52,667 nucleotides of DNA from Acidobacteriota bacterium (GTDB taxonomy: Bacteria > Acidobacteriota > Terriglobia > Acidiferrales > UBA7541): the NCBI GenBank assembly GCA_003223325.1, contig QHYS01000059.1:1-52667 (forward strand). Reading direction: 5' to 3'. This document shows positions 1 to 52,667 of this stretch, piece after piece. Numbering within the stretch: position 1 is the first letter of the stretch; every line of letters starts with the position of its first letter. The notes under the pieces were generated by a model. The model saw nothing but the letters and a program-made list of their open reading frames with translations. It had not been told where the DNA came from and searched no databases. The translations under genes and the position numbers were made by a program.

Positions 1-173
1 TACAGGACGTAACTGGCATGCTGTTCACCGGACGCACAAGCGGAGCAGTTCGGTCGAATGCAACGCGTGCGTCGCAAGCTGAGGGAGCCCAGCAGGGCGG
101 GCTCGAGGTTTTTGGCTTGATTCAGAAACCAGTTCCAGACATCGGCAGGGGATTCGGAGGAGTGAGTCTTCAT
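1..173 (-). CDS. DUF6788-like small protein, N-terminal part (cut by window edge)
   Basis: Reading from an ATG at 173 towards the window edge gives 57 codons with no stop. The segment contains LRRTRCIRPNCSACASGEQH, a cysteine-rich CIxxNCxxC pattern followed by GEQH and an aromatic strand. This matches the N-terminal half of the short DUF6788-type proteins that I recall occurring near transposases. The C-terminal half lies outside the window. A gene of the same family is cut at the other end (from 52491), which holds only the C-terminal half, so the two pieces are complementary. The start is supported by a TTGACA-like -35 and a perfect dyad immediately upstream (178-210). No function is established. 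The family assignment is from memory of the motif, not from a search. Confidence 0.6.
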   Translation of the reverse strand, partial: MKTHSSESPADVWNWFLNQAKNLEPALLGSLSLRRTRCIRPNCSACASGEQHASYVL

Positions 174-177
174 GTGA

Positions 178-210
178 GTATATGTGCCATATAACACATA
201 TACCTGTCAA
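178..210 (-). promoter_or_regulatory. Promoter with 9-bp inverted-repeat operator upstream of the edge gene
   Basis: Positions 178-186 (GTATATGTG) and 195-203 (CACATATAC) are perfect inverted repeats separated by 8 bp. On the minus strand a TTGACA hexamer (205-210) directly precedes the dyad, and the ATG at 173 lies 4 bp after it, so the dyad covers the expected -10 and spacer. This is the geometry of a repressor operator. TGTG-N8-CACA spacing resembles dyads bound by winged-helix repressors, but the regulator is unknown. A second inverted pair, CCTGTCAA (203-210) and TTGACAGG (256-263), flanks an A-rich stretch just upstream. Confidence 0.5.
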
Positions 211-381
211 GAAGAAAATGCAGAAAGAACCAAAAAAATGCAAAAAACGCTTGATTTGACAGGCTATTTTGCGTTTTGGACCAGAAACTAGTCTAAGTCT
301 AGACTCGCGTGCCTCGCGCGCCGGCGAGATAACTCCCTTTCCGAAGCCCCTCACCATCTGATTGTTAAAAAAACACAACGG

Positions 382-1296
382 CTACTCGTAGTACTGTGGA
401 GCGTGCTTCTGCCGGGAAAAGAAATTTATGTCGTGTCCGATCCACAATTGCGCCCCGTTTTTTGCCACGAAGGCCTGGAGTTTCTTCCGCGAAGCCTCCG
501 TAACACCCGGTGCTTTTTCGCGGTCCGGCATAGAATCCAACTTGAGGTCCTCAGGATAATGATAGAGATCGCCGCTAAGAACGACGGGCCTGGTTTTCGG
601 AAGATTGATATAGAGCGACTGGTGCCCGGGCGTATGGCCGGGTGTGAATAGAAGCATGACCGAGCCGTCACCAAAGACGTCGTAATCGCCTTCGATCATC
701 TTGGTTTTGCTGTTCTTGAGGGCGGCGTATGCGGGATTGATCTGCACGTTGGGCCCAAACATCAACTCGTAGTCACCTCGGTGTACCAGCAGCGTCGCGC
801 CCACAAAATCGTTGGCGTTACCGATATGGTCGTCATGAGGATGCGAGAACGCCAGATAATTGATTTTCGATGGAGGATATCCTATCTCGTCCAACTGACT
901 TTTCAGTGTCTTCGTTACCAGGATGAAGCCCGCCGTGCTGGGAGGATCTGGTCGGTCGGCCAGGGGCGATTCATTAAAAGGCCGGCCAAAATAGCGATCG
1001 CCAAGGCCCGTGTCGAATAGCAGGGTGCCGCGGGGATGCACGATCAGATAGACTGCACAGGAAAAATTGGTGTTCTTCACCTGCTCCCTGGTGAGGCCAA
1101 ACCCCTCGGGGTGGTTGGTAATAATCGTTCCACCATCTAACACATACAGCCGCAGCCCCTGGGCCGCAGACTGTAGCGCTTGAGGACGAGAGGTCGGCAC
1201 AAGACCAATCACCGACAATCCCAACAGCAATCCAATCGTTCTCGAAATCTGTTTTACGGCGAATCTATCTGTTCTGTGCACTCGCAGGCACCTCAT
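382..1296 (-). CDS. Exported metallo-beta-lactamase-fold hydrolase, lactonase-like
   Basis: This is an MBL-fold zinc hydrolase resembling the N-acyl-homoserine-lactonase (AttM/AiiA-like) branch. The signature HPHDDH (HxHxDH) is followed by TPGHTPGH, SGD and a final GHD, so all usual metal ligands are present. A hydrophobic stretch (IGLLLGLSVIGLV) near the N-terminus indicates a Sec signal peptide and a periplasmic or outer location. The open frame extends further upstream (to 1368), but that part lies inside the preceding gene; an ATG at 1296 or a GTG at 1284 is more plausible, still overlapping the PQQ gene stop by about 20-30 bp, which suggests translational coupling. It is the last gene of the soxC-soxD-PQQ operon, so a role on a lactone or thioester product of that pathway is possible. 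Substrate is not predictable; quorum quenching is only one option. Confidence 0.8.
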   Translation of the reverse strand: MRCLRVHRTDRFAVKQISRTIGLLLGLSVIGLVPTSRPQALQSAAQGLRLYVLDGGTIITNHPEGFGLTREQVKNTNFSCAVYLIVHPRGTLLFDTGLGDRYFGRPFNESPLADRPDPPSTAGFILVTKTLKSQLDEIGYPPSKINYLAFSHPHDDHIGNANDFVGATLLVHRGDYELMFGPNVQINPAYAALKNSKTKMIEGDYDVFGDGSVMLLFTPGHTPGHQSLYINLPKTRPVVLSGDLYHYPEDLKLDSMPDREKAPGVTEASRKKLQAFVAKNGAQLWIGHDINFFSRQKHAPQYYE

Positions 1297-3178
1297 TCGG
1301 AATTGGCAAGGCCGAAGACGTTTTCTCCGGCGAAAAGGCCAGGAGAGCGTTGCCGGGGATAATACCACCGTGATGAGAATAGCCGGAGTTCACAAACAAT
1401 ATGCCGCCCACTACCGTCGGACCGGAGTTGCTCATGGAGCCCCCGTTCGCCTTCACGCCATTGACCGTAGCGAAATCCCGAGCCGTGTCGTACTCCCACA
1501 GGACTTTGCCATCCTGCACCGCATAGGCGCGCAGCCGGCCGTCCATGGTGCCGGAAAAAACCACGCCGGGAATGGCCGTCACGGCCGCCGGATGGGACTG
1601 TTTGCAGGCTTTGCGATCTCCACACGGCGGGTTGGCCACGCTCCAGATCGCCCGTCCATCGCTGAGACCAATTGCGGCCATTCCTCCGCTCGCATCAGGG
1701 CTCTTCGGATCGAAGAACCCATTCGGCACGTACACTCTCTGGCTGTCCCTTTCGCTATCTATGGCGATGCCCCAGAGCACACCGCCACCTGAAGTGCCTT
1801 TCCCGACCTGTTGTTCCCAAACGATTTTGCCCTGATGGTCCGGATCGAGGGCCCAAACGATTCCCGATTTGTTTCCGGCCACCAGTAGCTGGCGCCCGCC
1901 CGGCAATTCCGCTAGAACGGGCGAGGAACCGAAATCGAAGTCCGGCGCGTCTGCATCGGGGCATACCGCTGGTTCGCGATCAGGACGCCGGCAACTCGCG
2001 TTCCAGACGTCCTGTTGGGTCTCCTGCCGGACCCATTTGATCTTGCCGGTCTTCATGTCCATGGCTACGATGGAATCCGAAAGGCTGGTGGCAGGAGGAG
2101 AATAGTTGTTGCCCGTACCCACGTAGAGCGTGTTTCGCTTGACATCGAGCGTGGGTGCATTCCACACCGCCGCTCCCGAGGGGCCTACGATCTGCATCCC
2201 TGCGCTATTCTTTTGTGCAGGCCTTGCCCCTTCGGCAATCGTATAAGTCTTCCAGATTTGCTTGCCGGTCGCGGCATCCAGGGCCACAACACTTCCGCGG
2301 AAAGCACAGCAAGGATATTTTGGATCGCCGACCTGAGATTCCTCTCGCGACGAAACCGGCACGTACAAGCGGCCCCTATATAATTGCGGAGCACCCGTGA
2401 TCGCAGCTCGCGAGTAGTCGTCTACTTTGACCTTCCAAATCAGCTTGCCTGATTCCGCATCCACGGAATAAACGTTCGCCGATTGGTCGCCAAAATAGAC
2501 TGCCACTCGATCTCCGCGGGCGCGACTCTGGCCGACAGTGACAGCGCTTCGAATACCGGCTTCGACCTCGATCGTCCAGTGAACGCAGCCGGTCTCAGCG
2601 TCGAGGGCGAAAAGGTCGCCCTCCGCATCTCCGACGTAAAGGCGCCCTCCAACGACAACGGGCTGCGTGCCTCCAGAACTCGCCCCAGGGAAACCGAACG
2701 CCCATTTCAATTTGAGGTGCGGGACTTCGTCCACAGTCATGCGCGAAACTTGGGGCGGCGCGAAACGCGAATTGGCGACGTCGACGCCCCAGCCATTCCA
2801 GGCGCCGTCGCCCAGAGGACTGCGGAGTCTTTGCGTATTAGCGGCGCAAAATGCGGACTTGCGAATGGTGTCCGGAAGTTCGCGGCCCAACGGTTTTTCT
2901 GAAAGATATTCGGCGAGTGCGCGACGCTGCGCGCGGCTGCGCTCTGTCGCCTGAGCTTTCATCGCGCCCTTTTCGAGCGCTTGCAGAATCTGTTCAGCAG
3001 TCAGCCGGGCTAGGACGTCGCGGCCGGACGCACGCGAATCGGCATTCGTGCTAGCCTCGTGACAGGAAGAACAATAGCTTTTGAAAAGCGCAGCGCCATC
3101 TTGAGCGCGGCCCGGTGCCGCACACAGTGTTACCGAGAAGCACAGTGTGACAATGCGAAGCGGAGATTCCCCTCGCAC
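1265..3178 (-). CDS. Cytochrome c-PQQ beta-propeller dehydrogenase
   Basis: A signal peptide (residues 1-25) is followed by a c-type heme site CSSCH (36-40) and then a PQQ-type eight-bladed propeller with repeated A-x-x-G-x-x-x-W blade motifs (ending HW, IW, IW, KW, VW, IW, LW). A vicinal Cys pair (C290-C291, in YPCCAF) recalls the disulphide ring found in PQQ alcohol dehydrogenases, although its position in the fold was not checked. The order cytochrome-then-propeller and the 637-residue length fit the polyvinyl-alcohol-dehydrogenase (cytochrome) group, EC 1.1.2.6-like. It would oxidise an alcohol-type substrate in the periplasm and pass electrons to the SoxD-like cytochrome encoded just upstream (51 bp gap). 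The start codon is a GTG, closely preceded by GAGAGGG. The true substrate is unknown. Confidence 0.83.
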   Translation of the reverse strand: MRGESPLRIVTLCFSVTLCAAPGRAQDGAALFKSYCSSCHEASTNADSRASGRDVLARLTAEQILQALEKGAMKAQATERSRAQRRALAEYLSEKPLGRELPDTIRKSAFCAANTQRLRSPLGDGAWNGWGVDVANSRFAPPQVSRMTVDEVPHLKLKWAFGFPGASSGGTQPVVVGGRLYVGDAEGDLFALDAETGCVHWTIEVEAGIRSAVTVGQSRARGDRVAVYFGDQSANVYSVDAESGKLIWKVKVDDYSRAAITGAPQLYRGRLYVPVSSREESQVGDPKYPCCAFRGSVVALDAATGKQIWKTYTIAEGARPAQKNSAGMQIVGPSGAAVWNAPTLDVKRNTLYVGTGNNYSPPATSLSDSIVAMDMKTGKIKWVRQETQQDVWNASCRRPDREPAVCPDADAPDFDFGSSPVLAELPGGRQLLVAGNKSGIVWALDPDHQGKIVWEQQVGKGTSGGGVLWGIAIDSERDSQRVYVPNGFFDPKSPDASGGMAAIGLSDGRAIWSVANPPCGDRKACKQSHPAAVTAIPGVVFSGTMDGRLRAYAVQDGKVLWEYDTARDFATVNGVKANGGSMSNSGPTVVGGILFVNSGYSHHGGIIPGNALLAFSPEKTSSALPIPNEVPASAQNR

Positions 3179-3229
3179 AACCCTCTCACCAACGCGAAAT
3201 GCAAAAAATGTAAATAGTTCTTCGCGCCG

Positions 3230-3829
3230 CTAGGGGCAATGGCCCGCATTGCAGCCGCGCGCTCGCAGACTGTGAATATCCTCGAGGCGGTCCGGAATGA
3301 ATCCATCGCGGTTAGGCATTTTGACCTTTGGCAGGCTCGCAGCGTCGAGGACCTGCCCTTCGGGAATTATTTCGTTGCGATAGAGAATGAAGGCCGTCAG
3401 CGCGTAAACATCGCTGGCGCTGAGCGAACCCTCCTGTTTCGGCGGCATGGCCCGATTGATGTAGTCCCAAACGGTCGTGGCAAACGGCCAATAATTGGCA
3501 AGCGTCCGCGACGGCGTAGGGGTATTGAGCGCTCCTCGGCCTCCGATTAAGCGCGGAGCGGCCTGGCTGCCTTCCCCGTTTGGTCCATGGCAGGCCGCAC
3601 ACTTGGCCGCAAAAATCTCCTCAGCTTGTTTCGCGGTGCCGCTTCCTGGGGGCAGTTCTTTACCTTGCGGACCGATCGATTGGTTCCAGGCCTGGATCTC
3701 TTCCCTGCTTGGCGCTCGCCCCAGGTTGCCATAACCTGGTGCTTGCGCAAATGCAACCGAGCATTCCGCTAGGCCAAGGACTGCGAGGGCGGATAAAAGA
3801 CTAGAGCAGCGCATTGCTGACACTCCCAT
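3230..3829 (-). CDS. soxD: SoxD-like c-type cytochrome
   Basis: This 199-residue exported cytochrome has a signal peptide (about 1-29) and one heme site CAACH (77-81). The motifs LPPGSGTA, ANYWPFATTVWDYI and RAMPP match the N-terminal heme domain of SoxD and of sulfite dehydrogenase cytochrome subunits; M128 is the likely axial ligand. Classical Paracoccus SoxD is about twice as long with a second heme domain, which is absent here. The ATG at 3829 lies 29 bp inside the end of the SoxC-like gene and has a GGAAGGTGAG ribosome site, so the two are translationally coupled and very likely form one complex. It should accept electrons from the molybdenum subunit. The assignment as SoxD rather than SorB-type is by similarity from memory. 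Confidence 0.8.
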   Translation of the reverse strand: MGVSAMRCSSLLSALAVLGLAECSVAFAQAPGYGNLGRAPSREEIQAWNQSIGPQGKELPPGSGTAKQAEEIFAAKCAACHGPNGEGSQAAPRLIGGRGALNTPTPSRTLANYWPFATTVWDYINRAMPPKQEGSLSASDVYALTAFILYRNEIIPEGQVLDAASLPKVKMPNRDGFIPDRLEDIHSLRARGCNAGHCP

Positions 3830-5084
3830 CGCGGCTCACCTTCCAGGGCTGAATGGAGTTGAAATTACCCATATCCGCGGTTGTCGGAGGCAGCCGGAAA
3901 TAATCCGCATCGACGCCCCAGTATTTGGAGAGTTCCGCCAGGGTCGGTTGCACGTGGCCCTGGTCATCGGTGCAGCGGGACTGGAGCATCGCTTCTTCAC
4001 CATTCCACGTCCAGGACAAACCGAATCGCGTATGTGCTTTGGGTACGATAGGCTGCTGAAGCTGCGCGTCTTTCCAGGTCCGGCCGCCATCGACAGAGAC
4101 TTCGACGCGACGAACGGCGCCGCCTCCCGACCACGCCAAGCCCGTGATTTCATAGAAACCGCGGGAGCCTAGCTGTTGGCCCCCGGAGGGCCGCGTGATC
4201 ACCGATTTCGGTCCCATCTCGGATTCAAACCAGCGCGATTTGCCGTCGAGGCGCGGGCTGGGGTATTTCGTGCTTTCCATCATGGCCATGTAGGGTTGAT
4301 CGACCACGTAGATCCGCCGGAGCCACTTCACATTGTTGATGCCTTGCCAGCCGGGCACCAGCAATCGCAAGGGATAACCCTGCTCAGGACGCAGCGCCTC
4401 GCCATTTTGGCCGTAGGCTAGCAGGCAATCGTCCATGGCTTTCTCGAGTGGAATACTCTTGGTGTGCCTGCCGGTCTCCGAGCCTTCGGCAACGATCCAG
4501 CTCGCACCTTTTTGCACGCCCACCTGACCCAGCAAAAGCGTAAGGGGCACGCCGGTCCAGACGCTGCAACTGGTAAGTCCATGCGTATCCTGAACAGTAG
4601 CCGAGGTCAATTTTCGCGGCTCGCCGGTGATGCCTGCCGCGGCGCTGTTGCCATGGCATTCCAGGAAATGTAGCCGCGAGACCGAAGGCAGCCGCTTGAT
4701 CTCGTCGAGGGTGAAAATCAAGGGCCGGTCCACCATCCCATGAATCATCAGCTGATGGTCGCGGGAATCGATGTCCGGCGGTTCGTGACCGTGGGAGATG
4801 ATGAAGTGCAATGAGGCCGGGGTAATGATTCCCATAGAATCCTGGAGGGGCGAGCGAAATCCGTAGTCTCGCCGCGCACCGGGCACGATGGGCCATAGCG
4901 CCAGGCTGCCGATCCGCACGTCGTTCTCGAAACGCGAGCGTTGGCCGTAGGCATGCAAATCTGCCGAGGGTACGTCCGCAGCGAAGAGCTTTCCGCTCGA
5001 GGAAGAAATAGCGCCTGCCGCGAAGCTTGCGAGCGCCGCACCGTTTTTCAGAAACTGTCTGCGAGGAGATCGCTTAGAGCTCAT
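3801..5084 (-). CDS. soxC: SoxC-like Tat-exported sulfite oxidase family molybdoenzyme
   Basis: The protein (427 residues from the ATG at 5084) begins with a twin-arginine signal, RSPRRQFLK at residues 5-13. The oxidoreductase molybdopterin domain follows, with HFLECHGNS carrying the molybdenum-ligand cysteine (C143), and a C-terminal Mo-co dimerisation domain (GLAWSGGGAVRRVEVSVDGG). These are the marks of the SoxC/sulfite dehydrogenase family, which oxidises sulfane sulfur or sulfite in the periplasm. An upstream in-frame start exists (5162), but AGGAGG lies 5 bp before the 5084 ATG, so that start is chosen. First gene of the operon with the SoxD-like cytochrome. No soxXAYZB genes are visible here, so it may work as a free-standing sulfite dehydrogenase. 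Confidence 0.85.
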   Translation of the reverse strand: MSSKRSPRRQFLKNGAALASFAAGAISSSSGKLFAADVPSADLHAYGQRSRFENDVRIGSLALWPIVPGARRDYGFRSPLQDSMGIITPASLHFIISHGHEPPDIDSRDHQLMIHGMVDRPLIFTLDEIKRLPSVSRLHFLECHGNSAAAGITGEPRKLTSATVQDTHGLTSCSVWTGVPLTLLLGQVGVQKGASWIVAEGSETGRHTKSIPLEKAMDDCLLAYGQNGEALRPEQGYPLRLLVPGWQGINNVKWLRRIYVVDQPYMAMMESTKYPSPRLDGKSRWFESEMGPKSVITRPSGGQQLGSRGFYEITGLAWSGGGAVRRVEVSVDGGRTWKDAQLQQPIVPKAHTRFGLSWTWNGEEAMLQSRCTDDQGHVQPTLAELSKYWGVDADYFRLPPTTADMGNFNSIQPWKVSRDGSVSNALL

Positions 5085-5251
5085 CTCTGCCTCCTGAGTG
5101 GTCATTTCCAATCGTGGCGACGGCGTCGAAGGATGTGAGTAAAATTCCGCCTCTGCGCCCAAAATGTCAAGAAAATTAAGGGTCCGCTCCCACGAGGGGA
5201 TTGACTGCCGGTCCCTTCCTCTTGTTGCGTTGTTGTGCCGACCCAGCGCTT

Positions 5252-5830
5252 CTAGTACGGAAGGGTTTGGCCCGTCAGAAAGTCGTCGACTTTGCGGAAG
5301 AGGCTCTTTTCTTGCTTACGGGAGATTTGTTCTACGATTCTCTCAGCTTCGGGAGAAGGCCAGCACTCAAATTGTTCGCCAACTGGTCCGAGCAGGCAGG
5401 AGGTTTTACCCTCCTCCTTGTCATAGTATCGGCCAGATACAAGCAACAGTTGCCGGGACCCGGGTTCCATGTTGATTTTCTGCGGTTGCTCGATGAAATA
5501 TTGGTCGGAGCTGCCCGAGTTGGTGAGCGTTATTCCCGAACGTCCCGCTTTGCCTCGAGGCGGCTGCACCAGGACGTAATTAATAGGAAAGCGCCCTTTT
5601 TTCCAGTTCGGGCTCTGGGGACCGCAGCGCCACCACTGCGCCTGATAAGGATCGCCATTGCCGTCGAAATCCACGGCGATACTCTCCAGCTTATGACAAC
5701 CCTTCAAGATCACTCTGGCAGGCACACCTTGGCGTGGCGTCAGCTCATAATCGTTAGCTCCCGATCGCAGGTTCGCGCTGAAGGCCAGCACAAAAACGGC
5801 GATTAAAACAGTTCCAGGACCCCGCCGCAT
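5252..5830 (-). CDS. Secreted hypothetical protein
   Basis: This 192-residue frame starts with a convincing signal peptide (MRRGPGTVLIAVFVLAFSAN) and continues as a soluble domain with paired motifs GCHKLESI and VDFDGNGDPYQAQWW, C-G, and a later GKTSCLLG...FECW. Four cysteines could form two disulphides. I do not recognise the family. A frame on the opposite strand (5201-5806) is almost as long but lacks a signal or a plausible composition, so the minus strand is preferred. It ends 168 bp upstream of the soxC start on the same strand, possibly its own unit. No ribosome site is obvious. Confidence 0.55.
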   Translation of the reverse strand: MRRGPGTVLIAVFVLAFSANLRSGANDYELTPRQGVPARVILKGCHKLESIAVDFDGNGDPYQAQWWRCGPQSPNWKKGRFPINYVLVQPPRGKAGRSGITLTNSGSSDQYFIEQPQKINMEPGSRQLLLVSGRYYDKEEGKTSCLLGPVGEQFECWPSPEAERIVEQISRKQEKSLFRKVDDFLTGQTLPY

Positions 5831-6134
5831 AGCGCCGGCAGGATATTCAAATGACCTTCTCTAGTCAACTCCAGATTCGTTTCACTCGTTTCACCGAGGC
5901 CGGTTGCAGGCCGGTCCGTTGGGCCGTTGTGATGGCAAAGCAAGCGACGTGAGGCCGGACGTTCTGCCCTCCAAAGGTGATGGTCTCGGCATCCTCCGTC
6001 TGCGGACCCCAAAAACCTCGCACCAAAGCTGGCCGGATTCTGATACTTTACTGTGCCGTTAGACGGACGCGGTTCGTAATCGAGCGGTACCATGCGGCAC
6101 GACTGCATCGAAGAAAGCGAGTTGGAATATCAGC
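5831..6134. other. Intergenic region between divergent genes, nothing recognised
   Basis: About 300 bp separate the minus-strand secreted protein from the plus-strand glycosyltransferase. It should contain both promoters, but I could not identify convincing -35/-10 pairs, a hairpin with a T-tract, or an RNA gene. A minus-strand frame (5803-6108) has no protein-like features. Confidence 0.4.
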
Positions 6135-7781
6135 GTGGGCAACGGGCGAAACAAAACGGGACTGTTTGCCTGGTCAGAGCCGCAACTTGCTTCGAACGAT
6201 CTCACGCTCGAGCCTTCACCCTTGGACCCTTCGATTGTCCAAGAAATCGTCGCGACAACCACCTGGTCGGCCGGCTATGCCGCACTCGTCAGTACATTCG
6301 CCGCGGCCGCATTCCTTGTTCATCAGTTAACCGCCAATCGTTATGGTTACTTTCGTGACGAGTTGTACTATGCCGCGTGCGGACAACATCTGGCTTGGGG
6401 CTACGTCGATCACGCCCCTCTGATCGCGCTGATCTGCTGGTTTGCGCGGCGACTGCTGGGCGATTCACTCTACGCCTTGCGTCTTTTCCCGGCTTTATCG
6501 GCCGCAGCTAAGGTTTTGCTCACAGCGTGGATAGTGCGCGAATTCGGAGGGCGGCGCTTTGCGCATCTGCTCGCTGCCGTGGTCGTCCTCTTCTGTCCGA
6601 TTTATCTGACTATGGACAGCTTCCTCTCGATGAATTCTTTTGAGCCGCTTTTTTGGATGGGGTGTGTGGCCGTCGCCCTCCGCATAGCCAATGGCGGCTC
6701 CCCTCGCCTCTGGCTGCTTTTTGGGGCTATTGCTGGCGCCGGAATTCTGAATAAGCATTCCACACTATTCTTTGGCCTGGCTTTTTTTCTCGCCCTGCTG
6801 ATCACGTCCGGGGCACGTTACCTGCGAAATCCCTGGATTTGGTTTGGGGCGCTGGTTGCCTTTCTGATCTTTCTCCCTAACCTGCTGTGGGAAATCGGGC
6901 ACCAGTTTCCAACCATCGAAGTCCTGCGGAACGCTGCTCGATTCAAGAATGCGCCAGTTTCTTGGTACGGCTTCCTCGCGGAACAGGCGCTCCTCGTCCA
7001 TCCTTTAGCGTTTCCTGTGGTTCTGGCAGGCCTATGGTTCTCTTTCGCCAACAAGGAAGGCCGCGCCTACCGCTTTCTCGGATGGAGTTATGTTCTTGTC
7101 CTGCTGCAGATGCTCATTTTGAAGGGCCGCATCTATTACGTCGCACCCATCTACCCGATGCTGTTTGCTGCAGGCGCAGTGTGGATTGAGAGATGCATCG
7201 AGGAGCGCGGTTGGGAATGGGCGCGGCAAGCCATTTTGATCCCGCTGGCCTTCGGCGGAATGGTTGCTGCGCCGCTTGCCCTGCCAATCCTTCCTGTAGG
7301 GGCGGCTGCTGCGTATTCCAATTTTTGGGACATTCACAAAGTGCGCGTGGAAAGTTACGACTCAGGACCGTTGCCACAGTTTTTCGCCGACATGTTTGGC
7401 TGGCCGAATCAAGTGAGAATCGTGGCCTCGGTTTATCGCAGCCTGCCCGCCGAGGATCGCGCGCGTTGCTCCATTCTCGCCGCCAATTATGGTGAAGCCG
7501 GGGCCATCGACTACTTCGGACCGTCCTATGGCCTGCCGCGGGCCATCAGCCCTCATAATAACTATTACTTGTGGGGCCCCGGGAACTCCTCGAACGATGT
7601 TGTAATCGCGGTGGGTATGGACCTCCGAAAACTACATCTCCTCTTCGGAGAGGTTCAGAAGGCGGCAGCGATTGAGGATCCGTATGCTGTTCCCGATGAA
7701 AATAATCTGCCCGTATACATCTGCCGTAATCCGCGCATACCGCTTTCGCAAGCCTGGCCCTGGCTAAAGTTCTTCGGCTAG
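6135..7781 (+). CDS. Membrane glycosyltransferase, GT39/ArnT type
   Basis: This is a 548-residue polytopic membrane protein. After a 40-residue tail and a first membrane helix it has YGYFRDELYYAACGQHLAWG and then VDHAPLIAL, the acidic loop typical of the PMT/ArnT superfamily (GT39/GT83), which transfers sugars from polyprenyl-phosphate donors to lipids or proteins on the outer face of the inner membrane. At least ten hydrophobic helices follow, then a soluble periplasmic C-terminal domain from about residue 400. The start is a GTG; no strong ribosome site is visible. It stands alone between divergent genes, so acceptor and sugar cannot be guessed. Confidence 0.8.
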   Translation: MGNGRNKTGLFAWSEPQLASNDLTLEPSPLDPSIVQEIVATTTWSAGYAALVSTFAAAAFLVHQLTANRYGYFRDELYYAACGQHLAWGYVDHAPLIALICWFARRLLGDSLYALRLFPALSAAAKVLLTAWIVREFGGRRFAHLLAAVVVLFCPIYLTMDSFLSMNSFEPLFWMGCVAVALRIANGGSPRLWLLFGAIAGAGILNKHSTLFFGLAFFLALLITSGARYLRNPWIWFGALVAFLIFLPNLLWEIGHQFPTIEVLRNAARFKNAPVSWYGFLAEQALLVHPLAFPVVLAGLWFSFANKEGRAYRFLGWSYVLVLLQMLILKGRIYYVAPIYPMLFAAGAVWIERCIEERGWEWARQAILIPLAFGGMVAAPLALPILPVGAAAAYSNFWDIHKVRVESYDSGPLPQFFADMFGWPNQVRIVASVYRSLPAEDRARCSILAANYGEAGAIDYFGPSYGLPRAISPHNNYYLWGPGNSSNDVVIAVGMDLRKLHLLFGEVQKAAAIEDPYAVPDENNLPVYICRNPRIPLSQAWPWLKFFG

Positions 7782-7969
7782 CCTGACGTTCGCAATGGCG
7801 GCGGTTCGGGGATTTTCCGGCCGATTTCTACACCATGTGTTTTCTTTGCATCGCGACCCATCTCAACTTCGCTTGTAGTGAAGACCTACCCTCTTGGCGG
7901 CTGGAAGGCATTCTGCCATTCTGCGGCTGCGATGTTTCTGCGAGCCATTCGACCGAACAAAGACGGAAA

Positions 7970-8094
7970 AGAGCACTGCAACGATGCGATCCAAACGCGT
8001 GTTCCGCGCGCGGTACAACTCTCCCATTCCGCCTGCGCCAAATGGCGAAGAGGATTTCATAAGGGCCCAAACGTTGACCAACCTGGACGGCCAT
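7970..8094 (-). pseudogene. Remnant of a Ser/Thr protein kinase N-terminus
   Basis: On the minus strand an ATG at 8094 begins VGQRLGPYEIL in one frame, and after a frameshift a second frame continues FGAGGMGELYRARNTRLDRIVAV. Together they reproduce the glycine-rich loop of acidobacterial PknB-type receptor kinases (GPYEI...GAGGMGEVYRARDTRL). The invariant lysine that should follow VA(I/V) is missing and nothing kinase-like continues beyond about 7970, so this is a decayed fragment, not a gene. The surrounding stretch 7782-8185 holds no other feature that I recognise. Confidence 0.75.
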
Positions 8095-8185
8095 GGGCTC
8101 CCGCTAACTCTGAATTGACGGAGTATAACGCCAGCGAGGGCCTACAGAGCGGTTTTTAGTGAATGCAACACGCTTCCCTTGTTCA

Positions 8186-10258
8186 TTAGTGCAAGGATGG
8201 TGCGGCCAGAAGGCCCTTGTCGTACATCGCCCCGTACAACAAGTATTGACGCACGGGATCGCGCGGATAGCTGATCTCGACTTTCTCGATTTGCGAATTC
8301 TTGCCGAATGTGGCGGTCACTTCCGCGTTGACGCCAGCCCAATAGGCAGGCAGGTTGAGTTTGCGGTAGCGCGCTACAACCTGGTCACGCAGTTTCGCCT
8401 CGAAATGGAGGCCGTAGCCATCTACCAGAGCCTTGATGGCTGCGTAGTCTCCTTCCGCTTTGATGCGCATGAGCTCCGCCAATAACATGCCGACGCCCTC
8501 GTGCATCTTCCAGTAATCCTTCACGCGTAGGTAAGTCTTGCCACCGCGCTCGAAGCGCTCGATGCCGCCGGCCTTATCCATAACGTAAAAGGCGATCAGT
8601 TGGCGATCGCGCTCATGGTCCTCTTCGATTGTGTCGCCGCCGGGGATGCGGCGCAATTGCGTCAGCGCCACAAGAGCTGCAGAGTCGTACATGGCCTTAG
8701 CGACTTCCTGTTGGTCGCTAATGAGCCCCAACTCCTTCAGCTTGGGATCCCAAACGTTCCATAGGGCCATTAAATCCGCGCGGGCTTCCTCCAGCGTGGA
8801 GAAATATTCCTTGAGATACGGCTCGGCGCCTCCGGAGAGCTTCTCGCTCAACTTGCCTGAACCGTGGCCTATGACTTCGTGCAGCGCGGTCATCAGCTCT
8901 TCTGCCTCAGTGCCGTACTTCTTATTCCTTGCGATCTGCTCCGGCGAATCCGCAAACTCCTCGATCGCGGATGTTCCCGTGGCCTTGTCGAGCGTGCGAC
9001 TGCTGCCGGTGAAAAGAAAGTTTTTCGTCCCGTACTTCTCGTGAATCTCGTTTTCGTTCGGCAGATTGTCGCCGATCGTGTTGACAGCGAAATCGCCCGT
9101 CTCGATGAGGGTTTCTACGGCCTTGACCACCGGCGGCTGGAAAGTCTGTCGCTTGTACTTGGCATCCCACGGAGCCTTCTGCTCAAAATAGCTCGCGTTG
9201 GCCGCGAGCTTGGCCATGGCAGCGGTGACTGTTTGGTCGGTGACCGTGACGAAGCTCTGCGAACTTCCCTTAGCGCCCCGCGCATCGCGGTAGATCTCGA
9301 TGAACCCATTGGCAAAGTCCACCTTGGCATCGTTCCGTACCCAGTCGGCGCCGAACTTCAGCCAATCGTTGAAGTCACCGGTCTGGTAGAAGCGGATCAA
9401 ATCGCCGATGACCTCCGCCTGCTGCGCGTCGGCGAATGCGCGAGCCTTCTCTAGGCACTCGATAGCCTTCTTTAGATAAATCGCGTATAGGCCCGCAGGA
9501 ATTCTGCCGTCTGCGCTCCCGGCTCGGTACACCAGTTCGCGCAATTTGCCGTCGTGGTCCTTGATGACGCGCGAGTCTAAGCGGTGCTGCTCGTGGAAAT
9601 CCTTCAGGTCAGCGAGGCCGACTCCCTCGTAGAACGTGTTCGAGCTTGCCTTCAGTGGGTCCTCGCCGGGCTTAGGATTTTTGGCCGTGCTCATGGGCTC
9701 GAACGCTGGATCAAAGAGCGAAGCGCGGAGATCTTCGAGTTCCTTGGTAAGCTGCCCAGGCGTTGAGATCGGCGGCAGATCGCCATAAGCCGTTTTCATT
9801 GCGCCATTGCGCTGCGCGGTGAGCGCGGCCTCCTTTAGCTCGTCAAAGGTGAAGGAGGGCAGAAATTTCTGCGAGGTGATGTCGTTGTAGTTGCCGCGGT
9901 TGCCCCAGAATAATTCGGCAAAGCTCGTGATGCGGGTCAGGATCTGTGAATCAATTCCGGCTGGATGAGCCAAAATCTCCTCGAACAGCCGTTTCTGGCG
10001 CAGGCCAAAACGCGAGAGCTGGTCATAAATGATAGGGTCAATAGCGATCGACGCTTGGGTAAGCCAGTAAGCGAGGGCCTTTTGCCGAGGTGTCAGCGCA
10101 TCGAAGCTCTCTGCCCTGACCTGGACGAAGCCAGTGTCGGCCACGCGCGCCACGAGTGGACTGGACGACGCCGGTCTTTCACTCTGACCCATGGCCATGG
10201 GAAGAAAAACTGAAAAGCAGAGCAGAACAACAATTCTCGGTTTCACGCTGCGCTCCAT
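8186..10258 (-). CDS. Exported dipeptidyl-peptidase III-like metallopeptidase (M49)
   Basis: The 690-residue protein has a signal peptide (1-24) and the M49 zinc signature HEVIGH at 460-465, with the second motif EEARAD at 490-495 supplying the third ligand (EECRAD in classical DPP III). The preceding GTEAEELMTAL and following HGSGKLSEK also fit the family. M49 enzymes remove dipeptides from the N-terminus of oligopeptides; the signal peptide indicates a periplasmic version, probably for peptide scavenging. The bacterial branch of this family is often shorter than the eukaryotic enzyme, and length here is normal. It lies upstream of no obvious partner: the rhomboid gene on the same strand is 5 prime to it by 36 bp, so the two could be co-transcribed. 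Confidence 0.88.
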   Translation of the reverse strand: MERSVKPRIVVLLCFSVFLPMAMGQSERPASSSPLVARVADTGFVQVRAESFDALTPRQKALAYWLTQASIAIDPIIYDQLSRFGLRQKRLFEEILAHPAGIDSQILTRITSFAELFWGNRGNYNDITSQKFLPSFTFDELKEAALTAQRNGAMKTAYGDLPPISTPGQLTKELEDLRASLFDPAFEPMSTAKNPKPGEDPLKASSNTFYEGVGLADLKDFHEQHRLDSRVIKDHDGKLRELVYRAGSADGRIPAGLYAIYLKKAIECLEKARAFADAQQAEVIGDLIRFYQTGDFNDWLKFGADWVRNDAKVDFANGFIEIYRDARGAKGSSQSFVTVTDQTVTAAMAKLAANASYFEQKAPWDAKYKRQTFQPPVVKAVETLIETGDFAVNTIGDNLPNENEIHEKYGTKNFLFTGSSRTLDKATGTSAIEEFADSPEQIARNKKYGTEAEELMTALHEVIGHGSGKLSEKLSGGAEPYLKEYFSTLEEARADLMALWNVWDPKLKELGLISDQQEVAKAMYDSAALVALTQLRRIPGGDTIEEDHERDRQLIAFYVMDKAGGIERFERGGKTYLRVKDYWKMHEGVGMLLAELMRIKAEGDYAAIKALVDGYGLHFEAKLRDQVVARYRKLNLPAYWAGVNAEVTATFGKNSQIEKVEISYPRDPVRQYLLYGAMYDKGLLAAPSLH

Positions 10259-10294
10259 TGGGGAAGTTACACTCTTGGTTCTCGAGTTCCAGGC

Positions 10295-10969
10295 TCAGGA
10301 TACCCAATTGCGAGTCTGCGCGGCGATGCGCCGGGGGTCCTCGAAGAATCTGGCTGTGATCGCTCCAAAGATGAAGCCGCCCACATGAGCCATGTAAGCG
10401 ACCCCTCCGCCAGACTGCGCCGCCACCACCGAGCCGACTTGACTGAAGAGCTGTATCAAGAACCAGATTCCGATCAGCACAGCCGCCGGAATCACCGTGA
10501 CGTCGACGAACCAGCCAATTAAGAGCAGCGTGCGAATCTGATCCCTTGGGTAAGTGACGATAAAACCGCCCATCACCGCGGCAATAGCTCCGCTGGCGCC
10601 CAGGTTGGGAACAGTGGAACTGCTCATTGCCGCGACCTGGGCTAGAAACGCGACCACACCACCGAGCAGATAAAACGCCAGGTAGCGCAAAGGTCCCATA
10701 GCGTCTTCGATCTCCGGGCCAAAGGCCCACAGAAAAACCATGTTGCCGATGATATGCATCCAGCCGCCATGCATGAACATGGCCGTTAGGATGGTCACCC
10801 AGCGTTGACCCGCCACGATCGTGGCGGGGACCACGGACCATTGCTGTACAAATGGATCGCCGCCCAGCAATTCCAGAACAAACACGAAAACGTTAATCGC
10901 GATGATCGAGACGGTGATAGCGGGACGATGCGCGCGCTGCCGGGAGATGTCGCGTAATGGGATTCCCAC
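10295..10969 (-). CDS. Rhomboid family intramembrane serine protease
   Basis: A 224-residue protein with about six membrane helices. It has the rhomboid marks in order: MFMHGGWMHIIGN (H72 and N76), the nucleophile in LGASGA (S126) and the catalytic histidine in MAHVGGFIFG (H195). It cleaves transmembrane substrates within the membrane; the substrate is unknown. The start is a GTG. It lies 36 bp upstream of the M49 peptidase gene and 34 bp downstream of the cytochrome c gene on the same strand, so a read-through from the ThDP operon is possible. Confidence 0.9.
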   Translation of the reverse strand: MGIPLRDISRQRAHRPAITVSIIAINVFVFVLELLGGDPFVQQWSVVPATIVAGQRWVTILTAMFMHGGWMHIIGNMVFLWAFGPEIEDAMGPLRYLAFYLLGGVVAFLAQVAAMSSSTVPNLGASGAIAAVMGGFIVTYPRDQIRTLLLIGWFVDVTVIPAAVLIGIWFLIQLFSQVGSVVAAQSGGGVAYMAHVGGFIFGAITARFFEDPRRIAAQTRNWVS

Positions 10970-11003
10970 TGGATGCGCTCAATGTTTCCGGTGCTTCGCG
11001 AAA

Positions 11004-11477
11004 TTACTTCAGTTGCGGGATGGAATCGACCTTAGGCGGCTGAGGCGCGGCTTGCACGAAGGCGTAAATATCGGCTAATTCCGCATCCGACAGCACCTTG
11101 CTCGTGTACGGCGGCATCTGGTCTCGCGGAGAACGCACCTGATACACAAAAGCTGAGAAGGGTATGGGAGCGGGCCCAAGCTTCGGCCCCGTTCCCGCCC
11201 CGCCTTGCGCCTCCCGGCCATGGCATTCGTAACAGCCATCCGCGGTGTAAATGGTCTTGCCGTTCTTGGCGTTTCCAGTGGGAGCGGTATCGGCTTTCGC
11301 GGGCGCGCTTGCCGATTGCGCCACGGCAACGGATCGCGCCGAGACGCCCAGCAATACTGTCAACACCACCAGCGTTATCAGCACAACGAACGAGCGCAGC
11401 GAGCCCCATGCCCGCACGGACGTCATGCCCCTTAATTGCCCCACGCGCGCCTTGAAGTGCTTTAGAAAATTTTTCAT
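11004..11477 (-). CDS. Membrane-anchored c-type cytochrome, partner of the ThDP enzyme
   Basis: The 157-residue protein has an N-terminal membrane helix (SFVVLITLVVLTVLLGV), a short Ala/Pro linker and a single-heme class I domain with CYECH (82-86) and a likely axial methionine in DQMPPYT. AGAGGT precedes the ATG by a few bases. It begins only 8 bp after the stop of the Tat-exported thiamine-diphosphate enzyme, so the two are one operon and the cytochrome probably takes electrons released by that enzyme. The helix may be an uncleaved anchor or a signal peptide with cleavage near VAVAQS. Confidence 0.85.
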   Translation of the reverse strand: MKNFLKHFKARVGQLRGMTSVRAWGSLRSFVVLITLVVLTVLLGVSARSVAVAQSASAPAKADTAPTGNAKNGKTIYTADGCYECHGREAQGGAGTGPKLGPAPIPFSAFVYQVRSPRDQMPPYTSKVLSDAELADIYAFVQAAPQPPKVDSIPQLK

Positions 11478-11485
11478 GGCTACCT

Positions 11486-13399
11486 CTAGCGGGGTTGCGT
11501 GACGGTATCTAGAAGGGCCGGCTGGCCGCGCTTTACTACATCGACCGCCCTGCGAAGTGCCGGCCCGAGATCCTTGGGATCACTGATCGGTCCCTCGGCA
11601 TACCAGCCCATGCTCTGCGCCAGCTTGGCGTAATCGATATTGGGATCGAGAAGAGTTGTGCCGATACCGGCACTTTCGATGCCTCGCTGGTGCCGGTTGG
11701 CCATGCGCTGAAGATGCATGACCTCCTGATGATAGGCGCGGTTATTGTGCATGACCCAGAGCATCGGTATGCGATGATGGGCGGCCGTCCAGAGCACTCC
11801 CGGTGCGTACATCAAATCGCCGTCATTTTGCTGGTGCACATACAGCCGGCCATTTTTCCGCTGGGCCAGCGCCGCGCCCACCGCCGCCGGCGCTTGGAAG
11901 CCAACTCCCGCTGCGCTCCAAAGCCGCGTACGCTGATAATATCTGTCGTAGTTCCATTCCACGCCGCCGATGCCCCCGGCCCAGTCTTCGGTCTTCACCG
12001 CCGCCCAAACTTCCGCTGACAGGCGCGGGATGCTGATGGGGCTCGCGTCCCACCCATAACTGGCATCGACGCGCGCACGTTCCGCAGCCTTCTGGCCGGC
12101 GGCGGCAAGTTTCGCGCTGCGATCCTGGAACATTCGTTTGCGGTCGTCCGTCGTCAAGCGCTTGATCGCCTCGGTCAGCGATGGCAGCGTCACCTCCGGA
12201 TCGGCGGCCATGGCCAGGTCAACATCCTGCAACCTCTGGAAATCCTGGTAATTGCTCTTGAGATAGAGGTCGCCAGTCGTGATGGTGATCAGCTTCGCGT
12301 TGGTTCGCGTAATCGACTGATAACTACGGTGCAATTGATCGCGGTAGTTGTGCAGCGCGCCCCAAAGGTCTTCCACGTTCAGGCCGAGGATTACGTCCGC
12401 ATTGGCGATCAATCCACGGCCGCCCAACGATTGATTGAGTGGATGACGCGACGGCAAGTTGCCGCCCTGATCGATCACCGGAATTTGCAGTGCTTCTGCA
12501 AATTCGATGAACTGCTGCATGCTCGTCTGCGAGCGCACAACGTGCCCGGCGATGACCACGGGATTGTCCGCCTCAACCAAAAGCTTGGCAGCCTCCGCGA
12601 CTGAGCCGGAATCCCCCTGCGGAGCGGCATCGAGCACCAGTTTCGGTATGTGAAACGAAGCGTTCTGCTGAATGGGCGATTCTTGCAGCGTGCTATCGGC
12701 CACCAGGACGACCGGTTCCCGCGGCGGCGTCACCGCGATCCTGTACGCGCGTACGGCGGATTCGGCAAAATGCGGCAGCGACGCGGGGACATCGTCCCAC
12801 TTGGTGTAGTCGCGGACCATTGCTGCCGCATCCTGCGCGCTATGGTCCCATTCCACGCCGGGACGCCTCTCTGCCGCATCAACGGTATTGCCAAGTACGA
12901 TAAAGACCGGCGCTCTGCCCGCCCATGCGTTGTAGATACCCATCGACGCATGTTGCAATCCCACCGTGCTGTGCGCCATCACCATCATCGGCTTGCCTTC
13001 CACCGCCGAGTAGCCCTGGGCCAGCGCCACCGACGATTCTTCGTGGCAGCAGGTGATGAATTCCGGATTCTTGTTCCCTCCATAGTTCACGAGCGATTCG
13101 TGTAACGCGCGAAAACTCGAGCCCGGATTGGCGGCCACGTACTCGAAACCGAGTGACTTGATCACATCGACCATGAAATCAGAGCCGGTACGGTCGGCGG
13201 TCAAAACGCTCACCTCGGCCGTAGGATCGGCCTCCGGCCGGGGAATCGGCGGAATTGCGGGCGCCGGCGCCGAGCGCGCCACCAACGATTGCTGCCCACG
13301 CGCGGCCCCGGAGCTCGCCACCAGCGTTGCCACACCGCCAACAGCAGCGCCCTTGAGAAACTTGCGACGATCGACCAAGCTCTTCTCAGACTTCTTCAT
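11486..13399 (-). CDS. Tat-exported thiamine-diphosphate enzyme (acetolactate synthase-like)
   Basis: This 637-residue protein starts with a twin-arginine signal (VDRRKFLKGAAVGG, R11-R12) and continues as a full ThDP enzyme of the acetolactate synthase/benzoylformate decarboxylase fold. The activating glutamate lies in CCHEES (E120) and the cofactor-binding motif is NDGDLMY...VMHNN. Such enzymes decarboxylate 2-oxo acids or ligate the product; they are normally cytoplasmic, so export with ThDP bound through Tat is unusual. Its operon partner is a cytochrome c 8 bp downstream, which suggests an oxidative reaction delivering electrons to the periplasmic chain, as quinone-linked pyruvate oxidase does at the inner face. 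AGGAG lies 6 bp before the ATG. The substrate is unknown. Confidence 0.82.
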   Translation of the reverse strand: MKKSEKSLVDRRKFLKGAAVGGVATLVASSGAARGQQSLVARSAPAPAIPPIPRPEADPTAEVSVLTADRTGSDFMVDVIKSLGFEYVAANPGSSFRALHESLVNYGGNKNPEFITCCHEESSVALAQGYSAVEGKPMMVMAHSTVGLQHASMGIYNAWAGRAPVFIVLGNTVDAAERRPGVEWDHSAQDAAAMVRDYTKWDDVPASLPHFAESAVRAYRIAVTPPREPVVLVADSTLQESPIQQNASFHIPKLVLDAAPQGDSGSVAEAAKLLVEADNPVVIAGHVVRSQTSMQQFIEFAEALQIPVIDQGGNLPSRHPLNQSLGGRGLIANADVILGLNVEDLWGALHNYRDQLHRSYQSITRTNAKLITITTGDLYLKSNYQDFQRLQDVDLAMAADPEVTLPSLTEAIKRLTTDDRKRMFQDRSAKLAAAGQKAAERARVDASYGWDASPISIPRLSAEVWAAVKTEDWAGGIGGVEWNYDRYYQRTRLWSAAGVGFQAPAAVGAALAQRKNGRLYVHQQNDGDLMYAPGVLWTAAHHRIPMLWVMHNNRAYHQEVMHLQRMANRHQRGIESAGIGTTLLDPNIDYAKLAQSMGWYAEGPISDPKDLGPALRRAVDVVKRGQPALLDTVTQPR

Positions 13400-13680
13400 G
13401 GGTTTCTCCTGTCAGACTGCAAACTCAAGCCTCTTGTAGCACGATGCGGGGCCGCCCTGCCGAGGTTCCCTAACCTAGCGGCATTATATCTGAGTTTCCG
13501 TCCCGCGGCGTCATAGAACCGGTGCTCCGCCGCGGCCGCAAGCTGCCCGTTGTCATTGCCACCCCACGGTCGGGCTCGCCCGGGCGTGAAGCGCCACGCG
13601 CGTAAAAAAGTCGCACCCCAATGCTCCTACAGCTTTGCAGCTTAGAGCGCGTCGACTTTGTGCGCGCCCCGGGGTTTTTG

Positions 13681-13728
13681 TTGTCATTTCCGAGGTCGCC
13701 TCGGGCGACCGAGGAATCTGCTGCTTCC
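13681..13728 (+). repeat. Interspersed CCGAGG...GAGGAATCTGCT repeat, copy A
   Basis: TTGTCATTTCCGAGG is followed by a hairpin, GGTCGCC-TCG-GGCGACC, and then GAGGAATCTGCTGCTT. This is the common intergenic repeat that I recall from acidobacterial genomes; another copy lies at 30265-30373 in the opposite orientation. The gap it sits in (13400-13853) separates the minus-strand ThDP gene from the plus-strand VOC gene and shows nothing else recognisable. A 245-codon minus-strand frame across it is a shadow. Confidence 0.6.
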
Positions 13729-13853
13729 CAGCCTTTGCGGGTGCGCCAAGGCATGCCTCTCGAGCGCGAGAACTCGTGCGTTAGAAGAAGTTGCGTGCAT
13801 TGGGCTGTTAGGCGTATGGTTTGGGCAAAATCAGCTGGTCCAGGAGGCCGTCC

Positions 13854-14363
13854 ATGCGTGGAGTAGGAGTCTATTTGCGCGGAATTACCCTGTTTGTAGC
13901 GGGAATCGTTGTCGGCACTGTCTTGATGCAGCCCGGTGCGGCCCAGGAGAAACGGACCGGGCTCCGGCTCAATCACGTGGGAATCGCTGTTAGGGACTAT
14001 GACGCATCGCTGAATTTCTACACGAAAGTTATGGGATACCGCATCGCATTTAAGTTCCCACCCAGCCCCGACGGCAAGCCAACCACCACTTACTTCCAAA
14101 TCAGCAAGGACACATTTTTGGAAATGGCCCCGGCGAGCGCGGACGTGCCTGCGGGTGTCACGCATATGGGCATTGAAACTTCGGACATAAAAAGCACGAT
14201 CGCGCAACTTCGCGCGGCCGGCGGTACGGTTGACGACATGCGTGTCAGCGGCCCCACCAAGGCGCTACTGTCAAATATCAGGGATCCCAATGGCATCCGC
14301 ATGGAGCTGATCGAGCTCACCCCCGATTCGCTCCACAAGAAGGCCGAAGACTCTTGGAAGTAG
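13854..14363 (+). CDS. Secreted VOC/glyoxalase-fold protein
   Basis: From the ATG at 13854 (AGGAGG 6 bp upstream, which decides the start over 13821) the 169-residue protein has a signal peptide (about 1-31) and one vicinal-oxygen-chelate domain. LNHVGIAVRDYDASLNFYTKVMGY, split here as LNHVGIAV then YDASLNFYTKVMG, supplies the first metal histidine; THMGIETSD and IRMELIEL supply the later ones. VOC proteins act as lyases, dioxygenases or resistance proteins; export is less usual. The neighbour downstream (76 bp) is another secreted protein of unknown function and the two are probably co-expressed. Confidence 0.8.
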   Translation: MRGVGVYLRGITLFVAGIVVGTVLMQPGAAQEKRTGLRLNHVGIAVRDYDASLNFYTKVMGYRIAFKFPPSPDGKPTTTYFQISKDTFLEMAPASADVPAGVTHMGIETSDIKSTIAQLRAAGGTVDDMRVSGPTKALLSNIRDPNGIRMELIELTPDSLHKKAEDSWK

Positions 14364-14439
14364 CCCCCGAACTTCGAAACGTAGCGCCGCGGCCTTTAGC
14401 GCGGGCGGCAGGAAAGGCGAACGGAGCTCAACGAAACAC

Positions 14440-15378
14440 ATGAATATGCTCAAGGGCTATGCGGCCTCAGCGATCGTTGTGCTCGCCGCGCTGGCATCGT
14501 CACCTCTCACACGAACGCAAAGCTATCCCGCTGACAAAGCAGGATCGCAAAAGGACCAGCAGGCCTCTCCTTCCGACCCCGTGCTTCTCGACGGCTGGGG
14601 CCGTCCTGTAACGGATGCTTTGAAGCCTGGCGAGAAACCCGGCCCCCCTCCCCGCCACAACATTTCGGGCACCTGGGAGCCTGCCCGAGGCCCAGGCGAT
14701 GGAATTCAGGCCAATGGCCCGCACGATATGCCGTATGACGGCGCCGCAAAACATAATCCACCCTACACTCCTCTGGGGTGGGAGACACAGTATTCCCATA
14801 AGCCCCTAGAGGGATACGAAAGAGTTCTCGAATCGCTGAGCAACGATCCGAGAAACAAGTGCGATCCCTTAGGATTTCCGCGCGCGGATTTTTACCAAAT
14901 CCGGCATACGCAGATCCTGCAAGACGATCGCAAAATGGTGATCTTGTACGAATTTGAAAAGAGGTGGCGCGTCATCTGGACCGACGGGCGCGAGCTGCCC
15001 AAGGAAATTCCCCAGCCTCGATACTACGGATATTCGGTGGGCAAGTGGGTGGACGACACAACGCTTGTCGTCAACACAATCGGCACCGAGGGCGCCGAAA
15101 AGGTCTGGCTGGACGAAACGGGCCGGCCGGCCAGCGATGCTATGCATGTGGAAGAGCGCTTTCATCGCGTAAACCACGATCGGCTGGAGTTGACGGTCAC
15201 GATTGATGACCCGAAGATGTACACCCAGCCGTGGGTGGCCCTGAACAAATTTCCCATGCAGCTGCAATCGCCCGATTACGACGTCGTCGAAATGATGTGC
15301 ATACCCTCAGAGATGGAACAGTACTACAAAGACTACGGGGACCCCGCCAGCGGCGTCGGGACCAAGGAGAAGAAATGA
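14440..15378 (+). CDS. Secreted hypothetical protein of an acidobacterial-type family
   Basis: A 312-residue protein with a signal peptide (cleavage near residue 26), a Pro-rich linker, the motif NISGTWEPARGPG, and a beta-rich domain containing QDDRKMVILYEF, GYSVGKWVDDTTLVVNTIG, and LELTVTIDDPKMYTQPW. This matches a large family of secreted proteins that I associate with Acidobacteriota; no biochemical function is known to me. It follows the VOC gene in the same orientation. The stop is immediately followed by a decayed epimerase gene, so the original downstream partner has been lost. Confidence 0.75.
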   Translation: MNMLKGYAASAIVVLAALASSPLTRTQSYPADKAGSQKDQQASPSDPVLLDGWGRPVTDALKPGEKPGPPPRHNISGTWEPARGPGDGIQANGPHDMPYDGAAKHNPPYTPLGWETQYSHKPLEGYERVLESLSNDPRNKCDPLGFPRADFYQIRHTQILQDDRKMVILYEFEKRWRVIWTDGRELPKEIPQPRYYGYSVGKWVDDTTLVVNTIGTEGAEKVWLDETGRPASDAMHVEERFHRVNHDRLELTVTIDDPKMYTQPWVALNKFPMQLQSPDYDVVEMMCIPSEMEQYYKDYGDPASGVGTKEKK

Positions 15379-15384
15379 CCGCGA

Positions 15385-16022
15385 AACCTGCGAGCGCTCG
15401 GCAACGACAAACGCGTCGAAAGCCCCCTCATCGTCGTCCGGCATCCCTCCGGCCTCAGCCATCCGCAGCTTCGCGAAATGACTCACACCGATTTCTTCGA
15501 CTTCTGCGGCATCCAGTCGCAGTTCGCTGACCTTGACGCCGCTTCTTCTGTCTGGGCGTCTCGTCAGTGGGCATGATCGAGAGCGAGTATTACCACCTGA
15601 CGTACGACCTGACGCTCGCGGTGGCAAATGCCATCGCGGCGGTGGCCTCTCGACGGCTCACCTTCTGCCATGTGTCAGGTGAAGGAACGGACAGCACCGA
15701 TCGCGGGTGTTCCGCATGGGCGCGCACCAAAGGAAGAACGGAGAACGCGCTGCTGCGGCTGCCGTTCAAAGCGGCCTACATGTTTCGGCCCGGGTACATC
15801 CAGCCGCTCAAAGGCATCCGCTCGAGCACGCGCCGAGTACAACGCTCTCTACAGCGCCTTCGCGCCGTTCTATCCTGTCTTACGCCTACCTACTGGCGCC
15901 GCGGTCGTGACGACCACTGCGAACCTCGGCCTCGCCATGATTCAGGTCGCCGCCTCCGGCTACTCCAAATAGACCTTGTCTTCCGCCGACATCAATCTTT
16001 TCTTTCCGCCGCCGAGAATTCA
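15385..16022 (+). pseudogene. Decayed NAD(P)-binding epimerase/SDR gene
   Basis: Three plus-strand frames together give a continuous short-chain dehydrogenase-like protein. The first gives VRHPSGLSHPQLREM and THTDFFDF. After a frameshift near 15540 the second gives FFCLGVSSVGMIESEYY, VANAIAAVASRRLTF, HVSGEGTDSTDRG and AYMFRPGYIQPL. After another shift near 15835 the third gives YSAFAPFYPVLR, TTANLGLAMIQVA and SGYSK. The order matches the atypical SDR/epimerase group (YSG-like S-G-x-G-x-D site, FRPGxIQP). The N-terminal glycine-rich NAD loop is absent, so the gene is truncated and frameshifted. It cannot make a functional enzyme. Confidence 0.82.
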
Positions 16023-16189
16023 TAAATATACGATCCGCCGCCCAACGGAATGACATCAAGGGAACACGGAACACGTGCCGTGTAATGATATGCTTACGGA
16101 AAAAAGAGGCTGGTACGGTACCCTCAACTACAACTTTCACTTCTGTTTTCGAGGCGCCGAGCGCGCAGGGCGCGCTGCTGGCGGCAAGG

Positions 16190-16552
16190 CTAGCAAGGGG
16201 CCAGGCTGGTTTTGTGGAGGGCGAGGTCGCGCAGCCAGGAGTTGACAGCGGACATTTGCTCGGCGGCCGCGTTTCCAAATACGACGCCCATCCCGAAGAT
16301 GCCCATGCCGTAGCCTGAATGCATGTAGATCACTTTGCCGGGCAATTCACAGCTGCTCATGCCATCGGAGATGCGCAGACGCAATTCCGTACCGATGGGA
16401 ATGGGCTCGAGCGTATCGATATAGCAGCCACGCGAGCTCAATTCGGAAACCTGTGCGGGAACCAACGTACCGTCGCGCAGCGTCGCTTCGGCGTCTGCGA
16501 AAAATGCGAAACGCGGATTGGCGCGCCGAACCGCGAAGGAAGCTTCACTCAT
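16190..16552 (-). CDS. PilZ-domain protein
   Basis: A 120-residue single-domain PilZ protein when started at the ATG at 16552, which has GAGGTGG a few bases upstream; a longer frame begins at 16594. The c-di-GMP-binding arginines are present (RANPR, RxxxR). The second motif reads ELSSRG rather than [D/N]xSxxG, a conservative change. PilZ proteins are c-di-GMP receptors that change activity or partner binding. No partner domain is present. It is one of five PilZ proteins in the window. Confidence 0.82.
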   Translation of the reverse strand: MSEASFAVRRANPRFAFFADAEATLRDGTLVPAQVSELSSRGCYIDTLEPIPIGTELRLRISDGMSSCELPGKVIYMHSGYGMGIFGMGVVFGNAAAEQMSAVNSWLRDLALHKTSLAPC

Positions 16553-16796
16553 ATTCCACCTCGCTCCATGAACTCGTTGCCCGCGATCTTCCATGCTACG
16601 GCATTTTATGGAAGCGCGACGCTAGACGTCCAGGTTTACGCACTCAGGATTGCCGAGACAGGCAACTGGCATAGCGTACAGGCCACTGTGCGGAAACGCG
16701 CAAAGTGATAGCAATTTGCGTTCCAAAATGCCGCGGCCGACGTTCCCTCAAAGCTAGGTGCCTGTCATTATGAGGAGTCCGCCACATGGGCGAATG

Positions 16797-16910
16797 ATGA
16801 AGAATCCATCTTTCTCCCAGAGAGGTTCGCACCCCAGCGCGCGACTTTTTTTGCCGCGCGAGTGCTTGCGCTCGAAGGGCGCGCCGAGGGCCCGGCTTCG
16901 CTCAGAATGA
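16797..16910 (-). repeat. Interspersed TCATTCTGAGCGAAGC-type repeat, copy C
   Basis: Read on the minus strand the stretch begins TCATTCTGAGCGAAGC, passes through several GCGCGC-rich inverted arms and ends GATGGATTCTTCATCATTC. These are typical ends of a second class of acidobacterial intergenic repeat. It fills most of the 377-bp gap between the PilZ gene (16552) and the selenoprotein stop (16930). I see no other gene or clear terminator there. Confidence 0.45.
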
Positions 16911-16929
16911 GATGCCCCCGAGTACGCAG

Positions 16930-18246
16930 TCATTTGTGGCGAATGTCTTCCGGGGCTCGTTGCCGATCGAGTGGCAGGACCTGCAGATGCCATTGCACGG
17001 GAACAGATTCGGGCAAGAAGCAGATCTTGCTGTCGCATGCCTGGTACTCGATCTCTCCTGCAACGGCTAAGGTTTTACCGTCGGCGCCAAGCCCGTTACT
17101 GAAGTCCGCGGCAGAGCTGACCTTGACATCCTGCCGGACGCGGAAGGTTCCTGTGAATACCGGTACCCGCTCCTTGATTGCCGGCAGATAGAGCGTTTTC
17201 GAGGGTGGGAAAATCGCCGGCCGCAAGTCGGTTTCGGGCACGGGATACATCGTCAGCTTGATCGGCTTATAGTCCCGAGTTCCGGGAGCGTACACATGAA
17301 CGTCCGGCGGGAGGTGCACTTCGGCAGTCAAGGTGACGAGCCCTCCGGGAAAGGCGGTACGGTCGGACTGCTCGAGAGTAAGGCGGAAATGCGGAGCTTC
17401 GGTCGTACTCGCTACTTCGTCGCCTAGTTCCGGAAAGAGCTTGGCAATAAGGTTATTGCCGGAGAGCCGCTCGCGGTACTTGGCTTCAAAGAACTTCTCT
17501 TGAATAACGCCGTGGGTGTCTAGAAGGAAATATCCGGGGCGCGCCATTCCCTTGAACTGGCCAGTCGCTTCGGTATTGAGAACGTGATAGGCCCGAATAG
17601 TCTTGGAATCCGGATCGGCCAGCAAAGGAAAGTCGATCTTTCGCCGGTCGGCGAAGTATTTCAGGATTTCTGGGCTGTCGTAACTGATGGCGGCAAGCTT
17701 AATGCCTTGCTTCTCAAATCTGGCTTTGGCGTTCTGCAGCTGGACCAGCTGCCCTTTGCAGTAGGGTCACCAGTCGGCCGAACGGAAAAACAGAAGAACC
17801 GCGCCGTGCGGTCCCTGCAACGTTTCGAGTGTTTGTTGCATGCCAAACTGGTCGCGGGCTGAAAAAGCAGGCGCCTTCTGGCCCACGGCAAGGCCGATGC
17901 CGGTGAGCATTCGGATGGATGTAACGTGAATCGTGTCGCCTTCGAGCGTGCCCTCGACAGTCACGCTGTCTCCCAGGTGACCGGCGGCCTGGTCTTGCGG
18001 ATCGAGGTTGAGCACCAGCCTGAGGGTATCGTCATACAGAGATAGCCTCCCGCCCGGCGCACCCTTGTCGGTGCACTTGGCAGCCTCAGCGAACGCTTCG
18101 TCGACACTACAATTGCTGTTGACGATCACCCCGGACCACGATGCCGAATCCTTCGCGTTTTTCTCCTGGGCCCCTACGAGAGTGGCTGCGCCTAAAATCG
18201 TCAGCGCACACATCAAAGCATATTTCCAGACAGTGCGGGCCGTCAT
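16930..18246 (-). CDS. Selenoprotein redoxin fused to a DsbD-like domain (UGA = Sec160)
   Basis: Two apparent minus-strand ORFs (18348-17767 and 17625-16930) are one gene interrupted by TGA at 17767-17769. Reading through gives FFRSADW-U-PYCKGQL, the peroxiredoxin/thioredoxin-type redox motif with selenocysteine replacing the first cysteine (U160, C163). The frame continues without gaps through AAISYDSPEILKYF and PGYFLLDTHG. From the ATG at 18246 the protein has 438 residues: signal peptide 1-26, a small domain with CSVDEAFAEAAKC, an AhpC/TSA redoxin domain about 116-270, and a DsbD N-terminal-like immunoglobulin domain about 285-420 with YQACDSKICFLP (C404, C409). A periplasmic thiol peroxidase or reductase is likely. 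A SECIS-like hairpin follows the UGA. An automatic annotation would split it. Confidence 0.9.
17736..17769 (-). promoter_or_regulatory. Candidate bacterial SECIS element and recoded UGA
   Basis: The UGA at 17769-17767 is followed 14 nt later by a hairpin: GCAGCU (17752-17747), loop GGUCC (17746-17742), AGCUGC (17741-17736). All six stem pairs are Watson-Crick, and a seventh (G-C) can close the loop. The apical GGUC begins 21 nt after the UGA. In E. coli fdhF the essential GGUC loop begins about 19 nt after its UGA, so loop sequence and distance both match the SelB-binding element. The fold was made by eye. Confidence 0.78.
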
Positions 18247-18344
18247 GGTGATAAATCTAGCACAACTTGAGGCAAGAATTTGCGGTGGGCAAAGATCGCG
18301 TCGGAGCTTGATCCATGCGCTTGACGAACTCACCAGCCAGCGGC

Positions 18345-18677
18345 TCACACCTTCATGGACTCATTGCGAACGATCTCATATCTTTGAATAAGCGCCGCTA
18401 CGCCAACCTGCTGCTCGTCCTTTCCAGGGGTCTTTTCGACCCGGACAACTTTCCCGATGGCGCGTATAAAAACTTCGGTACCGCCAGTTACTTCGGCCGG
18501 CAGGGTCATCGTTAAATCCAGTTCGGAGCCGGCAGTGAAATGATCTGCGATGACGAAGTAAACCCCCCGAGTGGAGATATCGCGGGTCTTTCCATTGCAA
18601 GCGTTTCGTTCGACGGGTACGTGAATGAGGACCGGTAAGGAAAGATCATAACGTCGTGCCGTGCGACGGTCGGTCAT
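18345..18677 (-). CDS. PilZ-domain protein, possible sigma-54 target
   Basis: A 110-residue single-domain PilZ protein. Both c-di-GMP motifs are intact: RTARR (RxxxR) near the N-terminus and DISTRG (DxSxxG). A sigma-54-like promoter lies about 65 bp upstream of the ATG (18743-18758). The neighbouring operon encodes a sigma-54 activator and its kinase, so this receptor may be induced by that system. It ends 99 bp before the start of the selenoprotein on the same strand, and read-through is possible. Confidence 0.83.
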   Translation of the reverse strand: MTDRRTARRYDLSLPVLIHVPVERNACNGKTRDISTRGVYFVIADHFTAGSELDLTMTLPAEVTGGTEVFIRAIGKVVRVEKTPGKDEQQVGVAALIQRYEIVRNESMKV

Positions 18678-18742
18678 ATACCACGGCCTCCAACCGAGCT
18701 TTGGTATGGATTATAGACCTGGGAGCCCTCGATTTTTGATAA

Positions 18743-18758
18743 TGCAATTCCCCTTCCA
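18743..18758 (-). promoter_or_regulatory. Sigma-54-like -24/-12 promoter
   Basis: The minus strand reads TGGAAGGGGAATTGCA. The GG and GC dinucleotides are exactly 10 bp apart as in TGGCAC-N5-TTGCA, and TTGCA is perfect; the middle of the -24 element deviates. It precedes the PilZ gene. The rest of the gap 18678-19034 shows nothing else recognisable. Confidence 0.42.
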
Positions 18759-19034
18759 GAAATTCGGCGGTCTGGGAGCCAAGATGCAGGACCGCAGTAA
18801 TTGCGATCTGCGCCGGCAAAACTTAAGTAAATTATTAACATTCAGGAACCCCCTTAAAGAACAGATGGGGAAAAACCTAAAATTGAGTCCCCTCATCACT
18901 CTCCCCCCGGCAGCCTGTATTCTCTCTCGCAAGAGGGAAGCAAAAACTCTGCAACAGGTCTTACTAGAACCGCCGCATTCCGAATGACTTTTGAATCTTA
19001 TGCCGCGAATACGCAACAGATTGCACCCACATCC

Positions 19035-20480
19035 TCAGTCCCCTTTGCCCACGGGAGCCAAGGGCGGAGCGACCTGTGAACGAGATCCCCTCCCTGCATC
19101 GAGATTAAACTGGCGAATTTTGTAAAGCAGGGCCTTATAACTGATTCCGAGCATCTTCGCCGCATCTTTGCGGCACCAGTGTGTTTTCTCAAGCGCGTCG
19201 GCAATGGCCTCCATCTCAGCTTCATCCTTCAGGCCCCGCACCAGTGCTTTCAGCCCTTGTTCCCTTACCGGCGAAGTCTCCTCACGCGGCGAAGTGCGCT
19301 GCCGGGCAGCCGCCATTTCGAGCAATTCGCGGAAACTACCTTCGTCATCTTCCAGGATAACGTAACGCTTTACAAAATTCTCTAACTCTCGCAGATTGCC
19401 GGGCCAGGCATAACGAATGGCCGCTTCCATGAGATGTTGAGAGGGATTACGGGGCTCTTTTTGGAATTTTTCGCTGTACTTATTGAGGAAATGCCTGAAC
19501 AGGAGAGGAATTTCCGTCGTCCTTTCCCGCAAGGGCGGAACGTTTATCGAGAGTACGTTCAATCTGTAGTAAAGATCCTCGCGCAGGCGGCCAGATTTCA
19601 TGGCCTCCTGAACCTCCACGTTGGTGGCGGCGAGCACACGCACGTCGACGCCGATCATGTGACGCCCGCCGAGCCGTGAGTACTGATGATCCTGAAGCAC
19701 ATGCAGCAGCTTGGCTTGCAGGTGGGGACTCATTTCAGCGATTTCGTCCAGAAAAATGGTGCCCTTGTTCGCCAGCTCGAATTTGCCCGGCTTCGAACGT
19801 ACTGCCCCGGTGAATGCTCCCTGTTCGTAACCGAATAGTTCCGACTCGAGCAATTCACCAGGCAGGGCCGCGCAGTTGACCTTAAGGAAAGGCTGATCGC
19901 GACGAGTGGAGCGCATATGGATCATGCGCGCTACGACTTCTTTACCCACTCCACTCTCGCCACAGATGAATACGGGCACATCGACGGGAGCAATCTGCAG
20001 GATCTGCTGGCGTATGCGTACCATCTGCGGGCTGGCGGCTAAAAATGAAAGATCCTGAGTCAAATGATCGCAATATTCTCGCAAAGCCTGGTTTTCCTTG
20101 CGCAGGTCCATTTTCTGCCGGCATTTGAGTATAGCGGCGTCGAGTTCTGCCTTTTCAAACGGCTTGGTCAAGTAGTCCTGGGCTCCGAGACGGATGGCCT
20201 CGACTACCGTCGTAACCTCATTCGAGCAGGAGAGCATGATCACGTTTAGGGTTCGATCGACCTGGATCAGTCGACGCAAAGTTTCCAGCCCATTCATCTC
20301 CTGCATGAGCACATCGAGAATGATGAAATCGGGACGCTGTGCTTGCTGAACCGATTCCAGGGCTTCCAGGCCAGAAGCGACGGCGGTTACGTGGTAGCCA
20401 TCGACCTCGAGGAGCGTCTGCAGGTACTTACGGATACTAGGTTCGTCATCCACCACGAGAACGCGTTCTTTCTCACTCAT
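19035..20480 (-). CDS. Sigma-54-dependent response regulator, NtrC family
   Basis: The 481-residue protein has a receiver domain (1-125; D11-D12, phosphoacceptor D56, K107), a AAA+ domain with Walker A GESGVGKE (174-181) and the sigma-54 contact loop GAFTGA (221-226), the Walker B region GTIFLDEIAEM, and a C-terminal Fis-type helix-turn-helix (KDAAKMLGISYKALLYKI). When phosphorylated it should oligomerise and open sigma-54 promoters. The cognate kinase gene ends 35 bp upstream on the same strand. A sigma-54-like promoter lies in front of the PilZ gene on the far side. A basic Ser/Arg tail follows the HTH. Confidence 0.95.
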   Translation of the reverse strand: MSEKERVLVVDDEPSIRKYLQTLLEVDGYHVTAVASGLEALESVQQAQRPDFIILDVLMQEMNGLETLRRLIQVDRTLNVIMLSCSNEVTTVVEAIRLGAQDYLTKPFEKAELDAAILKCRQKMDLRKENQALREYCDHLTQDLSFLAASPQMVRIRQQILQIAPVDVPVFICGESGVGKEVVARMIHMRSTRRDQPFLKVNCAALPGELLESELFGYEQGAFTGAVRSKPGKFELANKGTIFLDEIAEMSPHLQAKLLHVLQDHQYSRLGGRHMIGVDVRVLAATNVEVQEAMKSGRLREDLYYRLNVLSINVPPLRERTTEIPLLFRHFLNKYSEKFQKEPRNPSQHLMEAAIRYAWPGNLRELENFVKRYVILEDDEGSFRELLEMAAARQRTSPREETSPVREQGLKALVRGLKDEAEMEAIADALEKTHWCRKDAAKMLGISYKALLYKIRQFNLDAGRGSRSQVAPPLAPVGKGD

Positions 20481-20515
20481 AGACCCATTCCTCTTTCAGG
20501 CCGCACGGTTGCGGC

Positions 20516-21733
20516 TCATTGGTTATCAATCGGCAGCAGGAACGTGAACGTACAGCCGTGGTGCAACTCACTATCCACCCAAATTTTGCCTCGATGAGCT
20601 TGAACAAGCCGTTTTGCGATGGCCAGCCCCAGTCCCATGCCGGAAGAAGATCGGTCTACCCGCACGAAATCCTCGAAGATTTCCTGATGATGCTCCGTGG
20701 CAATTCCCGAACCCGTATCGCTCACGGCCACGCGTATGCAATTGGGTTCGTGATTACGCTCGCGCCGCCTGTCCGTGGTAGGCAGTTCTTTGGCGACGCG
20801 GCGCTCCCAAAAATGCAGATCAGCACGCATGGTTACACAGCCCCCGGCAGGGGTATGCTTCAGCGCGTTATCGAGCAAATTGGCGACGGTCTGCTGTACC
20901 TTTTGGTAATCGAATTTGAAGATGGGCAACTTTTCATCGAGCCGAGATTCGAGTCGCACGTGGTTGCGTTGAAACGCCTCGTGCCAACGCGTAGCCAATT
21001 CGGTCAAGCAATCGCGCAGATCATTGTCACGCAAGTACAACACGAGCTTGCCGCTTTCCAAAGTCGAATAGTTCAAGAACATGGAAACAAGACGAACCAG
21101 CCGTTCACAGCTATCCTTTGATTCCTGCAAGATGTCGCACTGCTTCTCATTGAGTTTGCCCAGCGAACCCGAAAGTAAAAGATCGTAATAGCCTTTGATG
21201 ACAGCGAGCGGCGTTTTCAATTCGTGGGCCGCGGATGCGAGAAAAACTGTCTTCTGCCGATTCACATCCTGGAGCCGAAGGTAGGCAGCGAGCAGGTTCC
21301 GGTAGGTGATCTCTCGCTCTTGCAATAACGACTGCACGGTCGGTTCGGTGTTTTGAGCAACGGCTGCCGATTGCGCCTTCCCAGCGGGCTCGAGCCTCAG
21401 CACGAGCCATTCTGAACTCGGGAGTCGTTCTAGCCGCGCGCGGAGCTTGCCCGACGCGGTCTCCAAGTGCAAGTCCACCTCACTCTCGCCGCTATCAATC
21501 TGGCCTAACAAGACCTGCGGGTCCATGCGCAGGACGTCGTCAAAAAGGTTCAAGCGTTTCCAGCCGACATTTTCGGGAAGGTCTAGAACTTGGCGAGCAC
21601 GATCATTGACCAGGAGCAAAGCGCCGTCGGGATTCGCGACTAACAATGGGACTTCAAAAAGATCCAGCAGGCTTAGTGTAAGGCTTGCGGGAAGCGATTC
21701 ACTGAATGGCGTTTCGACAATGGCTTGCCGCAA
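20516..21733 (-). CDS. Cytoplasmic PAS sensor histidine kinase
   Basis: The 405-residue protein has an N-terminal PAS-like domain (about 20-115), a coiled linker, a HisKA dimerisation helix with the phosphorylated histidine in AAHELKTPL (H170), and a HATPase domain with DNALKHTPAGG (N box), VSDTGSGIA (G1) and SGMGLGLAI (G2). There are no membrane helices or signal peptide, so it senses a cytoplasmic cue. The start is a TTG preceded 6 bp upstream by AGGAG. It forms an operon with the NtrC-type regulator downstream. Confidence 0.93.
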   Translation of the reverse strand: MRQAIVETPFSESLPASLTLSLLDLFEVPLLVANPDGALLLVNDRARQVLDLPENVGWKRLNLFDDVLRMDPQVLLGQIDSGESEVDLHLETASGKLRARLERLPSSEWLVLRLEPAGKAQSAAVAQNTEPTVQSLLQEREITYRNLLAAYLRLQDVNRQKTVFLASAAHELKTPLAVIKGYYDLLLSGSLGKLNEKQCDILQESKDSCERLVRLVSMFLNYSTLESGKLVLYLRDNDLRDCLTELATRWHEAFQRNHVRLESRLDEKLPIFKFDYQKVQQTVANLLDNALKHTPAGGCVTMRADLHFWERRVAKELPTTDRRRERNHEPNCIRVAVSDTGSGIATEHHQEIFEDFVRVDRSSSGMGLGLAIAKRLVQAHRGKIWVDSELHHGCTFTFLLPIDNQ

Positions 21734-22330
21734 ATTCCTCTCCTAAGATGTTGACGTTAGGGGACGTAAGCCTCGAATCGCCAAGTCCCATCGAAACGGG
21801 CAGCATAGTCGCAAAAGACGCGACATGGTGTCAATGGTAATAGAGTTCCATTTTGCAGATAGAGAGAAAGAGATTGGAGCTCTTTGGAAGGAAAAGTTCT
21901 TCTTCTTTCCTTTCCGTCCAAGTAACTGTGTCAATTAGACATATAGGAGCAAACCATCTTCTCGAGCCACATCGACGCTACTTCCTCGTGACAAGTACCG
22001 GTATTAAAGTACTATATGGAAAATTTTTTCCATTAGGCGATTGCGGCCAGAGTTGCGGCAGACGAGACATTAGCGAAAGGGAGGATGTTCAGAAGAAATG
22101 GTGACATGATCCATGAATGTGAAAGGGATTTCCGTTATGCGCCATTCTGTTCTCGAAGGATGTGCCCTCGAGTCTCCAAGACTCACGCTTATCCTTGCGT
22201 TTTCGCGGATACTCTGCGCCGACGTAGTGATCACAGATGGCCCTTAGCGTGCTGCCCTTCCTACACACCAGCCTGTTATCCCAATTCCCCGCTGGGGTAA
22301 GCTGGGTTTTTTCGTCGGACTCTAAGACCG
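21734..22330. other. Long AT-richer intergenic region with a dyad
   Basis: This 597-bp gap between the divergent kinase and GGDEF genes is visibly richer in A and T than its neighbours. It contains a near-perfect dyad at 22016-22033 (ATGGAAAA-TT-TTTTCCAT) and a terminator-like hairpin at 22280-22312. Short frames in it are not protein-like. I found no tRNA or known riboswitch; the c-di-GMP riboswitch consensus is not present. Promoters for both genes must lie here. Confidence 0.45.
22280..22312 (+). terminator. Intrinsic terminator-like hairpin in the leader of the GGDEF gene
   Basis: CCCA (22280-22283) and CCCC-GCT-GGGG (22287-22297) with a matching TGGG (22303-22306) form a stacked stem followed by six T (22307-22312). 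It lies 18 bp before the ATG of the GGDEF-PilZ gene, so it either ends an upstream leader transcript or attenuates this gene. Confidence 0.45.
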
Positions 22331-23548
22331 ATGCCTAGCCCCAGTGACCCCTCATCGGCCGCCACCCCGCCCGAGGACTCTTTTCTCGAGCTACTGGCGG
22401 AGACTCTCGAGAACCTTGACCGCGTTCCCCGCGGCCAGTTCCTGCAGCGCTTTTTCAAGACGATCGCTCAACTTGAGCTCAGCGAAAACATCAGTTCCGA
22501 ATATTGGGATCAGATCCTCGAACGCCGGCGGCAGCTCGCAGACACACTAGGCGGGTCCACTTCGCTCAAAGCTGCCATGGTGGATGTGCTTGCCTCATCG
22601 ACGTATCTCCGCGTGCCGATCTTGATGGAATATGAGGACCTGAAGAAATTGCAGATTAACGCCGCCACCGACCCGCTTACCCGTTTGTACAATCGGCGAC
22701 TGTTCGAGGAGCACTTTGAAAAAGAGCTGAATCGGGCGCTCCGATACAATCAACATCTTGCCCTGGTAATTCTTGATCTGCACCAATTCAAAGAGGTTAA
22801 CGACCGATTCGGTCATCCCCAAGGTGATTTGTTTTTGAAGACGGCCGCCGACACACTGCGTAAATCGTTGCGAACTTCTGATTATGCCTTTCGTATCGGG
22901 GGCGATGAATTCGCGCTTTTGCTTGTGCATTCGGATAGCGAGCAGGCAAACACACTGGCACGCCGCATTCGAGCGAATTTCGGGTCGGCGGTGCAGTCCA
23001 TTCACGCCAGCGTTGGACTGGGAATGGATTATGGAATTGCCGTACTTCCGGCGGATGGTGATCAGAAAGACGTTTTGATCCACGTTGCCGACCAGCGTTT
23101 GTATGAGATGAAGCACCTGGAGCGAGGAGCCAAGGTACAGCAGGAGGCTCAGCAGCAAGCGCCGCCTACTCCGACGAAAGCCCCGATTCAGCCGACGGGT
23201 GCCGCAGCTCCGCCGCCGGCTCCGATTTCAGCTCCGGGTGCGGCGCCAATCCCTCCATTACCTGCGGCCCCGGGGCAAAGGGAGAAACGCAAATGGGAAC
23301 GAGTTTCGCTTGCGGGAACTCGTGCCTACGCACAGTTGACGGATGATCCGCAAAGAACCGCGCGAGTGATCGAGCTGGGCTACGGAGGTCTCGCGCTAGA
23401 AATGGAATCCGCGGAGGGAATAGGATCCCGCTTTTCAGCCGTACTGCACGTTCCGATTCTTCCGCCAGTGCGGGTTTTTCTGAAGAAGTTGTATCAGGTG
23501 CGGGGCAGCAATGGTCAGGTCAGGGTGGGTTGCGCGTTTGTCTCCTGA
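22331..23548 (+). CDS. Diguanylate cyclase with C-terminal PilZ-like domain
   Basis: The 405-residue protein has an unassigned helical N-terminal region (1-110), a GGDEF domain (111-260) with an intact active-site FRIGGDEF (GGDEF 190-194) and an allosteric I-site RTSD (181-184) five residues upstream, a Pro/Ala-rich linker (about 265-315), and a C-terminal PilZ-like domain from 317. It should make c-di-GMP from GTP with product inhibition. In the PilZ domain RKWER keeps RxxxR, but the second motif reads ELGYGG, lacking the Asp and Ser, so ligand binding there is doubtful. No membrane segments. It overlaps the convergent downstream gene by 29 bp. Confidence 0.92.
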   Translation: MPSPSDPSSAATPPEDSFLELLAETLENLDRVPRGQFLQRFFKTIAQLELSENISSEYWDQILERRRQLADTLGGSTSLKAAMVDVLASSTYLRVPILMEYEDLKKLQINAATDPLTRLYNRRLFEEHFEKELNRALRYNQHLALVILDLHQFKEVNDRFGHPQGDLFLKTAADTLRKSLRTSDYAFRIGGDEFALLLVHSDSEQANTLARRIRANFGSAVQSIHASVGLGMDYGIAVLPADGDQKDVLIHVADQRLYEMKHLERGAKVQQEAQQQAPPTPTKAPIQPTGAAAPPPAPISAPGAAPIPPLPAAPGQREKRKWERVSLAGTRAYAQLTDDPQRTARVIELGYGGLALEMESAEGIGSRFSAVLHVPILPPVRVFLKKLYQVRGSNGQVRVGCAFVS

Positions 23549-24089
23549 TCAGCTCATTCGATCGGTTCTGGCGGATAGCACGGGCCAGGAATAGCAGGGC
23601 CTGCTGCACACGCGCAAGACCAAGGGTCCAGCGCAACTGGGCTTGTTTTTCACCTGCTCCGCGAGCAAACAGAAGAAGCCTCAAGCAAAATCCTCGCCGC
23701 CCACGCGCCAGTTCCGCCGGCGTGATCTGCAATTCCACGTAAAGCGCGTCGCCTGGTTCGCTTTCGAGCAACGCAGCCAATCGGCGTGCCAAATCGTCAT
23801 ACTGAGCTTCGTCCGTTTCGTCCGCGCCGTGCGAGACCATCAGACCAATGCGCGACGCAAATTGGCTTGGCTCCGCGCCTGCGCCTTCCGTGGAAGCCCA
23901 GACCTTACAGCCGAAAGTCGTGAACGGGGATTCCTCGGCGTTCAGGTTCAACAAAAGGCCGCCCAGGCTTGGGTACTGGCGGGCGACATCAATGCGCGCG
24001 ATTGCCCCGGCGTCTTCCCGAAGATCGAGACATTCGGGGTAAGCAACACTGCAGATCTCTCGATCGTCCTTGGTAACGATTACGCGCAT
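23520..24089 (-). CDS. Hypothetical protein
   Basis: Read from the ATG at 24089 (a TTG at 24110 is also in frame) this gives 189 residues: MRVIVTKDD, then a mixed alpha/beta segment, an acidic stretch [20 protein letters not shown] and a basic C-terminal helix. No signal peptide or membrane segment is visible, and I do not recognise the family. The composition is protein-like, unlike the overlapping plus-strand frame (23643-24296). Its 3 prime end overlaps the end of the GGDEF gene. Confidence 0.55.
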
Positions 24090-24379
24090 CCTCGCACCCA
24101 TCACGCGCAAAAGCGGCGCGTGCTGGGGACCGCGTTTCTCACCCCGACACGCGCAAGGGCGGCGCGCCTCGGGGGGGGCCCCTGTTCGGACGGTATACTC
24201 GCGCGGTTAACAGAACAAGCGAAATTGCGGTTGCGACCTTCACAGGCGAGCACGCATCTACTGCTTGGAAACGATGTTTGGATCGCGTACTATTGAAGAG
24301 TATCCGCGAGCTTAGCGACGTGGCTGTATTCCCCGGTCGTCGGGGAGCCGTGCAGAACGGCCTGCGGAAGGGAGTAAGC

Positions 24380-24619
24380 ATGAAACCCGGTATCCACCCT
24401 GATTATCATGAAATAACGGTTCATTGCGCCTGCGGCAGTACGTTCAAAACGCGCTCGACTTATAAAGCGAATCTCATGCGAGTAGAGATCTGCTCGAACT
24501 GCCATCCTTTTTTCACGGGCAAACAGAAGCTCGTCGACACCGCCGGGCGGGTGGAACGCTTCCAGCGTAAGTACGAGAGAGCCGCCCAGGCAAGTCAGGC
24601 AGCCAAAGGCAAGAAGTAG
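24380..24619 (+). CDS. rpmE: 50S ribosomal protein L31
   Basis: From the ATG at 24380 (GGAAGGGAG upstream decides it over longer frames) the 79-residue protein is L31: [20 protein letters not shown] and later [14 protein letters not shown]. The four cysteines (C16, C18, C38, C41) make it the zinc-binding C+ form. L31 bridges the ribosomal subunits. The Lys/Ala-rich tail ([13 protein letters not shown]) is slightly longer than in E. coli. It is followed by thyX after 44 bp, beginning a plus-strand housekeeping run. Confidence 0.97.
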
Positions 24620-24663
24620 GCTTGCTGTTCGGCCGCGCAAGCGCGGTGTAGAATTTGCCGAGC

Positions 24664-26247
24664 ATGGCCTCCCGTTCTCCATACAGCCTCAGTGAAATTC
24701 AGGCGGCAACACCGGTTGAGCAGGCGGTCGCGCGTGTCACGCTGCGCAATTCATTCGCGCACCCCTACGATTCCGCCATCGCCGCCGCCCGCACCTGCTA
24801 CGCGCCGCGATTGATATCAGCGGAAGAGATCACCGAAAAACAGCGCACCACCATTGGCGCCGCTACGTACTATGCCGGCCACCACACGGTTTATCAGCAC
24901 GCTCATTTTGAGTTTGGCCTGGAGAACGTCAGCCGCCAATTCGTCTGGTCCTTTCTGCATGCACACCCGTTTTATAACTCTGAGCAGCAGAGCCAGCGCT
25001 ACGTTCGGCTGGACCGAGCGCATGCCTATATTCCTCCGCTGGGCGGCCGATTCGGCGCAGCGGAAAGAGAAATCTTCGCGCGCGCCATCGCTCGCGCCTG
25101 GAGCGCCTATCGTGAGTTGACAACCTTGCTGAAAGATGACGCGCGACGCATCCTCGCCGAGATTTGGAATATCGGCGTGATGTCGCATCCGCGCCGCATT
25201 GAAAAAGTCGAGCGGCAGGCGGAAAAGCGCGCCATTGAAGTGGCCCGTTACGTTCTGCCGGTAGCTGCGGCGACGACGATGGTGCACACGGTTTCCGGCG
25301 TGGTCTTGCACCGCCTGTGGCGCATGCACGCGGCCTCCGATACGCCCACCGAGGCGCGGGCGGTCATTGGCGAAATGGTTGCACGCGTCCGTGAAGTGGA
25401 TAGGGAGTTTTTGGATCGATTCGACGACGGTCCACTCGAAGATCTTCCCGAATGGCAAGAGCCTGCACGCAATGGCGAGATGCAGGCGCAAGAATTCGAT
25501 GCGAAACTCGCGAGCCACACTTCCTTGTTGGTCGATTTTTCCCCGGCCGCTCCTCGCGTTCTGGCTCAGTCCTACCGCGCCGTGGTCGGCCTTAGCGAGG
25601 CGGAATGCCCAGACAACGAGGCGCTGGACCGCATGCTCAATCCTGCTCGGAATCCTTATCGCCTGGAGACGCTAAACGTCGGCGTGAACGCTCCTTTGAT
25701 GCGGCCCTTGCAGCATGCCAATTTCACTTTTGCCAAGAAACTCAGTCACAGCGCCGATAGCCAGGATCAACGCCATCGCATGGTGCCCGGATCACGGCCG
25801 CTCCTGGTCCTTACCGATATGGTCGATCCTGATTTCATCACGCCCATGCTCATCCGCGAAAATAGGCTGGCCCGGGAAGTTTACGAGCGCGCCATGCAGG
25901 ATGCCTGGGCGGCAAAAGACGAGTTGCTCGACCGCGGCGTTTCGCGCGAGTTCGCTCTATACCTTTTGCCAAACGCAAAAGCCATCCGACTGGTCGAGAG
26001 TGGTTCCCTGCTGCACCTGCTCCACAAGTGGACCATGCGCACCTGTTTCAATGCGCAAGAGGAGATCTACCAGGCCTCCATGGAAGAAGTGGCGCAAGTG
26101 CGCACGGCGTTGCCCGAATTAGCCCGCTACATTGGCCCGCCTTGTTACGTGCGGGCCGGTATCGCCACTCCCATTTGTACGGAGGGCTCTCACTTTTGCG
26201 GCATCAAGGTCTGGCAGGAGTTCCCCGAGATCGAGCGTCGCATATGA
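24664..26247 (+). CDS. thyX: Double-length flavin-dependent thymidylate synthase
   Basis: The 527-residue protein is about twice the length of ordinary ThyX (about 220-250) and contains two ThyX-like halves. The first half has YAGHHTVYQHAHFEF and then HAHPFYNSEQQSQRY, where the usual RHR is replaced by HAH while NxxxSQRY remains. The second half has NFTFAKKLSH and QRHRMVPGS (R370-H371-R372), keeping RHR but altered after it. ThyX uses FAD, NADPH and methylene-tetrahydrofolate to make dTMP; active sites are normally formed between subunits, so the tandem halves may complement each other. The ATG at 24664 is preferred over a TTG 9 bp earlier. Its stop overlaps the next start by 4 bp. Confidence 0.85.
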   Translation: MASRSPYSLSEIQAATPVEQAVARVTLRNSFAHPYDSAIAAARTCYAPRLISAEEITEKQRTTIGAATYYAGHHTVYQHAHFEFGLENVSRQFVWSFLHAHPFYNSEQQSQRYVRLDRAHAYIPPLGGRFGAAEREIFARAIARAWSAYRELTTLLKDDARRILAEIWNIGVMSHPRRIEKVERQAEKRAIEVARYVLPVAAATTMVHTVSGVVLHRLWRMHAASDTPTEARAVIGEMVARVREVDREFLDRFDDGPLEDLPEWQEPARNGEMQAQEFDAKLASHTSLLVDFSPAAPRVLAQSYRAVVGLSEAECPDNEALDRMLNPARNPYRLETLNVGVNAPLMRPLQHANFTFAKKLSHSADSQDQRHRMVPGSRPLLVLTDMVDPDFITPMLIRENRLAREVYERAMQDAWAAKDELLDRGVSREFALYLLPNAKAIRLVESGSLLHLLHKWTMRTCFNAQEEIYQASMEEVAQVRTALPELARYIGPPCYVRAGIATPICTEGSHFCGIKVWQEFPEIERRI

Positions 26248-26735
26248 CCCGCCGGGGAACCCTGGCCTACTATCTCGCGGCCTGGGTGATTGGCTGCTTC
26301 GTGGTTTCCCTTCTGCAATGGATCGGTGAGGCATTCGCCGGAGAAATTCAGACAGCTTCGATCTTGCTGACAACGTACTTTTTCTCTCTGATTTTCGGCG
26401 CCGTTGCGATTCTGCTCTTCGCCTTTCTGCTTCGCAGATGGATGCGGTTGCTGGGCAGCTACGCTCAGTGGGCCTGGATGCTGTCGGGCGGCGCCCTGGC
26501 CTTGTTGCAAATGTTTATCTTGATCCGTGCGCAGAGCGCTCTGCTGTTGACTCGTTCGGGTGAGTTCGGCGAATTCTTTTTTGGAACGCTCCTGAAGGCG
26601 GCCGATGTCTTGGCAGGCCACTTATGGCAAGCTCCTATCGACGGCGCGATCACGGCCGCGGTGCTATGTCTGGTCGACCGGGCGTTTGTACGCCCGAATG
26701 AGGCAGCTACCGAGCCGAAGCAATCACCAGCATAG
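26244..26735 (+). CDS. Small four-helix membrane protein
   Basis: The ATG at 26244 overlaps the thyX stop (ATGA), giving 163 residues with about four hydrophobic helices (LAYYLAAWVIGCFVV, ILLTTYFFSLIFGAVAILL, WMLSGGALALLQMFIL, and a weaker last one) and a charged tail. A longer frame begins inside thyX and is rejected. No family recognised. Tight coupling to thyX suggests co-expression rather than a shared pathway. Confidence 0.7.
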   Translation: MTRRGTLAYYLAAWVIGCFVVSLLQWIGEAFAGEIQTASILLTTYFFSLIFGAVAILLFAFLLRRWMRLLGSYAQWAWMLSGGALALLQMFILIRAQSALLLTRSGEFGEFFFGTLLKAADVLAGHLWQAPIDGAITAAVLCLVDRAFVRPNEAATEPKQSPA

Positions 26736-26924
26736 CAGCGCAAGCTCCCGTTTACGGACAGGTTGCTTTCACGGCCACCAGCGTCTATGCTGAGAGCAGG
26801 CTCGAGGAGATGTTCACTTCTTTTTATTAGCTCCGCGCTTCGCACGGCGCCGACTCGGCGCTAGAGCCCATCGCAGTGTGCAAGAAATCGCTAGGGCCCA
26901 TAATTTCGTTTGTGCAGGTGCGCT

Positions 26925-28016
26925 ATGGCGACACTGACACTATTTGAAAAATTAGATCAGATCGAATCGCGCTATCGGGATCTCACGACGCAATTGTCAT
27001 CGCCTGAAGTCCTCGGTGATTCGTCGCGTTACCAGAAGCTCGCTCGCACGCATGCCGATCTCTCCGAGGTTGTCGAGAAATACCGTCGATGGAAAGAATT
27101 GGAAAAAGGGCTGCGCGAGACCAAACATATGCTGGTGGAAAGCGAAGACGCGGAAATGAAGCAGCTCGCGCATGAAGAAGAGCGACAGCTTCTCGAGCGC
27201 AAGGAGATCGTAGAGAGCGAATTAAAGCGGCTGCTCCTGCCAAAAGATCCGAACGACGAGAAAAACGTCATCCTCGAAATTCGCGCCGGCACCGGCGGGG
27301 ACGAAGCGGCCCTTTTCGCCGCGGAACTCTTTCGCATGTACTCCCGATACGCGGAATCACAACGATGGCGCGTCGAGGTGCTGGGAAGCTCGCCTTCCTC
27401 GCTGGGAGGCGTGAAGGATATTGTTGCGGCGATCCAGGGCGACAAAGTTTATTCCAAGATGAAGTATGAGAGCGGCGTGCACCGGGTGCAGCGCGTGCCC
27501 GCCACGGAGCAGCAGGGACGCATTCATACCTCTGCGGCGACTGTGGCGGTGCTGCCGGAAGCCGATGAAATCGATATTAAAATTGAGCCTAAGGATCTGC
27601 GCATCGACACGTTTTGCTCTTCCGGTCCTGGGGGACAATCCGTGAACACGACTTATTCCGCCGTGCGCATCACGCACTTACCGACGGGGTTGGTTGTTTC
27701 TCAGCAGGACGAGAAATCGCAGATCAAGAATCGCGCCAAAGCCATGCGCGTGCTTCGCGCCAGGCTCTACGAATTGGAGCAGCAGAAGCAGCATGAGCAG
27801 ATCGCCGCGGAACGCCGCGGCCAGATAAAAACGGGCGATCGCTCGGAGAAAATTCGCACGTACAATTTTCCGCAGAGCCGAGTCACGGACCATCGCATTG
27901 GGTTCACGCTACACCAATTGAGCGAGGTCATGGACGGAAAGCTTGCGCCCATGGTGGATGCGCTGGTCACCCACTTTGAGGCCGAGCGGCTGAAACAAGA
28001 ACTGGTGGAAGCGTGA
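26925..28016 (+). CDS. prfA: Peptide chain release factor 1
   Basis: The protein (363 residues from the ATG at 26925, with CAGGTG upstream) is RF1. Domain order is normal: a helical N-terminal domain, the stop-codon reader with PAT (RF1-type PxT) in RVPATEQQG, and GGQ (residues 236-238), which catalyses peptide release. The sequence after GGQ is [19 protein letters not shown]1 reads UAA and UAG. The gene overlaps prmC by 4 bp (GTGA), the enzyme that methylates the GGQ glutamine, so the pair is functionally linked. Confidence 0.97.
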
Positions 28017-28924
28017 AACTGGCGATGAATTCAGGCGTCGATCGCGCTGCAGGAGACCTTCGCGCAGCATTAAGGAGCAGCATCGCACGGCTGGAGGTGC
28101 GCAATGTTCCTTCTGCACTTCTCGCCGCGGAGCTGCTGCTGATGCATGTTCTGCAACGGGACCGCGCCTGGCTTTATGCCCACCCCGAATACGAATTGAG
28201 CACTGAGGCCGCAGCAGCTTATGCGCAGCTGATCGAGCGCCGCAGCAAAGGCCTGCCCACTCAGTACCTCACGGGCCGCCAAGAATTTTGGGGGCTCGAA
28301 TTCGCAGTAGGCCCGGGTGTGCTGATCCCCAGGCCAGAAACCGAACACGTGATCGAAGTTGCGCTGGAACGGTGCGGCCGCCGACGGACAGAGCCGCTGC
28401 GAATTGCGGATTTGGGAACGGGTTCCGGCTGCATCGCGATCGCGCTGGCACAGGAATTGCCCAACGCGCGGATTATCGCCACCGATATTTCGGCAGTAGC
28501 TCTCGATTACGCGCAGAGAAACGCTGCCCGCCACGAAGTAGACGCTCGGATTCAGTTTTTAGTGGCGAATCTGCTGGAGGCCGGGCGCGGGCTTTCTGGC
28601 CCGCCCAAGAACTCCTTCGATATGGTCGTCAGCAATCCCCCTTACGTTGGCCGCAACGATGCCGCGAACTTGCCGCGTGAGGTTCGCGAGCACGAGCCAC
28701 CCGAGGCGCTTTTTGCAGGGGAGACCGGCTTTGAGATTTATCCAGCTCTCATCGAGGAGGCCTCAAAGTCCCTTCGTCCAAACGGAATTTTTGTCGTTGA
28801 GATTGGCTACGACGGTGCCGACTATGTGCGCTCCCTTCTCTCCGCGCCTTCCTGGTCGGAGCTGATCGTCACTCGCGACTTGGCCGGAATCGAGCGCGTA
28901 ATTTCAACCAGGTTCTCAGGCTAA
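28013..28924 (+). CDS. prmC: Release factor glutamine N5-methyltransferase
   Basis: The 303-residue protein is PrmC (HemK): an N-terminal helical domain with the loop [13 protein letters not shown], the SAM-binding motif [13 protein letters not shown], and the catalytic NPPY (208-211) in VVSNPPYVG. It methylates the GGQ glutamine of RF1 and RF2. The GTG start lies within the prfA stop (GTGA), so translation is coupled. It is followed by dinB after about 100 bp. Confidence 0.96.
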
Positions 28925-29025
28925 CCTGCTCCCCTGCCCACACCTCGTTATGCGTGATCTGCCCATGTTGGCGATCGCTAGTTTCTCCCGGAAGCGATCT
29001 GGTGAGAGAATGACCGACAAGGTTC

Positions 29026-30249
29026 ATGCCTCGGCTCGCCCATTTCCGTGCCAAGCGCGAAGCCTCGATGCTCCGGCTGGACACGACTCCGATTTTGCAC
29101 GTGGACATGGATGCATTTTTTGTTTCTGTGGAATTGCTCGAACGTCCCGAGCTGCGTGGCCAGCCCGTCGTTGTGGGTGGGCAGCCGAATCGCCGCGGAG
29201 TCGTCTCGGCAGCGAGCTACGAAGCGCGCCGCTATGGCATTCATTCGGCCATGCCTCTGCGCACCGCAGGAAAGCTTTGCCCGCACGCTATTTTCCTGGA
29301 CGGTCGCCACGATCTCTACGCGGAGTGGAGCGACCGCATGGCTACGATTCTCTCCAGATTTTCGCCGGTGGTGGAAATGGCTTCCATCGATGAAGCCTAT
29401 CTCGACCTCTCGGGAACGGGACGTCTCCACGGGCCTCCCCTCGCAGCCGCTCACGCGCTTTTGACCGAGATCGGCGCTCAAACAGGATTGCCGTGCTCTG
29501 CGGGGCTGGCGCGCACGCGCTTAGTCGCCAAGGTCGGGTCAGATCAAGCCAAGCCCCGCGGCCTGGTATGGGTTCCCGCGGGTGCGGAGGCCAAATTCCT
29601 TGAGCCACTTTCCGTACGCCGCATTCCCGGAATCGGACGCGTCACAGAAGCCGCATTGCGCGCGATGGGGATCGAGACGGTCGGCCAACTCGCTGGGATT
29701 CCAGAGGAACGACTGCAAGAATTCTTTGGGCGATGGGGGACGGCGCTCTACCGCAAAGCGCACGGGGAGGACTCTTACGAGTTCATCGTTGATGCTGAGC
29801 CCAAGTCCATTTCGCACAGTCACACTTTTGGCTCCGATACCAGCCATCGGCCGGCGCTCGAATCAATGCTCAGCTGCCTATGCCAGAAAGGCGCTCAACG
29901 GCTGCGAGATGCGTGCCTCGACGCTTGCACGGTCACGCTCAGGATTCGGTACGCGGGCTTTCGAACCGTCACCCGCTCCAAGACGCTCTCGGAGCCGACT
30001 CATCTCGACCCCGTGCTCCTCGCCACCCTGCGGCGTCTCTTTGAGCGGCATTGGGAACAGCGGCCAGTGCGTCTGATCGGAATCGAATTCGGAAGGCTTT
30101 CCCATGGCGTAAACCAAATGGGCCTTTTTGATCCCGAGTGGCGCGAGAAGCTCGAGCGGTTGGCTCGCGCGACTGATCAGCTCCGGGATCGCTTCGGCTT
30201 TGCAAAAGTTCAGTTCGGTGGATCGCTTGGCTGCGCGAAAGATCATTGA
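29026..30249 (+). CDS. dinB: DNA polymerase IV (Y family)
   Basis: A 407-residue translesion polymerase. It carries ILHVDMDAFFVSVE (first catalytic Asp), SIDEAYLDLSG (catalytic Asp-Glu), the helix-hairpin-helix region RRIPGIGRVTEAAL and a little-finger domain. A start at 29068 would give the more usual N-terminus; the 29026 ATG has only a weak AAGG. The C-terminus lacks a clear clamp-binding motif, although MGLFDPEW (LFDP) resembles the QxxLF type. No LexA box was recognised upstream. Confidence 0.94.
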   Translation: MPRLAHFRAKREASMLRLDTTPILHVDMDAFFVSVELLERPELRGQPVVVGGQPNRRGVVSAASYEARRYGIHSAMPLRTAGKLCPHAIFLDGRHDLYAEWSDRMATILSRFSPVVEMASIDEAYLDLSGTGRLHGPPLAAAHALLTEIGAQTGLPCSAGLARTRLVAKVGSDQAKPRGLVWVPAGAEAKFLEPLSVRRIPGIGRVTEAALRAMGIETVGQLAGIPEERLQEFFGRWGTALYRKAHGEDSYEFIVDAEPKSISHSHTFGSDTSHRPALESMLSCLCQKGAQRLRDACLDACTVTLRIRYAGFRTVTRSKTLSEPTHLDPVLLATLRRLFERHWEQRPVRLIGIEFGRLSHGVNQMGLFDPEWREKLERLARATDQLRDRFGFAKVQFGGSLGCAKDH

Positions 30250-30264
30250 GCCGCCCTGCTGATC

Positions 30265-30373
30265 AAAAGCAGATTCCTCGCCCGCACCCCAACAGGCGCC
30301 CCCCTTTGGGAACCCCGCCTCGCCGCGCGGCAAGTGTGTGGGACACGCGCTGTGCTCCTCGGAATGACAATAC
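30265..30373 (-). repeat. Interspersed CCGAGG...GAGGAATCTGCT repeat, copy B
   Basis: Read on the minus strand it begins TATTGTCATTCCGAGGAGC, runs through GC-rich arms and ends GCGAGGAATCTGCTTTT. Its ends match copy A at 13681-13728, but the central part is longer. It fills the gap between dinB and the nucleotidyltransferase gene and extends the false open frame upstream of the latter. Confidence 0.65.
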
Positions 30374-30405
30374 AGAAAAGACAGCGGCGGGCGCATAATC
30401 ACCGC

Positions 30406-31743
30406 ATGACTGCGCGCGAACTCGCGGCGCACATCTGCCGTAAGCTCCACGCTTCTGGATTCAAAGCCTATCTTGTGGGCGGCTGCGTGCGCGACCTGCT
30501 GCTCGGTCGTGAGCCGGAGGACTACGACATTGCCACGGACGCGCGTCCCGCCCGCGTGCAGGCACTCTTCCCGTCGAGTGTGGATGTGGGGGCACGCTTC
30601 GGGGTCCTTTTGGTCGTGTCAGATAGCGCGCAGGTGGAGGTCGCCACCTTTCGTTCTGATGTTGGCTATTCCGATGGGCGCCATCCGGATCGCGTGGAGT
30701 ATTCGAATTTGCCTGAGGAAGATGTTCGCCGGCGCGACTTCACCATTAACGGCCTGATGCTGGATATGGAAACACAGCAAATTCTCGACTTCGTGGGTGG
30801 CCGCGAGGACCTGCGACAGGGGGTCGTTCGCGCAATCGGCACTCCGGAACTGCGTTTCTGTGAAGATCGGTTGCGAATGGTCCGCGCCGTTCGCTTCGCA
30901 GCCCGTTTTGGCTATGTCATCGAGCCAGCGACCTTCCAAGCCATCGTCGCCACCGCGCCGCGGATCACCGCTGTCTCTGCCGAAAGGCTGCGCGACGAGA
31001 TCACTAAACTGCTGACCGAGGGAGCGGCCCGCCGTGCCTTGGAACTCCTCGACGAAACCAATTTGCTGAAGGCCTGCTTACCAGAGATTGCGGCGATGAA
31101 GGGTGTTGCCCAGCCGCCGGAGTTCCATCCCGAGGGGGATGTATGGATACACACGCTAATCATGCTCGAAAACTTGGCCCCCGGCTCGCCGGCCACCCTC
31201 GCCTGGGCCGTTCTGCTGCACGACGTGGGTAAGCCGCCCACATTCATGTCCGCGGAAGAGACGGGCGATCGGATCCGCTTCGATGGTCACGCCGAGATCG
31301 GCGCTCGCATGGCCGTGGCCATCTGTCGCCGATTTCGTTTTTCAGTTGCTGACATGGAACAGATCGAGGCAGTAGTTGCTAACCATCTTCGCTTCAAAGA
31401 CGTCTTTCAAATGAGACCGGCAACCCTGAAGCGGTTCGTCCGGCTGCCGAGGTTCGAGGAGGAACATCTGGCGCTTCATCGCCTCGATTGCTTGGCGAGC
31501 CATCGCAACCTCGACGCTTATGAATTTGTCGGGCGCTTTTTGCGGGAGACACCGCCGGAAGAGGTTCGGCCCTCCCGGCTGCTTACGGGGGAGGATCTGA
31601 AGGCCATGGGTTTCAGACCGGGACCTCTTTTTAGGGAGATCCTGCAGTCGGTCGAGGAGGGACAGCTGGAGGGTCGCCTCAAAAGACGTGAGGATGCCCT
31701 GGATTTCGTGCGGCGTGAATACCAAGGCTTCGGAGAGCGCTAA
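30406..31743 (+). CDS. cca: CCA-adding/poly(A) polymerase-type tRNA nucleotidyltransferase with HD domain
   Basis: From the ATG at 30406 the 445-residue protein has the class II nucleotidyltransferase head YLVGGCVRDLLLGREPEDYD with the DxD metal pair, RRRDFTINGL and EDRLRMVRAVRF, followed by an HD phosphohydrolase domain (LLHDVGKPP, H272-D273). This order is that of bacterial CCA enzymes with an HD domain, although a split A-adding or poly(A) role cannot be excluded because class members are hard to separate. A longer frame (30334) lies in the repeat and is rejected. Gene symbol by convention for the family. Confidence 0.85.
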   Translation: MTARELAAHICRKLHASGFKAYLVGGCVRDLLLGREPEDYDIATDARPARVQALFPSSVDVGARFGVLLVVSDSAQVEVATFRSDVGYSDGRHPDRVEYSNLPEEDVRRRDFTINGLMLDMETQQILDFVGGREDLRQGVVRAIGTPELRFCEDRLRMVRAVRFAARFGYVIEPATFQAIVATAPRITAVSAERLRDEITKLLTEGAARRALELLDETNLLKACLPEIAAMKGVAQPPEFHPEGDVWIHTLIMLENLAPGSPATLAWAVLLHDVGKPPTFMSAEETGDRIRFDGHAEIGARMAVAICRRFRFSVADMEQIEAVVANHLRFKDVFQMRPATLKRFVRLPRFEEEHLALHRLDCLASHRNLDAYEFVGRFLRETPPEEVRPSRLLTGEDLKAMGFRPGPLFREILQSVEEGQLEGRLKRREDALDFVRREYQGFGER

Positions 31744-31819
31744 CGGGCAAGATATTATCTTTCAATATGCTAGCTGATCTTATGGGCAATCGGCGCTGGC
31801 CGATGGCAGGACTTTAGCG

Positions 31820-31825
31820 TATAAT
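31820..31825 (+). promoter_or_regulatory. Candidate -10 element of the lon promoter
   Basis: A perfect TATAAT lies 78 bp before the leader ORF of lon in an otherwise AT-rich gap. No good TTGACA is present 16-18 bp upstream, so it may be an extended or alternative-sigma promoter. I did not find a CIRCE or HAIR-like element. Confidence 0.4.
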
Positions 31826-31897
31826 ACTCATATTCGTTTAGTACGGAGTTGGTTAATTTCTTGAACCCATAACCAAAAGCGACTCATCTAAGGGAGC

Positions 31898-31948
31898 ATG
31901 GTGAGCAAATTGCAAGTTAACCCTGCACCTATAGTCAGGGGGATATAA
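31898..31948 (+). CDS. Possible 16-residue leader peptide overlapping the lon start
   Basis: An ATG preceded by AAGGGAG opens a short frame encoding MVSKLQVNPAPIVRGI whose TAA overlaps the lon ATG by one base (TAATG). Lon also has its own AGGGGG site 6 bp before its ATG. The arrangement, with a ribosome site and a stop-start overlap, suggests a translated leader that couples or tunes lon translation. It is too short to be judged by composition. Confidence 0.45.
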   Translation: MVSKLQVNPAPIVRGI

Positions 31949-34371
31949 TGGCCGAAAAAACTGAGAAGATCGTGGTTCCACCCGAACTGTCGGTATTGCC
32001 CGTGCGCGATACGGTGCTGTTCCCAGGCGGGGTCTTGCCCCTGACAGTAGGGCGCGAGAGCTCCCTGGCCTTGCTTAATTCTCTGCAGGGCGAAGAACGA
32101 CTCTTAGCTGTGGTGGCACAACTTGATCCGCGTGTGGAAGATCCGACGGAGGTCGATCTGCATCGTGTGGGCACCATGGCCAAGCTGCACAAGACAGTCA
32201 AGATGCCCAACGGCAATCTGGTCGTTTTTGTGGAGGGTCTGGAGCGCATTCGCATCACTTCCGTAGTGACCCTCAAGCCATTCCTGAGTGCTAACGTTGA
32301 GGCGGTCGCCAATCTCATCGGCATACGGGATACGGAACTCTCTGCCCTTGAGCGGAATGCGCGAGAGCTTTTCCGGGACGTTGTCGCGCGATCGCCGCAG
32401 CTCTCCGATGACCTGCAGACGGTCGCTTTGAACATTGAAGACCCCGTGCGGCTGGCGGACTTCATCGCTGCAAATCTGCCTTCGCTCACGACTCTCTTGC
32501 GTCAGGAACTGCTGGAAACCGCCGATGTGCGCAGAAGGCTGGAAACGCTGGTGCGCGAATTATCTAAGGAGATCGAGGTCCTGGATTTGCGCAACAAGAT
32601 TCAGGAGCAGGTCCAGGAGCAAGTGAGTCAGAGTCAGCGCGAGTATCTACTCCGCGAGCAAATGAAGGCGATTCAGAAAGAACTGGGCGAGTCGGATGAC
32701 TCGCAGGCCGAGGTCGATGAGCTGCGGGCCAAGCTGGATGAGTCTGGCATGCCTGCCGAGGCGCGCAAAGAGTGCGACCGTGAATTGAAGCGTTTGCAGA
32801 AGATGACTCCAGCTTCGGCCGAGTATATGGTTGCGCGGACCTATCTAGAATGGATGACCGCCCTGCCATGGACAAAATCTTGCGGAGCGCCGGAAATCGA
32901 TATTGCCAACGGGCAAAAGATCCTGGATGAAGACCACTATGACCTGGAGAAAGTAAAACAGCGCATACTCGATTACCTGGCGGTGAAGAAGCTTCAGCCG
33001 GGAATGAAAGGCCCGATCCTCTGCTTCCTTGGGCCTCCCGGAGTGGGCAAGACTTCACTAGGTAAATCGATCGCGCGAGCGCTGGGACGCAAGTTTGTAC
33101 GAATTTCACTCGGCGGGATGCATGACGAGGCAGAAATCCGCGGCCATCGCCGGACTTATATCGGCGCTTTGCCCGGTCAGATCATCCAAGGATTGCGTCG
33201 CGCGGAGGCAAACGATCCTGTTTTCATGCTCGACGAAGTCGATAAGCTTGGCCGTGACTTCCGAGGCGATCCTTCTTCGGCACTGATGGAAGTTCTGGAT
33301 CCCGAACAAAATTCGGCGTTCCGGGACCACTATCTCGATGTTCCCTTCGACCTCTCGAAGGTGCTCTTCATCGCAACCGCCAACTGGATTGACCCGATTC
33401 CAGAGCCTTTGCGCGACCGCATGGAGATTATCGAACTCGCGGGTTACACCGAGGTTGAGAAGCTTCACATTGCGAACAAGTACCTAATTCCCAAACAGGC
33501 CGGCGAGCACGGTCTGAAGATTGGAGAACAGATCGAGTTCACTGACGACGGCTTGCGCGAAGTGATCCATAGCTATACGCGCGAAGCCGGCGTGCGCAAT
33601 CTCGAGCGCGAAATCGCCACGATCACGAGAAAACAAGCCCGGCGCCTGGCGGAGGGTAAGACCGACCACATGGTCGTAACGCCAGAGGTGGTTCGCGAGA
33701 CGCTGGGCGTTCCGCGATTCCGTGCCGAACGGGAAGTGGAGGATCGCGTCAAACAGCCGGGCGTTTCCGTCGGCCTGGTCTGGACACCAGCTGGCGGCGA
33801 CATCGTCTTCATTGAAGCGACGCGCATGCGCGGCGGCAAGCAATTCACCATGACTGGGCATCTCGGCGAGGTGATGCAGGAGTCCATGACTGCGGCGCTC
33901 TCGTGGGTACGTGCCAATTCCGAACGCTACGGAATCGATTCCGACTTCTTCCGCAAACAGGATATCCACATCCATGTGCCGTCGGGCGCTGTGCCCAAGG
34001 ACGGCCCTTCGGCAGGCATCGCCATGGTCACCGCTCTGGTGAGCCTCCTTAGCGGGCGCCCTGTGCGGCCCAAGGTTGCCATGACGGGAGAGATATCGCT
34101 CTCCGGGTTCGTGCTACCCGTCGGCGAGATCAAGGAGAAGGTATTGGGCGCCAAGCGCGCCGGTATCCGCGAGGTGATCTTGCCTGCCGAAAATGAGCTG
34201 AACGTTGCGGAGGACTTTCCGGAGGGTTTGGAAGGGATCCAAATCCACTACGTTCGCACGGCCGAACAGGCGCTTGATCTCGCGCTCGGGCCGGCTCTGG
34301 CTGGCTTCTCGCTGGACACGAGCACGAGGCCCCCGCACGGACCTTCGCCCACTTCCCCGGCCGTACACTAA
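31948..34371 (+). CDS. lon: ATP-dependent protease Lon
   Basis: The 807-residue protein is LonA: an N-terminal substrate domain (LPVLPVRDTVLFPGG-like start, here LPVRDTVLFPGGVLPL), a coiled region, a AAA+ domain with Walker A GPPGVGKT (362-369) and the sensor region, and the C-terminal protease domain with the catalytic serine in KDGPSAGIAM (S688) and lysine in TGEISLSG context about 40 residues later. Lon degrades misfolded and regulatory proteins in the cytoplasm. A strong terminator follows the stop. A leader peptide overlaps its start. Confidence 0.98.
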   Translation: MAEKTEKIVVPPELSVLPVRDTVLFPGGVLPLTVGRESSLALLNSLQGEERLLAVVAQLDPRVEDPTEVDLHRVGTMAKLHKTVKMPNGNLVVFVEGLERIRITSVVTLKPFLSANVEAVANLIGIRDTELSALERNARELFRDVVARSPQLSDDLQTVALNIEDPVRLADFIAANLPSLTTLLRQELLETADVRRRLETLVRELSKEIEVLDLRNKIQEQVQEQVSQSQREYLLREQMKAIQKELGESDDSQAEVDELRAKLDESGMPAEARKECDRELKRLQKMTPASAEYMVARTYLEWMTALPWTKSCGAPEIDIANGQKILDEDHYDLEKVKQRILDYLAVKKLQPGMKGPILCFLGPPGVGKTSLGKSIARALGRKFVRISLGGMHDEAEIRGHRRTYIGALPGQIIQGLRRAEANDPVFMLDEVDKLGRDFRGDPSSALMEVLDPEQNSAFRDHYLDVPFDLSKVLFIATANWIDPIPEPLRDRMEIIELAGYTEVEKLHIANKYLIPKQAGEHGLKIGEQIEFTDDGLREVIHSYTREAGVRNLEREIATITRKQARRLAEGKTDHMVVTPEVVRETLGVPRFRAEREVEDRVKQPGVSVGLVWTPAGGDIVFIEATRMRGGKQFTMTGHLGEVMQESMTAALSWVRANSERYGIDSDFFRKQDIHIHVPSGAVPKDGPSAGIAMVTALVSLLSGRPVRPKVAMTGEISLSGFVLPVGEIKEKVLGAKRAGIREVILPAENELNVAEDFPEGLEGIQIHYVRTAEQALDLALGPALAGFSLDTSTRPPHGPSPTSPAVH

Positions 34372-34404
34372 GCGCCGCGGTACTAGCGCTAGAGTCGCTC
34401 AGAA

Positions 34405-34441
34405 GGGCTTGGCCAAGATCGGCCAAGCCCTCTTCATTTTT
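34405..34441 (+). terminator. Rho-independent terminator of lon
   Basis: GGGCTTGGCC (34405-34414) and GGCCAAGCCC (34421-34430) form a perfect 10-bp stem with a 6-base loop, followed by TCTTCATTTTT. It lies 34 bp after the lon stop and before the next start. Confidence 0.82.
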
Positions 34442-34489
34442 GCAGATTTTACTTGCGCTACACGGCTCCGATGCTTCACGTTGAGCGCC

Positions 34490-35212
34490 ATGGCGCCCGG
34501 TCGAAAGCTCTTTCTTACTCATGCCGGCGAGCTGGCGCATCTTCTCGTAACGGCGATTGCGCGCGACGCTATGGCCATGGCATTTGTGCGCGGGTATGCA
34601 GACCGGCATGACCGGCGCAAAGTTGTGGCTAACGTGGAGCGGCTTCGGGAAATGGAATCTAGGATCAGCCGCGAAGCATTGCTGCTCATTGCCGCAGAAG
34701 TACGGCGGCTGTTGCCGCGAGCGTTCGGCTTGTCCCACAACGCACCTTCTGAGGATCTGGCGCTATGCGACGTTTTCTTTGCAGAGTTTCTCGAAGCGCT
34801 AGGCCGCGCCTTGGAGTGGCCTCTGGCAGAAGCAGGGACGGAGGCCCTGGCCTTCCGCAAAGATCTGGAGACTTACACCAAGTGGCGGGAGCGCCATCCC
34901 CTGCACCAGGGGGCACGCACCGCATCGGGAGCTGATAGCCCATTCTCGGATCGCTGCGCGATTCTGCTCGATTCCGCGATGATGGACCAGGCCCGACAGG
35001 CTGCAGGGGAATTCCAGTCGGATCTTTTGCGTTTGGGGACGCGTATTTTCGGGCAGCTCGGAGGCCGCCCTTCGCAACCGAGGCCTTCGTCCGGTACCAA
35101 GGCTCGAACGACCGACACTCGCGGCCGGGGACGCGCAGTACGGGATGGAAATAAAAACGCGCTCTCCGAGCGCAAGCCGGCGAAGAGAGCCAGCGGCTCG
35201 CGGCGACATTGA
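34490..35212 (+). CDS. Hypothetical protein with basic tail
   Basis: From the ATG at 34490, the first start after the lon terminator, this gives 240 residues. The body is alpha-helical: HAGELAHLLVTAIARDAMAMAFV, a segment of alternating charges, then ALGRALEWPLAEAG. The C-terminal 45 residues are Lys/Arg/Ser/Pro rich and likely disordered. No signal or membrane segment and no recognised family. A frame starting at 34205 inside lon is rejected. Confidence 0.6.
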   Translation: MAPGRKLFLTHAGELAHLLVTAIARDAMAMAFVRGYADRHDRRKVVANVERLREMESRISREALLLIAAEVRRLLPRAFGLSHNAPSEDLALCDVFFAEFLEALGRALEWPLAEAGTEALAFRKDLETYTKWRERHPLHQGARTASGADSPFSDRCAILLDSAMMDQARQAAGEFQSDLLRLGTRIFGQLGGRPSQPRPSSGTKARTTDTRGRGRAVRDGNKNALSERKPAKRASGSRRH

Positions 35213-35389
35213 CGAGTACTTAGGCAAGCGCCCTTATGGTCCGAAAAGACGAGGGTCTGAAGAGACGCCACGAGGGGTTCGCACGAAAAATACCGCCGGC
35301 CGAACCCAGTGTTCGTGGGTTTCCCATCGCGCCACAAGGGGTCAAAGTCGCACGTTTTACGTCGTATCCGTTTGGTATCCTCCTCATCT

Positions 35390-36586
35390 GTGATCACAGT
35401 TTTCTATCTTCTAGTACTCGAGCAGATCCTGCAGGGCTTGTATAGCCTATGGCAGGGGCTCAACTGGCTGAAAACGGCTCGGCGGCGGTGCTTGAGCGCG
35501 GGGTCTGTTCTCTATGCACCTCGAGTAGCGCTGATCTGCCCCGTGAGGGGAATGGAACAGGAGCTGGAAACAAATCTTCTTAGCCTGACGCATTTTGATT
35601 ACCCGCAGTACGAAGTTTTTTTCGCCATCGCCACTGCGGAGGATCCCGCCTATCGAGTGCTCGAGCGAGTTGCCTCTGCAAGCAAGCGGCCCGTGCACAT
35701 CATTCGTGCGGGACGCGCTTTGGATTGTAGCGACAAGGTGCACAATCTCACAGCAGCGGTTGGGCAAGTGGACGAACAATTCGATGTCCTGGTGTTTGCA
35801 GATTCGGACGGACGGCCACCGCGCCAGTGGCTTAGCCGGCTGGTGGCGCCCCTTGCAGATGATACGGTCGGCGCCGCCACGACGTTTCGATGGCTCTTCC
35901 CAAAACGGCGTGAATTCTGGAGTGCTTTAGCAGCTGCTTGGAGCGCCTCTACTGCCACCTATCTCGGAGAACGCAAGCGCAATTTCTGCTGGGGCGGCGG
36001 AACGGCCATAAAACGGAGGCGCTTCGACGAACTTCGCATTCTGAATTCCTGGCAGGGTGCAGCCAGCGACGACTATGCGCTTACGAGATCTCTTCAAAAT
36101 AACGGGCTACCTATTGTTTTTGCTCCGGAGTGTCTGGTCCCATCACCTTGCACGTTCGCGATCAGAACTTTTCTTGAATTTACGAACCGGCAGCTCATAA
36201 TTACGCGCATCTACGCGCGAAGGTTATGGTTTAAAGCTCTAGTTGGCCATTTGTTCTACTGCACGACAATCCTGACGGGCATTACATGCTGGGTCATAAG
36301 GTCGATGATGGGCTTGCCGAGCATAGAATTTCTCGTGCTCTCCCTGATCCCTCCCATGTTTGCCTCCGTGCGGGGAATCCTGCGGCTGGTGGCAGTGCTG
36401 GAGCTGCTTCCCGATCGTCGAGAGCAGTTGCTTAATGACGGCTGGGTATGGGTATTGCTCGCCCCCCTTGTCCCGTTCGTGTACGTCTATAATTCGTTGG
36501 CAGCGGTTTTTACTCGTAAAATCACCTGGCGCGGTATCCGTTATGAGCTCATTTCGCCCTTTCAGACCCGCATCATCGCGCGTTAA
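35390..36586 (+). CDS. GT2-type membrane glycosyltransferase, ceramide-glucosyltransferase-like
   Basis: Started at the GTG at 35390 the 398-residue protein begins with a membrane helix (VITVFYLLVLEQILQGLYSL) followed by a GT-A domain: ALICPVRGMEQELETNLLSL, VLVFADSDGRPP (the metal-binding DSD), WGGGTAIKR, a catalytic ASDDYALTR and NRQLIITR in place of (Q/R)xxRW. Two or three membrane helices follow (about 285-390). This is the GT21/GT2 arrangement of ceramide glucosyltransferase and hopanoid HpnI. A frame from 35309 adds an unlikely N-terminus. Substrate is unknown; a lipid acceptor is likely. Confidence 0.8.
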   Translation: MITVFYLLVLEQILQGLYSLWQGLNWLKTARRRCLSAGSVLYAPRVALICPVRGMEQELETNLLSLTHFDYPQYEVFFAIATAEDPAYRVLERVASASKRPVHIIRAGRALDCSDKVHNLTAAVGQVDEQFDVLVFADSDGRPPRQWLSRLVAPLADDTVGAATTFRWLFPKRREFWSALAAAWSASTATYLGERKRNFCWGGGTAIKRRRFDELRILNSWQGAASDDYALTRSLQNNGLPIVFAPECLVPSPCTFAIRTFLEFTNRQLIITRIYARRLWFKALVGHLFYCTTILTGITCWVIRSMMGLPSIEFLVLSLIPPMFASVRGILRLVAVLELLPDRREQLLNDGWVWVLLAPLVPFVYVYNSLAAVFTRKITWRGIRYELISPFQTRIIAR

Positions 36587-36914
36587 ACCCCTTTTCTGCC
36601 GCTTCACTGCCAGTTTTTCACAGATCGACCGGCAAATTCTGCACCCCACGCGAAAACAATTCACGTTGCTAGCCGTAGAAGGCGACGGCCGAGCAAGGGC
36701 AAACTACTGATTCCACAGTACGGGAAAGACCCGAGGAAGTGGTACACTCCTTGCAGGCAATGTCGCACGGGGGGACGCGGACACAATAGGGCATCCTCAG
36801 CAGAGACCTGTACACTCGATCGGCCCGTTTCCGCCGTCGTCAACAGTAGGCCCAGTTACGGTAAATCCAAACCCTGTCGACGAATCCGCCGTAGGGGGAT
36901 TCGGACAACGCGAG
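36587..36914. other. Intergenic region, nothing recognised
   Basis: The 328 bp between the GT2 gene and the LuxR-type gene contain no frame with protein-like features, no hairpin with a T-tract and no repeat of the two families seen elsewhere. The promoter of the LuxR gene should be here. Confidence 0.4.
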
Positions 36915-37529
36915 GTGGTTCTGAATAAGACACGGACCAATCCGATACTTAACCCTATTCCCGCAAAAGCACACTCGCTCCAGCCTGGCGCTTTCGTTTT
37001 TTGTGAACGAGCATCGGGGGCGGCACGATTTGAAGTCGAGGCAGCACCGGAGGGGACATTGCCAATCGAAAGGGCAGCTAGCCTACTCGCCATGCACTGT
37101 CTGGTTCGGGGCCAAACTCCATCCGATTACACAGTCCTCGTTGTGCCTCGTGCAAGCCTACTCGACTCCGTTGGGCGGCGCGCGCAAGAACTGTTGGATG
37201 CTGGACGGGCGATAGGCTCGGAAGTCCGCTTAAGCCCACGTGAGCGTGAAGTGCTCGAATGCGTGCTGCGAAATCTTTCTAATAAGGAGATCGGCGCCCG
37301 GCTAAATGTCTCTGAGCGCACGGTCAAATATCACGTTTCAGCTCTGCTGGCGAAATTCAATGTCCGCGATCGTGTCAGTCTTATGCGCGAGGCCACCAGC
37401 GGGCTGCATAGCTCGCCCGCCAGCTCCTCTGTAGACACGCTCTTTGGTTTCCCCGTGTCCGCGCCACCAACGGCCGCGGAAACCGGCGAGCGGGTGCTAC
37501 GGATGCCGGGGAATGCGCGCGTTGGGTGA
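36915..37529 (+). CDS. LuxR-type transcription regulator
   Basis: The 204-residue protein, starting at a GTG, ends in a GerE/LuxR helix-turn-helix (106-160: [25 protein letters not shown], split as [13 protein letters not shown] and [20 protein letters not shown]). The N-terminal 100 residues are not a receiver (no conserved Asp) and not an autoinducer domain that I recognise, so the input is unknown. A Ser/Ala/Pro tail follows the HTH. It stands alone between a glycosyltransferase and superoxide dismutase. Confidence 0.85.
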
Positions 37530-37686
37530 CGATGATAACTGCGCCGCAGTGCACAGGTGAACCAATACCGTGCCGCAGAGCGCGGGTACATCGCGTTCTG
37601 CCAGGAGTGGCCGCTGGTTTGTTTCGATCAGACAACCCAGCCAGCGGGCCGACTCCTTTTCGGAATAGAAAACAGGCAAGACCCGC

Positions 37687-38331
37687 CTACTTGGCCGATC
37701 CGAAATTCTTCTCGATTTCTTCCCAGTTCACCACATTCCACCAAGCTTCGATGTATTCCGGCCGGCGGTTCTGATATTTCAAATAATAGGCATGTTCCCA
37801 TACGTCGAGGCCCATGACCGGTCTGCCCCCGCTCATAACGGGATTATCTTGATTGGGGGACGATTCGATGGTCAGCTTACCGTCTTTGATGAAGAGCCAA
37901 GCCCATCCAGATCCAAACCTTGTCGTCGCGGTCTGATTGAATTTAGTCTTGAAGTCGGCAAAGGATCCGAATGCGGACCGAATTGCTTCCGCCAGTTTCC
38001 CTTTGGGCTCTCCGCCGCCGCCTTTCTTCATAATCTTCCAAAACATGGAATGATTGATATGACCGCCGCCGTTATTGCGCACGGCTGTGCGGATACTCTC
38101 CGGGACGCGATCCAGATTGCTAACTAATTCTTCGATCGAAAGTCCTTGTAGATTGGCTTGTCCTTCGAGGGCCTTATTGAGATTCGTAACATAGGCGCCG
38201 TGGTGTTTATCGTGGTGGATCTCCATCGTCATCTTGTCGATATAGGGCTCGAGCGCATCCGCCGGATAGGGAAGCGGAGGAAGAACGTGGGCCACGTGAC
38301 CCTCCTTCGGTGAGGTACCTTGCTGTGCCAT
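37687..38331 (-). CDS. sod: Superoxide dismutase, Fe/Mn type
   Basis: The 214-residue protein is an Fe/Mn superoxide dismutase with metal ligands H39 ([13 protein letters not shown]), H94 ([10 protein letters not shown]), D176 and H180 ([14 protein letters not shown]). AGGAGG stands 7 bp before the ATG at 38331, so the 13-residue N-terminal extension ahead of HVLPPLPYP is likely real. There is no signal peptide, so it is cytoplasmic. GGHINHS and QDNPV cannot alone decide between Mn, Fe or cambialistic use. Confidence 0.95.
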
Positions 38332-38462
38332 AAATTCGCCTCCTACGAGATTTAACCCGTGAAACTATAAGTTTTGATGTAGGCCGGGCGCTTCCGGGCA
38401 CCGGCTAATCTTAGCGCCGCTGGCGAGGGCAGTACAACTGCCCTGCCAGGGCCTGAAAAATC

Positions 38463-39563
38463 TCATCCAGTGGCTTCGAAGCGTGACAAGGCCCAGGAGG
38501 CGTGTTCGGCAATCAGCGAATCGCCCGATGCTGCTAGGTCGCGCAAGCGTTCCTGGAGCTGCAGTCGTTCATGCGCGTCGATTGCATAGTTCTCCGCAAG
38601 ATTGCCGACCGCAACGCAGGCGTTGCGAATCAAACCTCGCCACTTGGCCCTGCGAAGAGGGCTGCCAGCGAAAATCTGGCTGAATTCCTCTTCCTTTAAC
38701 GATAGAAGCCAATTTAATTCCGGCGCCAGTAGGTTCTGCCGCGGCTGAAAAAATGGTGCCAGGGTCACCGGCGCTTTGCGGTTCCAAGGACATACATCCT
38801 GGCAGATATCACATCCGAACACTTGCCATCCCGTCGGCGCGCGCAGCTCGTCGGGAATCGCTTCGCGAAGTTCGATGGTCAGGTAGGCGATGCAGCGGCG
38901 CGCATCCATAACGTATGGCTCGACTAGTGCGCCCGTGGGGCACGCCTCCAGACAAAGTTGGCAATTTCCACAGAGGTCAGTCGCGGGCCCGTCAAACGGC
39001 GCATTCGAGGGCGTCAGATCGAGCGAAGTCAAGATGACGCCAAGGAAGAGCCACGATCCTATTTTCTCGTTGATGAAACATGTGTTTTTGGCCTGCCATC
39101 CCAGTCCTGCTTGCTGGGCCGCAAGTCGTTCGGAGATGGGGCCAGTATCCACGTAAGTGCGCGATTGCCACAAACCAATGAAATGGGCGCGCATGGCCGC
39201 CACGAGTTGTTCAAGCTTTTTGCCCAGGACGACGTGGTAGTCCTCGCCCCAGGCATAGCGCGAAACCCATCCGCGCAACTCCTGGTCTGCACTAGTCCGG
39301 GCGGCCGCGTCGGTCGAAACGGGATTGGCTGTGTTGTAGTTGAGGGCGCAGACGATGACGCTCCTGGCCTCAGGAAGCACCGGCGTGATGTCCGCGCGGC
39401 GTGGATCATGCATGTAATGCATGCGACCGGCATAGCCGCGCGCGAGCCACTCAGCCAAATGTGCGGGATCGGTTAGTCCTTCTACGGGCGTAATTCCGCA
39501 GAGGTCAAAGCCAAGCTCGTGTGCTTTCGTGATAATCCACTCGCTCTCCGCAACGGCGTACAT
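38463..39563 (-). CDS. queG: Epoxyqueuosine reductase
   Basis: The 366-residue protein is QueG, a cobalamin- and iron-sulfur enzyme that reduces epoxyqueuosine to queuosine in tRNA. It has the active-site segment YVDTGPISERLAAQQAGLGW (catalytic Asp139), the first cluster CGNCQLCLEACPTGAL (C198, C201, C204, C208) and the second CDICQDVCPWN (C251, C254, C258). A HEAT-repeat-like tail is short, ending in HASWALSRF. No other queuosine genes are in the window. Confidence 0.96.
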   Translation of the reverse strand: MYAVAESEWIITKAHELGFDLCGITPVEGLTDPAHLAEWLARGYAGRMHYMHDPRRADITPVLPEARSVIVCALNYNTANPVSTDAAARTSADQELRGWVSRYAWGEDYHVVLGKKLEQLVAAMRAHFIGLWQSRTYVDTGPISERLAAQQAGLGWQAKNTCFINEKIGSWLFLGVILTSLDLTPSNAPFDGPATDLCGNCQLCLEACPTGALVEPYVMDARRCIAYLTIELREAIPDELRAPTGWQVFGCDICQDVCPWNRKAPVTLAPFFQPRQNLLAPELNWLLSLKEEEFSQIFAGSPLRRAKWRGLIRNACVAVGNLAENYAIDAHERLQLQERLRDLAASGDSLIAEHASWALSRFEATG

Positions 39564-39700
39564 GAATCAATTTTGCCGTAATCTCCGCTTCTCAGAAAGT
39601 CTGCTCGCGCGACATTCTGGGGAACCCATGGCGCCTGTCTACGATTCGGAACCCATTGAGATTTTGGTGGCCCCGCTAGTCGCTGTTACAATGCTGCACA

Positions 39701-40867
39701 ATGGCAGACTGGCGGCAAATTCAGGCGCGCATCCGCAAGGCCAAAGCAAGCGCCGACGCAGCAGCAGCGCTCTCCGAACTTTACGAGCACACTCGCGACG
39801 CCATGGTGGCATTCGAGCTGGCACGCTGGCAGGAGAAAGCCGGCGAGCACGCCGAAGCGGCGCGATGGTATACGGCCGCCGCAGAACGATTTCGGCGGTC
39901 GCAATGGAAGAGCAAAGCCGAGGCAGCATTGGCGCGCCTGCGCGGTCCGACCCCAGCCGCTGCAGGGCCGCTCGAACAGAGCGAGGCATCCGAGGGTGCT
40001 CCCGAAGGAGCAAGTTCGGCATCGGCTTCCGAGGCCTCGCCTGGGGCGCGCGACGCCGAGTTCCAGTCGCGGGCGAACAGCTCGGATAGTCCCCAAGCAC
40101 AAGGCGTACCCGCAAGCATTGCTAGTTTCGAGAGCGCGCCTGAAGCTGGGGATGAGTCGCATCAAGCCAGTGCAGGCAGTGCGAACAAGCAGGTTGCCGG
40201 CAGAGGGGCCCAAGAAGGGCCAGTTCGCAAAGGACCCCGCCGACGGGGCCGCCGGGGCGGTCGAAACAGGCGTCGCACTGTCGAGGGAAGCCCTTCCAGG
40301 ACGACGGTCGCGCCTTCTGACGTGCAAGCGGGAAACAGGCACTTCCAACCGCCCGGTGATAGGCCGGAGCGAGGTTCTACCTTAACGGCGCAGACCGTTT
40401 CCGACGTGAACGCCGCGGTAGATGCGAGTGATGTGGCGCCCCCAATCGCGGCCTCGCGTGCACGAAGCCACGCGGGTGAACCGGCGCTCGCTTCTCGAAT
40501 GGTGCGTCTCGAGTCTCAGCTTCGGCGCTTACTGACGTGCCCACAAGCAAAACTGGACCAGGCGGAATCAGCACCCGCTGGTCCTGGCGTACTGTTGCTT
40601 TCAGATTCCGACCAGGTAACTCACTACTACGTGGAGTCATGTCAGACCTTACGAATTGCAATCGGCAATCTCGTCCGCGGCGGCCGTGGAGCCAAAGATG
40701 TGCCGCGGCTAAAGGAACGCCTGGCGGAGAATCTGGGCATCGCTGAGTCTCGCGTGACGAATTACCTCAAGGAACATTGCGCCGTACGTTGGCTGCAGCT
40801 CGACGAGGGAGCGAGCGAGCTCGCGCACTTTGCCATCGCGGTCTTGCGACCCGCAGTCAACGAGTGA
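39701..40867 (+). CDS. Conserved-looking protein with TPR-like head, disordered basic middle and folded tail
   Basis: The 388-residue protein has a helical N-terminal domain of about 70 residues resembling a TPR pair (AFELARWQEKAGEHAEAARW), a long Ala/Ser/Glu region, an Arg/Gly-rich basic patch (GPRRRGRRGGRNRRR) that could bind nucleic acid, and a folded C-terminal domain of about 100 residues ending FAIAVLRPAVNE. No enzymatic motif is visible and I do not recognise the tail. It is divergent from queG with about 137 bp between starts. A long minus-strand frame inside it is a shadow. Confidence 0.65.
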   Translation: MADWRQIQARIRKAKASADAAAALSELYEHTRDAMVAFELARWQEKAGEHAEAARWYTAAAERFRRSQWKSKAEAALARLRGPTPAAAGPLEQSEASEGAPEGASSASASEASPGARDAEFQSRANSSDSPQAQGVPASIASFESAPEAGDESHQASAGSANKQVAGRGAQEGPVRKGPRRRGRRGGRNRRRTVEGSPSRTTVAPSDVQAGNRHFQPPGDRPERGSTLTAQTVSDVNAAVDASDVAPPIAASRARSHAGEPALASRMVRLESQLRRLLTCPQAKLDQAESAPAGPGVLLLSDSDQVTHYYVESCQTLRIAIGNLVRGGRGAKDVPRLKERLAENLGIAESRVTNYLKEHCAVRWLQLDEGASELAHFAIAVLRPAVNE

Positions 40868-41089
40868 AAATTTGCAACGCCTTCCAAGTTCCTGTGACAG
40901 TGCTACATAACGGTAACTCTTCGCTGTTCGCAGGCCCGACTTCCCCTCTCCCGTCTGCCATTCATGCAGTGCCATTCGACCCCTATTTTTCGCGCTTGGG
41001 CGTAAGCGCCTAGACGCCTTCGCGCCTCCCAGCGAAACTGAATGATAGCGGGGCACTTGTGGCCGGGAAGAGGCGTGCCTCGTGCGCGT

Positions 41090-41106
41090 ACGTTACGTAG
41101 TAACGT
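41090..41106. promoter_or_regulatory. Dyad upstream of the Tes-like gene
   Basis: ACGTTAC-GTA-GTAACGT is a perfect 7-bp inverted repeat centred about 105 bp before the tes start. It may be an operator. The remainder of the gap 40868-41201 has no gene or repeat that I recognise. Confidence 0.35.
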
Positions 41107-41201
41107 GAGGCCCTCTGGGGGCAGGATATGAGGACTTCGCTGCATTCTTTTTTAAATCTTGGAAAACTCCAGCATCGTTGCGGGAAAGCGAGGCAATTAA
41201 C

Positions 41202-43358
<2,157 letters not shown>

Positions 43359-43382
43359 ATCGTCGAGCAAAATTGCCAGGCG

Positions 43383-43416
43383 CTACAGCCCCGGAATTTT
43401 CGGGGCTGTAGTTTTT
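43383..43416 (+). terminator. Rho-independent terminator of the Tes-like gene
   Basis: CTACAGCCCCG (43383-43393) and CGGGGCTGTAG (43401-43411) form an 11-bp perfect stem with a 7-base loop, followed directly by five T. It lies 25 bp after the stop. Confidence 0.9.
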
Positions 43417-43503
43417 CGCCGGTTAATAACATGCGACTTATCTGCACTTGCTAGACACCGAATCTCTTTCTACAATACTTCTGATAGGAGCTAGAAATCG
43501 AAC

Positions 43504-43731
43504 ATGCCCATATACGAATACCTCTGCAATGATTGCGGCGCTCGCTACGAGCAAATCGTGCTCTCCAAAGGCGTAAAGATCGCCTGCCCCAAGTGCGCGA
43601 GCACGCGGCAAACCCTGCAGCTTTCGGTGTTTAGCGCGCCAGCTAAGAGCGGTTCCTCGGAGGTCTCCACAAATGGCGGCAGCTTGGCTCCCGGATCTTG
43701 TTGCGGCATGGGTGGCTGCGGCTGCAATTAA
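43504..43731 (+). CDS. FmdB-type zinc ribbon protein
   Basis: The 75-residue protein begins MPIYEYLCNDCGARYE, with C8, C11 and a second pair C29, C32 in IACPKC, which is the FmdB/CxxC-CxxC zinc ribbon (Zn-ribbon_8). A Ser/Gly tail ends in CCGMGGCGCN. AGGAG lies upstream. The family is thought to be regulatory but has no settled role. It is followed at 22 bp by the YbdD-like gene. Confidence 0.88.
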   Translation: MPIYEYLCNDCGARYEQIVLSKGVKIACPKCASTRQTLQLSVFSAPAKSGSSEVSTNGGSLAPGSCCGMGGCGCN

Positions 43732-43753
43732 CTGCCAGCTAGAGTTAGAAGCC

Positions 43754-43954
43754 ATGGGGCACGAGCAAATCTGCAAACGAATTCGGCAAGCACTGAGCGC
43801 CCTGCGGGGATGGTGGCGCGGAGCATCCGGTACCCATACCTACGATGCGTATCTGCAGCACGCCGACAAACAGAGCACGAAGCCTCTCACAGCGCAGCAA
43901 TTCTATCTGGACGACATCCAGCGAAAATATTCGCGGCCCAACCGCTGCTGTTGA
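43754..43954 (+). CDS. YbdD/YjiX-like protein (CstA-associated family)
   Basis: From the ATG at 43754 this 66-residue protein contains WWRGASGTHTYDAYLQH and ends FYLDDIQRKYSRPNRCC. The GxxxYDxYxxH core and C-terminal RCC are those of the YbdD/YjiX (DUF466) family, usually encoded beside the CstA pyruvate/peptide transporter. No cstA gene is present here. In some relatives the last cysteine is selenocysteine; here it is TGT, followed by a TGA stop. Longer frames upstream overlap the FmdB gene. Confidence 0.75.
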   Translation: MGHEQICKRIRQALSALRGWWRGASGTHTYDAYLQHADKQSTKPLTAQQFYLDDIQRKYSRPNRCC

Positions 43955-44109
43955 TCTGATTCCGAACGCCCCACCCTCGGGGCACTGCACGGCAACGACT
44001 TCGCTCAGGAAATCCAAACGAAGAGTTTCTCGGAACACAAGCACCTGTTTATTCTGGGGAGTGATTTGGTGGGAATTGTTAGAATCGATCGGGCGGATCC
44101 TCAACACCC

Positions 44110-45291
44110 ATGCGTCGCATCGGCATCTTAACCGGCGGAGGAGATGTTCCCGGCCTGAACGCCGTAATCAAGAGCGTCGTCTATCAAACGACGGACATGG
44201 ATTTTGAGGTGCTGGGTATCCGTCGTGGGTGGGAAGGGCTCACGCATCTCCGCCAAGGAAATCAACTCGATCCCGAATATGTTCAGCTACTCGATCGCAA
44301 CAATACACGCGGAATCGACCGCACAGGAGGCACGGTCCTACATACTTCGAGGACTAACCCCACGAAGATGCGCCGTTCGGCCTTGCCCAAGCACTTGGCC
44401 TCGGAGAAAGCCGAATCCTTGCGCGTTTCGGGAGAGACTTACGACCTCACACCGCTTGTGCTCGACAACATGGCTCACCTCCGTCTGGATTATCTCATCG
44501 CCATCGGTGGCGATGACACGCTCAGCTTTGCAAAAATACTCGACTCTAAGGGAGTCCGCGTTATCGGCATTCCAAAAACCATGGACAATGACGTGCAGGG
44601 GACAGAATATTGCATCGGATTTTCTACAGCGATCAGCCGAGCTAAAGAAGCGATCACGCGCCAGCGCACTACGCTCGGATCGCATGAGCGCATCGGCATT
44701 TTCCGCATTTTCGGACGTGATTCAGGATTCACTGCCTTATACACGGCTTACGTGACTTCGGGCCGGTGCGTGATACCCGAAGTCAAATTTGATCTCGACC
44801 GCCTGATCGAGATCCTGTTGGAGGACAAGCGCAATAACCCCAGCCGCTATGCCTTTGTGATCGCATCCGAAGGCGCAGTGTGGCGGGGCCACACGGTCGC
44901 GGAATATGGCGAAGCGGATGCATACGGGCACAAGAAGAAGGTTGACATCGGTCAGGCGCTTGGCGAGGAGATTCGGCATCGCACTGGCGAGGAAACCATG
45001 GTCAGCGATCTTACTTACGATCTACGCAGCGGCGATCCAGACGCACTGGATCAGATCGTAGCGATTACCTTCGCGAACGTGGCTGTGGATTTGATTCGCG
45101 AAGGAGTCCATGGGCGGCTTACCGCCGTACGCGACGGCAAGTACGCGCATGTGCCGATTCCCGATCCAAAGCTCGGCGCCCGCAGGATCGATGTGCCCAA
45201 CATGTATAACCTTACCCGATACCGGCCGCATTATGCCGGCAGGATCGGCTCGCCGCTTTTGCTCTCGACCGCGGATGGCATCTACGCATAA
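44110..45291 (+). CDS. pfkA: 6-phosphofructokinase, PPi-type active site
   Basis: The 393-residue protein begins MRRIGILTGGGDVPGLNAVI and is a group A phosphofructokinase. The motif IGGDDTLS (133-138) has Asp at the position where ATP enzymes have Gly (GGDGS), and IPKTMDND (154-161) has Lys where ATP enzymes have Gly (PGTIDND). Both mark pyrophosphate-dependent enzymes. It catalyses fructose 6-phosphate to fructose 1,6-bisphosphate, reversibly if PPi-linked. No other glycolysis genes flank it. Confidence 0.92.
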   Translation: MRRIGILTGGGDVPGLNAVIKSVVYQTTDMDFEVLGIRRGWEGLTHLRQGNQLDPEYVQLLDRNNTRGIDRTGGTVLHTSRTNPTKMRRSALPKHLASEKAESLRVSGETYDLTPLVLDNMAHLRLDYLIAIGGDDTLSFAKILDSKGVRVIGIPKTMDNDVQGTEYCIGFSTAISRAKEAITRQRTTLGSHERIGIFRIFGRDSGFTALYTAYVTSGRCVIPEVKFDLDRLIEILLEDKRNNPSRYAFVIASEGAVWRGHTVAEYGEADAYGHKKKVDIGQALGEEIRHRTGEETMVSDLTYDLRSGDPDALDQIVAITFANVAVDLIREGVHGRLTAVRDGKYAHVPIPDPKLGARRIDVPNMYNLTRYRPHYAGRIGSPLLLSTADGIYA

Positions 45292-45342
45292 GCGATGGGA
45301 GTGACCTCGGACTCAAAACGAAGGCGTTCTGCTTGCCAGACG

Positions 45343-45714
45343 CTATCTTTCGACGGAATCTTTCAAAAGCCCGAAGGCGAGGGCCAGACGCAAGCTGGCT
45401 TTATTTTTCATGAGCTCTTCGAGCACTTGACGCTCTGCCTGTAGCCAATCGTTCAAGTCATGCCCATCGGTTGCGCCTCGAGCAAGATAGATGTGGTAGG
45501 CGCGAAGCTCGATGTCCTCGGCTACTGGGCTTCTCCGCACCGCGACCCGAGACCCGCCCTGCGCCGGGGCCGTTTGCAGCGATGCATACGAAACTGCCAG
45601 CCGAAGCAATTGCTCGAAAGCGGCGTCGCGTGGGTAAGAATTTGCGAATTCGCCCCGAGTCCTAGAATGGTACTCCACCGGCTCTCGCTCCGCCTTTAGG
45701 GTGAGAGAATCCAT
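45343..45714 (-). CDS. DUF2934 protein
   Basis: From the ATG at 45714 (a TTG at 45732 is in frame) the 123-residue protein contains DIELRAYHIYLARGATDGHD-type sequence, here LRAYHIYLARGATDGHDLND, and WLQAERQVLEE, the whole of the DUF2934 domain. The N-terminal part is unassigned. DUF2934 proteins have no known function. Its start lies 4 bp after the stop of the zinc-ribbon gene upstream, so the two are co-translated. Confidence 0.75.
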   Translation of the reverse strand: MDSLTLKAEREPVEYHSRTRGEFANSYPRDAAFEQLLRLAVSYASLQTAPAQGGSRVAVRRSPVAEDIELRAYHIYLARGATDGHDLNDWLQAERQVLEELMKNKASLRLALAFGLLKDSVER

Positions 45715-45718
45715 ATCC

Positions 45719-45973
45719 TCAGGCTTCAGCAATTAGCAGCGGTATATAGCCATCATTCGGCGCTCTCAACCGAAGCGAAAGCAACACACCAATGGCCGCG
45801 CGATAATCGAGGGTGTAGGTTTTCGAGCAGGAATCACACAGCCAGTGATGCTGAACTGAGTGCGAATTTGGCGCCGAAGGAGGGCGCTGTGAATTCTGTT
45901 GGAAACGGAAGAACCGCCCATGCCCATGATCGAAAGGAACTCCGCAATCTGGGTTCGCACATCGTGACAGCAT
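45719..45973 (-). CDS. Small zinc-ribbon protein
   Basis: The ATG at 45973 has GAGGAGG 6 bp upstream, giving 84 residues; the longer frame from 46093 is rejected. Two cysteine pairs, CANPDC and CDSC, separated by about 40 residues form a likely zinc site (N-terminal MLSRCANPDCGVPFDH). The rest ends in LLSLRLRAPNDGY. It is transcribed with the DUF2934 gene. No function known. Confidence 0.68.
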   Translation of the reverse strand: MLSRCANPDCGVPFDHGHGRFFRFQQNSQRPPSAPNSHSVQHHWLCDSCSKTYTLDYRAAIGVLLSLRLRAPNDGYIPLLIAEA

Positions 45974-46152
45974 GGCTTGTCCTCCTCTTCTGAAGATATC
46001 TCCTATGACGCTACAGGGCTGTGGAAAAGGAGTCCAACGCATTAAATCTATTGAACCTATCGACGATCTCGATTGCTGAGCATGAGGCAACATTGCGCGG
46101 CAATGAAATGCGCGCCGCTTTGCTCCCGAGAACTAATGCTTGGCAGAGTTAA

Positions 46153-48564
46153 TTAAGGCTCCCCGGGGAGCGGCCCAAACTGAGGCGGTGGAACGCGGCG
46201 CTTGGAAGCCGCCTGATAGGCCGACGCTATCTTAAGAATAGTGTCTTCCTTTCCAGGCTCCGCCCGGAAAACAAGGGAGAAGGGAACACCAGGCGCCGGC
46301 AGGGTCGTAGGCGTGTTGTTGTTTGTCGGGATATATCTCTTCTTATCGTCACTCAAAACGAAGACAGGGTCGTAAACCGTTGTCACGTAGCCGGCAGGAA
46401 TAAGGACCTCCGTGAGGCCGGCAAAGGGCCCCATGCGAAGCTCGCCCCGTATGTCGCCGCGAGGCTCGGGCTGAGGGGCCAATCCTATCTTGCCAGGAGG
46501 AAGGGAATAGTGGAGACGCACGACGGCGTCGAGGTGGTTTTCATACATGACTTTCATTTCCAGGCGCCGCAAGAGCTCTCGTATCATAATGTGCTCGTCG
46601 ATCCCTTGCCGTTCGCCGAGCGGTTGGCGCATGTCTTCCATCTCTTCCCAATTCTTGAATGAGGCCCGCTGATCGTCGCCCCAGAATTTCGACCGCGCAT
46701 TGAGGACATGGAGGTCGATCAAGGTCTCAACGAATCCCCGCTTTTTCCAATCGGCGGCTCGCCGCATCGCATATTGATTGAAGTGAAACGTGAACGCGTT
46801 CGGTTCAACCTCCTCCTCGATGGCACGAACGTTCAGGTTTCTTGGATTGGGCACGCGTCCTTCCGCCAGATCAAGGAAGTAGTCAATGGGTTTCATCGTG
46901 CCGGATCCCAACGTCTTACCCGGCGTAAACTCCGTTGGTTTAATCTTTGCGGCGAACTCGGGGAATTGCGGCTGGCCGTCGCGCGTGAGACGGTAAAGAA
47001 TATCTGGGAAAAATACGGGAACGAGCTGCGCTAAAGCCTCGGTATAGGACGGCTTCATATTTTCGATGCTGGGATCATCCGGCCAGAGAGGATCGACAGA
47101 TTCGACCAGAGTAGCTCCCAGATAGCCGCCGAGGATTGTTTGGACCTCTTTGGCTGCCGCTTGGGAAATCGGCTCGTCAGCTTTCACGCCCGGGAACGTC
47201 AGCATCGATTCGCGGACAATTCCAATGCGCAGCCCGCGCAGCGAGCCGCGTGTTCCAGGCGAAGCCGCGCTCGCGGCGTAGGGCTTATCGAAAACGCTCG
47301 ATCTCGGAATCGTGGTGAAGATATCGCGTGGGTCATAATACCCGTTGGCCGGATCTTTGAGCGCGTCCAATACCTTTGACGCGTCTCGAACCGTGCGGCA
47401 CATGATGCCTGCCCGGTCATTGTAGATATCCGCGCCGATCGCGCCGCCAAGAAAAGAAATGAGGGACTTGTGAGGCAAGATCAGTGAGACCGCGTTGTGA
47501 TTAGAGGGTCCGCGGCAGGACATGCTGGTCTCTTCACAAAGACTGCACATCGTAAGATTTGCGCTTACCGAGACGCCCGAACCAGAACTTGAACCCAAGG
47601 AGGCTGCGCGCGTGGTGTCATAGACGTCACTCGGATTTCCCGCCCAGCTACTGCGCTGATAGCCTTGGGTCGAGACGAAAACTTTCGTGGGTCTGTTTGA
47701 GCCGCGCGATTCCGAGGTGTCGTCGCCGCGAATGGCAGGGACTGGGCGCCCGTTGTACTCGGTGTTCGCGGCTTTGGCGTAAATGATGGCGCCTTTTTCC
47801 CGAAGCTCCGCTATGAGCGTGTGGTCCCGAGCTGGAAAATCAATATCGTAATTGGCATCGGCGCCCCCGGTGCTGCGCATATCTTTGGTATCGTAGGAAT
47901 CCTTGAACGTGAAAACGACGCAATACACGGGCAGCTTCTGGAGGTCTGGATTTCTGCTGTACTGGGTGTCGAGTTCGGCCGCGCGCTCGAGCGCATCCGG
48001 CTGCTTGCGGAATTCCTCGCACACAGCAGGCGAGCCCGGTGGCAGCGGCCCATCCGAGGTACGGCGGTCACGATCGCCTTTGCACGTCACGGAGCGCTCG
48101 CCTCGAATGTTGAGTGTGCCGAGCGCGTTCACCTGACCTGCATTGGGCATGCCGATGGTCATGCCGTATTGCTGTTGTACGCTCGGATCGGACGCAGTCG
48201 GCTCCATCCTGCCAAACTCAATCGGCGGCCCAGCGTATTGATCAAAATCGGGTAACAAAGTTGATATAGCGACGGTCGCTGTCGGAAATTTGAGCGGCGA
48301 GCCGACTCGAATTACGCCGGGTGCAGGCGGGATCGGCGCTCCATCCCTTGTCACTAGCTCATCAGCGACGCCGTTATAGGCTTTGGCGCGATTCATGTAG
48401 AGCTGCACCAGTCCTCGGCAGGTGACCTGGCCTTCGCGAATGGCCCGATGAACATCCTCTATGGTTGCTTCTTGGAGGTGAAAGCGAAACTGCTGGGAAT
48501 ACACGGCTTCAGTAGCCGCCAGCATCGTAGCGAGCAACAGAAACGCTGTCTTAGCCCTGGCCAT
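46153..48564 (-). CDS. Long secreted amidase-signature hydrolase
   Basis: The ATG at 48564 (GGAGG 5 bp upstream) decides the start; the open frame continues to 48924 without support. The 803-residue protein has a signal peptide (1-22), IEDVHRAIREGQVTC, the catalytic lysine in FTFKDSYDT (about K221), the Ser/Gly loop LGSSSGSGVSVSANL and EETSMSCRG, where the nucleophile serine (about S349) keeps its place although GTETDGS has changed. The C-terminal 350 residues extend well beyond usual amidases (about 450-500). A secreted amide hydrolase is likely; the substrate is unknown. Confidence 0.8.
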   Translation of the reverse strand: MARAKTAFLLLATMLAATEAVYSQQFRFHLQEATIEDVHRAIREGQVTCRGLVQLYMNRAKAYNGVADELVTRDGAPIPPAPGVIRVGSPLKFPTATVAISTLLPDFDQYAGPPIEFGRMEPTASDPSVQQQYGMTIGMPNAGQVNALGTLNIRGERSVTCKGDRDRRTSDGPLPPGSPAVCEEFRKQPDALERAAELDTQYSRNPDLQKLPVYCVVFTFKDSYDTKDMRSTGGADANYDIDFPARDHTLIAELREKGAIIYAKAANTEYNGRPVPAIRGDDTSESRGSNRPTKVFVSTQGYQRSSWAGNPSDVYDTTRAASLGSSSGSGVSVSANLTMCSLCEETSMSCRGPSNHNAVSLILPHKSLISFLGGAIGADIYNDRAGIMCRTVRDASKVLDALKDPANGYYDPRDIFTTIPRSSVFDKPYAASAASPGTRGSLRGLRIGIVRESMLTFPGVKADEPISQAAAKEVQTILGGYLGATLVESVDPLWPDDPSIENMKPSYTEALAQLVPVFFPDILYRLTRDGQPQFPEFAAKIKPTEFTPGKTLGSGTMKPIDYFLDLAEGRVPNPRNLNVRAIEEEVEPNAFTFHFNQYAMRRAADWKKRGFVETLIDLHVLNARSKFWGDDQRASFKNWEEMEDMRQPLGERQGIDEHIMIRELLRRLEMKVMYENHLDAVVRLHYSLPPGKIGLAPQPEPRGDIRGELRMGPFAGLTEVLIPAGYVTTVYDPVFVLSDDKKRYIPTNNNTPTTLPAPGVPFSLVFRAEPGKEDTILKIASAYQAASKRRVPPPQFGPLPGEP

Positions 48565-49068
48565 AGACCCTCCGGAACGGCGTTGGAATTTCTGTTTCCC
48601 GAGACCACCCCCCATTTTCGTGCAAGTGTTCATTCTACGGGTCAAGGAAAATCGTAGAATCAGTAAGTTACAGGAAAGCCAGCTATTTAGGAAACGAAAG
48701 AAGCCGAGAAAAACATTGCAAACACATGACAAAATGAAGCAACGCTGCCATGGTCGCAACTTCATTGGCGCAGATTCTACTTCGAAGTTACTAGCTTTTC
48801 CATCTCGGTCCGCCCTCCGCGTGCAATTGGAAAACTCACGGACATCAGGGAGAATCGAGTTGGGCAGTAACGGTCCAGGCTCCTCTGGACCTACCGCCAA
48901 GTGGGCGGCAGATGTCTTCAGCATCTGCCGTCTGCGCCTTCAACGGGGACCATCGGACAGCGGATGAATTGACAGGGGTTCATCTCCCGTGGGCACCCTC
49001 GCCCCTCCTAACTGCGGCGAAGCTTAGGCCGTAATCTTGTAGCTGAATTCCTCGCTGTAAATTGTGCA
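48565..49068. other. Intergenic region with one inverted repeat
   Basis: The 504 bp upstream of the amidase show no convincing gene. At 48906-48930 there is a perfect 9-bp inverted repeat (CGGCAGATG, 7-base loop, CATCTGCCG) without a T-tract. Frames through this region lack protein-like composition. Confidence 0.4.
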
Positions 49069-49260
49069 TCAGCCCTGCCAACCACCAGCCGTGAGACTCG
49101 CTGCGCAGCTTACTTCGACATTCGGTAGCCCATACTTCTGCCGCAGCGCCTCACGCACCTTTTTGGTAATCCTCTTCTGACTCAACTCCTCAAAGCCACG
49201 ATTCCTTCCTAAGCCAGATAACAATGCACGGTAGCCATTGCCGACCGTTAGTGTGCTCAT
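49069..49260 (-). CDS. Small hypothetical protein
   Basis: From the ATG at 49260 (AGGGGCGG upstream) a 63-residue basic protein, STLTVGNGYRALLSGLGRNR then ITKKVREALRQKYGL. It follows the next gene by 17 bp, so they share a transcript. No family recognised. Confidence 0.45.
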   Translation of the reverse strand: MSTLTVGNGYRALLSGLGRNRGFEELSQKRITKKVREALRQKYGLPNVEVSCAASLTAGGWQG

Positions 49261-49277
49261 GTTTCCGCCCCTTTGAT

Positions 49278-49502
49278 TCAATCGTCTTTCTTGCTCGCTC
49301 TGATGTGGTGATCCCCTGCTAGGAAAGTGCGTAAGCCGCCTTCCATTTTCCCACCATTGGTCGGCACCGGACCAAAAAGACTGGGCTTTTCCTTCATGCG
49401 CTGGTACGCAGCATACTGCGCATCAAATTGCGTTGCGTAGACGGCCTCGGATTTTTCGACAACTTCATCATTCTGCCCGAGAATCTCGTAGAACCAGGCC
49501 AT
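49278..49502 (-). CDS. Small hypothetical protein
   Basis: From the ATG at 49502 (AGAGGG 7 bp upstream) a 74-residue protein beginning MAWFYEILGQNDEVVEKSEA and containing ATQFDAQYAAYQRMKE. The amphipathic N-terminus resembles small beta-strand DUF proteins, but I cannot name the family. Acidic and soluble. Confidence 0.5.
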   Translation of the reverse strand: MAWFYEILGQNDEVVEKSEAVYATQFDAQYAAYQRMKEKPSLFGPVPTNGGKMEGGLRTFLAGDHHIRASKKDD

Positions 49503-49605
49503 CGCCGTTCCCTCTGGCGGCATTCTGAATACTTTACTCCGTCACTGTCAATTGACCTTTGGCTCCTGAGTGGGGAGCCGTAGGCAGGAACCAGGATGTA
49601 AATCA

Positions 49606-50016
49606 TTACTTTGGCGTTGGTGGAGCGGGTTTCTCAGTAGCTTCGCATTTGAGCTTATTACGTGAGCACCAACTCGTGATCGCAGCACTATCGAACATTT
49701 TCACGTTTTCACCTGATAGCTGTCGAAAGGCTATGAATGCGGTTGCCACAGTATTAAGTTCTGGATTCTGGTCAATTATTTGAACCACGTCATGGAGATC
49801 ATTTGGCCTCTGACCCGCAAGGGCAAGCGCCTGAGTATTCTGTAGCGCGACCAAAGCCTGTCCCCCAAATCGGTTCGCGTTTTCTTGCATCCGGATATCG
49901 TAATCTTGACCAACTGCGATCATGGTTGTGTTTGCGAATTTCAGAACATCAGGATGGTTCGTACTCTTTAGCAAACGATTCAAATCATCCATTCCGGCGC
50001 GGAAGCCCATTCGCAT
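49606..50016 (-). CDS. Hypothetical protein, possible C-terminal half of a broken gene
   Basis: A 136-residue frame beginning MRMGFRAGMDDLNRLLKS and ending in a Pro/Lys tail. It overlaps the end of the frame upstream (49980-50225) by 37 bp in a different reading frame, and its sequence reads as a continuation: the upstream protein ends in an abrupt CEWASAPEWMI. Either two overlapping genes or one gene split by an indel. No ribosome site precedes its ATG. Confidence 0.45.
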   Translation of the reverse strand: MRMGFRAGMDDLNRLLKSTNHPDVLKFANTTMIAVGQDYDIRMQENANRFGGQALVALQNTQALALAGQRPNDLHDVVQIIDQNPELNTVATAFIAFRQLSGENVKMFDSAAITSWCSRNKLKCEATEKPAPPTPK

Positions 50017-50225
50017 ACATATTGTTGAATCAATTTATCGGTGACGGTTCTGACCTTGTCTTGCGCAGCCTGGAGAATCATCGCGTTTATATTCTTCTCA
50101 TCAAGGGCTTCCGCCACACGATCTTTAGCTTCAGCCGTGGCTACCCGAGTTGCTTCCTGTCTTGCATCCTCCCGAGCATCCTTTAGAGTTGAGTAAAGGA
50201 GACCGCCTGCAACTACTACAATCAC
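49980..50225 (-). CDS. Hypothetical membrane-anchored protein, probably the N-terminal half of a broken gene
   Basis: The frame opens with a hydrophobic helix (VIVVVAGGLLYS) and continues as a charged helix (KDAREDARQEATRVATAEAKDR). In-frame sequence upstream of the GTG at 50225 reads FSYFKFLITVTGSVLG, clearly coding and membrane-like, but reaches a stop without an ATG. An ATG with a GGAAGG site (about 50278) is one base out of frame. The gene therefore looks damaged at both ends by single-base changes, or the assembly has errors here. Confidence 0.45.
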   Translation of the reverse strand: MIVVVAGGLLYSTLKDAREDARQEATRVATAEAKDRVAEALDEKNINAMILQAAQDKVRTVTDKLIQQYVCEWASAPEWMI

Positions 50226-50347
50226 GCCGAGAACACTTCCCGTAACCGTAATCAGGAACTTAAAATAAGAGAAGTCATGGCTTCACCTTCCAGGTTCTTT
50301 GGCGCGGAATTGTATCACCGGACCTATAGCTAAAGAGGATTAGCAAA

Positions 50348-50521
50348 ATGAAGAAAACAGAATTGCTGCGAGCGCTTCAGGCCGAGATTCGCCGTCACAG
50401 CTTCGACACCTTCGTGGACGAATCGCCGTCCGTGGCTCAGGGCGGCAAAGGCGTGGTGGTGGTGCCGGGATGTTCAGCCTGCCGGAAGCCAGCGAAAAGC
50501 CGGGTTAGGCTCGAAGCCTGA
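50348..50521 (+). CDS. Small CxxC protein, copy 1 (C-terminus replaced)
   Basis: AAGAGGAT lies 8 bp before the ATG. The 57-residue product reads MKKTELLRALQAEIRRH, then FDTFVDESPSVAQGGKG and PGCSACRKP, and then diverges and stops. The related frame at 51337-51564 shares the core (EIRRHxFDTFVD, PSxAQGG, PGCxACxK) but continues for another 30 residues. This copy has an intact start but has lost the C-terminal half. Too short for the usual gene callers. CxxC may bind metal. Confidence 0.55.
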   Translation: MKKTELLRALQAEIRRHSFDTFVDESPSVAQGGKGVVVVPGCSACRKPAKSRVRLEA

Positions 50522-50550
50522 TCGGGTGTGTAATGGCTGCTGACCGCTAC

Positions 50551-51210
50551 TTACTTCGCGCTCGGCGGGGCCAGCCACTCTTCGAGGGCTTGATTCTTGG
50601 GCTCAACCTGGACAAACGCGATGCCCATCCCTTCGTCGGGAAGGTTATAGGCCACATGACCTACAGCAGAGAAGTTCGCTCTAGAATTTGTAATTTTCAG
50701 TCTGACTCCTGTCCCTTTGGGGAAAGGAGCTTTGCTTGTAACAAAGCAACCGTAGAGACTCAGGTCGCGAGTATGTGACGTGAGTTGCTTCTGTGATTCT
50801 ACATGGATCACTTCGACGGCTCCTCCGAAGAGATGGCGCGTAGCGCGACGCCGTTCGATCTGCATGGCGCTTCCGATGTTCAACTGGCTTTTTTTAGGGT
50901 CAGATTCTCCGGGGTTAGGATCGGCCTCATGACGAAATAGCGGATGTGGAGTGAACGACGCAGGAGGCTCTAGTTCGACTCCGTAGTACCCATAGTGACC
51001 GCGAAGCCTTAGCACTTCTGCGGGTTTATAGACATACTCCTTCCCGCACTCATCGCATCGGACCTTGAAGGGGCGGATGACAGGAGGGCGAGAGGTGAAG
51101 GCGTCTGTCTCCGCAAGTGGGATTCTGTGTCCGACAAATAAATTCTTCCGAGCGTGAAAACAATGGTTTTTGCAGAGCACCACCCAGAAATAAGAGCTAT
51201 CTTCCCACAT
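50551..51210 (-). CDS. Zinc-ribbon-like domain fused to a PilZ domain
   Basis: GGAGG stands 5 bp before the ATG at 51210, so the long form is real. The N-terminal 75 residues hold two cysteine pairs, CKNHC (C13, C17) and RCDECGKEYVYKP (C52, C55), resembling a zinc ribbon. From about residue 115 a PilZ domain follows with RRATR (RxxxR) and DLSLYG (DxSxxG), both intact. A c-di-GMP receptor with a metal or nucleic-acid-binding head is a reasonable reading. The gene lies between the two copies of the small CxxC gene. Confidence 0.8.
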   Translation of the reverse strand: MWEDSSYFWVVLCKNHCFHARKNLFVGHRIPLAETDAFTSRPPVIRPFKVRCDECGKEYVYKPAEVLRLRGHYGYYGVELEPPASFTPHPLFRHEADPNPGESDPKKSQLNIGSAMQIERRRATRHLFGGAVEVIHVESQKQLTSHTRDLSLYGCFVTSKAPFPKGTGVRLKITNSRANFSAVGHVAYNLPDEGMGIAFVQVEPKNQALEEWLAPPSAK

Positions 51211-51336
51211 ACGAGCCTCCGGGGGGTCACAAGGCTGGGTGGGGACCTCAGTGAGGTGAATGATATCAATTCGATGTCACTTGGGACAAGCGGACCCATA
51301 TCCCCGAATATCCCCGGCCCGAGGATCAGCTTGTAA

Positions 51337-51564
51337 TTGCTTCAGGCCCTGCAATCGGAGATTCGCCGCCACACCTTTGACACTTTCGTGGATCAGCCGC
51401 CTTCCATCGCACAAGGCGGAAACGGAGCCGTTACGCCGGGATGCCCGGCCTGCCAAAAACGACTCAATACAATGGCGCAGTTCTCGGACCATCTTGCGGA
51501 CGATGTGCTGCCTGTTCTGATTGATCGGCTCTTTACGCGAGCGGGTGATATCAGACAGATTTGA
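51337..51564 (+). CDS. Small CxxC protein, copy 2 (start damaged)
   Basis: This frame reads LQALQSEIRRHTFDTFVDQP, then PPSIAQGGNG, PGCPACQK and a C-terminal helix MAQFSDHLADDVLPVL. The upstream GAGGATCAGC matches the ribosome-site region of copy 1 (GAGGATTAGC), but the stretch holding the ATG is missing, leaving TAA then TTG. Translation from TTG is possible but doubtful. Intact C-terminus, damaged start: the reverse of copy 1. Confidence 0.5.
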   Translation: MLQALQSEIRRHTFDTFVDQPPSIAQGGNGAVTPGCPACQKRLNTMAQFSDHLADDVLPVLIDRLFTRAGDIRQI

Positions 51565-51694
51565 CGGACTCCATCGGACGGCGCCTGCGCCACGCGGCAC
51601 GCGCCTATTGCAGTTGAATCACAAACGGTTCCAGTTGGAGGCTTGCCCAGATTAGCTGCCGGCGAGCACATGGGTGAAGCGGTACAAGCCCCAT

Positions 51695-51925
51695 TCAAAG
51701 GCCACCCAGCGGCCGCCAGGTTCCCACGCGCGTAATCACGATCTTTCCGCCTACGATCTTCACTGTGCGTCGGACTAAGTCACATGCCCTAATTCCATTC
51801 AAGCTGTTATATATCTTGCGGGCCTCTTCGCTCAGGTCGCCTTCAGGCTCGAGAACGATGCTCTCGCCGTCTTTGAGCTTCGTCACACGCTCCCCAAGAC
51901 TTCCCCATTTCGAGTTGCGTTTCAC
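51695..51925 (-). CDS. Small hypothetical protein downstream of a PilZ gene
   Basis: A 76-residue soluble protein, MKRNSKWGSLGERVTKLKDG and then ILEPEGDLSEEARKIY-like acidic helix, here VLEPEGDLSEEARKIYNSL, and a beta-hairpin tail KIVGGKIVITRVGTW. Its ATG overlaps the stop of the PilZ gene by 4 bp, so it is coupled to it and may be a partner. No family recognised. Confidence 0.58.
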   Translation of the reverse strand: MKRNSKWGSLGERVTKLKDGESIVLEPEGDLSEEARKIYNSLNGIRACDLVRRTVKIVGGKIVITRVGTWRPLGGL

Positions 51926-52242
51926 AGCTTCTCGTCTTCACGCAAGAACTGGTACCGTTCAAACTCGGCCACCACTCCTACACGGCCCATCTCCCTGGGT
52001 TCCGTCCGTCGCACGCGTCCCTGAAAGCGGACGCGAACAGGCTCTGCTAAGGTTATTGGTGGCATAACAATGACCAACTCGACCGACGAACCGTTCTCAA
52101 TTTCTGTTGGCAGGAAGAAGTAAACGCCTCGAGACGTGATGTCCTCAGACTCCGCCTGAGCTTCCCTGCTTCCCGATTGGTTCGTCCAGCGAACCGTCAT
52201 CGGCAGCTTCAATTGGAGTCGTCGGGTTGCGCGACGTTCCAT
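51922..52242 (-). CDS. PilZ-domain protein
   Basis: A 106-residue single-domain PilZ protein from the ATG at 52242, which has GGGGTGG upstream; the frame extends 9 bp further to a GTG. RxxxR is intact (RRATRR); the second motif reads DITSRG, with Thr in the Ser position. A small unknown protein is encoded immediately downstream with a 4-bp overlap. Confidence 0.8.
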   Translation of the reverse strand: MERRATRRLQLKLPMTVRWTNQSGSREAQAESEDITSRGVYFFLPTEIENGSSVELVIVMPPITLAEPVRVRFQGRVRRTEPREMGRVGVVAEFERYQFLREDEKL

Positions 52243-52490
52243 CACTACCACCCCCCCACCATGCCGCAGCGTTTGGAATGGGATTGTATCGGAAGCGCAA
52301 GAGGAGCTCCTTGTCCAAGAGCAACATGAGGGGTCGAGGTAGCCTCTCCGCCGCTCCCGGAAAATAGTTCATACCTAGGTTGAGCGATTCTTTGCTGCAA
52401 AAATGTGCAAAAAATGCACGAGAAGCCAATCCTGATGCGGAAAAACAAAGGGCGGGCCGATGCGGCTGTTCTCACCCGGTAGGTGAAAGC

Positions 52491-52667
52491 TCAAGACGGG
52501 TGGGGAGTCGCCGATGGCGGGGCGGCCGAACGCGCTTTTTGCATGTCGAGCTTGCAAAGCTCGAGGGCCAGGGTGACCCATTGCTGGGTGAGAGCTTTGA
52601 ATTTCTTGTAGTTGGCGAGCTGCTGGCGCACCTCCGGAACAAACTGAGGACGAACAAACTGGGTGGT
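52491..52667 (-). CDS. DUF6788-like protein, C-terminal part (cut by window edge)
   Basis: The reverse complement of the window end is open from the edge to a TGA at 52491. It encodes TTQFVRPQFVPEVRQQL, then NYKKFKALTQQWVTLAL and LELCKLDMQKA, the C-terminal half of the same short family cut at position 1. Start lies beyond the window. Joining the two edges directly does not keep the frame (a TAA forms), so this is not proof of circularity. Confidence 0.6.
   Translation of the reverse strand, partial: TTQFVRPQFVPEVRQQLANYKKFKALTQQWVTLALELCKLDMQKARSAAPPSATPHPS

Follow-up and report, generated by a model that had tools for sequence, protein, structure and literature searches.

Several families of bacterial selenoproteins resemble the gene described here. 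The listed families include UxxC selenoproteins of both the Prx-like and the redoxin-family type (PMC13188914), and selenoproteins are already known from Acidobacteria (PMC1794560). In the open text of these sources, the Prx-like thiol:disulfide oxidoreductase selenoproteins (PF00578, UxxC or UxxU) combine an AhpC/TSA fold and a UxxC motif, instead of the TxxU of Sec-peroxiredoxins, with a bacterial SECIS element and Cys homologues (PMC1088965, PMC1794560, PMC13188914); with Sec in first place the motif comes to resemble that of thioredoxin, a likeness noted for these proteins (PMC1088965). The gene found in the 52,667-nt stretch of acidobacterial DNA analysed here (the window) has the same features but differs in that its redoxin domain stands between a DUF5818-like region on the N-terminal side and an nDsbD domain on the C-terminal side, a fusion of which no mention was found in the open literature on Prx-like selenoproteins, as far as that text extends. 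A redoxin family selenoprotein (PF08534, UxxC; HEU0032618.1 in PMC13188914) also pairs a redoxin profile with UxxC, a likeness drawn from its description. The type of selenoprotein is thus a known one (Prx-like UxxC), and it is the nDsbD fusion that is unusual. The minus-strand segment from 16930 to 18246 almost certainly holds one gene for one selenoprotein that is presumably decoded as such and probably exported, with the following features.

16930 to 18246, minus strand: selenoprotein gene of 438 codons plus stop, a single frame with an in-frame TGA (from ORFs, homologue alignment and dN/dS)
18169 to 18246, minus strand: N-terminal signal-peptide-like stretch MTARTVWKYALMCALTILGAATLVGA, suggestive of export (from sequence; predicted as a low-confidence helix)
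17896 to 18141, minus strand: DUF5818-like beta domain, residues about 36-117 (profile E 1.3e-5, narrowly short of the cut-off; matched by 8 of 13 members)
17422 to 17895, minus strand: AhpC/TSA-redoxin domain, residues 118-275 (profile E 2.7e-30; Z up to 19.5 to Prx structures)
17767 to 17769, minus strand: TGA codon 160, read as selenocysteine in W-U-P-Y-C (TGA/Cys exclusivity in 79 homologues)
17758 to 17760, minus strand: codon of Cys163, which pairs with Sec160 in the UxxC motif (conserved without exception in a 13-sequence alignment)
17736 to 17752, minus strand: bSECIS-like hairpin GCAGCTG-GTC-CAGCTGC of 17 nt, with 20-21 nt from TGA to apical loop (bacterial SECIS model)
16933 to 17400, minus strand: C-terminal DsbD-alpha (nDsbD)-like domain, residues 283-438 (profile DsbD_N; Z 10.3-11.2 to DsbD-alpha/ScsB)
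17035 to 17037 and 17020 to 17022, minus strand: Cys404 and Cys409 of the C-terminal domain, both invariant in the 13-sequence alignment

The two minus-strand ORFs of the ORF list (17767-18348 and 16930-17625) share one frame, and reading through the TGA at 17767-17769 yields a protein of 438 amino acids that runs from an ATG at 18246 to the genuine stop, a TGA at 16930-16932; residue 160 stands in the context FFRSADW-U-PYCKGQL. A sequence-only reading had joined these ORFs into one redoxin gene around the TGA, and the homologues bear this out: full-length Sec and Cys forms align end to end, and because they align without a break, the segment upstream of the second ORF's listed start is coding as well. 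The same reading had expected ordinary gene callers to report two truncated proteins, as the two listed ORFs illustrate; a standard gene caller (table 11) would cut such genes into two.

A nonsense mutation or sequencing error in an ordinary Cys redoxin gene would likewise leave a lone in-frame stop and two ORFs in a gene caller's list. This explanation retains practically no probability, and is in fact already refuted by the conservation of the TGA across independent assemblies. In a set of 61 related genomes the gene recurs, 15 genomes having it with the present one counted in, with TGA at codon 160 in three congeners and several more distant genomes, and TGC in G019, G029 and G054. A scan of GTDB genomes returned 80 loci, mostly from Acidobacteriota MAGs, one of them without the motif; at codon 160 the remaining 79 carry TGA (39), TGC (29) or TGT (11) and nothing else, although one of the two scan seeds was a pattern with Cys at the site, so that the ratio of Sec to Cys is no census. 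The same codon is therefore TGA in 39 public genomes, congeners included, and TAA or TAG never occurs there. Downstream of the TGA, dN/dS against seven relatives is well below 1 (0.086-0.183) and in most pairs no higher than upstream, which points to purifying selection on the part after the TGA. The earlier argument that a nonsense mutation would hardly strike this exact site has held up, as has its expectation of Cys or Sec at residue 160. A tree built from 69 full-length sequences has 7 switches between Sec and Cys, at least 5 of them forced by well-supported branches. All of this indicates, with very little room for doubt, that the stop-like codon in the middle of the gene encodes selenocysteine.

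A bacterial SECIS element is modelled as a loop of 3-9 nt with G in the first two positions and a stem of 4-16 bp, 16-37 nt from the UGA, at no more than -7.5 kcal/mol, in the available text of PMC13188914. The hairpin after the TGA fits this model with a loop GTC (or GGTCC) starting G-U, a stem of 6-7 bp, a spacing of 20-21 nt and an energy of -11.2 kcal/mol. Sec and Cys forms differ clearly at this site: the loop-initial GT is present in all 41 distinct Sec sequences versus 8 of 39 Cys sequences, the five core pairs are intact in 38/41 versus 6/39, and the median hairpin energy is -10.3 versus -0.75 kcal/mol. A hairpin matching the bacterial SECIS model is thus kept largely only in Sec forms. 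Of the 41 Sec sequences, 27 have G-C and 12 have A-T at pair 20-30, a compensatory change with both sides at synonymous codon positions. It should be noted that kinship among the sequences inflates the permutation value for this covariation; counted on the tree, the pair switches at least 7 times. When the window segment is recoded synonymously, only 0.7% of the trials reach the stability of the hairpin; compared with dinucleotide shuffles, the stability of the hairpin region is not unusual (z 0.45).

The genome also encodes most of the machinery for selenocysteine. The sequence-only reading had proposed a check for selA, selB, selC and selD, of which selA (contig C360), selB (C103) and selD (C260) were each found above curated cut-offs, and selC was not: the assembly has no tRNA-Sec match above cut-off, compared with 57-64 bits in three congeners. 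Contig C156, however, starts inside selC: the first 30 nt of the tRNA are present and agree at every base with those of the intact selC in the congeners G001 and G003, the upstream flank lies alongside, and the region upstream of selC in G003 matches this contig. Since the first base of C156 lies within the tRNA and 30 nt plus flank are kept, selC appears to have been cut by the assembly, with its middle outside it. No selC was found in the window, and none whole on the scanned contigs of selA, selB and selD. An intron-split selC was considered and rejected, as the exact anticodon-arm 13-mer at C50:1467 sits inside an ORF and not in a tRNA.

Copies of the selC 3' end (about 24-50 nt) are scattered through the same genome (C206:9236-9423, C50:203-233, C299:5828-5879, C81:10602-10638, C135:27891-27916 and C370:4771-4794), and one of them is followed by the native downstream flank. 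Such a pattern suggests that mobile elements integrate at selC in this genome; around the three copies with listed ORFs, inspection by eye revealed no integrase. Contig C103 also carries a second selenoprotein candidate at 2973-2975 on the minus strand (locus L052), about 17 kb from selB, where the in-frame TGA of a peroxiredoxin ORF falls in T-S-G-U, a motif of the TxxU type that known Sec-peroxiredoxins have.

The absence of a complete selC from the assembly, together with Cys as the alternative residue at the codon, would also suit a UGA160 read as cysteine or tryptophan by another tRNA, either a suppressor or a selC-like tRNA-Cys. This is very improbable given that selA, selB and selD are present, that both Rfam and ARAGORN call the tRNA of the three congeners, intact in each, tRNA-Sec, that this tRNA has G at the discriminator position, a feature of serine-type tRNAs, and that the gene itself still ends in TGA. 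Selenocysteine insertion at codon 160 can accordingly be regarded as highly probable, and the wider distribution is in line with it. Among 12 genomes with the Sec form, selC is above cut-off in 11 (57-75 bits) and selA in 11, the exceptions being the present genome, where selC is cut at a contig end, and a 73%-complete congener without selA. All three Cys-form genomes (G019, G029, G054) are without selA and without a clear selC; their tRNA scores (46.6-47.0) are borderline, of the size that other tRNAs give, and one barely reaches the cut-off. The relative G007 has its copy of the redoxin gene beside selB-selA-selD-selC. Sec and Cys forms thus follow whether a genome has kept or lost the Sec machinery.

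No neighbouring gene, redox or other, was found to be conserved across the loci, and the plasmid collection gave one weak redoxin match only. Small PilZ-like ORFs, recognised by eye, flank the gene on both sides (window 16190-16594 and 18345-18677), and neither is conserved across other loci. Acidobacteriota also hold a second group of UxxC redoxins, short proteins with FYRGYW-U-P-x-C and an in-frame TGA, in G010, G012, G015, G023, G038, G042 and others (L025-L039).

The domain structure is supported by profiles and by predicted folds. The protein contains a PF00578 domain with a UxxC active site; in the AlphaFold model (pLDDT 84.7) residues 118-275 match the 1-Cys and Bcp/PrxQ peroxiredoxins AhpE and BcpB at Z about 19. 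These differ in having the Thr of TxxC, which Sec replaces here; peroxidase activity of the present protein is putative. The motif U-P-Y-C has Sec at its first position and is not the TxxU of Sec-peroxiredoxins. The TGA had been placed at the peroxidatic Cys or the first Cys of CxxC; the second option stands, while the peroxidatic Cys of the peroxiredoxin fold, which we take to be the second position of TxxC, corresponds to Cys163, with Sec160 at the Thr position. For the C-terminal domain, Pfam DsbD_N matches 13/13 members at E <= 0.01, the present protein at 22.8 bits, below the cut-off of 25. Residues 283-438 modelled alone (pLDDT 89.5) have DsbD-alpha/ScsB N-domains as all top 11 structure matches (Z 10.3-11.2), with unrelated beta-sandwiches at Z 9.5 and below; a profile search gave no PDB sequence match for this domain, and the fold match comes from structure. 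The likeness extends to two invariant cysteines. In DsbD and ScsB the nDsbD domain is part of an electron carrier in the membrane, whereas the present protein joins it to a redoxin.

The N-terminal region raises the question of whether the UGA might be a selenium-dependent switch, with a 159-residue short form (signal and DUF5818 part) that has a role of its own. In relatives, DUF5818-like stretches do also form short ORFs of their own, which match residues 7-120 and nothing else. Cys forms exist without any such stop, however, and in several Sec orthologues the match does not begin before residue 117; with the N-terminal part missing, their short product would hold little. A switch is therefore quite unlikely, and we retain decoding of UGA160 as selenocysteine in one full-length protein.

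Under this interpretation, SelA and SelD with tRNA-Sec would make the Sec-tRNA, which SelB, on the hairpin just after UGA160, would deliver for the UGA to be read as selenocysteine. Profiles, alignment and predicted structures give the product two redox pairs: Sec160-x-x-Cys163 in a redoxin part of AhpC/TSA fold, and Cys404/Cys409 in the DsbD-alpha-like domain joined to it. Judging from sequence and model, the protein most likely works in the periplasm, either as a selenenyl thiol:disulfide oxidoreductase or as a peroxidase, and nDsbD is a putative electron relay. The route of electrons is a more evenly balanced matter: Sec, as the attacking nucleophile, may reduce periplasmic disulfides or peroxides, with resolution through a Sec160-Cys163 selenenylsulfide and re-reduction by the nDsbD domain, itself fed by a DsbD/CcdA-type membrane carrier. 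More tentatively still, the protein could be a self-contained exported selenoenzyme in which the fused nDsbD re-reduces the Sec site within the same chain, linking cytoplasmic reducing power through such a carrier to periplasmic peroxide or disulfide reduction, and could represent a widespread acidobacterial family without an NCBIfam model; in the NCBIfam scan no model accepted the protein. The locus adds a well-supported selenoprotein, probably exported, for soil Acidobacteriota, and its redoxin-nDsbD fusion offers a testable electron route for a selenoenzyme that would act outside the cytoplasm.
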